NCBI RefSeq assembly: GCF_019931755.1
Contig: NZ_CP082918.1
Span: forward strand, 3,204,001-3,268,000
Length of the DNA: 64,000 bases
Reading direction: 5' to 3'
Source: Sutcliffiella horikoshii
GTDB taxonomy: Bacteria; Bacillota; Bacilli; Bacillales; Bacillaceae_I
Below, in pieces: positions 1-64,000 of this stretch. Within the stretch, counting starts at the first letter, position 1. Every line of letters starts with the position of its first letter. Below the pieces are notes generated by a model. The model was given only the letters and a program-made list of their open reading frames with translations. It was not told the DNA's origin and searched no databases. The translations under genes and the position numbers were made by a program.

Positions 1-1
1 G

Positions 2-697
2 GAACTGAACGCTCCACAAGAACTAGAAAATCAATTATTGTCTATTGCACCTGGTGAGAGGTACGATATTGAATTCATTGCTGACAATCCAGGTGTTTGG
101 TACCTTGAATGCCATGGGGAAATGACAGGAACAGAAGGAATGAAAACAAAAATACAATACGAAGGATATACGGAATCCAAAGATAAGCCAAATCCAAAAG
201 AAAAACTACCTGAGTTTAACTTTAATGACTATGGTGAAGCAAAAAGTGGATTTTTTGAGATGAACCAACAGTACGATCTGGAGTACACGATGAATTTAGA
301 TACCGAGATGGAAAAGAAGGAGATGGTGTATACCATCAACGGAAAAACTTTTCCTGAAACAGAGAATATCATAGTAAAAGAAGGAGACAATGTCAAAGTG
401 AAATTGGTCAACAATTCAGCCACAGATGACCATCCTATGCACCTTCATGGCCAATTTTTCCAAGTACTAAGCAAAAACGGAAAACCAATAGAAGGATCTC
501 CAGTCATTAAAGACACCATCAATGTAAAACCCGGTGAAGAATATGAAATCGCATTTAAAGCAGATAATCCAGGAAACTGGCTCTTCCATTGCCATGATTT
601 GCACCATGCCGCAGCTGGAATGGTGACTCAAGTAAAATATGAGGGTTTTAAACCTGATTTCAATCCAGATCCAGAAGCGAATAATAAACCAGAGTAA
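2..697 (+). CDS. Multicopper oxidase, C-terminal part (5' end outside window)
   Basis: The reading frame is open to the left edge, so the start lies outside the window. Two copper-site motifs are visible: HPMHLHG (about 431-451) and HCHDLHH followed by AAGM (about 587-625). These match the type 1/type 3 copper ligands in the last cupredoxin domain of laccase-like oxidases. Such enzymes oxidise Cu(I), Mn(II) or phenolics and reduce O2 to water outside the membrane. The gene ends in a strong hairpin terminator. A truncated 5' part of a similar oxidase lies at 9800, so the family is present at least twice. The exact substrate cannot be read from the sequence. Confidence 0.9.
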   Translation, partial: ELNAPQELENQLLSIAPGERYDIEFIADNPGVWYLECHGEMTGTEGMKTKIQYEGYTESKDKPNPKEKLPEFNFNDYGEAKSGFFEMNQQYDLEYTMNLDTEMEKKEMVYTINGKTFPETENIIVKEGDNVKVKLVNNSATDDHPMHLHGQFFQVLSKNGKPIEGSPVIKDTINVKPGEEYEIAFKADNPGNWLFHCHDLHHAAAGMVTQVKYEGFKPDFNPDPEANNKPE

Positions 698-720
698 AAT
701 TACCACAACTCATAAGGATA

Positions 721-756
721 CCAAAGCCTCTTTCACCACGAAAGAGGCTTTGGTTA
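721..756. terminator. Intrinsic terminator after the multicopper oxidase
   Basis: A 13-bp perfect inverted repeat (CCAAAGCCTCTTT / AAAGAGGCTTTGG) with a 7-nt loop sits 24 bp after the oxidase stop codon. It is placed to end that transcript and could also serve the convergent minus-strand gene at 800. Confidence 0.8.
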
Positions 757-799
757 TGCCTGTCTGGCGGAAAACTAGATGTAAAAATATATTTTTCTC

Positions 800-1522
800 C
801 TAGTATTCTTCTGTAATGATAGGAATTCCGATTGTAATTTGTAAGTTTGAATTGGACGGTTCCCTTCTTAAAGCCACTTGAAGATTAAATCGCTTATTGT
901 TGGTGGAAGGTAAACTGAAAGCCCAATCCTTGTTAAAGGCTGACACCGAAACAAGGTTTTTTTCTTCAAGCCCTTCCACTTTATCAGCAGATAGGTTTTC
1001 CAAAAGTAAATTTGCTTTTACATTTAAATCCGAGTTGATATCAACATCTAATAAACTTCCCTTCACTGTAAAGTATATACTGTTCTTCAATTCAATATCA
1101 TTAACGAAGCTTCTATAATCCTTTTCTGACCATCCTCCTCTTGTATAACTGTAAGTCTGTACTACTTGATATGAATGATCCTCCTTATAAGCCGTAACCG
1201 TTATTCTTTCCCTTTCGATGTCACTCTTCATATTAGTTCCTACAATTAAATAATGATGATCCTGTTCCATGTCGGTGGACCATTCGAATTTTGTGTAATC
1301 TTTCTTTAACTTCGCTTCTATTTCCTTGATTACATCCAAATTATTTACATTAAGTTCCTCACGGGAATAAATCGTCCACTCATGTATTATTACTCCCTGA
1401 TTTTTAAGTATGTTAATAGTAGATAATAACTTATCCTTTTCATCCATGGATTCCCTATATTGACTATCTATTACCATGAAACCAGCTATAAAAATAAGAA
1501 TAATGTATAAAAGCATTTTCAC
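800..1522 (-). CDS. YwmB-like protein with an N-terminal membrane anchor or signal
   Basis: The protein has 240 residues. It begins with one hydrophobic segment (about residues 2-16, LLYIILIFIAGF), an uncleaved anchor or signal peptide, followed by an exported domain. Overall length and the alternating beta/alpha pattern resemble the YwmB family (TATA-box-binding-like fold, unknown function). That assignment is from memory and moderate. The start is GTG, with an in-frame ATG two codons later and a GGAGGTG site upstream. It is divergent from lgt. Confidence 0.5.
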   Translation of the reverse strand: MKMLLYIILIFIAGFMVIDSQYRESMDEKDKLLSTINILKNQGVIIHEWTIYSREELNVNNLDVIKEIEAKLKKDYTKFEWSTDMEQDHHYLIVGTNMKSDIERERITVTAYKEDHSYQVVQTYSYTRGGWSEKDYRSFVNDIELKNSIYFTVKGSLLDVDINSDLNVKANLLLENLSADKVEGLEEKNLVSVSAFNKDWAFSLPSTNNKRFNLQVALRREPSNSNLQITIGIPIITEEY

Positions 1523-1676
1523 GATTCCATTTCACCTCCCGATTATAACCCTGCTTATAAATAAATTTAAGCAGATAAATATTCGTTGAATTTCTGTTAC
1601 AAATAATGCACAAATTCTGGACAAGTTTTCGCTAAACTTAATTGATTAAATCTTGATAGAATAGGAGCTTCCAGAT

Positions 1677-2495
1677 ATGAATTCTTTACAGGCTATAGAT
1701 AGAGTAGCATTCGAAATTGGACCATTTACAATCTATTGGTACGGAATAATTATTGGGATTGGAGTACTTCTAGGTTGGTACCTTGCAACCCAAGAGGCAA
1801 AGAAATTAGGGTTGAGTAAGGAAATATTTTCAGATCTACTAATTTGGGCAATTCCTATCGCAATTGTCAGTGCAAGATTATATTATGTCGCATTCAATTT
1901 GGATTATTATTTAGATAATCCAGGAGATATCTTTGCGATATGGCAAGGTGGTATCGCCATACATGGTGCTCTGCTTGGAGGTGTCATAGTTGCTTATATA
2001 TACACCCGAAAAAAGCGTGTTTCCTTTTGGCAATTAGCAGATATAGCAGCCCCTAGCATCATTTTAGGTCAAGCAATTGGAAGGTGGGGGAACTTTATTA
2101 ACCAAGAAGCACACGGTACTGAAGTTTCACGATCCTTTTTGGAGGGGTTATATCTCCCTAATGTCATCACGAATCAAATGTTTATTGCGGGAGCCTACTA
2201 CCATCCCACATTTTTGTATGAATCACTTTGGAATTTAGCTGGATTTGGTGTTTTGTTATTTTTGAGAAGACTCCCCATCAAAAGAGGTGAAATTTTTCTC
2301 TCTTACTTGATTTGGTACTCATTCGGAAGATTCTTTGTTGAGGGTTTAAGGACAGATAGCCTTATGATAGGAGAGGTCCTAAGGACAGCCCAGATTCTTT
2401 CCTTATTAATCATTCTTCTTGCCATTTTTCTAATTTGGTTCAGAAGAAAAAGTGGCTATGCAAAAATTCTTTATCTTAATGATTACAGAAAATAA
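1677..2495 (+). CDS. lgt: Prolipoprotein diacylglyceryl transferase
   Basis: This enzyme transfers the diacylglyceryl group of phosphatidylglycerol to the lipobox cysteine of prolipoproteins in the membrane. The 272-residue product has about seven hydrophobic segments and the Lgt signature [13 protein letters not shown] (around residue 139). HGALLGG and the late [12 protein letters not shown] motif are also present. An AGGAG site precedes the ATG. Length is normal for the family, so it looks functional. It lies beside a lipoprotein gene (2550) and metal-related genes rather than in a housekeeping context, so it is probably an accessory paralogue; the presence of a second chromosomal lgt is inferred, not seen. 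Confidence 0.95.
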
Positions 2496-2504
2496 CTTTT
2501 TCCA

Positions 2505-2544
2505 TAAAAAATAGCTTGTAGTATAACGCTACAAGCTATTTTTA
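2505..2544. terminator. Bidirectional terminator between lgt and the DUF1541 gene
   Basis: The arms AAAAATAGCTTGTAG and CTACAAGCTATTTTT are perfect complements separated by 7 nt, giving A and U tracts on both strands. It lies between two convergent genes, lgt and the lipoprotein gene at 2550. Confidence 0.85.
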
Positions 2545-2549
2545 TGGCT

Positions 2550-3134
2550 TTATTCTTCTGATGATAATTCACTTTCTGTTACCCACTTATGATTGGTTAC
2601 TTCCTCTCCACTGTCTTTCAAAGTGAAGTCTACCATATAAACGGTGGTTTGTTCCGCTGAATCAATAACTGCAGTTGCACCCTCCATACCTTCCATATGT
2701 TCAGCTTCTACCTTTACTTCAGCACCAGCTTCATAAGGTTCTTCCTGTCTATCCGCTATCTCTTCGTGGATGATCCATTTATGATCTTCGACTCTTTCTC
2801 CACCATCGGTTGGGTCATAAGATATGGTATATACCGTTGTATCATATGCTCCAACAATCGTAGCTTCTGCACCTTCCATACCTGGCATGTGAGCCTCAGT
2901 AATAACCGCTGTACTTCCAACTGGGAATGCAGGACTTTCTGCTTCCTCCAGTCCTTCAGGGACTTCACCGGAACCGGACATATCCATTCCGGAATGGTCC
3001 ATTCCGGAGTGTTCACCTTCTGAATTTTTCTCTTCATTTTCGTTTGAAGCTGTATCGTTTCCGTTATTCGAGCATGCAGATAATACTAGCAATCCAGCAA
3101 GAGCACCAAACAATATTAGCTTTTTCCAACTCAT
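2550..3134 (-). CDS. YdhK-like lipoprotein with two DUF1541 repeats
   Basis: The predicted product has 194 residues. The start at 3134 was chosen because it has a GGAGG site and gives a clean lipoprotein signal peptide ending in LSAC; a longer frame to 3224 lacks both. After a Met/His/acid-rich linker there are two DUF1541 units of about 55 residues, each with an AHMPGMEG-like or EHMEGMEG motif and ending in HKW. DUF1541 proteins are often found next to copper genes in Firmicutes. The Met/His-rich motifs suggest metal binding outside the membrane, but this is inferred. The neighbouring Lgt could lipidate it. Confidence 0.85.
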   Translation of the reverse strand: MSWKKLILFGALAGLLVLSACSNNGNDTASNENEEKNSEGEHSGMDHSGMDMSGSGEVPEGLEEAESPAFPVGSTAVITEAHMPGMEGAEATIVGAYDTTVYTISYDPTDGGERVEDHKWIIHEEIADRQEEPYEAGAEVKVEAEHMEGMEGATAVIDSAEQTTVYMVDFTLKDSGEEVTNHKWVTESELSSEE

Positions 3135-3271
3135 TTTTGTTTCCTCCTCCAAAATTAATATAATTATTATACCCAGAAAATTTGCAGAAATTATGGACTT
3201 ACTCGATTTCATTCTATATTTCACAAAAAATTAAAGATCCAGTTAAGCAACCTTTAACTTCTTCCATAAAC

Positions 3272-4579
3272 TTAGAAAGAAATGTATTTCCTCGGGTTCA
3301 CCGCATTCGATTTGGCATTATTCCAATTACCTTCATGCAGCTCGAAGTGAAGGTGGTTTCCAAAAGAATAACCTGTGTTGCCCATTCCTCCTAGATACTC
3401 CCCTTTTTCCACATATTGTCCTTGACTGACAGAAAGATTATCCATATGAGCATACACGGAAGTATAAGTCTGTCCATTAACACTATGTGTAATGATTACC
3501 CAATTTCCATAAGAACTACTATAAGATGCATTTGTTACATAGCCATCAGCAACAGCTACAATTGAAGTTCCTCTTGGTGCAGCAATATCTATTCCATAAT
3601 GGTAACGGGGTTGACCATTTAATACATCATATCCAAATTCAGTAGTAAATACCCCATTTGTAGGGGCAGTCCATACTCCTTCACTGACAGGAATATGAAC
3701 TGGGCTATTTACCTGTTGTGGTTTAGAAGTTGCTACTTTTTGCTTTTGTTCTTCTGCAGCTTTCCTTTCTCGTTCCTTTTGCCTTGCTAATTCAACTAAT
3801 CGCTCCTGCTCAGCTATAATGCTCTCTTCAATACCTTTCTCTAACTCGTACAATTCATTGCTCTTTTCTTCAAGGTCAACCTGCATTTGTTCTATTTTTT
3901 TCTGTTGAGCTGTAAGACTGTTGATAAGTTCATTTTTTTGTTCCTTTTGTGAACCTAAACTTGCAATAAACTTATCTAGTTCTTTCTTTTGAGTTTCCAA
4001 ATTTACTAATTCTTCCCGTACTTCTTTTTCTTTTTGTGTTAATGAATCCTGTTCTTTCTTTTGTTCGTCAATTATATCGCGGTCTGCCTGTACGAGTGTA
4101 CTTACTGCTGTTAATCGATTTATGAGGTCAGCAAAGTTCTCAGAATTCAAAATAACTTCTAGATAGTTATTATATCCTCCGTTTGTTTGAAAGGCACGAG
4201 CCCGATCTTCTAATAACGCTGCCCTCTTTTCCAGCTTTTCTTTCAGTACCTCTATGTCTTTTGTCAACTTTAAAATATTTTCATTCGTTTCTTTAATATT
4301 TCCATTTACGGATTTTATTTCTTTATCCGTATTGGATATTTCCATGTCTAACTTTTTAATTTGGGCTGTCAAGTCATTTTGTTGAGCTATAATACTATCA
4401 ATTTTTTTATTATTGTTCTCGATACTTCTATCAATTGACTGACGTTCTTGCTGAACATCCTGTTTTTTCTGCTTTAAACTATCAATCTCTTCAGCTGAAG
4501 TGGAGTGAGGAAAAAAAGCATTACTAACTGACAATAATGCAACTACAAAATATCCAAGAAACCTTTTATTTTTATTCAT
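3272..4579 (-). CDS. Secreted coiled-coil M23 peptidase (EnvC/PcsB-like)
   Basis: The 435-residue protein has a signal peptide (cleavage near AEE at about 28-30) and a long coiled coil (about 30-265, rich in K, E and Q heptads). A basic linker follows, then a C-terminal LytM/M23 domain. Zinc-ligand motifs are intact: HYGID (HxxxD) around residue 329 and HLHFE near residue 413. M23 enzymes cut peptide cross-links in peptidoglycan, and the coiled coil in this architecture usually regulates a hydrolase. The next upstream gene encodes a SpoIIP-type hydrolase, so the two may act together on the wall. The start has AGGAG at good spacing. Confidence 0.88.
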   Translation of the reverse strand: MNKNKRFLGYFVVALLSVSNAFFPHSTSAEEIDSLKQKKQDVQQERQSIDRSIENNNKKIDSIIAQQNDLTAQIKKLDMEISNTDKEIKSVNGNIKETNENILKLTKDIEVLKEKLEKRAALLEDRARAFQTNGGYNNYLEVILNSENFADLINRLTAVSTLVQADRDIIDEQKKEQDSLTQKEKEVREELVNLETQKKELDKFIASLGSQKEQKNELINSLTAQQKKIEQMQVDLEEKSNELYELEKGIEESIIAEQERLVELARQKERERKAAEEQKQKVATSKPQQVNSPVHIPVSEGVWTAPTNGVFTTEFGYDVLNGQPRYHYGIDIAAPRGTSIVAVADGYVTNASYSSSYGNWVIITHSVNGQTYTSVYAHMDNLSVSQGQYVEKGEYLGGMGNTGYSFGNHLHFELHEGNWNNAKSNAVNPRKYISF

Positions 4580-4743
4580 TTGAAAACTCCTGTTATAATT
4601 ATTTCCTCTTCCTATGTATGGATAGCAAATTAATGAGGATTCGAATGCATTTTGTGTCGAAAAACAGAATCTATTATCGAACTTCCTTATCTTAACACTG
4701 TCTAGTGCTTAGTAGATAACCGTTGTCTTACAAATTCTTCTCA

Positions 4744-4771
4744 TGCTAGTAACATTTTCTAGCATTTTTTG
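4744..4771 (+). terminator. Terminator-like hairpin on the plus strand, no partner gene
   Basis: The arms ATGCTAG and CTAGCAT flank an 8-nt loop and are followed by six T on the plus strand. No plus-strand gene precedes it; the nearest genes are on the minus strand. Confidence 0.45.
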
Positions 4772-4774
4772 TGC

Positions 4775-4815
4775 AGAAAAAAACAGTCTCTTAGCGCAGG
4801 CTAAAAAACTGTTGT
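4775..4815 (-). terminator. Terminator after the SpoIIP-family gene
   Basis: A two-part stem (AACAGT/ACTGTT and TTAGC/GCTAA around a GCAG loop) lies about 110 bp after the spoIIP-like stop. On the minus strand it is followed by a T-rich run. It separates the SpoIIP-type gene from the M23 gene. Confidence 0.65.
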
Positions 4816-4923
4816 CTCTATCATAAATTTCCTATATATATTTTCTCAGTTTAAACTAGTATATATTAGAATACATTATCAGCAAACATATACTATACTC
4901 AATTCTTGGTATACCTTCGTATG

Positions 4924-6081
4924 TTAAAAATCACCAACATCTTTATCTTCCCAAACCAGTTCACTAAAATACTTAGCAAATACTTCCACAGAATTATCTA
5001 ACTCCACCATAGTATTATCTACTCCCCCTACTTCTAGTAGAATAGATCTATCGGATAAATCTTGGTTATAAATCCCGTCACCTTCGGATTTATTCTTTAT
5101 AACTACACCTCTACTTAAACCCGGAAAGTGTTCTTCTATAGCATAGTGGAGATTACTTGCGAAATCCAGATTCTCCTTGAAATTTTTATTCTCTTCTCCA
5201 ACAATAAACAATAGTTTAGCGTAATCTTTACCATTTATTTTAATATGAGTTTTATCTTTTCTTACAGAATCTCTGTGAATATCAATCAAATATTTCAGTT
5301 CATTATTGGAACTTAATACTTCTTCAACCACCTCTCTTGAGTACTGATATGAGTTATAATAATTCCAGCCCCGTGAAAGTAATTGTTCAGTTACATTAGT
5401 AGTGTTATGTTTGGCGACTATTCCATGACTTAATAACTTCCCTTTTAGCATATTTCCTACAGCTATAACGTTAACTTTAGAATTATTACTTGTTGCCTCA
5501 TCAGGTGTTTTGGCACCCTTTAACAAAGGTAAAAATGATTCCCAACTATGCGATTGATAAATGTAAACTAATTCCTTTTCATTCGTTTTTTCTGGTGCAG
5601 GAGGTGGAGATATTTCTTCTTCTATTTCTTCTAATTGTTCATGTGCAATTTCCCTCTCCTTCAATAATACTTCCATGGGAGGAGAGGATTCATGTGGAAG
5701 AGTAGTATAGTTCGTCCCTTCTCCTGCAATATGTATCCTGTAGTCAAATGCATAAAAGCCTGGAATTTCATTTCCTAACAAACTCCTGACATCATTAGGT
5801 TTAATATTAGTGGCTAATTGAAATATCATACTTTGAATCGGTATTTTATCTACCTCTACTCCTTTTCCAATCATATAATGATTTTGGCTTTGAAGTGCAC
5901 TTAAAAAAATATTTGTATTATTTATCTTGTATAACCAAGTGCCAATAATTTCTGAAGAAAGCTTATTTGTAAAAGCAGTACTTATTACAGTTACCAATAA
6001 AAGCGATATGATGATAGACAAAAAAGTACTATTTAAATAGAAGACCAAAATATTATTAGATGAACGTTTAGTAGAATTCAT
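4924..6081 (-). CDS. SpoIIP-family peptidoglycan amidase/endopeptidase
   Basis: SpoIIP enzymes act in the septal membrane during engulfment and cut both the amide and peptide bonds of peptidoglycan. This 385-residue protein has one N-terminal membrane segment (about 17-38). Conserved motifs of the SpoIIP domain are YQSHSWESF, IDIHRDSV and LLEVGGVDNT, which carry the expected His and Glu zinc ligands. Length is close to SpoIIP of B. subtilis. The start has a GAGGAGGGAG site. Its location in an accessory island, next to an M23 peptidase, suggests a paralogue of the canonical spoIIP rather than the gpr-linked gene. A sigma-E-like -10 element lies upstream. Confidence 0.88.
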   Translation of the reverse strand: MNSTKRSSNNILVFYLNSTFLSIIISLLLVTVISTAFTNKLSSEIIGTWLYKINNTNIFLSALQSQNHYMIGKGVEVDKIPIQSMIFQLATNIKPNDVRSLLGNEIPGFYAFDYRIHIAGEGTNYTTLPHESSPPMEVLLKEREIAHEQLEEIEEEISPPPAPEKTNEKELVYIYQSHSWESFLPLLKGAKTPDEATSNNSKVNVIAVGNMLKGKLLSHGIVAKHNTTNVTEQLLSRGWNYYNSYQYSREVVEEVLSSNNELKYLIDIHRDSVRKDKTHIKINGKDYAKLLFIVGEENKNFKENLDFASNLHYAIEEHFPGLSRGVVIKNKSEGDGIYNQDLSDRSILLEVGGVDNTMVELDNSVEVFAKYFSELVWEDKDVGDF

Positions 6082-6143
6082 TTTAGCTCCCTCCTCATTC
6101 TAGTATTTATCCTATGAATGAAGCAGTTAAAATAGAAGGAGAT

Positions 6144-6172
6144 AATGTATGCTTAGGAAAATAGTTACTATA
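6144..6172 (-). promoter_or_regulatory. Possible sigma-E promoter of the SpoIIP-family gene
   Basis: On the minus strand CATACATT (6151-6144) matches the sigma-E -10 consensus. A weak A/T-rich -35-like element (GTATATA) lies about 15-17 bp upstream. It is 60-70 bp before the ATG. Expression in the mother cell would fit a SpoIIP protein. The -35 match is poor. Confidence 0.35.
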
Positions 6173-6180
6173 TACTGAAA

Positions 6181-6225
6181 AGGATGATACGATTAAAGTA
6201 TCTTTACCTTTAATCGTATCATCCT
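6181..6225. terminator. 18-bp perfect inverted repeat, probable terminator
   Basis: The arms AGGATGATACGATTAAAG and its exact complement are separated by 9 nt. It lies 30 bp past the end of the MATE remnant on the minus strand. The U tract is weak on both strands, so it may be a terminator or another RNA structure. Confidence 0.55.
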
Positions 6226-6254
6226 GATATTTATTCATGACAAGTTGAGAACTA

Positions 6255-6672
6255 TTAATAATTATTAACTGACTTAGAAAGTTGAGCATTACGGGTTCTC
6301 GGATCGCAATCTGCAACTTTATCTTTTGTGCTAGATACCCAGCGGTCTTTGTTAAAACGAGTCCATAGAACAATTGCTCTAAAGACTATATCAATTCCAA
6401 TAGCTATCCAAACGCCTGCCAAGCCCATTTCTAGCACTATCGCAAGAAGGTAGACTGTCCCAGTTCTTATAAGCCACATGCCTATGATGGTCAGATACAT
6501 AGGATACTTTGTGTTGTTTGCACCTTGATATGCACCTGTTAATATTTCCTGCAATTTGGTGAACAGCAAAAGTATTAGTTCCAAGTGCAAAAACACTTGC
6601 AAAAGCTGCCCCGACAATTCCATATGCAGGAATGAACCAGAATCCAACTATTAAGAAGACTGTATGCTTGTT
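6255..6672 (-). pseudogene. Deleted tandem copy of the MATE transporter gene
   Basis: The last ~85 residues (from LTGAYQGANNTKYPMYLT) align with the C-terminus of the intact MATE gene upstream. Further 5' in another frame, FWFIPAYGIVGA and then FALGTNTFAVHQIAGN match two separate internal parts of the intact protein. At least two internal deletions and a frameshift are therefore visible. The remnant starts at the stop codon of the intact copy and shares its terminal Asn-Asn-Tyr-stop. It cannot make a working transporter. It is a decayed tandem duplicate, not a small gene. Confidence 0.85.
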
Positions 6673-8104
6673 AATAGTTATTTGCGCAAGCTGACATGGT
6701 TTCTTTTGTTGTTTGAGGGTGACAGTGCGATTCTGGTTCTGGTGCCTTTTCGAGTGCCATCCATTTTCCCCGTTTAAATTGTATTGCCAATACTATTGCA
6801 CGAAATGCTATATCTGCTCCTATCGCTATCCAAACTCCCGCGAGTCCCCAGCCCAGCTTGATTCCAAGAAGATAGACAAGTACGGTTCGTACCGCCCACA
6901 TCCCGAATCCAGTAAGGTACATCGGGAATTTCGTGTTGTTTGCCCCCTGGAATGCTCCTGTAAGCACCATTAATACAGCGAGGAATGGCTGGAACATACC
7001 CGAAATCTTTAGTGCGGTACCTATATCATCAATAACTTGCTGTTCGTCGGTAAAAAATCTGCCAGCCCAGTCACCGAGGAAGAAGAGCAAGGCACCGAGC
7101 AGGGTCATCGCTCCTACTGTGAGATAGGTGGATAGTTTGGCATAATGCCTGGCTTCTTCAAGATTGCCCGCACCGATTTGCTGGCCAACCAAAATTGTGG
7201 CTGCTGTAGCAAATCCATATCCAATCATATAGGAAAATACTTCGACATTGCCGGCAATCTGGTGGGCGGCAAATGCATTGGTACCAAGGGCAACAACGAA
7301 ACCGAAATAAACAATTTGGCCGGCACGCATGACCAGTCTCTCGCCTGCAGCCGGTGCTCCAAGGGTAGTCAGTTCCATCAGATGTGTCCTGTCAATACGC
7401 CAGTAATCTCTTCTGAAGGTAAGAGTTGCTGTTCTATTGACATAGTAAAATAATGCAATGCTGCCGATTAATCTAGAAATGACGGTTGCGATCCCTGCTC
7501 CAACGATGCCCATTTCAGGTATGAACAAAAATCCGAATATGAGGACATAATCCAGAACGGCATTCACAATATTGATGACAATACTGACCTTCATTGGGGA
7601 TTTTGTATCGCCTGCTCCTCTAAGAATAGCGCTTAATACAAACATGAAACTCATCACAATCGACGGGATTCCAACAATCCTAAAATATAGAGCCCCTGCC
7701 TCTAAAACTTCCGCTTCTATCCCCATCAGTTTTAGCAGCGGTTCAGCGAAAATCCAGGTAATAATTCCTGTTAAGATGCCAAATATGGCAGCAAGAACGA
7801 TTGATTGCTGTGAAATATGCCTTGCTTTTTCCGGAAGGTTAGCACCAAGGAAGTTTGCAATCCTTACATTGGCTGCTACCCCAATTGCCATAAATAACGC
7901 AAAATATATCGCAAGAACTGCATTGGTGACCCCTACCGCCGAAACTTCTGCCAGACCGATTTTTGATACAAAGTATGTATCGACAAAGCCGAGGACCGTC
8001 TGGAAAAAATTTTCGATGACTGCTGGAATAGCCAGTATCGTAATGATTTTCAGTCGTCCTTTGTTCGTTTGCGGCCTGTCAATTTTCCCTTCAATCTCCT
8101 TCAC
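6671..8104 (-). CDS. MATE family efflux transporter
   Basis: The 477-residue protein has about 12 hydrophobic segments in two similar halves, as in MATE (NorM/DinF-type) antiporters. These use Na+ or H+ gradients to export cationic drugs or metabolites. Recognisable parts are the repeated GAGDTKSP (first half) and GAFQGANNTKFP (second half) motifs. The C-terminal tail is hydrophilic and has a His/Cys patch. The start is GTG with an AAAGGAGG site. The start of a deleted second copy follows immediately. The substrate cannot be deduced. Confidence 0.93.
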   Translation of the reverse strand: MKEIEGKIDRPQTNKGRLKIITILAIPAVIENFFQTVLGFVDTYFVSKIGLAEVSAVGVTNAVLAIYFALFMAIGVAANVRIANFLGANLPEKARHISQQSIVLAAIFGILTGIITWIFAEPLLKLMGIEAEVLEAGALYFRIVGIPSIVMSFMFVLSAILRGAGDTKSPMKVSIVINIVNAVLDYVLIFGFLFIPEMGIVGAGIATVISRLIGSIALFYYVNRTATLTFRRDYWRIDRTHLMELTTLGAPAAGERLVMRAGQIVYFGFVVALGTNAFAAHQIAGNVEVFSYMIGYGFATAATILVGQQIGAGNLEEARHYAKLSTYLTVGAMTLLGALLFFLGDWAGRFFTDEQQVIDDIGTALKISGMFQPFLAVLMVLTGAFQGANNTKFPMYLTGFGMWAVRTVLVYLLGIKLGWGLAGVWIAIGADIAFRAIVLAIQFKRGKWMALEKAPEPESHCHPQTTKETMSACANNY

Positions 8105-8176
8105 GTTTGTACCTCCTTTCTAGAAAATTGAACAATAGCACACAATCCTGTGTGCCATTGCTGAAACTGATGCCTA

Positions 8177-9055
8177 TTACTTGACTTCAATCACAAAAGG
8201 CACCGTATAAAGTTTTTGTTTGTACTTGAACTGCCCCCAAATTTTATACAATCCACCTTGGGGAAAGCTGGTCATATACTCGACATTTGGTCCTTTTTCG
8301 TTTTCATCTACTGGGTGAACATGGAGAAATTCATTCATATCCTCACTGACAATCACGACATGTCCTGCAGAACCAAGATAGGGTTCAAGTTCAGTAATTG
8401 GGTTTCCTTCCTTATCATTTAGGGTGAAAATCAAACTTATATGCTCATCTACTTGCGCTTCTGGGAGAATCAGCTCGATTGTCAGGTCGTCTATCTCCTT
8501 TTTCAAAAGCTTATCAGGAACCACCTCTTCCATTGTTTCCGAACCGTTTACGACAAGCTCATGAGACGCAAGCTGCTGATTTGCCCCCTCCGGCAGGAAA
8601 TCTGCATATAATTTATATTCCCCTGCCTTTGGGAAGGTTGTCTTTACCTGAAATTTGCCTTTCCCACGATAATGCGGATGAAGATGCTGAAAAACAGACA
8701 AATCCTTTTTGATTGCCAGTAGGTGCATTTCTTTTTCATGCACAGCTAAAAAAGCCTCGATAACCTCCCCGGAGAAATCTTTGATGTTAATAAGAATTTC
8801 TGTTTCTTGACCAACTTTGACCGTAAGAGGGTTCGAGGTCCAATCAACCTGTATTTTTGATGACGTTGCCCCACCTTTAGGTTTGTTCTCGTGATGGTCG
8901 GTGTGGTCTTGATAGGAATCCACCATGCTATGTCCTTGATGATGTTCATAACTGACATGTGGTGCTCGACTAGTCTGGCTACTATCTCTTGTCATTCTTG
9001 CGGTCTGCCTGTTGTCATGATTGTTTACAGTACTATGATCATTTTTAGGATTCAT
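8177..9055 (-). CDS. His-rich protein with YtkA-like beta domains, probably metal-related
   Basis: The 292-residue product starts at 9055, where GGAGG lies 7 bp upstream; a frame start at 9073 has no such site. Residues 1-60 are polar and rich in His (HHQGHS, HTDHHEN). Two beta-sandwich-like segments follow, each with an HLHPH or HVHP motif near a G-G-Y/L-Y/K pattern, as in YtkA-like/FixH-type domains. No signal peptide is evident, which is odd for this kind of domain and may mean loss of an export signal. Neighbouring copper-oxidase and DUF1541 genes suggest a role with metal ions. Function is not established. Confidence 0.6.
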   Translation of the reverse strand: MNPKNDHSTVNNHDNRQTARMTRDSSQTSRAPHVSYEHHQGHSMVDSYQDHTDHHENKPKGGATSSKIQVDWTSNPLTVKVGQETEILINIKDFSGEVIEAFLAVHEKEMHLLAIKKDLSVFQHLHPHYRGKGKFQVKTTFPKAGEYKLYADFLPEGANQQLASHELVVNGSETMEEVVPDKLLKKEIDDLTIELILPEAQVDEHISLIFTLNDKEGNPITELEPYLGSAGHVVIVSEDMNEFLHVHPVDENEKGPNVEYMTSFPQGGLYKIWGQFKYKQKLYTVPFVIEVK

Positions 9056-9076
9056 CTCCCGACCTCCAATCAAAAT

Positions 9077-9595
9077 CTATTCTTCCATCATATAACTGAA
9101 ATGATTCATGACTTTCTTTTGTTCATCTGGCGTACCCATAGGCGTTACATCTGCTTCAATCTCTTTCAGGAATTCAGTAACCATATTTAGCAGTTGCCCT
9201 TGCTGAAGTGCCTATTCAATATGAGTCTGTTTGACCTGATGGTCCTTCATTTTAAGAGCTGAGAAGAAGTTCTCCTTCGCCATTGCCTCTGTTGAAACCT
9301 TAATCTCTAATGCGATATGCTTGTCCATCAGCTGTGACCCTCTAGATGTAGTTTCGAGCTGACCCTCCGGAAGCTCATCGAAATCCGGAAGCTTCTCAAA
9401 ATCACTTTTGTCAGGATCGAGCATATCCATCATGATACGCACATGGCTTCTTAAAATCCCTACCTTAGTATTTAGCAATTCAAGTAATTTTTCTTCTTTT
9501 ACTTCTCTTGCCATAAGCTTTACTTTCAATATCATGCCGTCATGGTTAGGTAGGTGAGTTGCTAGTAACCCTAAGTCAGATGCAGGTAATAGCAT
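9077..9595 (-). pseudogene. Coat-protein-like (CotF-type helical) gene broken by one in-frame stop
   Basis: The frame opens at 9595 with a good GGAGG site and reads 127 codons to a TAG at 9212-9214. The same frame then continues without a shift for 45 codons (beginning ALQQGQLLN, ending SYMMEE) to a TAG at 9077. The downstream part keeps the amphipathic helical character of the upstream part, so a single nonsense change in a 172-codon gene is the simplest reading. The all-helical pattern with two repeated LAREVKEE/AMAKENFF-type segments resembles CotF-type spore coat proteins and related DUF families; this assignment is moderate. It sits just upstream of the His-rich gene. Confidence 0.6.
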
Positions 9596-9799
9596 ATTTT
9601 TATTCCTCCCTAATTTCTTTGGCTTTACTAGTTTCTACCCCAGGTTTCTTGAACTAAACTCCATAGAAAATGCATATTTGACTACAGTGAGCAGTATTGT
9701 TTGTAATTATAAACCGGCGCTTATAAAATACACAGCGAGGAATTGTGTATTTAAAAATAATGTCATGTAAAAGCTAGATAAGAATTAAAGGAGGTAAAA

Positions 9800-10483
9800 A
9801 TGGTGAAAAAAATTGTTATGCCCGCACTTATCTTATTGATTCTGCTCATTGTGGGCGGCTGGTTTTTTATGAGGGTTTTTGGCGGCATGAACGGCAACAT
9901 GCCTGGACAAGGGGGAGGAATGATGGATGATGGTATGATAGGTAACGATAACGGAGAGGTTGAAGATATGAAGAATGACTCATTCGCTGATGGAGGAACC
10001 TCTCTTCCCATTCCCCCCATCCTAAAAGATGAGAATCCGGACCCAGGAAAAGCAGAGTTCACTCTTGTTGCCCAAAAAGGAACCATGGAGTTTATAGAAG
10101 GCAAACCAACAGATACGTTTGGATATAATGGCGATTACCTAGGACCCGTGATTCGTGTAAAAACTGGAGATGATGTTTCGATCAAGGTGAAAAATGAGAT
10201 TGATGAAGCAACCACTGTCCATTGGCATGGACTAGAAGTTGACGGCGACCAGGATGAAGGCCCTCATTCCGGTATCCAGCCTGGAACCACGTGGAATCCG
10301 CAATTCAAAATTGAACAAAATGCTGCTACATTATGGTATCATCCCCATCTGCTCCATGAAACTGGCGAACATGTATATAAAGGACTTGCTGGTCTATTTA
10401 TAATTGATGATGAAGATAGTGAGAACCTGGACTATGACCTGCTTGCCCATTTGCTCCCAGTTCTTCTTAAAACTTCTGTATGA
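9800..10483 (+). pseudogene. 5' part of a second multicopper oxidase, truncated
   Basis: The frame starts with an AAAGGAGG site, a hydrophobic signal/anchor (about residues 4-27) and a Gly/Met-rich linker. The first cupredoxin domain follows with intact copper motifs HWHG (about 10219) and WYHPH (about 10335). At about 10435 homology stops after ...NLDYD, and the last ~14 residues are read from the complement of the convergent C39 gene. Normal enzymes of this kind have about 500 residues, so two thirds are missing. The fragment may be transcribed but should not make an active oxidase. Confidence 0.85.
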
Positions 10484-11164
10484 TTCTTTCCTGTTTTTTA
10501 TACCAGTGATAGGATCGTTAAAATATATATGGTCATCGTTGTATCCAGTAATTAGCACGGAATGTTCTTTGTAAGTGATTGATTCAGGTCCTAATGGCGT
10601 TATCCATTCCTCAAAATAAGATGCCGGCAGCTTTTTATAGGTTGTATTAATGATCACCCATATGGGAAGGTCCAAGGATAAATAGGTTTTAATTTCGGAA
10701 AAGTCAGCTCCCGTTATATCCTTTACTTTACCAGGTAAGTATTTTTCTGCCAGCTCAGCTATTGGTCTATGATAAACACCAAATCCGGGTTTCTTATAGG
10801 TATACATATCCCCAATATAGCCATCGTTTGGATGTCCCCAGTTAGGTACACCCTCTCTTTTCTCGAGCAACACCGGATTCTTCTTAATGCCTGAAGCTAA
10901 TTCCATTTTATCCACATCAATATCATTGTATTGAAGTAACATTGCAAGACTAGTTACTTCACATTCTCGTGGAAGTTTGGGAAATTGTTTAACCACTGGT
11001 GCGTAAAGAAGCACTTTATCCTTTATTCTTATAATCAAATTTACCTTTATTGAGCCTTCATTTTCATTGCTTGGCCTACAACATTCCCCCCACACTTCAT
11101 TTTCTTTGTTTATAATAAAAGTGACGGCCAATTGTCTTAGCTTCAAAAAATCGACCCCTTTCAT
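10394..11164 (-). CDS. C39-type (YvpB-like) cysteine peptidase family protein
   Basis: The 256-residue product shows the C39_2 pattern: RECEVTSLAMLL with the catalytic Cys (about residue 88), EHSVLITGY with the His, and YFNDP with the Asp. Members are often secreted, but here no clear signal peptide is present. The 5' end is uncertain: the frame opens at an ATG at 11164 with no good ribosome site, and a TTG at 11146 has AAAGGGG upstream. The final ~10 residues (VLTIFIINYK) are encoded by the joined multicopper oxidase fragment, so the natural C-terminus was replaced. Both ends therefore look rearranged. Confidence 0.75.
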   Translation of the reverse strand: MKGVDFLKLRQLAVTFIINKENEVWGECCRPSNENEGSIKVNLIIRIKDKVLLYAPVVKQFPKLPRECEVTSLAMLLQYNDIDVDKMELASGIKKNPVLLEKREGVPNWGHPNDGYIGDMYTYKKPGFGVYHRPIAELAEKYLPGKVKDITGADFSEIKTYLSLDLPIWVIINTTYKKLPASYFEEWITPLGPESITYKEHSVLITGYNDDHIYFNDPITGIKNRKESYRSFKKNWEQMGKQVIVQVLTIFIINYK

Positions 11165-11233
11165 TTTCGCTTCAAAATCCTACCTGTATACTGACTTAAC
11201 TTATAATTCCAGATGTGGCCTTACGATTCCTAC

Positions 11234-11267
11234 CTTATTCCAGAATCTGGCCCGATTGCGGAATAAG
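11234..11267. repeat. Solitary short hairpin related to the 40-44 kb array repeat
   Basis: The arms CTTATTCC and GGAATAAG flank a loop containing CTGGCCC. The 12-mer GATTGCGGAATA is identical to the right side of the array copy at 43374-43385. The organisation is like the short array copy at 44169. Confidence 0.5.
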
Positions 11268-11308
11268 CATGACTAGACAATTTGATTATAGAACCAGCGG
11301 CCTCAAAT

Positions 11309-11399
11309 AGGATTTAAGACTAAATACTCGCTATAGGATCTTGAGAAACGTTCTATAGCAAATTTCATTGAAAGTCCCACTTTGGTCGTCTTAAATCCT
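11309..11399. repeat. 91-bp element with 12-bp perfect terminal inverted repeats
   Basis: AGGATTTAAGAC at 11309-11320 is the exact complement of 11388-11399. A second, inner CTATA/TATAG pair lies inside. Size and ends resemble a MITE. No target-site duplication is clear. Confidence 0.4.
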
Positions 11400-11480
11400 T
11401 ATACACAGTACATTATGTTTATATCCCCTATAGAAACAACAGCTTCTTTTATTCCTAGTTTTCAATCAGAGTGTGAATCC

Positions 11481-11528
11481 AAAAAAAAGCCTATTATCTG
11501 CACCCTGTAGGTAGTAGGCTTTTTAAAT
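11481..11528 (-). terminator. Terminator downstream of the TVP38-type gene
   Basis: AAAAGCCTA and TAGGCTTTT form the base of an imperfect stem. On the minus strand it is followed by eight T. It lies about 105 bp after the stop of the membrane protein gene at 11633. Confidence 0.6.
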
Positions 11529-11604
11529 TTAAGAATTATTTTAGTAAGTTAATCGGATTCCCATCATTATTTAAGAACAGTCTATTTACTTCCTCTTTTA
11601 TCCA

Positions 11605-11641
11605 AAATAAGCGTTAATCCTCTAAATAAGCGTTAACCTCT
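11605..11641. repeat. Two tandem copies of an 18-19-bp unit across a stop codon
   Basis: AAATAAGCGTTAATCCTCT is followed directly by AAATAAGCGTTAACCTCT. The second copy contains the stop codon of the gene at 11633. It looks like a recent short duplication. Confidence 0.6.
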
Positions 11642-12220
11642 TTTATATTGCTTTTCTTTATGAAAGAATTGTTCCCACTTCATGACGACGACTTTTTGTC
11701 TCATTACCAGCATGAGGAGTAAGAGTCCTATAAGCACAACAAGCATGGCAGTTGGGGAAAATTCCGTGATGAATTGGCCAAAGACGGTATAGATGATTGC
11801 GAGAGGAATATTAGTCAGGAGAGAAGCTTTTGCATAGTGAGAGAAGCTTTTTGTCGTTTCAATCAAGCAGAGAGAAAGTAAGTGGAAGTGGATGAATGGG
11901 ATCAAACGCATGACAGTGATCTGTCCAACCGAGAAATTTGCCCGGTTGCCAAAGAGCCTTTCTTTCATTCTTAAAATTTTCCCGAATATGCCGGGAAACT
12001 GCTGGTATAGAAAGTAGAAAAATAAACTGGATAATGTTAAGCCTGCCACAGAGTAGATGCTGCCGATTACCCCGCCGAACAAGGCTCCACCTGCAATGCA
12101 GATGATGACTACCGGAATAAACAAAACTTGTCTTAATATATGGAAAAGAATAAAACCAAGAGAAGCCAGCCACCAGTGACTTTCAATCACGACAAAGAGT
12201 ACGTTCATTTTTTCGTCCAT
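11633..12220 (-). CDS. TVP38/TMEM64 (VTT-domain) membrane protein
   Basis: The 195-residue protein has about five hydrophobic segments and the VTT/SNARE-associated domain pattern (FIPVVIICIAGGALFG, then GQITVMRLIPFIHFHL). Bacterial members of this DedA-related superfamily are thought to move lipids or help maintain membrane potential. B. subtilis has a member, YtxB, in the dnaI-ytxC interval; here that position is empty and this gene lies after the ysdA-like gene. Whether it is the moved ytxB is not certain. The start has AGGAGG. Confidence 0.8.
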   Translation of the reverse strand: MDEKMNVLFVVIESHWWLASLGFILFHILRQVLFIPVVIICIAGGALFGGVIGSIYSVAGLTLSSLFFYFLYQQFPGIFGKILRMKERLFGNRANFSVGQITVMRLIPFIHFHLLSLCLIETTKSFSHYAKASLLTNIPLAIIYTVFGQFITEFSPTAMLVVLIGLLLLMLVMRQKVVVMKWEQFFHKEKQYKRG

Positions 12221-12284
12221 TTTGGCTTGCCTCCTAGTTTTAATATTAAAGCTTATTCAACTATCAATATTTTATGTTAACTTA

Positions 12285-12548
12285 TCAGGCTATGAGAAAA
12301 TACCCCCAAAACCCGATATGTAAAAATGTTATGAATGGTAGACCTATCCGGAATAACAGACGCTTTGTTTTATGGCGGAAGGTTTGCATCCCCATCCACG
12401 TACCAAGGGCACCGCCAAGCAAGGCAATTCCCCATAGATGTAATTCAGGTATTCTCCAGCGATGTTCGATGGCTCTTTGTTTATCTACTTTCATAATAAT
12501 GAAGCCTACAATGTTTATAAAGATATAATAACCGACGAGTACTTCCAT
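12285..12548 (-). CDS. ysdA: DUF1294 membrane protein (YsdA-like)
   Basis: The start at 12548 follows GGAGG by 5 bp and gives 87 residues, near the length of YsdA of B. subtilis (89). A longer frame to 12632 would read through the rplT terminator and is unlikely. The sequence has about three hydrophobic segments and the DUF1294 motifs KxDKQRA and RIPELHLWGIALLGGALG. The position directly after rplT matches B. subtilis. Function is unknown. Confidence 0.85.
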   Translation of the reverse strand: MEVLVGYYIFINIVGFIIMKVDKQRAIEHRWRIPELHLWGIALLGGALGTWMGMQTFRHKTKRLLFRIGLPFITFLHIGFWGYFLIA

Positions 12549-12626
12549 CATATCCTCCGACGTTCGAATGTGTGCACACATTTTGTAGACTGACTTCCCT
12601 ATCAGTCTCGATATTATTTTATCAAA

Positions 12627-12664
12627 ACACAAAAGAGGCTACCAAATTGTTAGCCTCTTTTGTT
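12627..12664 (-). terminator. Terminator of the infC-rpmI-rplT operon
   Basis: ACAAAAGAGGCTA pairs with TAGCCTCTTTTGT around a short loop. The minus-strand product ends in a T-rich run. It directly follows the rplT stop codon. Confidence 0.85.
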
Positions 12665-12671
12665 TGGATAA

Positions 12672-13031
12672 TTATTTATTTAAGCTGTTTTTCGCAGCAG
12701 TTGCCAATTCAGCAAATGCTTTTTCGTCGCTAACTGCTAGCTCAGCTAACATTTTGCGGTTTACTTCGATTCCAGCTACTTTCAAACCGTGCATTAGACG
12801 GCTGTAAGAAAGACCGTTCATGCGAGCCGCTGCGTTGATACGAGCGATCCAAAGCTTACGGAAGTCGCGTTTTTTCTGGCGACGATCGCGATAAGCGTAC
12901 ATTAGGGATTTCATTACTTGTTGGTTAGCTACTTTATATAAAGTGTGTTTAGAACCGTAATAACCTTTGGCTAATTTAATGACTTTTTTACGACGTTGGC
13001 GTGTTACTGTACCGCCTTTAACTCTTGGCAT
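12672..13031 (-). CDS. rplT: 50S ribosomal protein L20
   Basis: The 119-residue basic protein begins [16 protein letters not shown] and contains [11 protein letters not shown] and [19 protein letters not shown], typical of L20. L20 binds 23S rRNA early in 50S assembly and, in Bacillus, represses its own operon by binding the infC leader. It is the last gene of infC-rpmI-rplT. Confidence 0.98.
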
Positions 13032-13054
13032 TATGAATACCTCCTATAAAAATA

Positions 13055-13255
13055 TTATCTTAAGTTGTCTAACATGTGACGGATGCGTTTGAAATCACCT
13101 TTGCTTACCATAGCTGATTTACGCAATTTACGCTTTTGCTTTTGAGACTTGTTAGCGAATAAGTGACTTGTGTATGCGTGAGAACGCTTTAAGCTACCAG
13201 ATCCAGTTTTCTTGAATCTTTTCGCTGATCCGCGATGAGTTTTCATTTTAGGCAT
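13055..13255 (-). CDS. rpmI: 50S ribosomal protein L35
   Basis: The 66-residue very basic protein starts [20 protein letters not shown], the standard L35 N-terminus. It sits 23 bp upstream of rplT and 21 bp downstream of infC in the conserved operon. Confidence 0.98.
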
Positions 13256-13276
13256 TGGAGTTCCTCCTCATATGAA

Positions 13277-13795
13277 TTACTTTTCGTTTTTAGGTGCCAG
13301 TATTAAGAACATGCTACGCCCATCCATTTTTGGATGAGACTCAATTGTTGAAACTTCTGCACAAGCTGCAGAGAAACGATCTAGCACACGCTGACCGATT
13401 TCTTTATGCGTAATCGCACGTCCTTTGAATCGGATCGATGCTTTTACTTTGTCTCCTTTTTCAAGGAACTTGATTGCATTGCGAAGTTTCGTATTGAAGT
13501 CATGCTCATCAATAGTAGGACTTAAACGAACTTCCTTTAAGCTGATTACTTTTTGGTTTTTACGCGCTTCTTTATCTTTCTTCTGTTGCTCGAAACGGAA
13601 CTTTCCGTAGTCCATAATTCGGCATACAGGAGGTTTCGCATTAGGCGCAACCATTACTAAGTCAAGGTTAGCACGTGCTGCAATTTCCAGCGCTTCTACT
13701 TTTGACTTAATTCCTAGCTGGTCTCCATTTTGACCGATTAGACGTACTTCGCGGGCACGAATGCCATCGTTTACCATCATGTCCTTGCTAATAAT
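13277..13795 (-). CDS. infC: Translation initiation factor IF-3, ATT start
   Basis: IF-3 binds the 30S subunit and checks start-codon pairing. The product has 172 residues if it begins at the ATT codon at 13795. GGAGGTGG lies 6 bp upstream and the N-terminus becomes [17 protein letters not shown], which matches Bacillus IF-3. A longer frame to 13957 would run through the leader terminator and is rejected. The motifs [14 protein letters not shown] (linker side) and [14 protein letters not shown] are typical. A rare start codon in infC is a known way for IF-3 to limit its own synthesis. Confidence 0.96.
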
Positions 13796-13800
13796 TAGCC

Positions 13801-14010
13801 ACCTCCAAGGTTTATTCCGAATACCGTTTGACGAACAATTTACTCTTTTGTACAAACAAAAAAGTGTGGGTATACACATACACCCACACTTTACGATTAC
13901 GTAAGTAAAAGATAGAATCTTTCTCGTAAAACCTGCCAACTGCATGAGATGCGTCAATCAGGTGAGAAGCGGGTGCTTCTTCTTGTCCTCAAACAAGTAT
14001 TCAATTTGAC
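13801..14010 (-). promoter_or_regulatory. infC operon leader with attenuator (L20-leader type)
   Basis: The leader of about 200 nt contains a strong intrinsic terminator (AAAGTGTGGG/CCCACACTTT, 13861-13892, followed by T-rich sequence) between the promoter and infC. In Bacillus the L20 protein binds this leader and promotes termination. The terminator is visible; L20 control is inferred from position and the known B. subtilis system. Confidence 0.75.
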
Positions 14011-14015
14011 CTTGT

Positions 14016-14047
14016 ATAATATATCATTAATGATGATTGATTGTCAA
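14016..14047 (-). promoter_or_regulatory. Sigma-A promoter of infC operon
   Basis: On the minus strand TTGACA (14047-14042) is followed 18 bp later by TATATT in an A/T-rich stretch. It precedes the L20-type leader. Confidence 0.65.
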
Positions 14048-14130
14048 GAATTCGTATCAAATGAAACAACGTTTTAAATGATATCAGATAAATTGCGATT
14101 GTGCAATAGTTTTTTTCTTTATGGTTAAAC

Positions 14131-14264
14131 TCCCTGTCTCCTTTCGTTCCGGGTGGTCGCTTTCCGCGGGACGGTGCTTGAGCCTCCTCACTTCGTTGCG
14201 GGGTCTCAAGCTACCGCTACTCCCCCGCTGGAGTCGACCACCCTGCACTTCAGTCGACAGGGGG
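14131..14264 (-). repeat. Dispersed ~130-bp structured repeat, copy 1
   Basis: This G+C-rich element contains GAGACCCCGCAACG and GAGGAGGCTCAAGC on the minus strand, the family core. Its ends differ from the other copies (TCCCTGTC/GACAGGGG). It lies between thrS and the infC promoter. Confidence 0.8.
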
Positions 14265-14280
14265 AATTATAAAGCTTAGC

Positions 14281-16212
14281 TTATCTCTTCGCTTCTTTCA
14301 CCAGTTCTTCCACAAATTTCTCTAGTGAGATTGTTTCGGATTTTTGTTCGCCGTATTTACGGACGTTTACTGCGCGTTCTTGGATTTCATTGTCTCCCAG
14401 CACTAGCATGTATGGAATCTTTTGCATTTGTGCTTCACGGATTTTGTAGCCGATCTTTTCGTTTCTTTCGTCAATTTCTACGCGAATTCCTTTTGATTTT
14501 AGAAGGTCTTGCACTTCTTTTGCATAATCAAAATGCGCATCTGGTGATACAGGGATCACTTGGACTTGTACTGGCGCCAACCAAGTAGGGAATGCACCTT
14601 TGTACTCTTCGATCAGGAATGCCACAAAGCGTTCCATTGTCGATACGACACCGCGGTGGATAACAACCGGACGGTGCTGCTTGCCGTCTTCCCCAACATA
14701 AGTCAGGTCGAATTTCTCTGGCAATAGGAAGTCAAGCTGTACAGTGGAAAGAGTCTCTTCTTTTCCAAGGGCAGTACGTACTTGAACGTCTAACTTAGGA
14801 CCATAGAATGCCGCTTCGTCGATTGCTTCGAAATAATCAAGACCAAGCTCATCCATTGCTTCCTTCAGCATGCCCTGTGCTTTTTCCCACATTGCATCGT
14901 CATCGAAATACTTCTCTTTATTTTCAGGATCACGGTAGGATAGACGGAAAGAATAGTCATCCAGGCCGAAATCTTTATATACTTCAAGAACCAGGTTCAC
15001 AACACGCTTCAGCTCATCCTTGATTTGATCAGGGCGGACGAAGATGTGTGCATCGTTCAGAGTCATGCCACGTACACGCTGTAGTCCTGCCAATGCACCT
15101 GACATTTCATAGCGGTGCATTGTTCCAAGCTCAGCAATACGTACAGGAAGCTGACGGTAACTGTGGATGCTGTTTTTGTACACCATCATATGATGAGGAC
15201 AGTTCATTGGACGAAGAACAAGTTGCTCGTTATCCATTTCCATTGGAGGGAACATGCCGTCCTGATAGTGATCCCAGTGCCCGGAAGTTTTATAAAGCTC
15301 CACGCTTCCCATTACAGGAGTATAAACGTGGTCATAGCCAAGCTCTACTTCTTTGTCGACGATATAGCGCTCGATTACACGGCGGATTGTTGCACCCTTC
15401 GGTAACCATAGAGGTAAACCTTGCCCCACTTTTTGGGAGTTGAAGAAAAGGTCCAGCTCTTTCCCGATTTTACGGTGATCGCGCTCTTTTGCTTCTTCCA
15501 ACAGGCGAAGGTGCTCATCAAGCTCTGCTTTTTTAAAGAAAGCTGTTCCGTAGATACGTTGCAGCATTTTGTTTTTGCTGTCGCCTCTCCAGTATGCACC
15601 TGCAATGCTTAGCAATTTAAATTCTTTAATTTTCCCAGTGGATGGTACATGGATTCCACGGCAAAGGTCAAAGAACTCACCTTGTTCATAAATGGAGATA
15701 GTTTCTCCTTCAGGCAGTTCGCGAATCAATTCAAGCTTCAACTCATCATTCAGCTCTACGTAGCGGCGCAGCGCTTCTTCTCTGCTCACTTCCACACGAA
15801 CAACATCCAAGTTTTCGCTGACGATTTTCTTCATTTCTTTTTCGATTTTTTGAAGGTCTTCTGGAGTTAAAGACTCCTCCATGTCTATATCGTAGTAGAA
15901 TCCGTTCTCGATTACCGGACCGATTCCTAGTTTCACGTTGCCGTATAGGCGTTTGATCGCTTGTGCCATCAAGTGGGCAGTACTGTGTCGCATGATTCCA
16001 AGCGCTTCGTCGGAGTCTTGCATGATGATGCTGATTTCTCCGTCTATTTTAATCGGGGAACGCAGGTCAATGAGTTCTCCGTTCAGTTTTCCAGCGATTG
16101 CTTTCTTTTTCAGACCCGGACTGATGGATGCAGCGATATCTTCTGTTGTCGTACCACGTTCAAACTCCTTTACCGCTCCGTCTGGAAATGTGATCTTCAT
16201 TAATTCCGACAT
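14281..16212 (-). CDS. thrS: Threonyl-tRNA synthetase
   Basis: This enzyme charges tRNA-Thr with threonine. The product has 643 residues from 16212, where GAGGTG lies upstream and [12 protein letters not shown] matches other ThrS N-termini; a longer frame to 16335 starts inside a dispersed repeat and is rejected. Domain order is TGS (1-62), editing domain (with [10 protein letters not shown] near residue 72), class II catalytic core ([13 protein letters not shown] motif, later [10 protein letters not shown]) and anticodon-binding domain. Expression is controlled by a T-box in its leader. Confidence 0.98.
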
Positions 16213-16255
16213 CTCTGTCACCTCTTCTTTAGAATTTTTTAGGTTCGGTTTGACA

Positions 16256-16387
16256 CCGCTGTTAATTTCCTCAAATGGCTTCGCTTTCCTAGGGGCGCTG
16301 CTGGAGCCTCCTCGGCAAGCCTGCGGGGTCTCCACCTAGCGCTATCTCCCTCAGGAGTCTTCGCCTTTTGCTCCAATCAACAGCTAG
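16256..16387 (-). repeat. Dispersed ~130-bp repeat, copy 2, in the thrS leader
   Basis: The ends CGCTGTTAATT and CAATCAACAG with the core GGAGACCCCGCAGG on the minus strand identify the family. It lies between the T-box terminator and the thrS start codon, so it is part of the thrS 5' untranslated region. Confidence 0.85.
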
Positions 16388-16404
16388 AGATTAACTGAAC
16401 CAAA

Positions 16405-16690
16405 ATAAAAAAACCCGCCCCTCATATAATATAAGGGACGAGTTTAATATCCGTGTTTCCACCCAAGTTCCCATCTTTTAAAAAGACTAAAAGACGGCTT
16501 CATTATTAGATAACGAGGGATTTCCCCGTCAACAGCTACTGCGATGTTCACCGTTGAAGTTCAGAGGTGGTTAGGGTTTTAATCGTGATAGGAAGCTTAC
16601 AGCCGGTGACTTCCCTCTCTAAAATCCGTTTTTAAAACACTCATGTCCTCATCGATACTTTTTGAGCTATGAAGTTAAAATTGATTATGT
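16405..16690 (-). promoter_or_regulatory. T-box riboswitch of thrS
   Basis: On the minus strand the leader carries the T-box sequence TTGGGTGGAAACACGG (about 16450-16467) followed by a terminator hairpin (AAACTCGTCCCT/AGGGGCGGGTTT, 16411-16445) with a T run. Upstream lies a stem I-like region whose 3' strand reads CTAACCACCTCT, giving ACC as a candidate threonine specifier. Uncharged tRNA-Thr would stabilise the antiterminator. The usual GTACCGCG part of the T-box is changed to GAAACACG here. Confidence 0.88.
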
Positions 16691-16695
16691 AGGTT

Positions 16696-16724
16696 ATTAT
16701 ATTCTCCTGTTACAGGAAAATCAA
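16696..16724 (-). promoter_or_regulatory. Sigma-A promoter of thrS
   Basis: On the minus strand TTGATT (16724-16719), a 17-bp spacer and TATAAT (16701-16696) form a near-consensus promoter. It lies just past the ytxC stop codon and in front of the T-box. The spacer contains the palindrome TCCTGTTACAGGA. Confidence 0.8.
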
Positions 16725-16733
16725 GTGGTCACT

Positions 16734-17570
16734 TTAATCAATTTTACTTTTATTTTGCCCAAAATAGTGAAAAGGTAAAACAACGGCACGTTCTTCAAAT
16801 ATATTGCGTATGGTCTCCACAAGCTGATGTTCCGTATTATCCGTGTAGAGAAACAGTTTTTTCGGCGCGATAGAAACCAAGGGTGCAAGTACGACCGAGT
16901 CTATATAATACGAATAATTATTAAAATGAGTTCTGTTCATAAACTTGATGAGCTGGTTTTTTGGTATATGCGAGAAAGACTTATCATAAAAATCGAATTG
17001 ATATTGATAGACAAGGTGCAATTCTTCAAGCTTTGAATCTGTTGTCGTCAGCAATTCCCGCAGCTGATGGACGAACGATTGGTATTCCTGTTCCAGCTTA
17101 TACTCATCAATCGCCGCTTCTACAAATACCTGCAACCCTTCAAAGTATTCTTTCAACCTGAATGTGATAAAGGAATCAAATGAAAACGATATGGGCTTTT
17201 GAAAAAAGGACTGCATGACAGACTCCAACTGGGCATCACGCTGTTCTATAGCCGGAAGATTTGGAATATCAGCCCGTTCTCCGAGAAGGATTGATTGCAG
17301 AATACAGAGAATCTGTTCTTGTTCTTCTTCCTCTTTATAATAAAACGTATTTTCCAATACCGACAATATCCATTCTTTTTCTTTGGTACGGTGAATGTAA
17401 TACTTCAGCACCGGAACAATGGTGTTTCTGTAAAAATGAACATCCTTTGATTCCACGACGATTTTTTCTTTATGTAAAGAAAGGATAGAATCACTCTCAG
17501 GATTTTTTTCTAATACATTCATATATATCGCATTTGCGTCCGATTCATTTCGAAAGGAAATCTCAAACAA
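16734..17570 (-). CDS. ytxC: Sporulation-associated protein YtxC
   Basis: The 278-residue cytosolic protein lies directly upstream of thrS, as ytxC does in B. subtilis. It is mostly helical and acidic. A C-terminal FLYTDNTEHQLVETIRNIF motif is typical of the family. The start is TTG with a GGGGG site 6 bp upstream. Molecular function is unknown. Confidence 0.8.
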   Translation of the reverse strand: MFEISFRNESDANAIYMNVLEKNPESDSILSLHKEKIVVESKDVHFYRNTIVPVLKYYIHRTKEKEWILSVLENTFYYKEEEEQEQILCILQSILLGERADIPNLPAIEQRDAQLESVMQSFFQKPISFSFDSFITFRLKEYFEGLQVFVEAAIDEYKLEQEYQSFVHQLRELLTTTDSKLEELHLVYQYQFDFYDKSFSHIPKNQLIKFMNRTHFNNYSYYIDSVVLAPLVSIAPKKLFLYTDNTEHQLVETIRNIFEERAVVLPFHYFGQNKSKID

Positions 17571-17635
17571 GTTTGTCCCCCCTTTGATACACCTAATTCA
17601 ATGTATATGGGCAGGAGGATGGAAAAATGAATAAA

Positions 17636-17686
17636 TATAAAAAAATATGCGCCGGCCCATCTAGAGAAAGGACTAGCGCATATTAT
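17636..17686 (-). terminator. Terminator after the lipid kinase gene
   Basis: AATATGCGC and GCGCATATT form a stem, and the minus strand continues with seven T. It lies just past the stop of the gene at 17693. Confidence 0.75.
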
Positions 17687-17692
17687 TATTCT

Positions 17693-18592
17693 TCACTCAA
17701 ATGGATAATCGCCAATGATTACTTCTAGATGTCCTGGAAGAATGGAGACAGTAGAAGGGGTATGGTAGGTCTTTTCTCCGTCTGTATCGATTTCTTGATT
17801 GGGAGTGGCTTTGATTTTCAGTTCCTTTGCTCTGAAATAAACTAAATCGTCGTTCCCTTCTGCTGGAAGCTCCTTTTGAAGTCTTGTTTGCATCCATGTC
17901 CAAAGCTGGGCAATGGAGGTCTGCTTGATAATCATTACATCCAGTTCCCCGTCCTGTACGCTGGAAGAGGGGAAAAACGACTGAATACCGCCCAGAAAAG
18001 AACCATTACCTATCAGAAGCATGACAGCATCCCCTTCATAAGATTGTGTTTCACTTTCTATGGTAAGCTGAAACGGCTCCTCTTCCATTACCGTTTGTCC
18101 GGCGCTAATGTAATAGGACAGTTTTCCAAGCAGCTGTTTCGTCCCGCTGTCGATGTTATCTGAAACCTTTGATACCAATCCAATTCCCCAAAAATTCAAG
18201 AAGTATTGATTATCACTTTTTCCGACATCCACCGTTTCTGTACGCTTCTCCATGATCTGTTCCACTGCTTTGATAGGATGCTGATTGATTCCAAGCGTTC
18301 GTGAAAAATCATTACAGGTTCCGCCTGGTATGATGGCAAAAACAGGTCTCTTTTCCAAAGGAGCCAAAGCGTTGATTAATTCAAAGATGGTACCGTCCCC
18401 GCCGGCACCGATTAGAAGATCCACATGGTTCGCCAGTTTCTCCACGAGTCTGGCACCATCACCTTCTTTTTGGGTTGGATGAATGGTTACTTCATCAAAT
18501 GTACTTAAGAGCTTTTCTTCTATCTGTTCAATGGAATTGATCAACTTTTTGTTCCCGGCATTGGGATTAACGATCACCGCTACTCTCTTCAA
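17693..18592 (-). CDS. YegS/BmrU-type diacylglycerol or lipid kinase
   Basis: The 299-residue protein has the DAGK catalytic pattern: NPNAG near the N-terminus, IGAGGDGTIFELIN (GGDGT, about residue 65) and IPGGTCNDFSR (about 90). The C-terminal half is beta-rich and ends IDTDGE-K, the second lobe of the family. Such enzymes phosphorylate diacylglycerol or related lipids with ATP at the inner membrane face. It occupies the place between dnaB and ytxC where B. subtilis has dnaI and ytxB. It has its own terminator and is separated from dnaB by another, so it is probably a single transcription unit. Confidence 0.88.
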   Translation of the reverse strand: MKRVAVIVNPNAGNKKLINSIEQIEEKLLSTFDEVTIHPTQKEGDGARLVEKLANHVDLLIGAGGDGTIFELINALAPLEKRPVFAIIPGGTCNDFSRTLGINQHPIKAVEQIMEKRTETVDVGKSDNQYFLNFWGIGLVSKVSDNIDSGTKQLLGKLSYYISAGQTVMEEEPFQLTIESETQSYEGDAVMLLIGNGSFLGGIQSFFPSSSVQDGELDVMIIKQTSIAQLWTWMQTRLQKELPAEGNDDLVYFRAKELKIKATPNQEIDTDGEKTYHTPSTVSILPGHLEVIIGDYPFE

Positions 18593-18677
18593 AGGTTATT
18601 TCCCCTTTTCTTTAGTCTTATAGTAGACGATACCCTTTTTTGGTAGTATTAACATCTTTTTGAGAAATAGCATCAAT

Positions 18678-18716
18678 AAAAGAAGGCAGCATCCCTAAAA
18701 AAGGTATATGCAGCCT
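18678..18716 (-). terminator. Terminator directly after dnaB
   Basis: AGGCTGCAT and ATGCTGCCT pair with one mismatch, and the minus strand continues TCTTTTATT. It begins about 6 bp past the dnaB stop, so dnaB ends its own transcript here. Confidence 0.7.
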
Positions 18717-18721
18717 CTACA

Positions 18722-20176
18722 CTATGGATCTAACCTTATCTTTTTCTCTTTCATTTTCGCCAATCGTTCCATCAGCTTCTGTTTTTCGTCCTCTTCTACT
18801 TCCTTGAACTTGTCGGACTGACTGCCTGCAGCATCTGTTTCAGTTGCCGCTCCGTCCGAACTGACAAAACGGTTGCGCACCACTTTCCCTGTTTTCGCTT
18901 TAGAGGCGCTTCCTCCACCAGCACTCTTATCAGCCTGCTTTGTATCCGCCCAGTTCTGATACTGGCGATGCTCCTCTTTGGCAAGTTCCATCGCTTCACT
19001 GACGGTTTTCACTTGTTTACGCGCCCAATGACTTGCAATCTTCTCCACGTATTTGCGGTTCAGCTTCATATCTGTTTTCAACAACACATAATAAAGCAAC
19101 ACATTCACGACTCCAGGTGTTAATTGTTGTTTGAACATGACGTCTTCCACAATTCGGAGGTCTGAAGCAGAAGGTTCCGAGCCACCAGAAAGATCTGTGA
19201 GCATTTGCTTTGGAGAGACATTCTCCAGCTGTTGGATGAGCTGTTCATCTTTTGTTGCTGGCTTTTTATCCGTAAACTGCCTCAAGTTCAGCGGCTGTGT
19301 TTTCTCCACAAGGCCCGGCAATGTATCTTGGTATTCCAGCTGATACCAATCCCTTGCTGCCTTACGCAGTTTCTCTAAATCCACTTTTTCATCAACATCA
19401 ATCACATTCATCATCAAATCGCGCATAGATATCGGATCGATGGTATAGATGAAGGACAGTTTCACAATCGCTTCCTTCACTTTGGCGGTGATTGATTTTT
19501 TCGGGATGACTACCTCAGATAGCCCTGCAAAAAACAGATCAAAGTCAAAGATTTCTTGACTTACCTTTGGATCGCTTCCCTTTTTGCGCTCCAGCCACTC
19601 TTCTCCCTCTTCTAGTGGCAATTCCTCCATCATCTCTTCATTCGCGGCATATGCCATGTTTTCTGACTGAACAGATTGGAAGACATCACTGAAACTTCTT
19701 GTCACTTCCTGGTATTCATCCACAGGGATAACCTTATCGGAAAAGTATTTCTTCACACTTGCGTATTTATTTTTCCCTAGTCGATTATATAAATAAATGG
19801 TTAGCATTGGTTCTGAAAAGAATGCTTCCGGGGAGAGTGGAGGTTGAAGTTCATAAATGAAGGTGCGAAGCTGATCATCTTCCTTGACCCACGTTTTTAA
19901 AAGACCGATGCCTTCAAGTTTTATTCTTTCCTGATGGATATCCTTTAGGTTGCATTGCATCGTCGTCATAATGCCATGATGCGTCGTCTCCCCGCCCCAC
20001 AAGCGATCTTGGTCCAGCTCACTCCAGAGGGTCATATATAAACTGTATCCCCTGAATCCGAGCAAAGGTTGATATAGCATTGTTAGGAGTTTACGGTCAA
20101 ACTGTTGGAGCACTCCATTTGAACGGACAATATACCGGTCTACAGGGACCAGCTCTTTCCAATGGCGATCAGACAT
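18722..20176 (-). CDS. dnaB: Replication initiation and membrane attachment protein DnaB
   Basis: In Bacillus, DnaB works with DnaD and DnaI to load the replicative helicase at oriC and at restart sites. The product has 484 residues from the ATG at 20176 (B. subtilis has 472). The longer frame adds a non-conserved 22-residue extension. The N-terminal region (HWKELVPVDRY, LLTMLYQPLLGFRGYSLY) and the C-terminal DnaD-like helical domain (VVNVLLYYVLLKTDMKLNRKY) are typical. It lies after nrdR as in B. subtilis, but dnaI does not follow. Confidence 0.95.
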   Translation of the reverse strand: MSDRHWKELVPVDRYIVRSNGVLQQFDRKLLTMLYQPLLGFRGYSLYMTLWSELDQDRLWGGETTHHGIMTTMQCNLKDIHQERIKLEGIGLLKTWVKEDDQLRTFIYELQPPLSPEAFFSEPMLTIYLYNRLGKNKYASVKKYFSDKVIPVDEYQEVTRSFSDVFQSVQSENMAYAANEEMMEELPLEEGEEWLERKKGSDPKVSQEIFDFDLFFAGLSEVVIPKKSITAKVKEAIVKLSFIYTIDPISMRDLMMNVIDVDEKVDLEKLRKAARDWYQLEYQDTLPGLVEKTQPLNLRQFTDKKPATKDEQLIQQLENVSPKQMLTDLSGGSEPSASDLRIVEDVMFKQQLTPGVVNVLLYYVLLKTDMKLNRKYVEKIASHWARKQVKTVSEAMELAKEEHRQYQNWADTKQADKSAGGGSASKAKTGKVVRNRFVSSDGAATETDAAGSQSDKFKEVEEDEKQKLMERLAKMKEKKIRLDP

Positions 20177-20266
20177 GAAACATCCAAACCTTTCTCTTTT
20201 TAAAATAATGGAAAGAGAGAGGCATATAAATTCCTCTCTCACTTAGGGTTCCTTATTGCAGCCTAC

Positions 20267-20728
20267 TTATTTTCTTTCTTTTTCAATGATTTCTTTTAAT
20301 TCATCCAAAAAGACATTGATATCTTTGAATTGACGGTAAACAGAGGCAAATCGGACATATGCCACTTCATCTATTTTAGATAGTCTCTCCATTACCATTT
20401 CTCCGACCATATCGCTTTTCACTTCGGATATGCCGATATTTCTTAATTCTTTTTCCACTTCCATCACAATGTCTTCGAGTTGTTTTAGGGCAACTGGTCT
20501 TTTTTCACAGGCCCGAATTAAACCTCTCAGCACTTTTTCCCTGCTGAACTCTTCTCGTATTCCTTCCTTTTTCACGACGATAAGCGGCATTTCTTCCACT
20601 TTCTCAAACGTCGTAAAACGATAGGAACAAGACTCGCATTCTCTTCTTCTTCTGATGGATTTTCCCTCTTCTACAGGGCGTGAATCTAATACCTTCGTCC
20701 CATTATGGTGACAGGCAGGACATTTCAT
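20267..20728 (-). CDS. nrdR: Transcriptional repressor NrdR
   Basis: NrdR represses ribonucleotide reductase genes in response to ATP/dATP. The 153-residue protein has an N-terminal zinc ribbon (CPAC and CESC) and an ATP-cone domain ([22 protein letters not shown] onward). The start was placed at MKCPACHH, the normal N-terminus; a GTG four codons upstream is less likely. Position before dnaB is conserved. Confidence 0.96.
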
Positions 20729-20752
20729 GATGGTTTCCACTCCGTTTCCAAT

Positions 20753-21157
20753 CTACTTTTTCCCCGAATTCAGCCCGGATCCAATATAGATCATCGATTT
20801 ATCAATCCGTTCATACATCTGTTTGATCAGTTGACGACTGTATCCAAAATCGAAAGGTAGTTTGGTTTCTGTTGTAACGGAAAAATCAACCGCTGTTTCA
20901 AAAGGTCGGACAGAGATAACTGTGACAATGACAAACGCTTTTCGGCCTTTGTTCACTTGCAATGCCATTTCTCCGTGCTCCTCAGAAACAGATTTAACCG
21001 TTACCCCTTCCATCTTGTTAAACAATTCTTGCAAGGCTTTCATTGCATTCTTATTGGTAGTTTTATAATAACGACTGCGCAAGGATTCTTCTGTATGGTT
21101 TTCCCGCGTTTCCGAGTGATTGGTCAATATACCTTTCAGCTTTTGTATCGCTCCCAC
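20753..21157 (-). CDS. Conserved hypothetical cytosolic protein
   Basis: The 134-residue product is not recognised. It has no membrane segment or signal. The first 45 residues are polar and helical, and the rest alternates beta strands with one late helix (VNKGRKAFVIVTVISV, LPFDFGYSRQLIKQMYERI). It lies 24 bp upstream of nrdR and about 110 bp downstream of speD, so it may be co-transcribed with nrdR and dnaB. Confidence 0.6.
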   Translation of the reverse strand: MGAIQKLKGILTNHSETRENHTEESLRSRYYKTTNKNAMKALQELFNKMEGVTVKSVSEEHGEMALQVNKGRKAFVIVTVISVRPFETAVDFSVTTETKLPFDFGYSRQLIKQMYERIDKSMIYIGSGLNSGKK

Positions 21158-21215
21158 TTTAGCCTGACAACCCCTTAATTTGTTGTTTTTTATGTATAAT
21201 ATATTTTGAGTATAA

Positions 21216-21250
21216 TAAAAAGAGGTGCATGCTATACACCTCTCTTTATT
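21216..21250 (-). terminator. Terminator after speD
   Basis: AGAGGTG and CACCTCT pair around a 9-nt loop and the minus strand continues with T-rich sequence. It lies about 25 bp past the speD stop. Confidence 0.7.
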
Positions 21251-21271
21251 TTAATGCATTTAGTTATAATT

Positions 21272-21646
21272 TTAAAGAGCTTTTGCTTTGTTTACTTGAA
21301 CAGGACCCATTCCACGTGGAAGTTCGATTGTTTCACGCGTCTGAGCATTTAAAGCAGTCGCAATATAGTCAGCTGAAATATTAGGATCTAATTCTCCGCA
21401 TGTATAAACATCGATACTAGCATATCCGTGCTCTGGGAAGCTATGAATGGTTAAGTGGGATTCGGAAATAATGACTACTCCGCTTACCCCTTGAGGAGCA
21501 AATTTATGAAAAGCTACCTCTCTTACTTCTGCACCTGATTTTAATGCAGCATCGACAAATGTTTTTTCGATGTAATCCATATCATTCAATTTGTCAAAAT
21601 CGCAACCCCATAGTTCTGAAATAACGTGACGACCTACTGTTTCCAT
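21272..21646 (-). CDS. speD: S-adenosylmethionine decarboxylase proenzyme
   Basis: SpeD makes decarboxylated SAM for spermidine synthesis. The 124-residue proenzyme starts at METVGRH (GGGGG site upstream). It contains [13 protein letters not shown], where Glu-Ser is the self-cleavage site that forms the pyruvoyl group, and the DVYTCGE motif. The length fits the class 1B prokaryotic enzyme. A 150-nt leader and a promoter lie upstream. Confidence 0.97.
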
Positions 21647-21796
21647 CTCACGTTCCCCCTTTTCATTTTTTAAAATACATGAATTCCTCAAAGGTGAAGA
21701 GTGATTGATGTATTACTACCACGGGGGAAAGTTAGTCCAAAGAGGTCCTAACCCTTTAAGTAGCCACATAATCGTTTCAAGAAGTTCACGAAAAAT
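21647..21796 (-). promoter_or_regulatory. Long speD leader with a possible hairpin
   Basis: The transcribed leader is about 150 nt. It contains a small stem GTTAG/CTAAC with an inner CC/GG pair. No known riboswitch class was recognised. Confidence 0.35.
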
Positions 21797-21825
21797 AGTA
21801 TAATGCTTTTATATTAGTTTTGCAA
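21797..21825 (-). promoter_or_regulatory. Sigma-A promoter of speD
   Basis: On the minus strand TTGCAA (21825-21820) and TATACT (21802-21797) are separated by 17 bp. Confidence 0.75.
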
Positions 21826-21901
21826 CAGGCATTTATGACTTTTTTTCTTGTAAGCTATTAAATTATGAAAAAGGTGAAAGTAATTCCACTTTGCGACAAA
21901 A

Positions 21902-21944
21902 GCAAAAAAGCGATTAACACAAAATGTTAACCGCTTACATTTAT
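21902..21944 (-). terminator. Terminator after gapB
   Basis: AAGCGGTTAAC and GTTAATCGCTT (one G-U pair) form a stem around ATTTTGT on the minus strand and are followed by a T run. Confidence 0.8.
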
Positions 21945-21971
21945 TTCACTATAGCATTACCTTAGGCTAAA

Positions 21972-23003
21972 TTAACCAGCCATTACTTCTTTTGCTTCTA
22001 CCATTTTTTCTGCTACGAATTGAACAAGATCTACCACTCGGCAAGAATAACCCCACTCGTTGTCATACCATGCTAATACTTTTACCTTTGTATCGCCCAT
22101 CACCATTGTGGATAATCCATCAATGACAGCCGAATGCGGATTTGTGTTAAAGTCCACAGACACAAGCGGTTCCATTGTAACTCCTAATATACCATCCATA
22201 GAACCGATGGAAGCACTTTGGAACGCATCATTCACGTCGTCTACCGTAACCGGCTTTTTCAGGTCCACCACTAGGTCAACAAGAGATACGTTAGGTGTTG
22301 GAACACGAAGCGCCATTCCATGCAGTTTACCCTTTAGGTGTGGAAGTACTAAAGATAGTGCTTTTGCCGCACCTGTAGAGGTTGGGATGATGGACTGACC
22401 GCAAGCTCTTGCTCTGCGCAAATCTTTATGGGGGTTGTCAATATTCTTTTGGTCATTTGTATAAGCATGAACGGTTGTCATTAATCCATTCTCAATACCA
22501 AACTGTTGATCTAACACTTTTACAACTGGCGCTAAGCAGTTTGTCGTACAAGAAGCGTTTGAAATGACAAAGTGCTCATTCATATCAAGTACTTCTTCAT
22601 TTACTCCCATTACAATCGTTACATCTTCGTTTTTACCTGGAGCTGTCAGTACAACACGTTTAGCACCAGCTTGAAGATGAAGCGCCGCTTTGTCGCGAGA
22701 ATTAAACTTTCCTGTCGCTTCAATTACGATATCTATATTCATTTCTTTCCAAGGAAGCTCTTCTGGATTACGGTTATTTACTAATTGAATACGCTTACCA
22801 TTTACGATTAACGCATTGTCTTCTGCGTAAACATCCGCATCGAAGCGTCCATGGTTTGTGTCATATTTAATAAGGTGAGCTAGCGTTTCCGCTGGGTAGC
22901 TCGCATTGATTGCAACGATATTTAAACCTTCTTCTTGGATGGCGCGTCTGAATACCATTCTCCCAATTCGTCCAAACCCGTTAATTGCAACCTTTGCCTT
23001 CAT
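21972..23003 (-). CDS. gapB: NADP-dependent glyceraldehyde-3-phosphate dehydrogenase (gluconeogenic)
   Basis: GapB converts 1,3-bisphosphoglycerate to glyceraldehyde 3-phosphate in gluconeogenesis. The 343-residue product begins MKAKVAINGFGRIGRMVFRRA and has the active-site motif SNASCTTNCLAP. The segment NASYPAETLAHLIKYDTNHGRF, seen in parts, is of GapB rather than GapA type. The start at 23003 has GGGG upstream; a longer frame adds non-conserved residues. It lies between speD and coaE as in B. subtilis. Two CcpN operator matches overlap its promoter region. Confidence 0.96.
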   Translation of the reverse strand: MKAKVAINGFGRIGRMVFRRAIQEEGLNIVAINASYPAETLAHLIKYDTNHGRFDADVYAEDNALIVNGKRIQLVNNRNPEELPWKEMNIDIVIEATGKFNSRDKAALHLQAGAKRVVLTAPGKNEDVTIVMGVNEEVLDMNEHFVISNASCTTNCLAPVVKVLDQQFGIENGLMTTVHAYTNDQKNIDNPHKDLRRARACGQSIIPTSTGAAKALSLVLPHLKGKLHGMALRVPTPNVSLVDLVVDLKKPVTVDDVNDAFQSASIGSMDGILGVTMEPLVSVDFNTNPHSAVIDGLSTMVMGDTKVKVLAWYDNEWGYSCRVVDLVQFVAEKMVEAKEVMAG

Positions 23004-23025
23004 GTAAATTCCCCATTTCTGTATA

Positions 23026-23036
23026 TATGTTATACT
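23026..23036 (+). promoter_or_regulatory. CcpN operator match, proximal
   Basis: TATGTTATACT fits the CcpN consensus TRTGHYATAYW fully. It lies 23-33 bp upstream of the gapB start codon. Confidence 0.6.
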
Positions 23037-23059
23037 TATTAATCTTTTATCCTGCAATT

Positions 23060-23070
23060 AGTATAACATA
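23060..23070 (-). promoter_or_regulatory. CcpN operator match overlapping the gapB -10 box
   Basis: On the minus strand TATGTTATACT again fits the CcpN consensus and includes the -10 hexamer TATACT. ATGACA about 18 bp upstream is a candidate -35. It is inverted relative to the proximal site. Confidence 0.65.
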
Positions 23071-23099
23071 ATTAAATTCTATATGTCATGTAAAAAATA

Positions 23100-23133
23100 T
23101 AAAAAGGGCATATCCCTATTTTTGGATATGCCA
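23100..23133 (-). terminator. Terminator overlapping the end of coaE
   Basis: GGCATATCC pairs with GGATATGCC; the coaE stop codon lies in the loop. The minus strand continues CTTTTTATA. Confidence 0.8.
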
Positions 23134-23718
23134 GTTGGTTAAGATGTCATTTAGTTGTTGTTCTGTTTTCGCAAGAGATCCGTTGTTGTCTATGACAGCA
23201 TGGGAGAGTTTAACTTTTTCCGTAAGTGGCATCTGGGACTTTATTCTGTCTGTTGCTTCCTTTTCGGATAGATCGTTTCGCTCCATCAAGCGCTTTAGTT
23301 GGGTTTTCTCGGTTACAAAGACGAGTAAGGTTTTGTCCACAAGATGGGTAAGCTTGCTTTCGAACAGTAAGGGGATATCCATTACTACCACATCATGGCC
23401 CTCTTCTATGTATTTCTGCGTCTTCTCTTTCATACTGGTTCTGATACTTGGATGCATGATGCTATTGAGCTTTTCCCGTTTTTCCTGATTTTGAAAAATA
23501 ATGCTTCCGAGCTTAGGTCGGTTCAGTGTTTTGTCGTCATTTAGTATTTCCTGTCCAAATTCACTGACCAACTTTTTATATGTATCTGTACCAATTTCCA
23601 CGACTTCCCGAGCCACGATATCAGCATCTACAATCGGTATGTTTTTATCGCGCAGCATATTGGCCACTGTGCTTTTACCGCTTGCTATTCCTCCGGTTAG
23701 TCCTATAACCAATGGCAT
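23116..23718 (-). CDS. coaE: Dephospho-CoA kinase
   Basis: CoaE phosphorylates dephospho-CoA in the last step of coenzyme A synthesis. The 200-residue protein has the P-loop GLTGGIASGKST at residues 6-17, then DADIVAREVV and the lid region PLLFESKL. A GGAGG site precedes the ATG. It follows ytaF in the conserved order. Confidence 0.97.
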   Translation of the reverse strand: MPLVIGLTGGIASGKSTVANMLRDKNIPIVDADIVAREVVEIGTDTYKKLVSEFGQEILNDDKTLNRPKLGSIIFQNQEKREKLNSIMHPSIRTSMKEKTQKYIEEGHDVVVMDIPLLFESKLTHLVDKTLLVFVTEKTQLKRLMERNDLSEKEATDRIKSQMPLTEKVKLSHAVIDNNGSLAKTEQQLNDILTNWHIQK

Positions 23719-23732
23719 GTCCCTTCCTCCTT

Positions 23733-23763
23733 TTCAAAAGAGAGGCTGCGCTACACAACCTCT
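23733..23763 (-). terminator. Terminator after ytaF
   Basis: On the minus strand AGAGGTTG pairs with CAGCCTCT (one G-U pair) around a 7-nt loop and is followed by CTTTT. It lies 12-35 bp past ytaF. Confidence 0.6.
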
Positions 23764-23774
23764 AGTGTTTCCTC

Positions 23775-24416
23775 TTACATTTTAATAATTCCGATAACAA
23801 TAAGTAATACGCCTGGTAAAAAAGAGAACTTATTAATCCACGAAACGGTGGAAAACACTCTTCCCAATTTTATCCCGGTAATCACAAATAACGAACTCAT
23901 CACAGCTACTGAAACCGCCATTACCCCAGGAGAGTAGCCAAGCAAGGCTGCACCGATTCCCGCTCCAAAAGCATCCAGGGACAGGGCAATGCCAAGAAAA
24001 AAAGCTTCTAACCCAGTGATGGAACCGGAACGGTCAAAGTCGGCTTCTGTTGGCTTTCTCAAAATGTTGATGACAACACCGAGTGATTTGATTTCAAGAT
24101 TGAACAAGATGCGTTCATCTGCAAAAGAGGTACTGTCTTCGGCTGTACTGGCACGAAAAAACTGATAGAGAACCCACATTCCTAATAGTATCAGAATGCT
24201 TCCACCAATTGTCTCTGCAAAAGCAGGGGAGAGAAATTTCATAAGTATGGTGCCTACTAACATGGCAAGCAAAAGCGAGACGGCCGAACAACACGCAATG
24301 ATACTGATTGATTTAAGCGGCATATGCATTTTTCTTAGGCCATATGTCAAGCCAACACTGAAGCTATCCAGACTAACAGCAAAGGCTAGTAGGATAAGTG
24401 AGATGTATGGAATCAT
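23775..24416 (-). CDS. ytaF: Sporulation membrane protein YtaF (MntP-like fold)
   Basis: The 213-residue protein has about six hydrophobic segments in two similar halves, with SLDSFSVGLTYGLR and SLDAFGAGIGAALLG as paired motifs, as in MntP/LysE-type exporters. The start was placed at MIPYISL, which follows AGGGAGGAG. The function in sporulation is not defined; metal export is possible from the fold. The neighbours mutM and coaE are conserved. Confidence 0.9.
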   Translation of the reverse strand: MIPYISLILLAFAVSLDSFSVGLTYGLRKMHMPLKSISIIACCSAVSLLLAMLVGTILMKFLSPAFAETIGGSILILLGMWVLYQFFRASTAEDSTSFADERILFNLEIKSLGVVINILRKPTEADFDRSGSITGLEAFFLGIALSLDAFGAGIGAALLGYSPGVMAVSVAVMSSLFVITGIKLGRVFSTVSWINKFSFLPGVLLIVIGIIKM

Positions 24417-24499
24417 TAAGAGCTCCTCCCTAACTATCACTAGGATAGTATATGGCAGGAGCCCATTCGATGTGTTCTATTTATTTTTCACTCTAACTA

Positions 24500-25330
24500 T
24501 TATGGCTTTGGCTGACATTTTGGGCAGGTGTGGGTTCCTCTGCCGGCTACGACTGTTTTTTCGATTTCATGGCCGCATTTTCTGCATGGTTCTCCTTTAC
24601 GGCCGTAGACGAATAGTTCGAGCTGGAACATGCCGATTTGACCTTGGGAGTTTACATAGGATCGAATCGTGCTCCCACCTTTGTCGACGGCTTCCTGAAG
24701 AGTGAGGACTATTTCGCGTTGTAGCTCGATAAGCTCCTCTTCGTTCAGACTGCTTGCCGTTCTTTCTGGATGAATGCCCGCTCTGAATAATGCCTCATCC
24801 ACATATATGTTTCCTAAACCAACTACAACCGTTTGATCTAAAAGCACCGACTTAATATTCCGGTTTGTTTTAGCAAGTCTCTCTTGAAGGAGATCAAGGT
24901 TGAACTCGTCTTCAAAAGGTTCTGGCCCTAAACTGGCAAGCGATTTTGCTGCAAGTTCCTCGCCTTTTTTATAAAGATGAAGCGTGCCGAACTTGCGAAC
25001 GTCCTGGTAGCGAAGTTCGGTGCCGTCCTCAAAATAGAAGAACACGTGGGTATGCTTGTTCGCTGGCTCCTCTTTCTGATAGAGTCCGTATTTCCCTTCC
25101 ATTCTCAAATGAGAAACCATGCAATAATCGTTAAGGTAGAAGAGGAGGAATTTTCCCCTTCTTCCGATTTTCACAATCTCCTGCCCAATGAGCATTTCTT
25201 CAAAAAGAGCGGCATCATCCGGCTCTTTAATCATTTTGGGCCATAAGACTTTCACTTGTTTGATTTTTTTACCTTGTACAAGCTGAACCAGTGTTTTTCT
25301 GACCGTCTCAACCTCAGGAAGTTCTGGCAT
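24500..25330 (-). CDS. mutM: Formamidopyrimidine-DNA glycosylase
   Basis: MutM removes 8-oxoguanine and other oxidised purines and cuts the abasic site. The 276-residue protein starts with MPELPEVETVR; Pro2 is the catalytic nucleophile and Glu3 the partner, so the start must be at 25330. The H2TH region (LGNIYVDEALF) and the C-terminal zinc finger (CRKC and CPKC) are intact. It lies directly after polA, so base removal and gap filling may be co-expressed. Confidence 0.98.
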   Translation of the reverse strand: MPELPEVETVRKTLVQLVQGKKIKQVKVLWPKMIKEPDDAALFEEMLIGQEIVKIGRRGKFLLFYLNDYCMVSHLRMEGKYGLYQKEEPANKHTHVFFYFEDGTELRYQDVRKFGTLHLYKKGEELAAKSLASLGPEPFEDEFNLDLLQERLAKTNRNIKSVLLDQTVVVGLGNIYVDEALFRAGIHPERTASSLNEEELIELQREIVLTLQEAVDKGGSTIRSYVNSQGQIGMFQLELFVYGRKGEPCRKCGHEIEKTVVAGRGTHTCPKCQPKP

Positions 25331-25354
25331 GGTCACACATCCTCATAGAAACAA

Positions 25355-27988
25355 TTATTTCGCGTCGTACCATGTAGAGCCGTAAGAATAATCCACCTTC
25401 AGCGGGACCTTCAATTCCACTGCTTGCTCCATTACTTCTGGTACAATCTTCTTTAATTTTTCGATTTCATCTTTAGGGGCCTCAAATACAAGTTCATCAT
25501 GTACTTGCAGGAGGACTTTAGATTGCATATTTTCTTCTTCAAGCCTGTATGCCATATCAATCATAGCTTTTTTGATAATATCAGCGGCACTTCCTTGGAT
25601 CGGTGTATTCATCGCTGTTCTTTCAGCAAAGCTTCTCAGGTTGAAGTTACTGCTTGTTATCTCAGGCAAGTAACGGCGGCGATGAAGAAGGGTTGTAACG
25701 TATCCCTTATCCTTTGCATCAAGGACGCTGTCTTCCATGTATTCTTTCACGCCAGGGAAGCTTTCCAAGTATCGGTCAATAAATGTTTTCGCATCTTTTC
25801 TAGTAATGCCCAAGCTCTGTGAAAGACCGTAATCACTGATGCCATAAACAATTCCGAAGTTTACCGCCTTTGCTTGACGACGCATATTGGAAGTGACTTC
25901 ATCTTCTGAAACATGGAACACATCCATTGCGGTTTTTGTGTGAATATCCGCATCCTCTTTAAAAGCTTCAATCAGTTTTTCGTCATTTGCAATATGTGCT
26001 AGAACCCTTAGTTCGATTTGAGAATAGTCGGCAGCAAAGATGACCCAGTCTTCATGGGAAGGAATAAATGCTTCCCTAATCTTTCTACCTTCCTCTAGGC
26101 GAACAGGGATATTCTGCAGGTTTGGATCAATGGAACTTAAACGCCCTGTTTGGGTTAAAGCTTGGTTAAAGCGAGTGTGTATTTTATGGGAATCCTCATG
26201 GATCACCTTTAGTAATCCTTCAATATACGTCGATTTCAGTTTGCCTAATTGACGATAGTGTAAGATTTGCTGAATTACTTCATGCTTTTCAGCCAGCTTT
26301 TCCAATACGTCGGCAGAAGTCGAGTAGCCTGTTTTTGTTTTCTTAACAGGGGGTAGTCCCAGCTTTTCAAAAAGAATGACACCAAGCTGCTTTGGAGAGT
26401 TAATATTGAACTTTTCACCTGCAAGTTCAAAAATCTTCTCTTCAATTTTTTCCAGCTTCTCACCAAGATCTGTTCCCATTTCTTCTAATCGTGCTTTATC
26501 CACTTTAATACCGAGTGCTTCCATTTCGGCTAACACCAATGTCAGAGGCATCTCCAGCTCTTCAAATAACTCCAACTGTTCATTGTCCTTTAACTCGTGG
26601 ATAAATGACTCTTTCATCTCCTGCATCGCAAAAGTCTTTCTCACCAAATGGTCTGCAACTGTTTGCTGATCAGGGACGGCACGCTTTGCACCTTTTCCGT
26701 ACACAGCTTCATCGGTTTCGATCTGATAATAGCCTTTTTTACGGGCAATTTCTGCAAGGTCCGTAGACGTCTCGGAAGGATTAACGATATAAGATGCAAT
26801 GATAAAATCAAAATCAATTCCGTTCAGTTCGATTCCCTTCCACTTCAATGCCACGATTGCTCTTTTGGCATCAAAAACCGTCTTTCTTCTTTTATGATCT
26901 GAAGCAAATGCAGCGAACTCCTCTGACTGCATGGCTACTTCTGTTGGGATAAAATAATTTCCGGTCTCATTCACAAGTGCAATTCCCTGAATATCTGCAC
27001 GGTGATAATTTTCATCCAGCACTTCCACCATAAAAAAGTTTTCTTTTGCAAAGTGATCCTCTTTTACTTCTTCCAGTATTTCAAAGGAAATATCCTCAAG
27101 ATCCTCTGTCACCGTTTCTCCATCTTCTCCAAGCTTGTCTAAAAGGGAGTTGAAACTAAGTTCTTTGAAGATGTTGACCACTTTCTTTTTATCGAAGCCT
27201 TCATAAAGTAGTTCTTCTACGGTAACTTCTACAGGTGCTTCGGTCATGATGGTGGCAAGTTGCTTGCTCATGATTGCCTGCTCTTTATTATCTTCTAGTT
27301 TCTCTTTCAGTTTCTTTCCACTAACCTTATCAATGGATTCAAGAAGTGTTTCAATGTTACCAAATTCCTTTAACAGTTTGATGGCAGTTTTTTCTCCAAC
27401 ACCAGGAACACCCGGGATGTTATCCGAAGAATCTCCCATAAGACCTTTCATGTCGATAATTTGGTCCACATTCAATCCATATTTTTCTTCAATGAAAGCA
27501 GGTGTGTAGGAATCTACATCAGTAATACCTTTTTTGGTGATATCAACCGTGATTTTATCTGTTGCAAGCTGTGTTAAATCTTTGTCGCCTGAAATGATTT
27601 TCACTTCATAATCATCTTTGGCAGCTTGTTGAGCGAGTGTCCCAATAATATCATCCGCTTCATATTCAGGCAGTTCGTATCTTTTTATGTTATATGCATC
27701 CAGCAGTTCTCGAAGGAAGGAGAATTGTTCGGATAGTTCAGGTGGCGTTTTTTGTCGTCCTCCTTTGTATTCTCCAAACGTTTTATGGCGGAATGTTGTT
27801 TTGCCTGCATCAAATGCCACAAGCATATGTGTTGGCTTTTCTTCTTCTAAAATGCGCATTAGCATCATGGTAAACCCGTAAATGGCGTTGGTATGTATTC
27901 CTTTTTCATTACTCAATAGCGGAAGTGCAAAGAATGCACGATAGGCGATGGAGTTTCCGTCGATCAATACTAGTTTGTTTTTTGCCAT
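25355..27988 (-). CDS. polA: DNA polymerase I
   Basis: Pol I fills repair gaps and removes RNA primers. The 877-residue product starts at MAKNKLVLIDGNSIAYRAFF (AAAGGAGG upstream). The 5' nuclease domain covers residues 1-295. The middle domain lacks the DxE exonuclease motif, so it has no proofreading activity, as is normal in Bacillus. The polymerase domain has motif A (DYSQIELRVLAHIA), motif B (RRQAKAVNFGIVYG) and motif C (VHDELVFE). A 24-bp gap separates it from mutM, which suggests one transcript. Confidence 0.98.
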   Translation of the reverse strand: MAKNKLVLIDGNSIAYRAFFALPLLSNEKGIHTNAIYGFTMMLMRILEEEKPTHMLVAFDAGKTTFRHKTFGEYKGGRQKTPPELSEQFSFLRELLDAYNIKRYELPEYEADDIIGTLAQQAAKDDYEVKIISGDKDLTQLATDKITVDITKKGITDVDSYTPAFIEEKYGLNVDQIIDMKGLMGDSSDNIPGVPGVGEKTAIKLLKEFGNIETLLESIDKVSGKKLKEKLEDNKEQAIMSKQLATIMTEAPVEVTVEELLYEGFDKKKVVNIFKELSFNSLLDKLGEDGETVTEDLEDISFEILEEVKEDHFAKENFFMVEVLDENYHRADIQGIALVNETGNYFIPTEVAMQSEEFAAFASDHKRRKTVFDAKRAIVALKWKGIELNGIDFDFIIASYIVNPSETSTDLAEIARKKGYYQIETDEAVYGKGAKRAVPDQQTVADHLVRKTFAMQEMKESFIHELKDNEQLELFEELEMPLTLVLAEMEALGIKVDKARLEEMGTDLGEKLEKIEEKIFELAGEKFNINSPKQLGVILFEKLGLPPVKKTKTGYSTSADVLEKLAEKHEVIQQILHYRQLGKLKSTYIEGLLKVIHEDSHKIHTRFNQALTQTGRLSSIDPNLQNIPVRLEEGRKIREAFIPSHEDWVIFAADYSQIELRVLAHIANDEKLIEAFKEDADIHTKTAMDVFHVSEDEVTSNMRRQAKAVNFGIVYGISDYGLSQSLGITRKDAKTFIDRYLESFPGVKEYMEDSVLDAKDKGYVTTLLHRRRYLPEITSSNFNLRSFAERTAMNTPIQGSAADIIKKAMIDMAYRLEEENMQSKVLLQVHDELVFEAPKDEIEKLKKIVPEVMEQAVELKVPLKVDYSYGSTWYDAK

Positions 27989-28044
27989 GTTTGCTACTCC
28001 TCCTTTGTTTCTTTTGTTTTTTCGTATGTATAATCCCAACTATA

Positions 28045-28106
28045 AAAAGCCACAATTCTTCTTCTATTCTATCATGGATAAGAACAGAAACAAAAATTGT
28101 GGCTTT
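28045..28106 (-). terminator. Terminator between hflC and polA
   Basis: AAAGCCACAATT and its complement AATTGTGGCTTT flank a long loop of about 32 nt. The minus strand continues TTTATAG. It separates hflC from polA. Confidence 0.6.
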
Positions 28107-28133
28107 GTTGTTATGAGTGGAGCTTCACTCTTT

Positions 28134-29066
28134 TTATTCCATTCCGCCCATTAGGAGTTTGGCGTATGGGGAGTCGGATGGAAGGACGATGACGGTTTCT
28201 CCATCGATTGTCTTTTTATAGGATTCTAGTGTGCGGTATAGCTCGTAGAATTCTGCATCTTTAGAGAATGCGTCATTGTAGACTTTAGCCGCTTCTCCTT
28301 CTCCTTGACCGCGGATTGTATCAGCATCGGCTTCGGCTTTTGCAAGTATTTCTTTCACTTCACGGTCTGTATTTGCCATGATTCTGTTTTTGTCGGCATC
28401 TCCACGAGAAAGGTATTCTTGGGCAGTAGACTGACGTTCTGAAATCATTCGTGTGAACACGGCAGCTTCATTTTCTGGCGGCAAATCCGTTCTTCTCATA
28501 CGGACATCCGTCACGATAATTCCATATTCATCTCTTGCCAACAGTTCATTTACTCTATCTGTTACTCTGTCATTCAAGCTTCCTCTTGATGACTTTTCAT
28601 CATTGATGATATCATCATAGTTCAATTGTCCGAGTTCTGTTCTGACAACAGAAAATACGAACTCTGACATTTTTGTTTCTGCATTCACAAGGCTTGCTAA
28701 GTTACTGATCATTAATTCAGGATCTTCTACTCGCCACACTACATAATTATCAATAAGCATTCGTTTTTTATCACGAGTGTTAATTTCTGCACTTGCTTCA
28801 TCGTATAGCATTTGATATTTTGGCACAGTCGTTACTGACTGGATGAAAGGTGTTTTGAAATTCAAGCCAGGCTCTTCTACAATTTTCACTACTTCTCCAA
28901 ATTGTCTAACAACCTTATATTCTCCTTCTTTTACAACAAATACATTTGCAAGGATTACTCCAAGAACGATAAGAATCACTGCTCCAAATAATCCTCCGCG
29001 GATAATGGTTTTCCATTGCAGATCAGGTTTTTTCTTTTCTAGATTGATAATATTTTGATCACTCAT
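28134..29066 (-). CDS. hflC: HflC-like SPFH membrane protein
   Basis: HflC partners HflK in a membrane complex that modulates FtsH proteolysis. The product (310 residues from the ATG at 29066) has one N-terminal membrane segment (about 22-47) and an SPFH domain (VVRQFGEVVKIVEEPGLNFKTPFIQ, in part). A helical region with RMISERQSTAQEYLSRG and AKAEADADTIRGQGEGEA follows. The start overlaps the hflK stop by 8 bp, so translation is coupled. B. subtilis lacks hflKC at this polA-phoR position. Confidence 0.92.
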   Translation of the reverse strand: MSDQNIINLEKKKPDLQWKTIIRGGLFGAVILIVLGVILANVFVVKEGEYKVVRQFGEVVKIVEEPGLNFKTPFIQSVTTVPKYQMLYDEASAEINTRDKKRMLIDNYVVWRVEDPELMISNLASLVNAETKMSEFVFSVVRTELGQLNYDDIINDEKSSRGSLNDRVTDRVNELLARDEYGIIVTDVRMRRTDLPPENEAAVFTRMISERQSTAQEYLSRGDADKNRIMANTDREVKEILAKAEADADTIRGQGEGEAAKVYNDAFSKDAEFYELYRTLESYKKTIDGETVIVLPSDSPYAKLLMGGME

Positions 29067-30024
29067 TGTTCCCACTTCCTTCCGGGTTCGCTGGTGGTTT
29101 TGGTGCTGGGTTTTCGGTTCGGAGCGGGAAATATTTCATTGTATTGCCATCATCATTCATAATGTAGATTTCGGCATACGGTAATACTTCTTCCATCGTT
29201 TCTAAAATAAGACGCTTCCTTGTTAATTCCGGCGCATTCACGTATTCGTTATACAAGGAATTGAATTTTGCTACGTCACCACGTGCGCGCTCAATTCTTT
29301 CTGCCTTTTCTCCTTCTGCTTTGGAGATGATGGCATCCTTTTCCCCTTCCGCCTCATTCATGCGTTGGTTTTGGTATCTTTTCGCTTCATTGTTCTTCGT
29401 GTTTTCCATTTCACGTGCATCTGTTACATCTGTAAAGGCTTTACGAACCTCTTCATTTGGTAATTCCACATCCTGAAGGTTGACAGATGTAATAGAAATA
29501 CCAATATCATAGGTTTCCATTAGAGATGTAAGCAGGTCAAAAACCTCTACTTCAATTTGTGCTTTTCCTGAAGTCAATGCTTCATCGATTTGGGTGCTTC
29601 CGATAATACTACGTAAAGATGCGGAAGTTGCATTGTAGAGGACAGCCTGAGGATCATCACTATTGAATAAGTATTTTCCCGGGTCGCTTATTTTCCACAT
29701 GACAACCATATCTGCCAAAACGATATTTTCGTCACCTGTAATCATTTTTGTATCATTGGTGAATTCAACTATCTCTCCATCTTTTTCTTCATAGCCGAAT
29801 TGTAAACTGAATGTCTCCTTGGACATTGTCTCTACTGTTTGAATAGGCCAAGGCATCTTAAAATGCAGTCCTGGTTCACTGATTCCTTCTTCTACTTTTC
29901 CAAATGTCATAATCACAGCTTGTTCTGATTGATCTACCGTGTACCATGACGTTAAAGCAACTGACCCTATGACAGCAGCAAGTATTACAAGAAAAACGGT
30001 CGTGTAAATTCGCTTTAAACTCAT
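29059..30024 (-). CDS. hflK: HflK-like SPFH membrane protein
   Basis: The 321-residue protein has one N-terminal membrane segment (about 7-27), the SPFH domain beginning VDQSEQAVIMTFGKV, and a long helical tail with RYQNQRMNEAEGEKDAIISKAEGEK. The C-terminus is Pro-rich. The ATG at 30024 follows AAAGGGGAG. It is translationally coupled to hflC. Together they probably form a ring that restrains FtsH. Confidence 0.92.
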   Translation of the reverse strand: MSLKRIYTTVFLVILAAVIGSVALTSWYTVDQSEQAVIMTFGKVEEGISEPGLHFKMPWPIQTVETMSKETFSLQFGYEEKDGEIVEFTNDTKMITGDENIVLADMVVMWKISDPGKYLFNSDDPQAVLYNATSASLRSIIGSTQIDEALTSGKAQIEVEVFDLLTSLMETYDIGISITSVNLQDVELPNEEVRKAFTDVTDAREMENTKNNEAKRYQNQRMNEAEGEKDAIISKAEGEKAERIERARGDVAKFNSLYNEYVNAPELTRKRLILETMEEVLPYAEIYIMNDDGNTMKYFPLRTENPAPKPPANPEGSGNNE

Positions 30025-30170
30025 CAAAGTTGTATTCTCCCCTTTTTATGTTCTCCATAACTAATACGTATGAAGAAAGGGAAGGTTTCATTATTTATAT
30101 GTATTTAGGAAAACCGTGCAAAAATCGTTCGGTCCTTTTAATGTAAAAAACTAAGTAAATTGAATAGCTC

Positions 30171-30302
30171 CCGCTGTTCCTTTCCGCAAATGACTTCGCT
30201 TTCCGTGGGGCGACCTTGAGCCTCCTCGCTGCGCTGCGGGGTCTCAACATTGCCGCTACTCCCCCACAGGAGTCTTCGCCATTTGCTCCAATCCACAGCT
30301 AG
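30171..30302 (-). repeat. Dispersed ~130-bp repeat, copy 3
   Basis: Ends CGCTGTTCC and CCACAGCTAG, with GAGACCCCGCAGCG and GAGGAGGCTC on the minus strand. It lies between hflK and phoR. Copy 4 lies 85 bp away in the opposite orientation. Confidence 0.85.
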
Positions 30303-30386
30303 AAATTACTTAAATGAAATGTTAATCCTTATTCAGTTAACTCAGTTAGAAGCCTTTTCACAAACCCTTAAGTAAATGAAGACACC

Positions 30387-30512
30387 CTGTTGATTGGAGT
30401 GGAAGGCGCGCAGACGCCCGCGGGAGGAAGGGACAGGGGAGACCCCGCAACGGAGTGAGGAGGCTCCCGGACCGCCCGCAGGCAAGCGAAGCGCCTGGAA
30501 CGGAAATCAACT
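30387..30512 (+). repeat. Dispersed ~130-bp repeat, copy 4, inverted
   Basis: GTTGATTGGAG at the left end, GAGACCCCGCAACGGAGTGA in the middle and CGGAAATCAAC at the right end define the family on the plus strand. It is almost identical to copy 7 at 44334. Confidence 0.88.
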
Positions 30513-30538
30513 GAAATATATACTTCCTTAATCTTTAA

Positions 30539-30582
30539 ACAAAAAAGAAGGAGAGAGCAGGGTGGGCTCTCTCCTCTTCCAA
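30539..30582 (-). terminator. Terminator after phoR
   Basis: GGAGAGAGC pairs with GCTCTCTCC; the minus strand continues TTCTTTTTTG. It lies about 80 bp past the phoR stop. Confidence 0.75.
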
Positions 30583-30661
30583 AATTGGCTCCTTGGATGA
30601 AGGGGTTTTCATAGATTATATTAACAAAGGTTTGTAAAGGAGCTATGAAAGACATGTAAAG

Positions 30662-32431
30662 CTATTGTAAATCTTCATTTTCTTTAGACAATTTCACCGT
30701 AAAGGCAGTCCCCTTATTCAACTCGCTCGTAACAGAAATACTGCCATGATGGGCTTCCACGATATGCTTGACAATCGCAAGCCCTAACCCGGTTCCACCT
30801 GAATTGCGGCTCCTTGCCTTATCCACACGGTAAAAACGCTCAAAAATCCTTGGTATCTCATCCTGCTCCATACCAATACCAGTATCGGACACAACGATGA
30901 CTACCTCTTTTCCTACCTCTTCCACTTTCACCTTTACTTCTCCACCGGCTGGTGTATATGCGATGGCATTGTTAATAAGATTAATGAAAACCTGTTTAAT
31001 CCTGGAGGCATCTGCGAATAAATACAACTCTTTTTTAGGTTTGGATAAAACAAGGTTTATTTCTTTCTCCCTTGCCTTGCCTTCCAATATTACAAATATC
31101 TCTTCTAACAGATCGTTTATTTCTAAATACTCTGGGTTTAATCTGAATCCTTGTTTCTCGATTTTAGAAAGGTCAAGCAGGTCCTCAATAAGTGATTGAA
31201 GCCTGTCACTTTCTTTTAAAATGATGGAAAGAAAATACTCCAACGTATCTTTATCATTCATCGCTCCATCCAACAAGGTTTCTGAGAACCCTTTGATGGA
31301 TGTGATTGGCGTTTTTAATTCATGCGACACATTGGCGACAAAATCTTTTCTCATTTGTTCAAGCTTCTTCAATTCTGTAATGTCATGGAAAACAAGGACA
31401 ATCCCTTTCCACTCATCGTTAACGCCAATGATTGGCGCTCCATACACTTCAAAGTGTCTGCGTTCAATTGTTAACGGAAGCAAGATCTGCTTTCGAACAC
31501 TTACCTCAGTCATGAAGATCTCTTCAATCAATGTGACAACTTCTTTTTGTTCAATGGCTTCATAGTAAAGCCTGTATAAATATTCTCCAGGATCTGCATC
31601 AAATGTTTCTTTATAAGCGCGGTTGATGAGGTTCACATAGCCTCTACCATCAATTAATATCAACCCGCTCCCCATGCTCTCAATTAGAGTCCGGAGGCGA
31701 TCTTGCTGCATTTCTTGAGCTTTCGTCATATCCTGAAGGTTTCGTGCCAATATGTTGATGGATTGACTTAACATTCCTGTTTCATCAACATGTTCCTCAA
31801 AGGTTCTAGCTTTATAGTTACCTTTCGCGAGCTCCGTTGCCACTTTGGTTGCTGCTTCAATCGGTCTAGTGTATTGGGAAGTGATCCTCACCCCAAGTAG
31901 CAAAATAACCACAAACGCAGCACCAAGGCTTGCAATCAATAATCCCCAAATCTGTTGATTGACCCTTTGGAGAGAATCTATCGGCGTACTTAGCATTAGA
32001 AACCCATCTCGAACTCCATTCCTGGATATGGAATTGCCGTAATAATACATTTCATTGTTCTGCTCATAAAATATTCTGTCACGGTCCTTATTTTTTTGAA
32101 CTGCCTCTTTTATGATCTCCTGATGGGAGTCCACGCCAGAAACAGTCGGGCCTGTGGTTTCATATACCACCGTCCCATCCTTATCGGTAATGCTAATTCT
32201 TGCCGCTAAGGTCTTACTAACATCTTCTAAATGCTTTTGCAGAATAGGTGTCACACTGGTCTCCTCTTCCACCAGCATCGTGACAAGTTCTGTTTCTTTG
32301 ATGAGCCTCTGATTAAACGTGTTTAAATAAAAGGTTTTAAAGAGCTGGCCAAGCAACAGCCCTAAGCACACAAGCACCACGATAATTAGGGTGATTAGTG
32401 CAAACAGCAGTCTTGAGCGAAACCTATTCAT
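30662..32431 (-). CDS. phoR: Phosphate-starvation sensor histidine kinase PhoR
   Basis: PhoR senses phosphate limitation and phosphorylates PhoP. The 589-residue protein has two membrane segments (about 8-30 and 160-185) around an external sensor domain. HAMP (about 185-240), PAS (about 250-350), HisKA with FVANVSHELKTPITSIKGF (His about 376) and HATPase (VSDTGIGMEQDEIPRIFERF, GGTGLGLAIVK) domains follow. The start overlaps the phoP end by 8 bp. Confidence 0.96.
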   Translation of the reverse strand: MNRFRSRLLFALITLIIVVLVCLGLLLGQLFKTFYLNTFNQRLIKETELVTMLVEEETSVTPILQKHLEDVSKTLAARISITDKDGTVVYETTGPTVSGVDSHQEIIKEAVQKNKDRDRIFYEQNNEMYYYGNSISRNGVRDGFLMLSTPIDSLQRVNQQIWGLLIASLGAAFVVILLLGVRITSQYTRPIEAATKVATELAKGNYKARTFEEHVDETGMLSQSINILARNLQDMTKAQEMQQDRLRTLIESMGSGLILIDGRGYVNLINRAYKETFDADPGEYLYRLYYEAIEQKEVVTLIEEIFMTEVSVRKQILLPLTIERRHFEVYGAPIIGVNDEWKGIVLVFHDITELKKLEQMRKDFVANVSHELKTPITSIKGFSETLLDGAMNDKDTLEYFLSIILKESDRLQSLIEDLLDLSKIEKQGFRLNPEYLEINDLLEEIFVILEGKAREKEINLVLSKPKKELYLFADASRIKQVFINLINNAIAYTPAGGEVKVKVEEVGKEVVIVVSDTGIGMEQDEIPRIFERFYRVDKARSRNSGGTGLGLAIVKHIVEAHHGSISVTSELNKGTAFTVKLSKENEDLQ

Positions 32432-33149
32432 GTACTTTCGGTTCCTCCATCTTGTACCCTAAGCCTCTAATTGTTTTTATATATGTAGGTTTTTTTGTAT
32501 CTGTCTCTATTTTTTCTCTCAAATGACTGATATGAACATCCACAATACGTGTATCCCCTGCAAAATCATAGTTCCACACTGCGCTCAAAAGTTGATCGCG
32601 CGTCAACACTCTACCCTTATTCTTAGATAAATAGACCAAAAGCTCAAATTCCTTTGGTGTAAGTTCCAATCGTTCCTCACGGAAATAAGCTTCATAGTGT
32701 TCCGGCAATATTTTAACATCCCCGATTACAATCTTTTCAGAAGGGTCTTCTTCGACTTTTGGCGTCTCTGTGTTCCCTGTCATTTGTTGCATTCTTCGGA
32801 GAATGGCCTTTACTCTGGCAACAACTTCTCTTGGACTAAAAGGTTTGGTCATATAATCATCGGCACCCAGCTCTAATCCAAGCACCTTGTCAAACTCATC
32901 ATCCTTTGCAGTAAGCATCAGGATTGGCGTATGGATTTTGTGCTGCCTTAACTCTTTACATACTTCGATTCCATCTTTTTTCGGAAGCATAAGATCAAGA
33001 ACAATCATATCAAATTGATTTTCCATCGCCTTATTTAAGCCTTCTTCTCCGTCCATCGCAACGGAAACATCATAGCCTGCTTGCTGTAAATTATACTGTA
33101 ACAATGTCACGATTGATTGTTCGTCATCTACAATAAGAATCTTTTTCAT
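32424..33149 (-). CDS. phoP: Response regulator PhoP
   Basis: PhoP activates phosphate-uptake and teichuronic acid genes. The 241-residue protein has a receiver domain (DDE acidic pocket, phosphoacceptor Asp in MIVLDLMLPKKDG at about 53, Lys in TKPFSPREV) and a winged-helix OmpR-type output domain (LTPKEFELLVYL, GDTRIVDVHISHLREKI). It is coupled to phoR by an 8-bp overlap. Confidence 0.97.
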   Translation of the reverse strand: MKKILIVDDEQSIVTLLQYNLQQAGYDVSVAMDGEEGLNKAMENQFDMIVLDLMLPKKDGIEVCKELRQHKIHTPILMLTAKDDEFDKVLGLELGADDYMTKPFSPREVVARVKAILRRMQQMTGNTETPKVEEDPSEKIVIGDVKILPEHYEAYFREERLELTPKEFELLVYLSKNKGRVLTRDQLLSAVWNYDFAGDTRIVDVHISHLREKIETDTKKPTYIKTIRGLGYKMEEPKVHE

Positions 33150-33254
33150 TCTTTTCCTCCACCAACTGTTTTGGAAAACCCTTTTTATTCACCCAATTAC
33201 CAATTCTATATTATCTCTATCATTACTTTTACATTTTACACAATAAAGCAAAAT

Positions 33255-33279
33255 AAAAAAAGAGCCTAAGCTCTTCTTA
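33255..33279 (-). terminator. Terminator after the MaoC-type gene
   Basis: The palindrome AAGAGC/GCTCTT with a short loop is followed on the minus strand by TTTTTTTATTTTG. It overlaps the end of the gene at 33277. Confidence 0.65.
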
Positions 33280-33753
33280 AAAGTTTTCCATTGCGCTGCT
33301 CTCCATCGGTTCAAGACGATGAGGAGGACAGACTGTAATGGAGCCTTTGGCAACTGTATGATTTTCTTCATTTGTACCGTGAACACTCATTACGATACAA
33401 TGATCTTTTTCGTTAATTTCCACCACTTCAAAAAGGAATTGAACGCTACCATAGTGATAGACCGGTTTTGGAAAAGAAATATCTTGGTGGACAACATGAC
33501 TTCCCGGACCAGGTAAATACTTGGATACGGCTGACGTAATGATACCTGTTAACATGATGCTAGGTACAATAGGTTTTTTAAATGGTGTTTGGGACGCGTA
33601 GTCGTGCTGAATATAGAGAGGGTTCGCGTCGTTTGTTAACCCAAGGTATAGTAATAGGTCTTTGTCTTCTATTTTTTCGGTCAGCTCTAGTTTTTCACCA
33701 ACTTGAATTTCCGCGAGTTTTCTTCCGAGTTTTCTCTTTTTGCCTAGTAACAT
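33277..33753 (-). CDS. MaoC-like hot-dog domain protein
   Basis: The 158-residue product has a hot-dog fold pattern with TNDANPLYIQHDYA, the MaoC/R-hydratase active-site region with Asp and His. A short polar N-terminus precedes it. MaoC-type enzymes hydrate enoyl-CoA, but the substrate here cannot be told. It lies between mdh and phoP. Confidence 0.8.
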   Translation of the reverse strand: MLLGKKRKLGRKLAEIQVGEKLELTEKIEDKDLLLYLGLTNDANPLYIQHDYASQTPFKKPIVPSIMLTGIITSAVSKYLPGPGSHVVHQDISFPKPVYHYGSVQFLFEVVEINEKDHCIVMSVHGTNEENHTVAKGSITVCPPHRLEPMESSAMENF

Positions 33754-33856
33754 ACATACACCCCCTGATGATGTTGGAAAATACCCCTTGTGTTTTGAGA
33801 ACGTTTACAATAGTGTGGTAAAAATTCGGGGAAACAATTCCCCGAATTATTTTATA

Positions 33857-34795
33857 TTAGGTTAGGACATTCATGACATTTTTGACGGATTCGACGGATT
33901 TGGTAAGTGCTGCTTTTTCTTCTTCTGTCAATTCTAGTTCGATAATTTTCTCGATGCCGCCCGCACCTAGGATTGTCGGTACGCCGAGGTAGATTCCGTC
34001 GTGTCCGTACTCACCTTCAAGATAAGCGATGGACGGAAGGATTCGGCGTTGATCTTTCAGTATCGCTTCCACCATCTCCACCATTGATGCTGCAGGAGCG
34101 TAATAGGCACTACCGTTACCAAGCAGATTGACGATTTCGCCGCCACCTTTTCTTGTTCTTTCCACAATCGCATCCAAGCGATCTTTCGGCAGTAATGTTT
34201 CAAGCGGGATTCCGCCTGCATAGGAGTAGCGAACAAGTGGCACCATGTCATCTCCATGACCACCTAAAACGAACCCTGTTACATCTTTAACAGAAAGATT
34301 GAGTTCCTGAGAAACAAATGTACGGAAGCGGGCTGTATCCAGCACGCCTGATTGACCGATAACACGGTTTTTAGGGAACCCCGACTCCTTGAATACAGTG
34401 TATGTCATGGCATCTACCGGGTTGGTCAACACGATGATATAACAATCAGGAGAGTGTTTCACAATCTCACGCGTTACGCTTTTCATGATGTTTTGATTTG
34501 TCGTAACCAAATCATCACGGCTCATACCTGGTTTACGGGCGATCCCGGCTGTAATGACAACGATGTCGGAATTGGCTGTATCTTCATAGTTGGATGTTCC
34601 TGTGATGTTTGCATCAAATCCTTGGACTGGACCTGCTTCTAACATGTCTAAAGCTTTTCCTTTAGTAGGATTCTCCATTTGCGGGATGTCTACAAGTACA
34701 ACGTCTGCGAGTTCTTTTTGCGCGAGTAAGAATGCAGTGGTTGCGCCTGTGAAACCTCCACCGATTACCGATACCTTTTTACGTCTCATTGTCAT
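33857..34795 (-). CDS. mdh: Malate dehydrogenase
   Basis: Mdh oxidises malate to oxaloacetate with NAD. The start at 34795 gives 312 residues, as in B. subtilis; GGAGG lies 7 bp upstream, while an ATG at 34801 is too close to it. Motifs are [13 protein letters not shown] (nucleotide binding), [23 protein letters not shown] and [14 protein letters not shown] (catalytic His). A dispersed repeat separates it from icd, so the two may now be transcribed apart. Confidence 0.97.
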
Positions 34796-34835
34796 ATTCA
34801 TTCCTCCCTAACCTATTAATGAACAACTCTTACAC

Positions 34836-34967
34836 CGCTGTTGATTTCCGCACTGGGCTTCGCTTTCCTAGGGGCGGTGCTTGAGCCTCCTCGGCTTCGC
34901 CTGCGGGGTCTCAACCTACCGCTATCTCCCTCAGGAGTCTTCGCCCTGTGCTCCAATCAACAGCTAG
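34836..34967 (-). repeat. Dispersed ~130-bp repeat, copy 5, between icd and mdh
   Basis: CGCTGTTGATTTCCGC at one end, CTCCAATCAACAGC at the other, and GAGACCCCGCAGGC on the minus strand. It lies between the icd terminator and the mdh ribosome site. Confidence 0.88.
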
Positions 34968-34984
34968 AGTGCTGGTTTATTTTC

Positions 34985-35022
34985 AAAAAGCAAAAACCCT
35001 TCAAGAGTTTTTGCTTTTTTTG
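34985..35022. terminator. Terminator after icd
   Basis: AAAAGCAAAAAC pairs with GTTTTTGCTTTT and T runs occur on both strands. It begins 4 bp past the icd stop. Confidence 0.8.
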
Positions 35023-35025
35023 AAA

Positions 35026-36294
35026 TTACATGTTTTTGATTAGTTCGTCGCCAAACTCGGAGCATTTTACTTCTGTTGCACCGTCCATTAGACGAGCAAA
35101 GTCGTAAGTTACTACTTTAGAAGCGATGGATTTTTCCATAGCATCTACTACAAGTTTAGCAGCTTCTGTCCAGCCAAGGTGCTCAAGCATTAATACCCCG
35201 GAAAGGATAACAGAAGATGGGTTTACTTTATCAAGACCAGCATATTTCGGAGCAGTACCATGTGTAGCTTCGAAAATTGCGTGACCAGTTTCATAGTTAA
35301 TGTTCGCTCCAGGAGCGATTCCGATTCCACCTACTTGTGCAGCAAGTGCATCAGAGATGTAGTCACCGTTCAGGTTCATTGTTGCAACAACATCAAACTC
35401 TTTTGGACGAGTAAGGATTTGTTGTAAGAAGATATCAGCAATGGAATCCTTCACTAGGATCTTGCCTTCTGCTTCTGCAGCTTCTTGAGCTTTGTTTGCA
35501 GCATCTTTACCTTCCGCTTCCGCGATACGGTCATATTGTGCCCAAGTAAATACTTTATCGCCGAATTCTTTTTCAGCTAGCTCGTAACCCCAGTTTTTGA
35601 AAGCACCCTCAGTGAACTTCATGATGTTTCCTTTGTGAACTAGTGTTACAGATTTGCGGCCATGCTCGATCGCATAGTTGATGGCACCACGAACAAGACG
35701 GGAAGTACCTTCTTCAGATACAGGCTTAATTCCGATACCGGAAGTTTCAGGGAAACGGATTTTGTTAACTCCCATTTCAGTTTGAAGGAAGTTGATTAAC
35801 TTTTCTACTTCCTCAGAGCCTTTTGCATACTCGATTCCAGCATAGATATCTTCTGTGTTTTCACGGAAAATAACCATGTCAGTATCTTCTGGGCGTTTAA
35901 TAGGAGAAGGAACTCCTTGGAAATAACGAACAGGACGTAAGCATGTGAAAAGGTCCAACTCTTGACGTAAAGCAACGTTAAGAGAACGGATTCCGCCACC
36001 GACTGGAGTAGTCAGAGGTCCTTTGATTGCAATTATGTACTCGCGGATATCATCAAGTGTTTGACTTGGTAACCATTCACCAGTTTGGTTGAATGCTTTT
36101 TCTCCAGCCAATACTTCTTTCCAGACAATTTCCTTTTCACCATTATATGCTTTTTCAACAGCTGCTTCTAAAACACGGGATGCAGATGCCCAAATATCAG
36201 GACCAATTCCGTCTCCCTCGATGAATGGAATAATTGGGTTGTTAGGTACGTTTAGTACGCCATCTGTAACTGTAATTTTTGTTCCTTGTGTCAA
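35026..36294 (-). CDS. icd: Isocitrate dehydrogenase (NADP)
   Basis: Icd converts isocitrate to 2-oxoglutarate. The 422-residue protein is nearly the length of the B. subtilis enzyme (423). Motifs are [32 protein letters not shown] (with the regulatory Ser) and [29 protein letters not shown] follows. AGGAGG precedes the start. It is 115 bp downstream of citZ. Confidence 0.98.
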
Positions 36295-36409
36295 AGTAAA
36301 AACCTCCTAAGAAATATGATGACATTAGATGTTTGGGAAAGGGAATTCCCCTCCCCTTGTATTATAGCAAAAATTCAATCAATGTATCTTGTTGTAGCAT
36401 CAAGCCAGA

Positions 36410-37528
36410 TTAGCTGCGCTTTTCAATTGGTACATAATCTTGCTTGCCAGGGCCAGTATAATCTGCACGAGGGCGGATTAGGCGGTTGTTGGAATACTGC
36501 TCAAGAATATGCGCCAACCAACCGGATACACGGCTCACAGCAAAGATTGGTGTGAATAAGTCATGATCGATTCCTAAAGAGTGATACACAGACGCACTGT
36601 AGAAATCAACGTTCGGCGGAAGTGGCTTCTCGGAAGTCACAACTTCTTCCACTTTCACGGACATTTCATACCATTTAGGTTGTCCTGTCAGATGTGTAAG
36701 CTTCTCGGACATTTCACGCAAATGCTTCGCACGAGGATCTCCTTGGCGATATACACGGTGACCGAAGCCCATGATTTTTTCTTTATTTGCAAGTTTTTCA
36801 CGGATATAGCTTTCCGCATTTTCCACTTCACCGATTTCAGAAAGCATCTTCATAACCGCTTCGTTTGCTCCACCGTGCAATGGACCTTTTAATGCTCCGA
36901 TTGCAGCAGTAACACCAGAGTAAACATCCGACAATGTCGCTACACATACACGTGCAGTGAAAGTAGATGCATTTAACTCATGGTCAGCATGAAGAACTAA
37001 TGCCTTATTGAATGCTTCAATTGCAACCTCAGACGGCTCTTCTCCAGTTAACATGTATAAGAAGTTCGCTGCCATGCCAAGATCTGTTCTCGGAGCAATC
37101 GGATCCAATCCTTTACGGATTCTTGAGAACGCTGTCACAATTGTCGGCATTTTAGCTTGCAAACGAACAGCCTTGTGGTAGTTTACTTCGGGATCCATGT
37201 TATCTGCTTCCCCATCGTATAAACCTAGTAATGATACTGCCGTACGTAAAGCAGCCATAGGGTGAACTTTATCAATTGGATAAGTTTTAAAGTGATTGAT
37301 GACTTCATCAGGAAGAGCAGCATTTTCAGCTAATTCTTTCTTTAGGGAAGCCAATTCTTCCTTGTTAGGCAATTTTTGATGCCATAAAAGATAGATTACC
37401 TCTTCGAAGCTAGCATAGTCTGCTAAGTCATCAATGTTGTAGCCAACATACGTTAGTGTGTCGTCAATAATGGAACTAATAGCGGAAGTTGTTGCTACAA
37501 TTCCTTCTAGACCTTTAGTTGTTGTCAT
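36410..37528 (-). CDS. citZ: Citrate synthase
   Basis: CitZ condenses acetyl-CoA and oxaloacetate, the entry step of the TCA cycle. The 372-residue protein has LHADHELNASTFTARV (catalytic His), KGPLHGGANEAVMKM and MGFGHRVYRQGDPRAK (second His). It is the first gene of the citZ-icd cluster; a -10 box and cre-like site lie upstream. Confidence 0.98.
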   Translation of the reverse strand: MTTTKGLEGIVATTSAISSIIDDTLTYVGYNIDDLADYASFEEVIYLLWHQKLPNKEELASLKKELAENAALPDEVINHFKTYPIDKVHPMAALRTAVSLLGLYDGEADNMDPEVNYHKAVRLQAKMPTIVTAFSRIRKGLDPIAPRTDLGMAANFLYMLTGEEPSEVAIEAFNKALVLHADHELNASTFTARVCVATLSDVYSGVTAAIGALKGPLHGGANEAVMKMLSEIGEVENAESYIREKLANKEKIMGFGHRVYRQGDPRAKHLREMSEKLTHLTGQPKWYEMSVKVEEVVTSEKPLPPNVDFYSASVYHSLGIDHDLFTPIFAVSRVSGWLAHILEQYSNNRLIRPRADYTGPGKQDYVPIEKRS

Positions 37529-37670
37529 TTCAAACCTCTCCTTTATGTGAAAATTTCTTCAAATCCTTATCTACCATTGCCCACCCGAACGCTTGCTCAC
37601 CATAATGATAAAAATCAATGCTCTGTATAAATATTTAGAGTAATTCATTAATTCAGAATCTAGCAAACTA

Positions 37671-37720
37671 AGAAAATGCTTACATTTCCATTCAAAAAAA
37701 TAAGCGCCTTATCCATTATA
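37671..37720 (-). promoter_or_regulatory. citZ promoter -10 and possible cre site
   Basis: On the minus strand TATAAT (37720-37715) lies about 190 bp before the ATG. TGTAAGCATTTTCT (37684-37671), about 25-35 bp inside the transcript, matches the CcpA cre consensus at most positions but lacks the central CG. The -35 is weak. Confidence 0.45.
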
Positions 37721-37881
37721 TTATGGGGGTGCGCGCATTTTCGGCGAACAATGTTTCTCTTGCTTAGTAGGAAGGAAGTGTCCTTGTCCCTATTATAAAC
37801 AATTATCTGACTTTTGTGAATGAAAAGAACGAAAGTCCTGCAAAAAATATTATTACGAAAAAATAATTTGTGAAAAATCCC

Positions 37882-38343
37882 CTATGTGAAATACTCCACT
37901 ACCTTCATTGCAAGATAAGCTATTCCTGCCCCAATCAGTGGGCCTACAGCCACACCATTGAACAAGGAAACCGCCAGGATCGTACCAAATACCAGTGCTG
38001 TCGTTATATGCGGATCATTGGCAAGCAATGTCAACCCGCTTTTTGCAATCAGCGCAACAGCTATACCAGCTCCGAGCGCCACCCAGGCATAGGAAGACTT
38101 TAACGCTTCCTGTAATTGCTTGAATCCTATATCTCCTGTTGCAATCGGTACTAAAACCGCAATAGTGATAATCGTTACTCCCCAATTGATTCCTTTAGAT
38201 TGCAGATAAGGGAATACTTTATTATCCAGACCAATAACTTTAATAACAAGCAATACTGCCACAGCAAACATCAAGGATGGATTCTTTGCAATAAAGCCGA
38301 TCAATAGAAGTATCAGTAAAAACACGGTTGCTTGACTTATCAT
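37882..38343 (-). CDS. ytwI: UPF0756/DUF441 membrane protein YtwI
   Basis: The 153-residue protein has four or five hydrophobic segments and GxGIAVALIAKSG, GTILAVSLFNGVAVGPLIGAG motifs of DUF441. Position upstream of citZ and divergent from ytvI is as in B. subtilis. Function is unknown. Confidence 0.9.
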   Translation of the reverse strand: MISQATVFLLILLLIGFIAKNPSLMFAVAVLLVIKVIGLDNKVFPYLQSKGINWGVTIITIAVLVPIATGDIGFKQLQEALKSSYAWVALGAGIAVALIAKSGLTLLANDPHITTALVFGTILAVSLFNGVAVGPLIGAGIAYLAMKVVEYFT

Positions 38344-38522
38344 TCTGTTTCATCCTTCCAAAACCAGACCCTTTTTCCATACTACCATAATAAAAAGCGA
38401 AATAAAAAGAATTGAGTTCGTACAGAATTTTCCTAATTTTTAAATATAAAACTATGAAAACAATATGGCAGGTTGTAAAATATGAAGTAAGGGAATTCCG
38501 GTACTCATAAGGGGTGTTATGC

Positions 38523-39644
38523 TTGAATTGGAATTATGTACATATCGTTTTTCGACTCCTGCTTGTGCTTCTCATCATCACGATTGGTCTTTTTTCGTTT
38601 TTTTATCTCTTCTCCATTGCCTATCCTTTCATCATCGCATTAGTTCTAGCGTTTTTAATAAACCCGCTCGTCAATTTACTTGAGAAGAATGGACGGCTTC
38701 CGAGAAGTTTGGCCGTTTTTCTATCAATTATGGCCTTGTTCGCGACTGTAGTTGGGGTCGTCACATTGCTAATTGTTGAAATTGTGTCCGGTACCGAGTA
38801 CTTGGCAAAAGTAGTGCCTGGTCATTTTGAAACCTTGGTCGTCTATATGGAGCAGTTTGTCGTAACTAAAATACTTCCATTGTTTAATCAGGTAAGTACG
38901 ATGTTTCATAGTTTAGAGGAGGGGCAACAACAATCCCTCTTGACAAATATTGAAAATATCGGCGGAACGGTTGCCAGCACAGTCGGCGAGTTCATCCAAT
39001 CCTTCTTAACCAACCTTCCTAAACTCATTACATGGATCCCAAGTGTTGCTACAGTATTGATTTTCTCCTTACTGGCCACCTTCTTCATCAGCAAAGACTG
39101 GTACAAACTTAGAGGAAGATTAAAAAAGATTACTCCTGTCAAGGCACAAGGAAGTCTTACAAAAGTGTTTGTTAGCTTAAAGAAAGCTTTCTTCGGTTTT
39201 ATGCGAGCACAGGCAACTCTCATTTCAATCACTACCATCATCGTATTAATAGGATTATTGATTTTACGGGTCGAATACGCGATTACCGTTGCTTTAATCA
39301 TCGGATTGGTAGATTTGATCCCTTATCTTGGAACAGGGTTGATTTTTGTTCCGTGGATTATCTTTTTAGCCATAAGCGGGAATTTGCCATTAGCTATTGG
39401 ACTTGGAGTACTTTATTTGATTGTGATCGTACAGCGTCAGTTGATGGAGCCAAAGATTTTATCGTCGAGTATCGGTCTTGATCCTTTGGCGACTTTGGTA
39501 AGTTTATTTGTCGGCTTCCAGCTGATAGGATTTCTTGGGTTGATTGTCGGGCCGGTGACAGTAGTTATTTTTAATACACTGTGGAATGCGGGAGTTATTA
39601 AAGACATTTACCTTTTCATAGTCGGGAAGAATAGGGCGGTTTAA
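38523..39644 (+). CDS. ytvI: Sporulation integral membrane protein YtvI (AI-2E transporter family)
   Basis: The protein has about 373 residues and seven or eight hydrophobic segments, with the AI-2E/PerM family C-terminal pattern (LIGLVDLIPYLGTG, VIVQRQLMEPKILSSSIGLDPLATL). The start is uncertain: TTG at 38523 is 8 bp after AAGGGG, while an in-frame GTG at 38514 overlaps that site. It is in the fxsA-citZ order as in B. subtilis. The transported substrate is not known. Confidence 0.9.
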   Translation: MNWNYVHIVFRLLLVLLIITIGLFSFFYLFSIAYPFIIALVLAFLINPLVNLLEKNGRLPRSLAVFLSIMALFATVVGVVTLLIVEIVSGTEYLAKVVPGHFETLVVYMEQFVVTKILPLFNQVSTMFHSLEEGQQQSLLTNIENIGGTVASTVGEFIQSFLTNLPKLITWIPSVATVLIFSLLATFFISKDWYKLRGRLKKITPVKAQGSLTKVFVSLKKAFFGFMRAQATLISITTIIVLIGLLILRVEYAITVALIIGLVDLIPYLGTGLIFVPWIIFLAISGNLPLAIGLGVLYLIVIVQRQLMEPKILSSSIGLDPLATLVSLFVGFQLIGFLGLIVGPVTVVIFNTLWNAGVIKDIYLFIVGKNRAV

Positions 39645-39668
39645 AATTTGGGTTATTGGGTTAATCAC

Positions 39669-39799
39669 CGCTGTTCCTTTCCGCAAATGGCGTCGCTTTC
39701 CGCGGGACGGTGCTTGAGCCTCCTCGCTACGCTGCGGGGTCTCAATCTACCATTACTCCCCCGCTGGAGTCTTTGCCATTTGCTCCAATCCTCAGCTAG
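39669..39799 (-). repeat. Dispersed ~130-bp repeat, copy 6, left of the small-gene array
   Basis: CGCTGTTCCTTTCCGC at one end, CCTCAGCTAG at the other, core GAGACCCCGCAGCG on the minus strand. It follows ytvI. Confidence 0.85.
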
Positions 39800-39967
39800 A
39801 AATTACTTTTAAGAAACGTTAGTGCATTTTCAGATAACTCGATTAGATCAACGGGTTCTGATACTTAACACTAAAAAAGAAGATGCATAATTAATTGATT
39901 AACAGGTTTACTTGTGAGGTGCAAACAACCAAATTACAGGACAAATCTTTCACGACATGTTCCACAC

Positions 39968-40012
39968 CAAAAAGGCTTAGAGAGTTTTCCCCTCTAAGCC
40001 TTTTTACTTTAT
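39968..40012. terminator. Terminator at the end of the small-gene array
   Basis: AAAAAGGCTTAGAG pairs with CTCTAAGCCTTTTT; both strands have A or T runs. It lies after the last array gene on the minus strand. Confidence 0.8.
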
Positions 40013-40020
40013 TTCATTAT

Positions 40021-40047
40021 TCAACAATCGCTCCTAGTTTGTTGAGG
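40021..40047 (-). repeat. Array repeat R1 (short form)
   Basis: TCAACAA and TTGTTGA pair around TCGCTCCTAGT. Only the right half of the full repeat is present. It lies 9 bp past the stop of the last array gene. Confidence 0.75.
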
Positions 40048-40055
40048 AAGTAAAG

Positions 40056-40343
40056 TTACTCTACACCAAAAATGTGAGACATAATAATGCCTGTTATTAA
40101 TCCAGCAATAATAAAAGTTGGAATAGAAAGTAAAATCTTATTTCTTGATGAAATGGTATAAAACTGTTTATACAATTTACCCAACAGAGTAAAAAAAATC
40201 GCAAAAATAGATAAAGTTATTATACCTGCTATGAAATCAACTTTTGTAAAGGGAGGATTGAGATAACCATCCAAATAATAATTTATAATAATCAACATAC
40301 TAACTAATATAAATTCATAAAAAAGAAATTTAAAATAATGCAC
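40056..40343 (-). CDS. Small membrane protein, array gene 9
   Basis: The GTG start at 40343 has AAAGGGGGAG upstream and gives 95 residues; the longer frame to 40367 contains that site in its coding part. Three hydrophobic segments are seen (about 10-24, 36-54, 72-90). It is not recognised. It is the last gene of the array before R1 and the terminator. Confidence 0.7.
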   Translation of the reverse strand: MHYFKFLFYEFILVSMLIIINYYLDGYLNPPFTKVDFIAGIITLSIFAIFFTLLGKLYKQFYTISSRNKILLSIPTFIIAGLITGIIMSHIFGVE

Positions 40344-40384
40344 TTTAACTCCCCCTTTAATCCACACTGTTACAAACTCTTACT

Positions 40385-40455
40385 ACAGGGAATGCTGCCC
40401 TATTTTTTTGTAAGAAGCGACCCACTATGCTGCTATCGCGCCGAGTATGTTGAAG
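40385..40455 (-). repeat. Array repeat R2
   Basis: CTGCCC, then AAGCGACCCACTATGC and ATCGCGCCGAG: a diverged full copy. The stop codon of the next gene lies inside it. Confidence 0.75.
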
Positions 40456-40627
40456 ATGATTGTTTGCTTTTTTCGTTCTTACCCCTAACTATAAAACCAG
40501 CTATAATAAAACATCCAAACCCTATAATTTTCATAAATAAATGACTTATTTTTCCCATTTCATCAATAGTCAGTGAGAGCAAAAAAGCTCCAAATAAAAT
40601 AATGGGAATAGCAAAAAACCACCTCAA
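40433..40627 (-). CDS. Small two-segment membrane protein, array gene 8
   Basis: The 64-residue product starts at TTG with AAAGGGGGA 8 bp upstream. Hydrophobic segments lie at about 4-20 and 31-47, followed by a basic Ser-rich tail. The last ~8 residues and the stop are encoded by repeat R2. Not recognised. Confidence 0.65.
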   Translation of the reverse strand: MRWFFAIPIILFGAFLLSLTIDEMGKISHLFMKIIGFGCFIIAGFIVRGKNEKSKQSSSTYSAR

Positions 40628-40657
40628 TTTATGTATCCCCCTTTATATGAATCAAAC

Positions 40658-40739
40658 ATTCTTATCGAACAATCCTACCCAATTCTTAAGTAAGGAGCGA
40701 TCCGCTATGCTACAATCGCCCCTAGACTGCGAAAGAATA
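40658..40739 (-). repeat. Array repeat R3
   Basis: A full copy with GGAGCGATCCGCTATGC and ATCGCCCCTAG in the core. The outer arms ATTCTTATCG and CGAAAGAAT are complementary with one bulge. Confidence 0.8.
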
Positions 40740-40745
40740 ACTAAA

Positions 40746-41303
40746 TTATTTTCCACTCCAACTTGGAATAATTTCACTAAAATATGTACCAATTTTCTTA
40801 ACTTCATTCATTACACGATTTATGCCTACTTCTGTTAAGTACCAATTTTCCTTTGTTATCCCATATCTATCAACACAAGGCGAAACTAAGAACTTACAAT
40901 CTATTGGGAATTCAGCTTGATAACATAATAATGAACGACGAGCGTGGCCTGCTTTACAAACCACTATCGCTTTTTGGGGAACTATATTCTTCCGTTGAAG
41001 AACTTCTAGAGAGAAACGGGCATTTTCTAATGTATGTTGTGCTTTATCTTCTTTTAATATCGATTCTTCTGGTATTCCATTTTCTATGCCTATTCTTTTT
41101 AAATACTCCCATTCAGTAGTTCCAACGTGTGATTTAAAACCACCAGATGGCAGAATATAAGGAGCTAATCCTTGCTTATATAATTCTACCGCCTTTTCCA
41201 TAAGCTGCGGATGATCAGCACCAGGAACCAAGATTACATCTGCTGGAGAAACTGCGGTTTCCACAAAAATAAACTCAGTAATACAATCAAACGGGTTAGA
41301 CAT
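40746..41303 (-). CDS. DUF218/YdcF-like protein, array gene 7
   Basis: The 185-residue protein has the DUF218 pattern: ADVILVPGADHPQ near the N-terminus, PSGG, HTLENARFS and VVCKAGHARRSLLCY. It has no membrane segment, unlike many DUF218 members. The function of the family is unclear; it has been linked to envelope and vancomycin-sensitivity phenotypes. It lies between R4 and R3. Confidence 0.8.
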   Translation of the reverse strand: MSNPFDCITEFIFVETAVSPADVILVPGADHPQLMEKAVELYKQGLAPYILPSGGFKSHVGTTEWEYLKRIGIENGIPEESILKEDKAQHTLENARFSLEVLQRKNIVPQKAIVVCKAGHARRSLLCYQAEFPIDCKFLVSPCVDRYGITKENWYLTEVGINRVMNEVKKIGTYFSEIIPSWSGK

Positions 41304-41327
41304 CTGATAAACTCTCCTTGTACTTAT

Positions 41328-41385
41328 AGTTTTCTATTGGAGTTGGCTTCACTATGCAACAATCGCTCCTAGGTTGCGGAAAAAC
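41328..41385 (-). repeat. Array repeat R4
   Basis: CACTATGCAACAATCGCTCCTAG in two parts matches R8 closely. The left half of the core stem is missing. Outer arms GTTTTC and GAAAAAC pair with a bulge. Confidence 0.75.
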
Positions 41386-41389
41386 GAGA

Positions 41390-41602
41390 TTATCTCGAAC
41401 TCCTTATAACTTTAAAAGACAAGCTTGTTAAAATAAATGATACTCCTATTAGTATTGGTGTTACCACAAAAAGTCCTAATAGGTCAGTTTTATAATTCCA
41501 AGGCACAAAAGTGTCCCACAAAATAGACATCAATTTCCATAATACGATAAAAATTAGTAGAGCAAAAATAAAATATATTACTTTTTCAAAGACTCGTTTC
41601 AC
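41390..41602 (-). CDS. Small membrane protein, array gene 6
   Basis: The 70-residue protein has hydrophobic segments at about 8-26 and 41-62 with a basic N-terminus and a basic end. Not recognised. It lies between R5 and R4. Confidence 0.65.
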   Translation of the reverse strand: MKRVFEKVIYFIFALLIFIVLWKLMSILWDTFVPWNYKTDLLGLFVVTPILIGVSFILTSLSFKVIRSSR

Positions 41603-41663
41603 TTTTATTTAATCTTCTCCCATATGAAATTCTTAGTTGTAAATTATTAATAATAAATCCTTA

Positions 41664-41690
41664 TCCAACAATCGCCCTAGTTTGTTGAAG
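41664..41690 (-). repeat. Array repeat R5 (short form)
   Basis: CAACAA and TTGTTG pair around TCGCCCTAGT, as in R1. Confidence 0.75.
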
Positions 41691-41712
41691 ATTAGTTCTA
41701 ATAATGAATGTA

Positions 41713-42144
41713 CTATTCAAGCGAGTCTTCATCAGAGAATAGCCTATCTTTAACATAATTCACTTGCTCTACCATATGACCTATATTCCCTTCTCCAGCA
41801 TATAAGGACATATCAAAAAAGTTATTATCTAAATTAGACCAATAAAGAATATTTTCATCTCCAGAAACCAATATATCCCGTTTTAATCTACCAACATATA
41901 CTTCAACATAACAATTTTGTAGATAGTATGTAAAATCCATTAAGTGATGAAGATTTATGTCTTTATTGGAAATATTAGTTTCCTCATGGAGTTCTCTATA
42001 AGCAGCATCTATACCTTTTTCTCCATCTTCAATTTTCCCGCCTACTAAATTACTTAAGCCTTTATAAGGGTTTTTCAACCTTTCACACATTAACAACTTG
42101 TTCATATCTTTGTTATAAACCATCAATACATTATAACCTTGCAT
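41713..42144 (-). CDS. Nudix hydrolase, array gene 5
   Basis: The 143-residue protein has the Nudix box GGKIEDGEKGIDAAYREL followed by HEETN, matching Gx5Ex7REUxEE. Nudix enzymes hydrolyse nucleoside diphosphates linked to another group. The box is close to 8-oxo-dGTPase-type family members. It is a different subfamily from the next array gene, so it is not a recent duplicate. Confidence 0.88.
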   Translation of the reverse strand: MQGYNVLMVYNKDMNKLLMCERLKNPYKGLSNLVGGKIEDGEKGIDAAYRELHEETNISNKDINLHHLMDFTYYLQNCYVEVYVGRLKRDILVSGDENILYWSNLDNNFFDMSLYAGEGNIGHMVEQVNYVKDRLFSDEDSLE

Positions 42145-42150
42145 ATCATC

Positions 42151-42234
42151 ACTTCCCTATTGAGGTTAGACTGCTCAATTTTTAAGTAAGGAGCAATCCA
42201 CTATGCTTTAATCGCTCCTATTTAATGGAAGAAC
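42151..42234 (-). repeat. Array repeat R6
   Basis: Full copy: CTGCTC, TTAAGTAAGGAGCAATCCAC, TATGC and ATCGCTCCTA. Outer arms ACTTCC..ATT and AATGGAAG pair. Confidence 0.8.
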
Positions 42235-42255
42235 ATAATTAAGGTAAAGCACCAA

Positions 42256-42714
42256 TTAGATTTCACTAATGAATTTCTTAAAATCTTCAATGAAAGGTTT
42301 GTTAGTGGGAGAAATATTTTCAGGTAATTCATCTATGTTATAAAACTTTATTTCGGCACTTTCTATTCCGTCAGCTTTAAAATGCCCACTAAAAGTTGAG
42401 GATAAAAATACTACATTAACAAAGTAAACCTCGTCACCATTTGGATAAATGTGATGTTGCTGCCCGCCAGAGTAAACATTTAACAACTTCATTTCATCAA
42501 TATTTATATTTGTTTCTTCAAATACTTCTCTTTTTGCGGTTTCTTGAATACTTTCTCCTACATCCATTACACCACCAGGTATGCACCAGTTTCCATCATC
42601 ACTTCTTTTGATCAAGAGAATTTTATTATCTGGATCCGTAACAATAACACCTGCTGCACATATTATCAGTGGCATATTCCCTACTGCCTGGCGTAAAGTT
42701 TTTATATATTCCAT
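42256..42714 (-). CDS. Nudix hydrolase, array gene 4
   Basis: The 152-residue protein has the Nudix box GGVMDVGESIQETAKREV followed by FEETN. VLLIKRSDDGNWCIPGG precedes it, with ILLIKR as the substrate-side strand. The substrate is unknown. Flanked by R7 and R6. Confidence 0.9.
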   Translation of the reverse strand: MEYIKTLRQAVGNMPLIICAAGVIVTDPDNKILLIKRSDDGNWCIPGGVMDVGESIQETAKREVFEETNINIDEMKLLNVYSGGQQHHIYPNGDEVYFVNVVFLSSTFSGHFKADGIESAEIKFYNIDELPENISPTNKPFIEDFKKFISEI

Positions 42715-42734
42715 CTAATTCACCTTCTTTATAT

Positions 42735-42785
42735 GTTAGGAAGCCTGTTTACTACGCTATTGCTCCAGATTGTTATTGTAGGTAG
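42735..42785 (-). repeat. Array repeat R7 (degenerate)
   Basis: GGAAGCCTGTTTACTACGC followed by ATTGCTCCAGATTG keeps the spacing of the core but little of the stem. It is the most diverged copy. Confidence 0.55.
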
Positions 42786-42807
42786 TATAGATTGGATTTT
42801 TGAGGGT

Positions 42808-43275
42808 TCAACTCTCTATTGAGTCTTCAAATGTTCTTAGTAAAAATTCTCCGAAGCTTGGAAACTCAGTTTCAAACTTTTGTGCTTCTATTGGTAATCC
42901 ACGTAAATATGAAACAACAGCAGCGTTATCATCGTTTTCATCCTTCACATTAGAGCAATCTAAACAATAATACATATTGTCATAACCAGCAAAGTAGAAA
43001 CAAACCAGGTGTTCGGGGAATCCTTCTTCTTGTCTAAAGTGTTTAGTAATCCAAACCATACTTGGAACTCCACCTTCTTCAATTCCAAGGCCGTATATTT
43101 CTTCTCCAAAAATGTCACCAACACCATATCTTTTTAGAAATAGTCTATAACTACTAGGTAATTTGACGTTTAGCGTTTCTTCAGCAGAATAAATTAAATC
43201 TTCCTGAATTTCACCAATAAAATCTCCCTCATCCGAATGCTTCTCAATGATTTCAAATGCCTTTTTAATAACCAA
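42808..43275 (-). CDS. SMI1/KNR4 family protein, array gene 3
   Basis: The 155-residue acidic protein has the SMI1_KNR4 pattern (LPSSYRLFLKRYGVGDIFG, then CFYFAGYDNMYYCLD). In bacteria this superfamily includes many immunity proteins of polymorphic toxins. No toxin gene is nearby, so an orphan immunity role is only possible. Flanked by R8 and R7. Confidence 0.85.
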   Translation of the reverse strand: MVIKKAFEIIEKHSDEGDFIGEIQEDLIYSAEETLNVKLPSSYRLFLKRYGVGDIFGEEIYGLGIEEGGVPSMVWITKHFRQEEGFPEHLVCFYFAGYDNMYYCLDCSNVKDENDDNAAVVSYLRGLPIEAQKFETEFPSFGEFLLRTFEDSIES

Positions 43276-43317
43276 TTAATTTCTCCCCTAGTAAAAAAAT
43301 TTAAAATAGCTCTCTTA

Positions 43318-43390
43318 AGGTAAACTGCCCATTCTTATGTAAGGAGCGATCCACTATGCAACAATCGCTCCTAGATTGCGGAATAGTTGT
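43318..43390 (-). repeat. Array repeat R8 (best full form)
   Basis: CTGCCC, TTATGTAAGGAGCGATCCAC, TATGCAACA, ATCGCTCCTAG, ATTGCGG. AGGAGCGAT and ATCGCTCCT form a 9-bp stem with a 13-nt loop. Confidence 0.85.
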
Positions 43391-43421
43391 ATTGAACTAA
43401 CGCCACCCGCTTTAATAAGAG

Positions 43422-43703
43422 TTAACTTTGTTTTATGTTGTTGGCTTTGCGATTTGCGTAATAACCTGCTTTAACCAGTCCAACTACAATAGCAGATATA
43501 GCTCCGTTAATGAAAATAACAACAAATAAGGCAAGGACAGATAGTTCAAAAGCTACCGAGTAAACAAATCCTATTAACATACATAGCAATACTGTAAAGA
43601 TAAAATGAACTTTCTTGAAAAGAAATGTAATAAGTAAACTCAATATCATTACCAAAGAAACCATACCCATAAAGTAAAAGGAAAATACAAGTAAAAACTC
43701 CAT
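43422..43703 (-). CDS. Small membrane protein, array gene 2
   Basis: The 93-residue protein has three hydrophobic segments (about 3-27, 32-54, 58-80) and a basic tail. AAAGGGG lies upstream of the ATG. Not recognised. Flanked by R9 and R8. Confidence 0.65.
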   Translation of the reverse strand: MEFLLVFSFYFMGMVSLVMILSLLITFLFKKVHFIFTVLLCMLIGFVYSVAFELSVLALFVVIFINGAISAIVVGLVKAGYYANRKANNIKQS

Positions 43704-43752
43704 ACAATACCCCTTTCTTCTCTATGCTATATTATGCTTTTTATTGTTTTAA

Positions 43753-43830
43753 CTTGTTGAATTATTCTGCCCTATTCCTACATAAGGAGCAATCCATTGT
43801 GCTGCAATCGCTCCTAGTTACTTCAACAAG
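43753..43830 (-). repeat. Array repeat R9 (full, perfect outer arms)
   Basis: CTTGTTGAA at the left end is the exact complement of TTCAACAAG at the right end. The core has CTGCCC, ATAAGGAGCAATCCA and ATCGCTCCTAG. It ends 7 bp before the stop of the first array gene. Confidence 0.85.
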
Positions 43831-43836
43831 TATTTA

Positions 43837-44142
43837 TTATCTTTCAACCCATTCTTTAAAAACATCTAAAATTTCCTCTAAGTTTTCAGGACCACCAAAC
43901 CCAACAAAGTGAAAACCATCCCATTCTGGAATATAGTCAGTTTTACAAAAAATCCAGTCACTGTTAGTCCTTTCAATATCAGTTCTTTTAAAGGGTTTAT
44001 GCCTTAAATCAGTATCTTCTATACTAATCTTTACACTCCATCCAGGGTTATCTATTGTATCAATTCGTATACCATATCTATTTTCCCAGTCACCATTACA
44101 TTGTTCAAAATACCATTTTTGAATCCAACTTAATGTCCGCAT
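43837..44142 (-). CDS. Imm53-like immunity protein, array gene 1
   Basis: The 101-residue protein starts MRTLSWIQKWYFEQCNGDWE and contains TIDNPGWSVKISIEDT, the pattern of the Imm53 family of predicted immunity proteins. It is the first gene of the array in the direction of transcription. GGAGGG lies before the ATG. The matching toxin is not in the window. Confidence 0.78.
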   Translation of the reverse strand: MRTLSWIQKWYFEQCNGDWENRYGIRIDTIDNPGWSVKISIEDTDLRHKPFKRTDIERTNSDWIFCKTDYIPEWDGFHFVGFGGPENLEEILDVFKEWVER

Positions 44143-44168
44143 AACACCCTCCGTTACAAATGACCTTC

Positions 44169-44194
44169 TTCCATTATCCTGCCCTTTAATGGAA
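44169..44194 (-). repeat. Array repeat R10 (short form, upstream end)
   Basis: TTCCATTA and TAATGGAA are perfect complements around TCCTGCCCTT. It keeps the left half of the full repeat, unlike R1 and R5. It lies in the leader of the first array gene. Confidence 0.7.
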
Positions 44195-44333
44195 TAACAT
44201 CTTTATCTTTATATTAACATAAAATTCCATAATTATTTTAATAATTAAAAAATACAATATTTAGAAACAAGCATTTTTGTTATTAACATATAAAAAGCAC
44301 TGCAACATTAACCTTAGTCGAATGAAGTCACCT

Positions 44334-44457
44334 TGTTGATTGGAGTGGAAGGCGCGCAGACGCCCGCGGGAGGAAGGGACAGGTGAGACCCCGCAACGGA
44401 GTGAGGAGACTCACGGACCGCCCGCAGGCAAGCGAAGCGCCTGGAACGGAAATCAAC
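44334..44457 (+). repeat. Dispersed ~130-bp repeat, copy 7, right of the small-gene array
   Basis: GTTGATTGGAG, GAGACCCCGCAACGGAGTGA and CGGAAATCAAC on the plus strand. It is nearly identical to copy 4 and inverted relative to copy 6. Confidence 0.88.
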
Positions 44458-44473
44458 TAGTATATCCAATACA

Positions 44474-44506
44474 CAAAAAAGGCTGCCCACAATGGACAGC
44501 CTTTTT
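44474..44506 (-). terminator. Terminator after the DUF1002 gene
   Basis: AAAAAGGCTG and CAGCCTTTTT form the stem; T runs are present on the minus strand. It lies at the stop of the gene at 44509. Confidence 0.8.
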
Positions 44507-44508
44507 CA

Positions 44509-45423
44509 TTATTTAAACAAATCAGCAATGGATTGGAACAGGTTACGGAAAAAGTCTTGAACACCCTGCCAGAAACCTTCATTTCCTACCACTTCATCAA
44601 TTTTATTCTTAATGTCAGTAGAAATTTGCTCTAGCTGATTCTTCACATTATCAAAATTGATATTCAACTCACGCATTTTTTCAAAAAGATCAATCAACAG
44701 TTGTCTATCTTCTTCACTTAACTCGATATTCAACTTTGCTAATTGCTCTTCCACAATCTTCTCAACATCTTCTCTTGTTGCTGGATTTTGCTCTGCAATT
44801 TGCTTTTTGATTTCCGTCAGCAACTCACTGACTTTTTCACTGTCCATGCCTTCTTCTTCTGCAAGCTTTGTTGCAATGGACAATTCTTCGTTTGCCACTT
44901 CCATGCGGTCTTTATTAAGCGCTTCTCCGCTTACTTCATATGCTTTATATATACCCACAAGCGCAGAATGACCACTAACCTTCACTGGTGATGCAACGAT
45001 AACTTCCGCATCCTCAATTCCTGCAGTTAAAAGGGCGTTGGCATACATATCATCTGTCACTTGAGTGATATTTTCAGGAGTGGCTCTTGTAATAACAAGC
45101 CCTTCCCCTTTTTCTTTTCTGGTAATTTTAGCAGAGGAGAACATACGGGCGTTTCTGTCTTCTCCCTCAATATAGGTAACAAGGTCTTCTCCTGTTACTG
45201 TGATTTCCTCGACCATTTCAGGGTTCTTTACATTTAGATGCTCGCGCACTTCCTGCTTTTGATCATCATTCAAGGTCCCGCCGTATACGACAATAGGAAG
45301 GCCAAACTTTTCATTGATGCTCTCTTCCTCATCTTCTCCGCCAGCAGCTTGTACAACATTTGATAATGTAAGGCCAGATAAAACCAAGGTCAACACTAGC
45401 AACAATTTAAACCAATGCTTCAT
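44509..45423 (-). CDS. Secreted DUF1002 protein
   Basis: The 304-residue protein has a signal peptide (about 1-26, ending VVQAAG). The DUF1002 region (FGLPIVVYGGTLNDDQKQEV, then ITRATPENITQVTDDMYANAL) follows. The C-terminal third is helical and acidic. The family resembles YpuA of B. subtilis. Function is unknown. B. subtilis has no gene of this kind between ytvI and fxsA, so it may belong to the inserted segment. Confidence 0.85.
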   Translation of the reverse strand: MKHWFKLLLVLTLVLSGLTLSNVVQAAGGEDEEESINEKFGLPIVVYGGTLNDDQKQEVREHLNVKNPEMVEEITVTGEDLVTYIEGEDRNARMFSSAKITRKEKGEGLVITRATPENITQVTDDMYANALLTAGIEDAEVIVASPVKVSGHSALVGIYKAYEVSGEALNKDRMEVANEELSIATKLAEEEGMDSEKVSELLTEIKKQIAEQNPATREDVEKIVEEQLAKLNIELSEEDRQLLIDLFEKMRELNINFDNVKNQLEQISTDIKNKIDEVVGNEGFWQGVQDFFRNLFQSIADLFK

Positions 45424-45461
45424 TACATTTCCCCCAAACTAATATTATCAATTGCTTCTCT

Positions 45462-45857
45462 TTATCTTCTGTTAATGACAATAAATTGTCCGCGGTCCAT
45501 TCTGTTTCTGATTGCGCGCATAATGGAAGGCTTAATCAAATTCCTTGTCGGTGGTAAAAGCAAAGCAAAACCAATAGCATCTGTAATAAATCCGGGTGTT
45601 AATAGAACCACACCGCCAATTAGAATACATAAGCCATCAATAATGACATCACCTGGCATCTGCCCGCTGTTCATTTTTTGCTGAGCATTTCTGAGAGCGG
45701 TAACTCCCTGATATTTCGCAAGCCATGCTCCCAATACACCAGTAAGGATGATCAACATGATCGTCGGAATCGCCCCAATCAGCTTACCAGCTGTAATGAG
45801 AAGCCATATTTCCAGTGCAGGTACTACTATAATTAAAGCTAATAAAATTCTGAACAT
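45462..45857 (-). CDS. fxsA: FxsA family membrane protein
   Basis: The 131-residue protein has two or three hydrophobic segments and FxsA motifs (PALEIWLLITAGKLIG, LLTPGFITDAIGFALLLPPTR). In E. coli, FxsA overproduction relieves phage exclusion by F. It precedes pyk in the reverse order, as ytzA does in B. subtilis. Confidence 0.9.
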   Translation of the reverse strand: MFRILLALIIVVPALEIWLLITAGKLIGAIPTIMLIILTGVLGAWLAKYQGVTALRNAQQKMNSGQMPGDVIIDGLCILIGGVVLLTPGFITDAIGFALLLPPTRNLIKPSIMRAIRNRMDRGQFIVINRR

Positions 45858-45934
45858 AAGAGGACAACCCCATTTCTTTTAAAACAAGCTACCAGTTAAT
45901 TATAGCAAATGTGAAAGAATTACTCTAATATAAA

Positions 45935-45972
45935 TAAACCCCTCTTCCAGCATATGCCAGACAGAGGGGTTC
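45935..45972 (-). terminator. Terminator after pyk
   Basis: AACCCCTCT pairs with AGAGGGGTT around a 17-nt loop. The minus strand continues TATTTATAT. It lies about 10 bp past the pyk stop. Confidence 0.8.
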
Positions 45973-45982
45973 ATGTCTTAAA

Positions 45983-47737
45983 TTATAATACGTTTGCGTG
46001 ACCAGTGTAAATCGTACCACGGGAAGAATCAACCGTAATTTCTTGGCCGTCATTTAGGATGGAAGTAGCTTCTTCTACTCCAACAATAACTGGAATTCCA
46101 AGGCTTAAACCGACAACTGCAGCGTGACTTGTCAGACCGCCTTCTTCTGTGATAAGAGCAGATGCTTTTTCTAATGAAGGCATCATGTCTTTATCAGTGC
46201 CTGTTGTTACGAAGATAGCTCCGTGCGTCATTTTTTCTGCAGCTTCTTCTGCAGTCTTGGCAACAACCACTTTTCCGTAAGCAGATTTTCTGCCGATGCC
46301 TTGTCCGCTTGCAAGAACGTCACCAACAACGTGGATTTTCATCAAGTTTGTAGTACCTTTTTCTCCAACCGGAACACCTGCTGTAATAACAATTAGGTCA
46401 CCGTGAGAAACGATACCAGTGTTCAAGGATTCTTCTACTGCTACTTCTAGCATTTCATCCGTAGAAGTTGCTTCACGACCGATGCGTGGGTAAACACCCC
46501 ATACTAGTGCAAGTTTACGGGATACCGCTTCACAAGAAGTAACTGCAACAATCGGTGCTTTTGGACGGTATTTGGAAATCATGCGTGCAGTATGTCCACT
46601 TTCTGTTGGTGTTACGATTGCAGAAACATCTAAGCTGATTGCTGTGTAAGCAACAGATTGTCCAATGGAATCCGTTACAGTTAGTGCAGCTTGCTTGCTG
46701 TGCTTTGTAAGGATCTCTCCGTATGCTAGTGCTTGTTCTGCACGGGAAGCGATGTTGTGCATCGTTTGAACAGCTTCGATAGGGTATGAACCAGCAGCTG
46801 TTTCACCAGAAAGCATGATAGCGTCTGTTCCGTCAAAGATAGCGTTCGCTACGTCACTTGCTTCTGCGCGAGTTGGACGCGGGTTGCGTTGCATGGAATC
46901 AAGCATTTGAGTTGCCGTGATGACAGGCTTTCCAGCAAGATTACATTTTTTGATAAGATCCTTCTGTACAAGAGGTACTTCTTCTGCAGGGATTTCTACA
47001 CCAAGGTCTCCACGTGCCACCATCAAGCCGTCAGATACTTCCAAGATTTCGTTGATGTTGTCAACACCCTCTTGGTTTTCAATTTTAGGGATGATTTGAA
47101 TGTCTGTAGCGTTATGTGCTTCCAGTAATTCACGGATTTCAAGTACATCAGACGCACGGCGTACGAAAGATGCCGCAATGAAGTCTACTCCTTGTTCAAT
47201 ACCAAAGCGAATGTCGTTTGCATCTTTTTCGGTGATTCCAGGAAGGTTCACTTTTACACCAGGAACGTTAACGCCTTTTTTGTTTTTCAACGTACCGGAG
47301 TTTAAGATCTTCGTTCTGATTTCGTTATCTCCTACTTCAAGAACTTCTAGTCCAATAAGACCGTCATCCAAAAGAATGCGGGAACCTGGATGCACGTCTT
47401 CCATAAGTCCAGGATAAGTAATGGAGAACTTTTCAGTTGTTCCAATCACTTCTTCCATGGAGATGGTGATTTCGTTTCCTTGTACTAATTCAATCGCACC
47501 ATCTTGCATCGTGTGCGTTCTGATTTCTGGTCCTTTTGTATCCAAAAGAATCGCTACATTTTTCCCAGTGCGTTCTACCGCTTCACGAATATTACGGATA
47601 CGAGCTCCATGTTCTTCATAGTCACCGTGTGAAAAGTTCAAACGTGTAACATTCATTCCTGCTTCCATCAGTTGGATAAGTGTTTCTACACTTTCACTGG
47701 CTGGTCCAATCGTACAAACAATCTTGGTTTTTTTCAT
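45983..47737 (-). CDS. pyk: Pyruvate kinase with C-terminal PEP-utiliser-like domain
   Basis: Pyk makes pyruvate and ATP from phosphoenolpyruvate. The 584 residues include the normal ~470-residue kinase (RLNFSHG near the N-terminus, [21 protein letters not shown]). An extra C-terminal domain of about 110 residues has [15 protein letters not shown], as in Bacillus and Geobacillus enzymes. The catalytic Lys and Mg2+-binding residues (KIENQEGV) are present. It follows pfkA, so the two glycolytic enzymes are clustered. Confidence 0.98.
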
Positions 47738-47870
47738 GTAAAATTTCCTCCTAGTTATATACCGTTCTTTTCACTTCGTCCTTTTATATTATAAAGCAAC
47801 AGAGTGGGATTACACCACCAATAGCCTAAGGTAACCTGGTAATGAAAACGATTCCAATGTGTTTATAACA

Positions 47871-49103
<1,233 letters not shown>

Positions 49104-49140
49104 AAAAGAAAACAGGAGGAAAATGTCTCATTCCCTCCTG
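49104..49140 (-). terminator. Terminator after accA
   Basis: CAGGAGG pairs with CCTCCTG, and the minus strand continues TTTTCTTTT. It lies about 40 bp past the accA stop. Confidence 0.75.
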
Positions 49141-49180
49141 CTGAAAGTTCTTTGTGTAGTATATGGAATAACTAGATCGT

Positions 49181-50167
49181 CTATTGGTTAATTTTTTCCG
49201 GCTTAAATTGTTCTTTAAAAGAGAACGCACCAATTCGTTTATATTTTGCATAGCGGTGTTCAATTAGTTCCTCCGCAGTCAGCGGCATGAGATCTTGAAG
49301 GGACTCTTTTAATATTTCTTTTATTCCCTTTGCTTGAACATCCACATTTTTATGGGCACCGCCCTTTGCTTCCGGAATGATTTTATCAATGATTCCTAAA
49401 TCATGCAGATCAGGTGCAGTAATCCTCATGGATTCTGCGGCTTTCTTGGCGAGACTGGCATCCTTCCATAGGATAGCAGCCGCCCCTTCTGGAGAAATAA
49501 CAGAATAAGTGGAGTTCTCTAGCATATGCACATGATTTCCAACACCAAGTGCAAGGGCTCCCCCGCTTCCACCTTCACCGATGACGATGCAAATTACCGG
49601 CACTTTCAAACCTGCCATCTCGAAAAGGTTTTTGGCAATGGCTTCACTTTGTCCGCGCTCTTCCGCAGCCTTCCCAGGGTAAGCACCTTTCGTATCAATG
49701 AAACAAACAATAGGACGATTGAATTTTTCAGCCTGATACATCAATCTTAATGCTTTGCGATATCCTTCCGGATGAGGCATGCCGAAGTTTCTGCGGATAT
49801 TTTCTTTCGTATCTTTCCCACGTTGATGCCCGATGATCGTGACAGGTAAGCCGTCAAACTTACCAATTCCACCTACTATTGCTTCATCGTCTCCATAATA
49901 TCTGTCTCCATGCAATTCTAAGAAGTTCGTAAAAACACGTTCTATATAGTCCAATGTGGTGGGGCGCTCGGGATGTCTGGCAATTTGGACGCGATCCCAC
50001 GGGCTCAAGTTTCCATAGATATCTGTTTCTAGTTTTTCTAGTCTTGCTTCTAGCTTTTCAATTTCACTAGTAAGATCCATGTCGCTATTTTTCGTGAACT
50101 CTTTTAATTCACCTATCTTTTTGCGAAGCTCTACAACCGGTTTTTCGAATTCCATTTCTCCTACCAT
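49181..50167 (-). CDS. accA: Acetyl-CoA carboxylase carboxyltransferase subunit alpha
   Basis: AccA and AccD form the carboxyltransferase that makes malonyl-CoA for fatty acid synthesis. The 328-residue protein has [40 protein letters not shown] (in part), [16 protein letters not shown] and [15 protein letters not shown]. The start overlaps the accD stop by 7 bp, so translation is coupled. A second ATG four codons later has a poorer ribosome-site spacing. Confidence 0.98.
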
Positions 50168-51024
50168 CTCGTCTCCCCTCCTCCCTGGTGTATATCTAAT
50201 ACGTTCGTTAAGGTTTCTTTTAACTCAAGACGAGGAATGACCGCATCTAGTTGACCGCATTTTAATAAAAATTCGGCAGTTTGAAAGTCTTCCGGAAGGT
50301 CCTCCCGAATGGTTTGTTCGATGATACGTCTGCCGGCAAACCCTATCAAGGCTTTCGGTTCTGCAAAATTATAATCTCCTAATGATGCAAAACTTGCAGA
50401 AACACCACCAGTAGTCGGATGAGTCATCACGGAAATGATCAACCCGCCACTTTCACTATGCAACTTCAAGGCACTACTAGTTTTGGCCATTTGCATCAAA
50501 CTTAAAACACCTTCCTGCATTCTTGCACCGCCAGAAGCTGTGAAAATGAGGAATGGCACTCTCTTTTCTTTTGCCTTTTCAATAGCACGGGTGATTTTTT
50601 CCCCCACTACCGATCCCATGCTTCCCATTCGGAAAGTTGAATCCATAACAGCAACTACAAGAGGAAAACTATTAATGGTCCCCTCACCGGTTACAACCGC
50701 CTCATTGATTCCTGTTTTCTTCTGGTCACCTTCTAGCTTTTCCAAATAGTTTGGGAAATTAAGAGGATTTTCAGAAACCATATCCTCATCATATGCAATA
50801 AAGCTGCCTTTATCTAGCAAGCTTTGAAGCCTTTCTTTTGCATTCATGGGATGGTGATGGCCGCAGTGTAGACAGACCTTTAGATTCTTCATTAACTCTT
50901 TTGTATACATTATTTTTTTACAGCTCGGACACTTGGTCATAATTCCTTCTGGTACATCTTGATTTGCTTGTTCCGATGGAATGGATGCGTATTTTTTCTT
51001 CTTTGTGAACAAATCCTTCAACAA
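50161..51024 (-). CDS. accD: Acetyl-CoA carboxylase carboxyltransferase subunit beta
   Basis: The 287-residue protein has the zinc ribbon [13 protein letters not shown] with a second pair CLHCGHHH (about 32-56). The carboxyltransferase domain has [12 protein letters not shown] and [17 protein letters not shown]. The start is TTG with AAGGGAGG upstream. It is the first gene of accD-accA. Confidence 0.98.
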
Positions 51025-51067
51025 AACAACAGAACCTCCCTTAATTACAGAAACTTGTTACTTAGTT

Positions 51068-51162
51068 TTGGTATTTGGTACTAATAACAGGTCAAAATAT
51101 AGGTAAGTAAGGCTGTTAACATTATTTCAATAAACAAATTCCTTTACTTACCTTTATACTCA
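51068..51162. promoter_or_regulatory. Candidate control region upstream of accD
   Basis: On the minus strand TTAGTACCAAATACCAA resembles a FapR-type half-site, about 50 bp before accD. AGGTAAGTAA and its exact complement lie 38 bp apart further upstream. Neither is proven. Confidence 0.25.
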
Positions 51163-51210
51163 TACAATTAATGTAACGGAAACTCCACGAAGGATGTTGT
51201 AGATTCTTGT

Positions 51211-51825
51211 CTACTTTTTATCGACAATTTCCGTAAAATGTTTTTCATATAGCTTTATTACTTGTTCCGCCTGCTTTTCTCTCATCGCCTCTAGTAACTC
51301 TTCCAATACACCACTCTCTATCATATTATCCTCAGTGATAATACGTGCATAACTATTTACAAGCGTCCATATTCTTAGCATCAAACTGTTATCCACTATC
51401 GTCACTATTGCTTTGAAAAGTTCTGTCCTAGAAGTAGGAGCTGAGAGCATTTCTCTCAAATTCTCATAATCTGTAACAGAAGCTTTTTTCATAAATAGCT
51501 GGATACATGATTTTTCTATCTCCAGTTTGGTTTCTAACAGATCGTTTTTGGTCTTGTCCTGCTCCAAAATGAACGTTCCCAATAGTTCTACCAGGTGATG
51601 TTCCTTGAAATCTTTTATGAATGTTCCTTCTCCGCGCCTTGTCTCGATAAGCCCCAAGAGCTCCAGTGCCCGAAGTGCTTCTCGAACAGAGGACCGCCCG
51701 ACATTCAATCTGTCGGACAGTTCACGCTCGGAAGGAATCTTGTCTCCTGCTTTCAAGCCGTCCGCTACAATGATGGCCCGAATTTTTTTGACAATCTCTA
51801 GATACATTTTCGTAGGTGTAGTCAT
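51211..51825 (-). CDS. GntR/FadR-family transcriptional regulator
   Basis: The 204-residue protein has an N-terminal GntR winged helix (IPSERELSDRLNVGRSSVRE, then GTFIKDF) and a helical C-terminal domain of the FCD type that is short. Members of the FadR subfamily bind acyl-CoA or organic acids. It lies 3 bp after ytsJ (malic enzyme) and upstream of accD-accA, so it may control malate or fatty acid metabolism. Confidence 0.88.
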   Translation of the reverse strand: MTTPTKMYLEIVKKIRAIIVADGLKAGDKIPSERELSDRLNVGRSSVREALRALELLGLIETRRGEGTFIKDFKEHHLVELLGTFILEQDKTKNDLLETKLEIEKSCIQLFMKKASVTDYENLREMLSAPTSRTELFKAIVTIVDNSLMLRIWTLVNSYARIITEDNMIESGVLEELLEAMREKQAEQVIKLYEKHFTEIVDKK

Positions 51826-51828
51826 AGA

Positions 51829-53067
51829 CTATTCACTTTTTCCAATAATAGCGGTCCGTCTGGTTTTTTCTGCTACTTCTTCCGGATCGACCTTGATACG
51901 GGCAACTCCGGTTTCCATTGCAGCCTTTGCTACAGCTGCTGCCACAGCAGGTGCTACACGCGGATCAAAAGGAGCTGGAATGACATAATCATCACTTAGC
52001 TCATCAGCAGAAACCAGGCTTGCAATTGCTTCGACCGCAGCTATTTTCATTTGTTCATTAATGTGGGTCGCTCTAACATCAAGTGCACCGCGGAAAATCC
52101 CCGGAAACGCCAAGACATTGTTTACTTGGTTAGGGAAATCGGAACGTCCTGTACCAACCACACTGGCACCTGCAAGCTTTGCTTCTGCCGGCATGATTTC
52201 CGGGTTCGGGTTCGCCATAGCAAAGATGATGGAATCTTTGTTCATGCTTTCTACCATCGCTTGCGTTAATGCTCCTTCTACAGATACCCCGATAAATACA
52301 TCAGCGTCTTTCATTACATCAGCCAATGTACCTTCGACTTTGTTACGGTTTGTATAGGTAGCCACTTCCGCTTTTACACTATTCATTCCATAGGGACGCC
52401 CTTCATAGATGGCACCTTTTGAATCGCACATCGTAATATCCCTTACACCATATCGGTATAATAATTTGATAATGGCAATTCCTGCTGCGCCTGCACCATT
52501 GGCCACCACTTTAATTTCTCCGATATTCTTTTTCACTAGTTTGAGGGCATTAACAAGGCCTGCAACTGTTACAATAGCTGTACCGTGTTGATCGTCATGG
52601 AAAATAGGGATATTTGTTTCTTTCTTCAGACGCTCTTCCACAACAAAACAGTTTGGAGCCGCGATATCCTCAAGATTAACCCCTCCGAAAGTAGGCTCCA
52701 AAAGCTTCACAGTTTCCACGATTTTATCTACATCTGTCGTGTTTAAGCAAATCGGAAATGCATCCACTCCAGCAAAGCTTTTGAACAATACCGCTTTTCC
52801 TTCCATTACCGGCAATGCTGCTTCAGGACCAATGTTTCCAAGTCCCAATACTGCTGTACCATCTGAAACGACTGCTACCATATTGCCCTTCATCGTATAA
52901 TCATAGACTTTGTTTTTATCATCATAAATCGCTTTACAAGGCTCAGCCACTCCAGGAGAATATGCCAGACTTAAATCTTTGGCATTCCTTACAGGTACTT
53001 TTGATTTGGACTCCAATTTCCCTTGGTGGATCTTGTGCATATGTAATGCTTCTTCTTTTAAAGACAT
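51829..53067 (-). CDS. ytsJ: Malic enzyme (NADP-dependent, YtsJ type)
   Basis: YtsJ decarboxylates malate to pyruvate and supplies NADPH. The 412-residue product starts at MSLKEEALHMHK (GGGGGG upstream), matching B. subtilis YtsJ; the longer frame adds ten non-conserved residues. Motifs are SLAYSPGVAEPCK, FHDDQHGTAIVT and the Rossmann GAGAAGIAI. Length is close to the B. subtilis enzyme (410). It is upstream of the GntR gene with a 3-bp gap. Confidence 0.97.
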   Translation of the reverse strand: MSLKEEALHMHKIHQGKLESKSKVPVRNAKDLSLAYSPGVAEPCKAIYDDKNKVYDYTMKGNMVAVVSDGTAVLGLGNIGPEAALPVMEGKAVLFKSFAGVDAFPICLNTTDVDKIVETVKLLEPTFGGVNLEDIAAPNCFVVEERLKKETNIPIFHDDQHGTAIVTVAGLVNALKLVKKNIGEIKVVANGAGAAGIAIIKLLYRYGVRDITMCDSKGAIYEGRPYGMNSVKAEVATYTNRNKVEGTLADVMKDADVFIGVSVEGALTQAMVESMNKDSIIFAMANPNPEIMPAEAKLAGASVVGTGRSDFPNQVNNVLAFPGIFRGALDVRATHINEQMKIAAVEAIASLVSADELSDDYVIPAPFDPRVAPAVAAAVAKAAMETGVARIKVDPEEVAEKTRRTAIIGKSE

Positions 53068-53129
53068 GATACATGTCCCCCCTGCTATTTTTGTCATCCC
53101 ATTAATATATTTTCCATTTCATTATACTA

Positions 53130-53170
53130 AAAAAAACAAGGAAAAGGTGGTCTGACCACCTCCTTGTTAA
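53130..53170 (-). terminator. Terminator after dnaE
   Basis: AACAAGGA/TCCTTGTT and GGTGGT/ACCACC form a two-part stem with an internal loop. The minus strand continues with eight T. It lies just past dnaE and upstream of ytsJ. Confidence 0.85.
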
Positions 53171-53187
53171 CTATATCATAATATTAA

Positions 53188-56100
53188 TCATTGTAAAGAT
53201 TTTTTGAATACGACGTTCTCATCTCCGAGGATCGTTTTAAGCTTCAGCAGACACTCTTCTGATGGTGTGACATACAAGGCAGGCTGCAGTTTTATCGTCT
53301 TTTTCGCCTGTGTATAATGGACATAAACCGTTGATGGACCATGATGCGTTCTCAGCACTTTTTGAAGGTGTTGAAACACTTCTTGCTCATGTTTTTCTTC
53401 GTCTATTTGCAGAAAAAGATCGCCAATCAGATGTGCATATTGTTCTATCAATGTATCAATTTCGATGATATTTTTGATAATCAGTTGAACTTTCCCTTCC
53501 CGTTCTTCCAGATTTCCTTCCACCATTATCGTTTCCCCAGTCTTCAATACATGTGAAAAACGTTTATAAAGTTCTGGAAACGCCACGGCTTCCAGGTCCC
53601 CTGATTGATCGGAGAGTGTGAGAAATGCCATGAGGTCTCCCTTTTTCGTTCGAATTACTCGTTCATTAGATATGAAACTACCGACTCTCGCCTTTTTTAG
53701 GCCCGCAGATGGAAGATCCAGAATTAAGGTGGACCCACCTAGTTGAAAATATGCGGCAAAAGGTTCTGTCGGATGTTTGGATAGATAAAAGCCCAGCGCC
53801 TCTTTTTCCATTTGCAATTGTTCTGTCAGCTGTAACGGCTCGACTTTCACATACTTCGGCTTAATATTGAATTCTTCTTCCATGAAAAAGTCAATTTGAT
53901 TGTCATCGGACGGCATAACAAGCTCTGCATGCTGCATGGCGACATCTAAAGTAGCAAGAAGCGTCGCCCTGTCCTCTCCAAACTCATCCATGCTCCCTCC
54001 AAAGATAAGCATTTCGATTGTCTTTCGATTGATCTTAGAAGAAGCCCTGTTACAAAAATCAAACAAATCACTAAATGGCTTTTTCTTCCGCTCTTCCATT
54101 AGAGCTTTTATTGCCTGTACCCCTACCCCTTTAATCGTTAACAAACTAAAGCGGATGCCTGTTTCTTCAACTTGAAATACAATTCCACTTTTATTGATAG
54201 AGGGTGGCAGGATTTGTATGCCCTTACGCTTCGTCTCTGTGATATATTGAGAGAGTTTCTGCTCACTCCCCATCACACTGGAAAGAAGGGTCGCCATGAA
54301 AATTTTTGGGTGGTTTGCCTTTAGATAGGCTAACTCATAGGAAATCATACTGTAGGCAACGGCATGGCTTCGGTTAAATCCATAGTCGGCAAATCGTACA
54401 ATAAGATCATAGACAGCGTTGGCAACCTTCTCGTCATAGCCTTTCTTTAAACACCCTTCCACAAAATGCGCACGTTCTTTGGCAAGCACTTCTTTCTTTT
54501 TCTTCCCAACCGCTCTTCTTAATAAATCCGCTTCGCCCAACGAGAATCCTGCCATCACCGCTGCGATTTGCATGATTTGCTCTTGATACACAATAACCCC
54601 AAACGTCTTCTCCAAAATAGGGATCAGGTCCGGATGCGGATATTCCACTTTTTTCAGCCCGTGCTTGCGTTCAATAAACAAAGGGATTTGTTCCATTGGA
54701 CCCGGACGGTACAGGGCGTTGACTGCCACGATATCTTCTAGATTCGAAGGCTTAAGCTTTGTCAGCACCTTTTTCATCCCAGGGGACTCTAACTGAAAGA
54801 TCCCGGACGTGTCCCCTTCACTTAAAAGACGGAAGGTTGCTGCATCATCGAGTGGTATCTCTTCTATATGTTGTTTTGTTTCTTTTTTTACTTGATGGCG
54901 GATGCTTTGAATCATCGTTAAGTTTCGCAATCCAAGGAAATCCATCTTCAGCAGACCAAGCTCCTCAAGGGTTTCCATCGTGTATTGAGTAAGGTAAATG
55001 TCTTGTTGTCCTGCTTGGATTGGAATTAATTCCGTTAGAGGCTTATGGGTAATGACCACCCCTGCAGCATGTGTGGAGGAATGTCGTGGAAGCCCCTCAA
55101 TTTTTTGCGCTGTTTGAAAGGCACGCTTTCTTTCCTTTGTCTCGTTAATCGCGCTTTGCAATTTATCATTCTCTTGATATGCCGCTTCAAGGGTAATTCC
55201 TGGTCGCGATGGAATCATCTTAGAAATCATCTCCAGCTCTTTCCCCGATAGGTTTAAGGCTTTTGCAACATCACGCCAAGCAGCCTTTGCAGCCAACGTA
55301 CCAAATGTGATGATTTGGGCAACATGAAGCTGACCGTACTTTTCAGCCACATAACGGATGACTTCATCTCGCTTATTATCTTGAAAATCAATATCAATAT
55401 CGGGCATCGTAATCCGTTCAGGATTAAGGAATCTTTCAAACAACAGGTCATGCTCTATCGGGTCCACATCCGTAATAAAAAGGGAATAAGCGACCAATGA
55501 ACCTGCGGCGGAACCACGTCCAGGACCGGTCAAGATCCCTGCATTCCGTGCATAATACATAAAGTCCCAGACAATTAAGAAGTAGTCACTGAACTTCATC
55601 CCTTTAATGACTTGAATTTCATATGTCAGGCGGTCTTTATATTCAGAAGATGGTTCTCCGATTCTCTTATGCAGCCCTTCCCAACAGACTTTCTCTAAAT
55701 AGTCGTCTGCATTTTCCCCCTCCGGCACCGGATAACTTGGAAGAGCCGCTTGTCCAAACTCCAGTTCCACATGACATTGGTTACTGATCTTCCATGTATT
55801 CTCCAACGCATCCGGAATATCTTCAAACAACTGTGTCATTTCATTTGTTGCCCTTAAATAATCAGGCGCCTCTTTTGGCAGGGATTCCAGTTTAGTGCCC
55901 TGTTTAATGTTGCGTAAACACTCATAAACAAAGACATCTTCCTGGAGAAGATAATGCACCTTGCTCAAGGCCACGATCGGTAACTCACTATGCCGTTTTC
56001 GGGTCGTTTCAGATCGTTCCCGTGACTCGGCGGAATTTCGATCAATCCCAAGATACACGCTATCTTGCTCGAACATTTCCAGGTAAGCTTCCGCGGTTTG

Positions 56101-56514
56101 TCCTTCATTTTGCGCAAGTTCAGATTCAGAGCCAGATAATATCGCAATCAGCCCTTTTGTATAATGCTTCAGCCATCTTTTCGGAACCCCTTGTGTCGAT
56201 TTGGTCTGAACCACACTCGATAACTTCATAAGGTTCGTAAATCCATGGTTATTTTTCGCCAAAAGAATGACAGGATATCTTGACTCCTCGTCTTCCTCAT
56301 CTGATAGGACCGATAGCGTCAGCCCGATGATCGGCTTGATGTTTGCCGCTTTACAAGCTTTGTAAAAATCGACGGCCCCGTACATCACATCTTCATCTGT
56401 AAGCGCAAGGGAACTTAAACCAAGCTCATTGGCACGTTCAACAAGCTTAGAAAAACGGACAGAACTGTTCAGCAGACTGTAACTGCTTTTTATATGTAAA
56501 TGAACTACACTCAT
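53188..56514 (-). CDS. dnaE: DNA polymerase III alpha subunit DnaE
   Basis: DnaE in Bacillus extends RNA primers before handing over to PolC. The 1108-residue protein (B. subtilis 1115) has an N-terminal PHP domain (VHLHIKSSYSLLNSSVRFSKL, in part), the palm with PDIDIDFQD (catalytic Asp), the fingers (GFNRSHAVAYSMISYELAYLK), a helix-hairpin-helix and a C-terminal OB domain (MAFLTLSDQSGDLEAVAFPE). It lacks the exonuclease insertion of PolC. It is divergent from ytrH. Confidence 0.98.
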   Translation of the reverse strand: MSVVHLHIKSSYSLLNSSVRFSKLVERANELGLSSLALTDEDVMYGAVDFYKACKAANIKPIIGLTLSVLSDEEDEESRYPVILLAKNNHGFTNLMKLSSVVQTKSTQGVPKRWLKHYTKGLIAILSGSESELAQNEGQTAEAYLEMFEQDSVYLGIDRNSAESRERSETTRKRHSELPIVALSKVHYLLQEDVFVYECLRNIKQGTKLESLPKEAPDYLRATNEMTQLFEDIPDALENTWKISNQCHVELEFGQAALPSYPVPEGENADDYLEKVCWEGLHKRIGEPSSEYKDRLTYEIQVIKGMKFSDYFLIVWDFMYYARNAGILTGPGRGSAAGSLVAYSLFITDVDPIEHDLLFERFLNPERITMPDIDIDFQDNKRDEVIRYVAEKYGQLHVAQIITFGTLAAKAAWRDVAKALNLSGKELEMISKMIPSRPGITLEAAYQENDKLQSAINETKERKRAFQTAQKIEGLPRHSSTHAAGVVITHKPLTELIPIQAGQQDIYLTQYTMETLEELGLLKMDFLGLRNLTMIQSIRHQVKKETKQHIEEIPLDDAATFRLLSEGDTSGIFQLESPGMKKVLTKLKPSNLEDIVAVNALYRPGPMEQIPLFIERKHGLKKVEYPHPDLIPILEKTFGVIVYQEQIMQIAAVMAGFSLGEADLLRRAVGKKKKEVLAKERAHFVEGCLKKGYDEKVANAVYDLIVRFADYGFNRSHAVAYSMISYELAYLKANHPKIFMATLLSSVMGSEQKLSQYITETKRKGIQILPPSINKSGIVFQVEETGIRFSLLTIKGVGVQAIKALMEERKKKPFSDLFDFCNRASSKINRKTIEMLIFGGSMDEFGEDRATLLATLDVAMQHAELVMPSDDNQIDFFMEEEFNIKPKYVKVEPLQLTEQLQMEKEALGFYLSKHPTEPFAAYFQLGGSTLILDLPSAGLKKARVGSFISNERVIRTKKGDLMAFLTLSDQSGDLEAVAFPELYKRFSHVLKTGETIMVEGNLEEREGKVQLIIKNIIEIDTLIEQYAHLIGDLFLQIDEEKHEQEVFQHLQKVLRTHHGPSTVYVHYTQAKKTIKLQPALYVTPSEECLLKLKTILGDENVVFKKSLQ

Positions 56515-56665
56515 TAATCATCACACCTTATTTAACGCTTCCATTTTATATATTCATTATAGGGGCTATTGAGTTCCAAACACAATGAAGAAACTTCTCC
56601 ATTAACATCACATACTTACCACATCCTGTCCATATATATGAATAAGGACAGAAAGGATGATGAAA

Positions 56666-57001
56666 ATGGACGTAAAAGATCCATTCGTCGCTACCCTTAT
56701 TTTCAGTTTTTTCATTGCTGTCGGGGTAATACTTGGAGGAGCAATCATTGGCGGAATTGCCGCTTTTCTAGTAGGGGACCCACCTTTGACTAGAATGTGG
56801 AGCTTGGCCAAAAGTTTGAAGATATGGGCAATCGTCGCTGCCATTGGAGGTACCTTTGACACCTTTTATAATTTGGAAAAGGGGCTGTTTAACGGCGAAA
56901 CAAAATTTTTAGTAAAGCAATTGCTTTTAATCATCTCAGCCACGGGAGGCGCCCAAACCGGTGCACTCATCATCAGCTGGCTTACACAGGAGACCTTATA
57001 A
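56666..57001 (+). CDS. ytrH: Sporulation membrane protein YtrH
   Basis: The product has 111 residues from the ATG at 56666 (AAAGG 9 bp upstream); ATGs at 56657 and 56660 overlap the site. Three hydrophobic segments and GGAIIGGIAAFLVGDPP, ATGGAQTGAL are typical of YtrH. B. subtilis YtrH is needed for normal sporulation and is sigma-E controlled. The next gene, ytrI, starts 2 bp after the stop. Confidence 0.88.
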   Translation: MDVKDPFVATLIFSFFIAVGVILGGAIIGGIAAFLVGDPPLTRMWSLAKSLKIWAIVAAIGGTFDTFYNLEKGLFNGETKFLVKQLLLIISATGGAQTGALIISWLTQETL

Positions 57002-57002
57002 C

Positions 57003-57503
57003 ATGAGGGTTCCTCCTTATAACCGCGATCCCGGGTGGCAACGTTTTTTTTCCGGGGTGGTATTGGGTGCAATAGTAGGCTGGTTGATATTCATGCTTAT
57101 GTACGGCGTCACATTGGAGAAGAATATTGGCGATCTTATAAAATATAAGGAAGAAGTGAAAAGCTATAAAAACAGAATTCATATTCTGACAGAGGACAAT
57201 GATAAATTAAAAGAGGAGAAAGATCAGTTAAAAATAGAAGACTTTAAAATATCCATCATCAATCACGAAAAATACATGCTCAACTCGTTCAGCCGTTCCT
57301 CCATCATTGCGAGAATTACAGAGGATCTCAACGACCAGGTTTCAAAAGATGTCGCAAGCATTAAAGACAATCGTCAATTGCTTATAAAAGTCATCGAAAA
57401 CAAAAGCTACACACTTGATGACAAGCGCTACTACTTCGAGGTCGACTTTCTTTATATAGACACAACGATCGAAATGGACTTGTTGATTGTGAAAATGGAA
57501 TGA
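57003..57503 (+). CDS. ytrI: Sporulation membrane protein YtrI
   Basis: The 166-residue product starts MRVPPYNRDPGWQRFFSG; AGGAG lies upstream. One membrane segment (about 17-38) is followed by a coiled coil (about 45-80) and a folded domain. It lies 2 bp after ytrH in the conserved pair. The earlier in-frame start at 56961 is inside ytrH and is rejected. Confidence 0.88.
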   Translation: MRVPPYNRDPGWQRFFSGVVLGAIVGWLIFMLMYGVTLEKNIGDLIKYKEEVKSYKNRIHILTEDNDKLKEEKDQLKIEDFKISIINHEKYMLNSFSRSSIIARITEDLNDQVSKDVASIKDNRQLLIKVIENKSYTLDDKRYYFEVDFLYIDTTIEMDLLIVKME

Positions 57504-57552
57504 GAAGAGGAAGCGTCTGCCATATAGTGCCGTCACTTCCTCTTTTTCGTTC

Positions 57553-58503
57553 CTACTCCCCTTGCAATTGTGCCCGGGAAGCTTCAATCAGGTCAGCAAG
57601 AACATGGTCCGCTTCTTCCCATTTATAGATAGATGCCCCAGACGCCAACGGATGACCTCCACCGTTGTACTTTTTGGCAATTTCATTGACGATGGTCCCT
57701 TTCGAACGAAGCCTCACCCTAATCTGATCCGCTTCTTCTATAAAGAATACCCACGCCTTAATGCCTTCAATATTACCAAGCATCCCCACCAACTGCGATG
57801 CCTCAGAAGGAAGAGCATTATATCGCTGCAAAATATCAGGTGTAATCTTCATGGAAGCAATCCCATTCTCATGCATAGAGAAATTCTCCAGTACATATCC
57901 GCTAAGCTTGGCAATGTGCAATTTGGTGCGGTACAGCTCATCATAAAGATCCGTCATCGAGAAACCGTAGCTCAACAGTTCACTCGCATATTGGAATGTC
58001 TTCGTATTTGTGCTTTGGAAAAGAAATCTTCCCGTATCTCCAATGATTCCTGCGAAAATAAGTCGTGCAGCTTCCTTTGTCATGACCCAACCCTGATTTT
58101 TCCCGGCAAGGTACAATTCGTATATCATTTCACTCGTCGAACTGGCATCCGTATCCACCCACATCATATCCCCGTATCGGTCCTCATTAGGATGATGGTC
58201 GATTTTTATCCACTTAGCCGCCAGCTTGTAGCGCTTATCACAAATCCGATCCGTATTGGCCGTATCACAGACAATCACAAGAGCTCCATCGTAACTGGAG
58301 TCCGGTATCTCATCAAGCTTGCTCAAGAAATTTAAAGACTCCTCCGCTTCTCCCACGCGATACACCTTTTTCTCCGGATAACTTTCCTTGATCAGCTCAG
58401 CCAATCCGCACTGTGACCCATATGCATCCGGGTCCGGCCTGACATGACGGTGAATGATGACCGTATCATGCGCCTTAATTTCATCTATTATCTGTTGCCT
58501 CAT
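57553..58503 (-). CDS. nrnA: Bifunctional oligoribonuclease/PAP phosphatase NrnA
   Basis: NrnA degrades nanoRNA and dephosphorylates 3'-phosphoadenosine 5'-phosphate. The 316-residue DHH protein has VIIHRHVRPDPDAYGSQ (DxD metal site), VCDTANTDRI, KIDHHPNEDRYG (DHH) and the DHHA1 motif GGGHPLASGA. It is convergent with ytrI. Confidence 0.95.
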   Translation of the reverse strand: MRQQIIDEIKAHDTVIIHRHVRPDPDAYGSQCGLAELIKESYPEKKVYRVGEAEESLNFLSKLDEIPDSSYDGALVIVCDTANTDRICDKRYKLAAKWIKIDHHPNEDRYGDMMWVDTDASSTSEMIYELYLAGKNQGWVMTKEAARLIFAGIIGDTGRFLFQSTNTKTFQYASELLSYGFSMTDLYDELYRTKLHIAKLSGYVLENFSMHENGIASMKITPDILQRYNALPSEASQLVGMLGNIEGIKAWVFFIEEADQIRVRLRSKGTIVNEIAKKYNGGGHPLASGASIYKWEEADHVLADLIEASRAQLQGE

Positions 58504-58684
58504 CGTATGTAACCCTCTTTCACCTGATTCTTTTCTTTTATTTAATCACAGTTTGCCTTGTTCTCAAAGGAATATCATTTTAGTGGAAAAGTAGAATTTT
58601 GTTCACGAACACGTTACAATATAGCTTGTATGCGTATGATAAAATGATAAATATCATGTTTGAAATATAAAGGAGTGTGTCCTT

Positions 58685-59017
58685 TTGGCTATTTTTGTTT
58701 TTCTCATTATCTTTTCATTAATGTTCTACTTGATGTATAAAGTAAAGTACTTCCGCACCCAATTACCTGCCGAAAAGAAATGGCTGAGCGCAAAATCCAG
58801 CATCGCTTTAGGAAGTTTCGTTTTCTTTTTTGGCGTAAATTCTCTTATTAACCCACTATCCACGGTTGCCATCGTGGTGGGAATTATTTTGTTACTTGTA
58901 GGATTGGGCAGCATCTGGGCCGGCTACAAAGCCTACCGATTCTACCTGCCGTTCGCAATCGAAGAAGCAGAAGCAGTTAAGGAAGCTGAAATGAAAGAGA
59001 AGACAGTTACGGATTGA
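58685..59017 (+). CDS. ytpI: YtpI family membrane protein
   Basis: The 110-residue protein starts at TTG with AAAGGAG upstream. It has three hydrophobic segments (about 2-18, 36-56, 60-82) and an acidic tail. It matches YtpI of B. subtilis by position and pattern; function is unknown. Confidence 0.85.
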   Translation: MAIFVFLIIFSLMFYLMYKVKYFRTQLPAEKKWLSAKSSIALGSFVFFFGVNSLINPLSTVAIVVGIILLLVGLGSIWAGYKAYRFYLPFAIEEAEAVKEAEMKEKTVTD

Positions 59018-59067
59018 AGATTAGTAGAGAGAGTCGTTCCTTTTGGGGAGCGGCTTTTTTGTTTTGC

Positions 59068-60036
59068 TTATAATTCGAACTGAGTCAAAAGATATTTGCG
59101 GCCTTTGTTTGTCCCCTCGGTTGGGAGGTGCATGGAATTTAAAAGATAGTTTGCTACACTTGGTGAAGGAAGAAGAAGAAAATCTCTTATAATTTTGTTA
59201 GTAATAATATTACCAATCAATAACTTGTAGTCCATTAGATTCTCTAAGTGAGCCGTTTTAGAGTACATTCCGCAATTCCTACAAATCCAATTCCCACGTT
59301 TCTGTAACATAGGCAGGTATGAGCATTCTGGACAAATAACTCCCTTCCTAAGTTCATGATAATGAATTCCATAGAATCGTAACAAAGAAAATTCATCAGG
59401 TGTATGTTTTTTAATAAGCACCTTGGCGAGTTTTCGAAAGTTGGAATTATCTAGTAATGGAGGACGTTTAATATCATCTATAGATTGCAGCTTATTCGGA
59501 AGGTTAGTATGGAAGGTGACTTTTCTCATTAGCGATGCGGTTGCTTTGGTTAAGGTGGCGCTCGAGTGAGTAAGAACTACCTGGCTAGCAACCGGTAACG
59601 GTGGAAAATTATGTTTATCTAACCACAATGTGAGTTGATATTTTTGCCGCTCAATCTGAGAGAGCGGGTCTCCAAACTTTTCTTTCTCTTCCCCTCTATG
59701 CCTAATCAATTGTTTTGTCGTCTCATCAAACTCCAACGTACCAGAAATATACTTCGAGTCTAAAATAAGGCAGTATTCAGGAGTTATTAGAAGTGTGTCC
59801 ATCTGAAAAAAGCGGTTTAGGGGATCCTCTATACGAAGTCCGTGCAATAATTGGGAGTTTTTATTGGGAAGGAATGTGAGGAAATAATCAAGTGCTTTCT
59901 CTCCAATAAATCCGTAATGCAATCTGGCGTGTTCTTTCTCTATAAATCTAAATTGTGGATGCTCCGGAGGTACTCTTCTCATCGCAGCTTCCAATGTTAA
60001 TAATCTTACGGACTTTTCTCGTGGTTTCTTTATCAT
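59068..60036 (-). CDS. NERD-domain protein with C-terminal zinc ribbon
   Basis: The 322-residue protein has an N-terminal NERD (nuclease-related) domain (about 38-150), with GEKALDYFL, HGLRIED and LDSKYISGTLEFD, where the Asp and the Lys of the DxK-like nuclease site lie. The middle is helical. A zinc ribbon (CPEC and CRNC, about 244-262) lies near the C-terminus. NERD proteins resemble Holliday-junction and restriction nucleases; function is unknown. A 20-bp-period repeat array lies upstream of its start. Confidence 0.85.
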   Translation of the reverse strand: MIKKPREKSVRLLTLEAAMRRVPPEHPQFRFIEKEHARLHYGFIGEKALDYFLTFLPNKNSQLLHGLRIEDPLNRFFQMDTLLITPEYCLILDSKYISGTLEFDETTKQLIRHRGEEKEKFGDPLSQIERQKYQLTLWLDKHNFPPLPVASQVVLTHSSATLTKATASLMRKVTFHTNLPNKLQSIDDIKRPPLLDNSNFRKLAKVLIKKHTPDEFSLLRFYGIHYHELRKGVICPECSYLPMLQKRGNWICRNCGMYSKTAHLENLMDYKLLIGNIITNKIIRDFLLLPSPSVANYLLNSMHLPTEGTNKGRKYLLTQFEL

Positions 60037-60130
60037 TTATTCTCTCCTTTACATGGCTTGTTGGATATAATTCGATAAGGAGGCATGAAATCCTTCAAAA
60101 GTATTGGAATTTGCAAAGGGATATTTGGGA

Positions 60131-60240
60131 TATCAAGAAAATTTGAATTTTATCGAGAATTTCAGGGATATATCAAGAATTTTTAAGATATATCAATAAT
60201 TTTCGGCTTTTATCAAGAAAAAATCACATATATCAAGAAA
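60131..60240. repeat. Six TATCAAGAAA-like motifs at exact 20-bp period
   Basis: TATCAAGAAA, TATCGAGAAT, TATCAAGAAT, TATCAATAAT, TATCAAGAAA and TATCAAGAAA begin at 60131, 60151, 60171, 60191, 60211 and 60231. The 10-bp spacers between them differ. It starts 95 bp upstream of the NERD gene start. Confidence 0.9.
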
Positions 60241-60249
60241 TCGGGAAGT

Positions 60250-60419
60250 AACGACAAAATTCGCACCCTCCCACCAGCCACCCCCACCAAAAGCCCTTCA
60301 ACACATCAGCCTTTGCTTTTGACCTTAGTTCCCCCAAGCACCGCCGTACCCCCAACAACCAACACCCCAAAAAACGCCCCCACCCCAAAAGGTGAGAGCG
60401 TCTCTCTACAACCAATCCA
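60250..60419. other. C-rich (plus) / G-rich (minus) intergenic stretch
   Basis: The stretch between the tandem array and the ytoI end is unusually C-rich on the plus strand with few G, apart from the terminator. No gene is seen. Four G runs of at least three occur on the minus strand at about 60255-60300. Confidence 0.6.
60366..60401 (-). terminator. Terminator after ytoI
   Basis: On the minus strand ACGCTCTCACC pairs with GGGGTGGGGGCGT using several G-U pairs around a TTTT loop and is followed by TTTTTT. Confidence 0.75.
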
Positions 60420-61736
60420 CTACTGTATCAACTGCACCATCATCATCGCCTTGCCGACGACATTGCCTTCGTGGTACACTTCCACGTCCACTTTACCAAA
60501 CTTGCGGCCGACTTCAAGCACCTTTGGCCGGATCTCGATCGTGCTGTCAATCTGCACAGGCCTAATAAAATAGATCGTAATGTTCTCCACGACCATATCA
60601 CTCTTTTTCACATTGCGGATCACACGCTTAGCCGCTTCTGTCACGATCGTTGTAAATACGCCATAGGATATCGTTCCGACGGAGTTTGTCATCTGCGGGG
60701 TCACTTCACTTTGGTAAGCCTCTTCCCCTTTTGATTCTGTAACATCCATAAATTGATTGGTCACGATGTCATCCAGCGTTTCGCCGACTTGCGGCTGCCT
60801 TTGGATCATTTGCAACGCCTTCAATACGTCCTGACGGCTGATGATTCCAAGAAGACGATGATTCGGGTCGACCACCGGCAGCATCTCGATTCCTTCCCAT
60901 ACCATAATATGGGCAGCAGATGCGACCGACGTTTTGCCATTAACAGTGATCGGATTTTTGGTCATCACTTTTTCAATCAAAGTCCCGGAGTCCTTCCCAA
61001 GCACGTCCTTGGAAGTGACCACACCCTGCACCTTCAAGTTTTTATCGATGATTGGAAAGCGGCTATGCTTGATTTCTTCATTCACCTTATACCATTCTGC
61101 AATGGTATCTTCTGTCGTTAAGTAAGTCGTCGCTTCAATTGGAGTCAAGATGTCTTCCACCAATACGATTTCCTTTTTGATCAACTGGTCATAGATCGCA
61201 CGGTTGATCAACGTCGCAACAGTGAACGTGTCATAACTGCTCGAGATGATCGGAAGCTTCATTTCATCGGCTAACTTCTTTACCTCTTCGTCCGTGTCAA
61301 ATCCACCAGTTATCAGCACCGCAGCACCTGCTTCAATGGCAAGCTTATGCGCGTTGTAACGGTTACCAACAATCAACAGATTACCTGCTTCTGTATAGCG
61401 CATCATCGCTTCCAGTTTCATCGCACCGATAACAAACTTGTTCAACGTTTTATGAAGGCCTTCTCTGCCGCCTAGAACTTGTCCATCCACAATGTTGACC
61501 ACTTCGGCAAATGTCAGCTTTTCGATATTTTCTTTCTTTTTCCGCTCAATACGAATAGTACCAACGCGTTCGATGGTACTAACATATCCTTTATTTTCGG
61601 CATCTTTGATCGCTCTGTATGCCGTACCTTCACTCACCGTGAGCGCCTTGGCGATTTGTCGTACTGATATTTTTTCTCCAATAGGAAGTTCTTCAATATA
61701 ATGGAGAATCTGTTCATGCTTTGTCACACTCTTCAC
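60420..61736 (-). CDS. ytoI: YtoI: winged helix, DRTGG, CBS pair and hot-dog protein
   Basis: The 438-residue protein has an N-terminal HTH (about 1-60, IRQIAKALTVSEGTAYRAI), a DRTGG domain (about 85-190) and two CBS domains (about 195-310, with TSKDVLGKDSGTLIEKVM). A C-terminal hot-dog domain (about 330-435) follows. CBS pairs bind adenosine ligands such as AMP or c-di-AMP, and the hot-dog part may bind acyl-CoA. It may be a ligand-controlled regulator, but its targets are unknown. Confidence 0.93.
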   Translation of the reverse strand: MKSVTKHEQILHYIEELPIGEKISVRQIAKALTVSEGTAYRAIKDAENKGYVSTIERVGTIRIERKKKENIEKLTFAEVVNIVDGQVLGGREGLHKTLNKFVIGAMKLEAMMRYTEAGNLLIVGNRYNAHKLAIEAGAAVLITGGFDTDEEVKKLADEMKLPIISSSYDTFTVATLINRAIYDQLIKKEIVLVEDILTPIEATTYLTTEDTIAEWYKVNEEIKHSRFPIIDKNLKVQGVVTSKDVLGKDSGTLIEKVMTKNPITVNGKTSVASAAHIMVWEGIEMLPVVDPNHRLLGIISRQDVLKALQMIQRQPQVGETLDDIVTNQFMDVTESKGEEAYQSEVTPQMTNSVGTISYGVFTTIVTEAAKRVIRNVKKSDMVVENITIYFIRPVQIDSTIEIRPKVLEVGRKFGKVDVEVYHEGNVVGKAMMMVQLIQ

Positions 61737-61796
61737 CCGTCCACATAGTTATTTGTACCTTTATTATACGGGTGTTAGAGCTTGTATTCAATGTGT

Positions 61797-62042
61797 TTAC
61801 TGATATTGACGCAATCGGACCTGTTTGACCTCTGCCAATTTCGCTTTTCGCACCATCCGCTTTCGCTTTGGCAAATACATGATTGCTGCAATATTTCCCC
61901 CGACTGCCATTAAGGCAAGCACCAGCCATGCGATTCCAAACCATCCTGCAAGTCCATCTTCTGTCACCGGCAATCGCGGTACGGCGACGTATAACATTGC
62001 ACCAATACATAATAGCGATAATAAAAGTCTATTCTTCAACAC
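61797..62042 (-). CDS. Small membrane protein of unknown function
   Basis: The 81-residue protein has two hydrophobic segments (about 5-22 and 34-56) followed by a basic tail. GGAGTG lies upstream of the start. Not recognised. It overlaps an out-of-frame reading frame at 61714 that is judged spurious. Confidence 0.6.
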   Translation of the reverse strand: MLKNRLLLSLLCIGAMLYVAVPRLPVTEDGLAGWFGIAWLVLALMAVGGNIAAIMYLPKRKRMVRKAKLAEVKQVRLRQYQ

Positions 62043-62092
62043 ATGACACTCCTTTCAAACTCTATAGCTTGTATCATGTATATTCCGCACAA

Positions 62093-62122
62093 CAAAAAAA
62101 AGAAGCAAATCCGCTTCTTTTC
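62093..62122 (-). terminator. Terminator after ytkL
   Basis: AAAGAAGC pairs with GCTTCTTT and the minus strand continues with a T run. It lies about 12 bp past the ytkL stop. Confidence 0.75.
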
Positions 62123-62133
62123 TTTGCACAACT

Positions 62134-62817
62134 CTATAAATCAATAACCTCTCCCACTTCCAGCACTTTCCCGACACCTTCAGGAAGTTTGGAAACGAAC
62201 TCCTGTGGATTTTGTTCAATGACAGGGAACGTATTAAAGTGGATCGGCACCACAGTGCATGCATTTAACCATTTCGCAGCGAGAACCGCATCATCTGGCC
62301 CCATTGTGAAATTATCCCCAATCGGCAGGAAGGCCACATCAATATCATTTAACTCGCCAATCATTTTCATATCAGAAAATAATGCTGTGTCTCCGGCATG
62401 GAAAATTGTCTTCCCGTCGATAGTTAGCAAGATTCCACTAGGCATTCCTGTATAGACAATCGTTTTTGTTTCATAGTCCGTATAACTAGAGCCATGAAAA
62501 GCTTGCGTCAATTTCACCTTGCCAAAATCAAATTCATGGGCTCCGCCGATATGCATTTCATGAACCTTCACACCTTGCCACCCTAAGTATTCAGCAAGCT
62601 CAAATGGCGCAATAACTAATGCGTCATTTTTCAAAGCAAGGTCTACCGTATCCCCAACATGGTCATTGTGACCGTGCGTTAAAAGAATAACATCCACTTT
62701 TACATCGTCTGCTTTTAAATCTGTTAAACCATTCCCCGTAATAAACGGATCAAAAAGAATGGTCTTTCCTTTAGCCTCAACTTTTACTACGGAATGTCCA
62801 TGATAGGAAACTTTCAT
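62134..62817 (-). CDS. ytkL: UPF0173 metal-dependent hydrolase YtkL
   Basis: The 227-residue protein has the metallo-beta-lactamase signature [11 protein letters not shown] (HxHxDH) and later [14 protein letters not shown]. The beta-lactamase-like fold covers the full length. AAGGAGAGG precedes the ATG. The substrate is unknown. It is divergent from the peptidase gene at 62990. Confidence 0.95.
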
Positions 62818-62989
62818 TTTAACAACCTCTCCTTCTCCAGCTCAAATTCTTCATACCCGTTAATCTTCTCTTTTTTAATCAAAAATCCTTCTAATAAAAT
62901 TTACACAAGTATGATTCCCTGATACTCTTAATGTAAACGTATTAAACTTCGTAACTAGAAGTATTTTACCCAATAAAGGAGTGGCTGAT

Positions 62990-64000
62990 TTGAAAGAACA
63001 TCGTCTGCAACAACTAGTAGAATGGCTGAAACAGGAGGACTTGTCCGGTTGTTTCTTAACTTCTACCCCGAACGTTTTCTACATAAGCGGTTTTTACACA
63101 GATCCACACGAAAGACTACTAGGACTTCTCGCTTTTCCAAACAGCGAACCTGCGATTGTCTGCCCTAATATGGAAGTCGAACAGGTAAAGAAAACTGGCT
63201 GGGCTTACGGAATAGTCGGGTACAATGATACGGATGATCCTTGGCAAAAGGTTCAAGAGTATGTGAAATTACAGGGAATTAAAGTTGAAAAGCTAGCTGT
63301 TGAGAAAGAACATATGACTGTCGCTCGTTTACATAAGTTAGAGGAGATCTTCCCGGGCGTAAAACTTGCTGCTGCAGAAGATAAAATGTATCAACTGCGC
63401 TTGGTGAAAGATGAAGAGGAAGTTTCCATTTTGAGAGAAGCAGCCAAACTTGCCGATTTCGGAGTGGAAGTTGGGGTGCATCACCTGAAAAAAGGTGTGA
63501 CAGAGCAGGAGCTTGTTGCAACGATTGAGTATGAGCTTAAGAAGAAAGGCATCAGCCAAATGTCTTTTTCAACGATGGCGCTGACAGGATTAAAGACTGC
63601 CGCTCCTCATGGAAAGCCTGGCTTGGATCAAGTGAAAGAAGGCGACCTTGTGTTATTTGACCTTGGGGTTGTCTTGAATGGATACTGCTCAGATATCACA
63701 AGAACCGTTGCCTTTGGAAATGTGGATGAGCAGCAACAGGAAATCTATGAAACGGTATTGAAAGCGCAGCTTGCTGCTGTGGATATCTGTAAACCTGGTG
63801 TAGAAATCGGGCAGATTGATCGCACAGCCCGCTCGATCATAACAGAAAGTGGCTATGGAGAATTCTTTACACACCGCATCGGCCATGGCCTTGGCATTGA
63901 AGTGCACGAGTATCCATCCATGAATGAAACGAACACGATGAAACTGCAAAAAGGGATGGCATTTACGATTGAACCTGGAATCTACAAACCAGGAGTAGGC
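62990..64000 (+). CDS. Xaa-Pro peptidase, M24 family (3' end outside window)
   Basis: The frame starts at TTG (AAAGGAG 8 bp upstream) and stays open to the right edge, giving at least 337 residues. The N-terminal creatinase-like domain (about 1-125) is followed by the M24 domain. Metal ligands are visible: the two Asp in LFDLGVVLNGYCSDI, the His in HRIGHGLG and the Glu in FTIEPG. The last Glu lies outside. Such enzymes cleave X-Pro dipeptides or N-terminal X-Pro. It resembles YqhT/PapA-type proteins; the exact paralogue cannot be set. Confidence 0.93.
   Translation, partial: MKEHRLQQLVEWLKQEDLSGCFLTSTPNVFYISGFYTDPHERLLGLLAFPNSEPAIVCPNMEVEQVKKTGWAYGIVGYNDTDDPWQKVQEYVKLQGIKVEKLAVEKEHMTVARLHKLEEIFPGVKLAAAEDKMYQLRLVKDEEEVSILREAAKLADFGVEVGVHHLKKGVTEQELVATIEYELKKKGISQMSFSTMALTGLKTAAPHGKPGLDQVKEGDLVLFDLGVVLNGYCSDITRTVAFGNVDEQQQEIYETVLKAQLAAVDICKPGVEIGQIDRTARSIITESGYGEFFTHRIGHGLGIEVHEYPSMNETNTMKLQKGMAFTIEPGIYKPGVG

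Follow-up and report, generated by a model that had tools for sequence, protein, structure and literature searches.

In integrons, the attC site is viewed as two simple sites and works in the form of a folded single strand of conserved structure, and the integrase releases cassettes as circles. The Xer/dif modules (pdif) found on Acinetobacter plasmids combine an Xer-like recombinase with short inverted arms, a core of about 6 bp and genes bounded by sites. Arrays of at least two attC sites devoid of an integron integrase are termed CALIN. The passages of the source used here call integrons "extremely rare" in three clades, one of them Firmicutes, report one complete Firmicutes integron and describe the reasons as unclear (PMC9024848). 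The insertion specific to IntI lies in the catalytic domain and, for RIT and Tn554-type elements, several simple tyrosine recombinases are linked to mobile elements, according to the sections cited of PMC8138268. The bcr repeats of the Bacillus cereus group are presented, in the part of the article drawn upon, as interspersed repeats of 100–400 bp whose mobility is tied to a TTTAT motif (PMC6542083).

The window (the whole stretch of 64,000 nucleotides of the Sutcliffiella horikoshii chromosome that was analysed) carries between ytvI and DUF1002 nine minus-strand genes that alternate with ten sites, as deduced from the list of open reading frames and from reading of the sequence (Table 1). We consider it highly probable that they form an array without recombinase that belongs to an integron-like gene-cassette system of Bacilli, whose 280-residue recombinase in relatives exchanges strands in the site core. 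The sequence-only reading had described nine genes alternating with ten hairpin repeats. The nine same-strand ORFs and the ten sites stand, but just 5 of the 10 sites are full hairpins (model R1), the others being three short forms, one 3'-type core alone and one degenerate copy. A Pfam scan of ten proteins, nine of them from the array, bears out that the gene families are unrelated (DUF218, two Nudix, SUKH/SMI1-KNR4 and Imm53) and gives no match for four small ORFs of the array. The ribosome sites of the genes were judged by eye from the sequence. The motif TAGG[A/G]?GCGATT has 7 copies on the minus strand of the window, all within the array, and 0 on the plus strand; the mean is 0.175 and the maximum 2 in 200 mononucleotide shuffles of the window, thus the array repeats exceed chance. 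The whole Sutcliffiella genome has 16 R1 copies at E<=1 (14 at E<=0.01), distributed in several clusters. No Rfam element is found in the array at gathering thresholds, the two matches of the window being a T-box and an L20 leader. Within the array, promoter-like and terminator-like sites are about as frequent as expected by chance (24 versus 21.2 and 3 versus 2.5, respectively).

Table 1. Features of the array and of its flanks, listed from DUF1002 to ytvI.
Feature	Coordinates in the window	Strand	Remarks
DUF1002 gene, flank outside the array	44509..45423	-	Pfam PF06207 4.8e-73; anchor of the locus comparison
Site 0, 3'-type core alone, ...ATTCCATTAAA-GG^GCAGGATAATGG	44160..44200, core GG 44184	-	Upstream edge of the array
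Cassette gene 1, Imm53-family, 101 aa	43837..44142	-	Pfam PF15580 E=1e-31
Site 1, long form	43754..43832, core 43814	-	R1 87.5 bits
Cassette gene 2, small hydrophobic-looking protein, 93 aa	43422..43703	-	No Pfam match
Site 2, long form	43312..43389, core 43371	-	R1 85.7 bits
Cassette gene 3a, SUKH / SMI1-KNR4, 155 aa, TTG start	42808..43275	-	SUKH_5 2.2e-20
Site 3, degenerate, within the two-gene cassette 3a/3b	42745..42785, core 42766	-	Inside the segment common to G012, G014
Cassette gene 3b, Nudix hydrolase, 152 aa	42256..42714	-	Pfam NUDIX 3.2e-23
Site 4, long form	42158..42236, core 42218	-	R1 80.2 bits
Cassette gene 4, Nudix hydrolase, 143 aa	41713..42144	-	Pfam NUDIX 3.1e-12
Site 5, short form, CAACAAACTA-GG^GCGATTGTTGG	41655..41697, core 41677	-	Left edge of the cassette common to G007
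Cassette gene 5, small hydrophobic-looking protein, 70 aa	41390..41602	-	
Site 6, short form	41346..41390, core 41369	-	
Cassette gene 6, DUF218 protein, 185 aa	40746..41303	-	Pfam PF02698 2.5e-21
Site 7, long form	40662..40740, core 40722	-	R1 85.2 bits
Cassette gene 7, small hydrophobic-looking protein, 64 aa	40433..40627	-	95% identical cassette in G003
Site 8, long form, overlapping the end of gene 7	40382..40460, core 40442	-	R1 67.5 bits
Cassette gene 8, small hydrophobic-looking protein, 94 aa from GTG	40056..40340, ORF open from 40367	-	
Site 9, short form, junction of last cassette and chromosomal flank	40012..40056, core 40034	-	
ytvI-like gene, flank outside the array	38514..39644	+	Anchor of the locus comparison; name from an earlier reading of the sequence

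Array-type sites are present at many chromosomal places in 15 of the 16 genomes of the genus. The interval between DUF1002 and ytvI spans 3.9–20.5 kb, with differing combinations of genes and with sites, in 7 of 15 genomes (window included), and it is empty (47–453 bp) in the other 8, which are more distant relatives. The sample is composed of species representatives rather than strains of one species and, since all empty loci belong to more distant relatives, gain or loss at the strain level is not seen. The variable content of the locus rules out an ordinary operon. Genes common to several arrays have different neighbours from array to array. The Imm53 cassette has a 93.6% identical copy in a different array of G014, with homology that starts at site 0, while the cassette of gene 5 has a 98% identical copy in G007 with different neighbours. 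Genes 3a and 3b (SUKH and Nudix) move together: they are paired in arrays of G012 and G014 and found as two pieces in G010. The relative of gene 8 in an array of Peribacillus (G097) has its 3' end in common up to the core, and the flank to the right of site 9 is common to G007, G006 and G005. Two patterns proposed beforehand as checks, namely different gene content with conserved repeats at one locus and gain or loss of a gene plus its repeat with breaks inside the site, are thus found among species representatives. Neither the same gene order in distant species nor confinement of the repeats to this locus is observed in the genomes searched.

The exchange point was mapped in a survey of 318 sites that provides 28 left-shared and 25 right-shared pairs, picked on flanks beyond −28 and +70 from the core and not mutually independent. 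On average, related sequence gives way to unrelated sequence at the core GG(N)^GC, flanked by arms of the type CTTATTCAACAATC/GATTGTTGAATAAG, and a crossover in the middle of the repeat is excluded by this. In the identity profile, where each site is used at most 2 times (28 left-shared and 22 right-shared pairs), left-shared pairs have a mean identity of ~0.74 at −40 to −15, compared to ~0.27 in right-shared and 0.30 in random ones. At +2 to +35, right-shared pairs range over 0.64–1.00, and averaging of the tabulated values gives 0.52 for left-shared and 0.38 for random pairs, the left-shared mean above random going along with some identical runs of up to 23 nt. Note that two of the left-shared pairs (G003 x G014) represent a single locus whose homology continues beyond the core, and that one left-shared pair links the last cassette of the window to Peribacillus G097. 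The identical run that spans the junction has a median of 5 and 3 nt in the two pair classes. Such switching of homology at GG(N)^GC is, as far as sequence comparison goes, the pattern that marks site-specific exchange. The hairpin accompanies the 5' end of the gene in most of the junctions mapped. The absence of a consistent RYYYAAC/GTTRRRY pair, claimed from the window, is correct only in part: in relatives, many copies have outer arms that read ATTCAAC...GTTGAAT and fit it, but the mapped crossover lies elsewhere.

The inner stem is paired in 88.1% of 700 cells, against 42–67% when slid, and its covariation is 0.210 versus <=0.05 when slid, in an alignment that was fitted to this structure. 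The outer arms in place are weakly above permuted ones (pairing 6.43 versus 5.93, with 3 of 200 permutations as high). Co-variation between the two ends of one cassette is unsupported, 88 of 200 permutations being as high. A stem of at least 5 bp can start at the core in 186 of 317 sites, compared to 102 of 316 control stretches, and a T-rich tract follows 98 of 317 sites. The hairpin may serve as a folded single-strand substrate, as a terminator, or as both.

The recombinase that co-occurs with the arrays in relatives belongs to a tight but sporadic family of 280-aa tyrosine recombinases, present in 48 of 299 genomes of the order, whose members sit in such arrays; G006 has it inside the DUF1002-ytvI interval. 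An intact copy is found in only 5 of the 16 genomes of the genus. The genome of the window has no member, its best match being 34% identical, in line with the remark that no integrase is near the array. The catalytic residues K, H, R, H and Y are kept in 41 of 41 members and the first R in 40 of 41. The Phage_integrase domain at residues 107–267 aligns 2–168 of 172 in 161 residues. The family stands apart from XerC/XerD-like proteins in the tree (100/99 support, to be read with caution for long branches). It has 0 matches at E<=1e-60 among 50,697 phage records and matches in 9 of 72,556 plasmid records. Another recombinase family, about 35–45% identical to this one, is also present.

Site density was scored at recombinase loci outside Sutcliffiella with a leave-one-family-out profile, trained on the recombinase loci of the other families plus the Sutcliffiella and Peribacillus arrays; a first cross-family profile, trained partly on the loci scored, was set aside. 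The profile covers 18 loci, 17 of them with a control region (G106 and G083 unscored). Density at the 17 loci is 8.8 per 20 kb versus 2.0 in the control (one-sided Wilcoxon p=0.0015), the control being one arbitrary region of the same genome; the reversed sequence has 0–1 sites per locus. Sites also occur away from the recombinase, with matches in 5 of 17 control regions (21, 7, 3, 1, 1). A profile from Sutcliffiella only is weak outside the genus (p=0.049, 16 loci). In two recombinase clades the sites lie on different strands with respect to the gene, the second clade facing the opposite way, and site strands are mixed at Sutcliffiella recombinase loci (e.g., 12 and 4 in G004).

Among the 22 copies that are at least 72% identical, 14 have a promoter-like block, TTGNNN-N17-AATAATT, after the recombinase gene, and the other 8 have none. 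In 7 copies the block extends to the GG of the core, after which the first cassette differs: their identity is 0.92 in the 23 nt that lead up to the core from the left and 0.35 in the 40 nt on its right, with GC continuing in four only. No site core follows in 7 of the 14 block-bearing copies. The block and the half-site beside the recombinase look like counterparts of Pc and attI, being placed as these would be.

Variable content at one locus, switching at the core, site-rich recombinase loci and a conserved block before different cassettes, all shown by comparison of genome sequences, are consistent with the following mechanism. A cassette would comprise one gene, sometimes two, with part of a recombination site on either end. 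The site would be made of inverted arms, ideally CTTATTCAACAATC and GATTGTTGAATAAG, around a 6–8 bp core GG(N)GC; Sutcliffiella and Peribacillus would often have two tandem sites, with GG(N)GC as the left and GGGCAG as the right core and the hairpin between them. The dedicated recombinase of the relatives would be the agent of strand exchange within the core. Cassettes would leave, probably as circles, and re-enter other sites or the fixed half-site that adjoins the recombinase gene, close to a presumably functional outward promoter. The array of the window may be fed in trans, or may have been fed by a platform since lost. A novel cassette-exchange system, one of two options raised from the window, is thereby favoured by the variable arrays, the breaks inside sites and the co-occurring recombinase.

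The enzyme might be another one, XerC/XerD or the four tandem tyrosine recombinases at G000:C1:3162990-3166450, with the 280-aa family being a passenger cassette. The genome of the window does have arrays without a member of that family, XerC/XerD-like genes (298 and about 315 aa) are found in 16 of 16 genomes of the genus, and in both G000 and G014 the four-recombinase cluster has a repeat copy ~5 kb away. However, this cluster belongs to an island with CBASS-like genes common to these two genomes and is found in at least 3 of the 16 genus genomes among the matches listed. The fixed half-site and promoter-like block adjoin the 280-aa gene, with cassettes that diverge right after the core, sites are enriched at the 17 recombinase loci outside Sutcliffiella, and the array strand varies with the recombinase clade. 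We thus hold a role of another enzyme to be improbable.

Still less credible is a shuffling of the genes through homologous recombination at dispersed repeats that are themselves only terminators or mRNA hairpins. The frequent core stems, the T-rich tracts and the co-varying inner stem (in the alignment fitted to it) agree with this explanation. RecA pathways, however, need identical sequence longer than the 3–5 nt median identity at the junctions. Furthermore, breaks fall on average at the core, exchange joins genera with different repeat sequence, and a terminator role leaves the fixed half-site beside the recombinase unexplained. A MITE- or REP-like hairpin inserted among resident genes of ordinary order would fit the many chromosomal places of the sites. 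It is given almost no weight since the genes themselves vary among close relatives at the locus and move with a part-site on either side, and a mobile hairpin alone is contradicted by locus variation and junction mapping. The second option raised from the window, a bank of orphan genes linked by such a hairpin, fails on the same movement of gene and part-sites.

The cassette system shares with integrons several features. The window has unrelated small genes in one orientation, a site per gene and no recombinase, as in CALIN arrays; its ten sites, in a genome without a 280-aa member, would amount to a CALIN if they acted as attC. In the relatives, a fixed half-site and an outward promoter-like block adjoin the recombinase gene; apparent analogues of attI and Pc are found in them only and are absent from the window. 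Cassettes are common to several species and the long sites, which have both outer and inner inverted arms, correspond to two simple sites. In contrast to integrons, exchange maps to GG(N)^GC instead of G^TTRRRY, the hairpin goes with the 5' end of the gene in most mapped junctions, and recombinase and array are parallel in one clade. The Xer-like recombinase fails the IntI model TIGR02249 (97.6, 105 and 100.4 bits for three members, cut-off 265), which rules out an IntI-type integron, and 0 of the 16 genus genomes exceed this cut-off among the matches listed. No sign of the IntI insertion is seen in the family, as judged from match coordinates and not from residue alignment: its TIGR02249 matches stop near 180 and resume near 237, and XerC/XerD matches have a similar gap. 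Failure of the model and a crossover distinct from GTTRRRY mean that the system does not belong to the integrons, although it would function in the same manner.

Like pdif modules, it combines an Xer-like recombinase, short inverted arms around a core and site-bounded genes, but its recombinase family is separate from host XerC/XerD-like proteins and its arrays have a fixed half-site beside the recombinase. MITE and REP elements move as a hairpin unit, whereas here genes with part-sites move. The bcr repeats are likewise interspersed in Bacillaceae, but the part of the article used describes no gene cassettes or recombinase for them, the comparison being by description alone (PMC6542083). RIT and Tn554-type elements, as portrayed in the sections cited, differ in that each platform here has one family member and an array of exchangeable genes rather than being one element (PMC8138268). 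No published description of this cassette system was found by title or start of abstract among the matches listed, mostly of open-access literature, and a prior description is possible.

For the class Bacilli, we find it rather likely that these elements represent an independently evolved integron, in which an Xer-derived recombinase, its own attI and Pc, and arrays of double-core sites would make up a second cassette platform; Bacilli would then not be integron-poor, and searches for IntI and attC would miss it. If true, Bacillaceae and their relatives would have a new gene-capture platform. It would offer an inventory of cassette genes whose use is unknown, as well as a compact recombinase whose core site is defined. 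The different recombinase and sites of Bacilli would possibly be part of the reason for the rarity of integrons, and their apparent lack in Gram-positive bacteria would become a directly testable question.

The array lies between the DUF1002 and ytvI genes (see the table) and codes nine ORFs, all on the minus strand. Their Pfam families are Imm53, SUKH/SMI1-KNR4, Nudix (twice) and DUF218, and four small hydrophobic-looking ORFs had no Pfam match. Of the ten sites, five are long hairpins and three are short forms; one consists of the 3' core alone and another is degenerate. Seven copies of the motif TAGG[A/G]?GCGATT are present in the window, all of them within the array and on its strand (shuffle mean 0.175). 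The array is flanked by GC-rich 74-nt inverted repeats that are 73% complementary, and a related sequence of ~140 nt is scattered through many other loci retrieved. The window also carries a T-box leader and an L20 leader.

Coordinates of the array surroundings and of other features mentioned in the text
Feature	Sequence	Positions
ytvI, flanking gene	window	38514-39644
DUF1002, flanking gene	window	44509-45423
GC-rich inverted repeat, ytvI side	window	39690-39763
GC-rich inverted repeat, DUF1002 side	window	44365-44438
L20 leader	window	13852-13990
T-box leader	window	16431-16664
Four tandem tyrosine recombinase genes	G000:C1 (L021)	3162990-3166450 (990-4450)
Second tyrosine recombinase family, example	G086:C1	1030722-1031522
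Plasmid copy of the 280-aa family	CP053689.1	127827-128663
Repeat deviating from the strand split	G011:C1	2825408

Long sites consist of two cores with an intervening stem; a near-ideal simple site, CTTATTCAACAATC-TAGGGC-GATTGTTGAATAAG, is found 3' of the recombinase gene of G004. Note that G000 (the genome of the window) to G014 identify Sutcliffiella genomes. The inner stem of the long sites co-varies in an alignment that had been fitted to that stem, and pairing of the outer arms in place is slightly above that of permuted arms. A stem beginning at the core is found in 186 of 317 sites versus 102 of 316 control stretches, and T-rich sequence follows 98 of the 317. Since such stems exceed the control and T-rich tracts follow, a role of the sites as terminators is possible. 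Several Sutcliffiella genomes (loci of G014, G003, G004 and G006) have yet another kind of site, in which the core is GGGC-GC and the inner stem resembles GCGCGATCC...GGATCAGCGC.

The covariance model R1, built on ten copies of the site, identifies 16 copies in the own genome at E<=1. It matches 15 of the 16 genus genomes, own counted, at E<=0.01; at 1e-5 it matches 14 of them and neither of two genomes from two sister genera. Under stricter filters 14 genomes matched in an even draw of 299 from the order, of which ten belong to this genus, three to one other and one to a third. The site pattern is present in records of Sutcliffiella horikoshii (also under the name Bacillus horikoshii), S. deserti and Bacillus spp. 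In large contigs of G000, G006, G011 and G014 the repeat lies on the plus strand at low coordinates and on the minus strand at high ones, with one exception seen, as if cassettes followed the direction of replication.

DUF1002 was located in 15 of the 16 genus genomes, the 16th being 80% complete. The ytvI-DUF1002 interval spans 3.9-20.5 kb in seven of them, the window included, and 47-453 bp in the other eight. DUF1002 identity to that of the window is 97-99% in the other six filled-locus genomes and 79-91% in the eight empty-locus genomes. The gene list differs between any two of the seven filled loci, though some genes recur: a three-gene block (G010, G012, G013), a 170-aa gene (G005, G012, G013), a 70-aa gene (G007 and the window) and a SUKH+Nudix pair (G012 and the window). 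Recognised sites range from one weak match (G005, G013) to eight per filled locus. Some contents do not resemble small cassettes: G006, whose interval also holds a 280-aa recombinase gene, has long genes including an ABC-type transporter, and G013 has long genes too. Relatives carry cassettes of the window: Imm53 in G014 (93.6%), SUKH+Nudix in G014, G012 and, as two pieces, G010 (89-98%), the 70-aa gene in G007 (98%) and a 64-aa gene in G003 (95%).

In aligned cassettes near-identity turns into unrelated sequence within the site. A pooled test of 318 sites from the retrieved loci, anchored at the core and with flanks judged solely beyond -28 and +70, gave 28 left-shared pairs (left similar, right different), two of which (G003 with G014) are a single locus continuing beyond the core, and 25 right-shared pairs (the reverse). 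Mean identity switches at GG(N)^GC, where ^ marks the exchange point; the pairs have genomes and sites in common, each site being used at most twice in the profile. As means over positions, left-shared pairs show identity of ~0.74 up to the core and then 0.52, against 0.38 for random pairs. Right-shared pairs stay at the random level to about -15, increase over the conserved arm and reach 0.64-1.00 from +2 onward. Across the junction the median identical run is 5 nt (maximum 23) in left-shared and 3 nt (maximum 9) in right-shared pairs. At some junctions the second core, GG^GCAG, is the one used, a given gene being found with the whole hairpin or with its 3' part alone (G007 versus G013, 0.85; G010 versus G012, 0.88). 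Cassettes are almost certainly exchanged at a defined core.

No protein of the genus genomes scored above the cut-off of the IntI model TIGR02249; the search pointed to the tyrosine recombinase of 280 aa that lies within the array of G006. A relative in G097 (Peribacillus, another family), 81% identical, lies in an array of ~30 sites. The family is found in 48 of 299 order genomes from 20 families (>=59% identity over at least ~90% of the length), a count that includes G114, whose copy has an internal stop; other copies recorded are fragments, broken or at most 45% identical. In a draw from the class, 25 of 398 genomes matched at 1e-80, some of them from families of other orders, where identity falls to 49%. 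The 58 intact copies group together on a long branch (100/99) in a tree that also contains nine other tyrosine recombinases and whose long outgroup branches call for caution. Within this clade are two large subclades, one of 21 rows (100/96) and one of 24 (97/87), besides smaller ones. Residues K162, H229, R232, H255 and Y264 of the catalytic set are present in 41 of 41 copies and R138 in 40. The solved structures nearest to a modest predicted model (pLDDT 80.8, pTM 0.58) are Xer proteins (XerA, XerD), followed by IntI4, with TM-scores of ~0.5. Among NCBIfam models the best is NF040815, which has "integron integrase" in its product name; against its cut-off of 220 bits two members score 222 and 222.8 and a third 218.3, and on the IntI model itself members score far below. 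The 280-aa family is very probably the enzyme of cassette exchange, for which it is our candidate.

A plasmid copy is carried by a record named Arthrobacter citreus, a surprising host; the record is possibly misnamed. Members of a second tyrosine recombinase family (~310-360 aa), which share about 35-45% identity with the 280-aa family, occur repeatedly in different taxonomic families. G000 codes four tandem tyrosine recombinases (278, 293, 276 and 292 aa as called), a cluster also found in G014 and G012 among the matches listed; close to it lie a gene for an ATPase-like product of 1248 aa and genes resembling those of CBASS.

Sites around recombinase genes were counted with a profile from whose training the tested family was excluded, and compared with one arbitrarily chosen control region in each genome. 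Per 20 kb, the mean was 8.8 sites at the 17 recombinase loci versus 2.0 in the control (one-sided p=0.0015), and reversed sequence gave 0-1 per locus. Five control regions contained matches (21, 7, 3, 1, 1), thus arrays away from recombinase loci exist. A Sutcliffiella-only profile gave a marginal difference (2.1 versus 0.3, p=0.049, 16 loci). Five loci of other orders were scored as well: one carries 15 sites, all on one strand; two have matches at four and three places, a palindromic match on both strands being counted as one; and the last two have three and two. The reversed control gave one match.

Downstream of the recombinase stop codon and a terminator-like stretch, TTGNNN-N17-AATAATT(G) is found in 14 of the 22 closest-clade copies, from six families, and in none of 39 other copies. 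The spacing of this promoter-like block is invariably 17 and the spacer sequence differs among genera (the G223 and G266 blocks are the same). In seven copies (Sutcliffiella, Peribacillus) it extends via TATTAAGCAAT, or nearly so, to the core GG, with GC next in four and thereafter a different gene in each; their identity is 0.92 across 23 nt left of the core versus 0.35 across 40 nt right. In the remaining seven the block stops ahead of any core. The second large clade has another conserved block, upstream of the gene, whose string occurs in 14 of the 39 other copies. Its sites face away from the gene: the minus strand carries 39 of the 41 sites of G055, G111, G273, G165 and G129. In G055, G111 and G273 the block likewise stops at AACGG, followed by a GCAGG-like start. 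By analogy with integrons these blocks are probably counterparts of the fixed site attI and the promoter Pc; a recombinase binding site could alternatively account for their conservation.

Integrons are termed extremely rare in Firmicutes, with one complete integron and a few CALIN, in the IntegronFinder 2.0 account (PMC9024848), and Firmicutes are named among integron-bearing phyla (PMC8618304). The integron layout of PMC8946536 served as the comparison standard; the IntI insertion is described in PMC8138268. No prior description of the Bacilli cassette system was found in the literature searched, whose scope excluded most subscription journals and preprints. The system functions in an integron-like manner, yet it fails as an integron by the membership tests run. 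In G002 remnants of the recombinase are found alone, with no R1 match, which is consistent with decay. The G000 genome has no member of the 280-aa family (best match 34%), therefore the window holds an array without recombinase, paralleling the integrase-less CALIN; the sequence-only reading had likened its layout to an integron cassette array or CALIN. It most likely represents a recombinase-less array of an integron-like cassette system of Bacilli that has its dedicated 280-aa recombinase in relatives.
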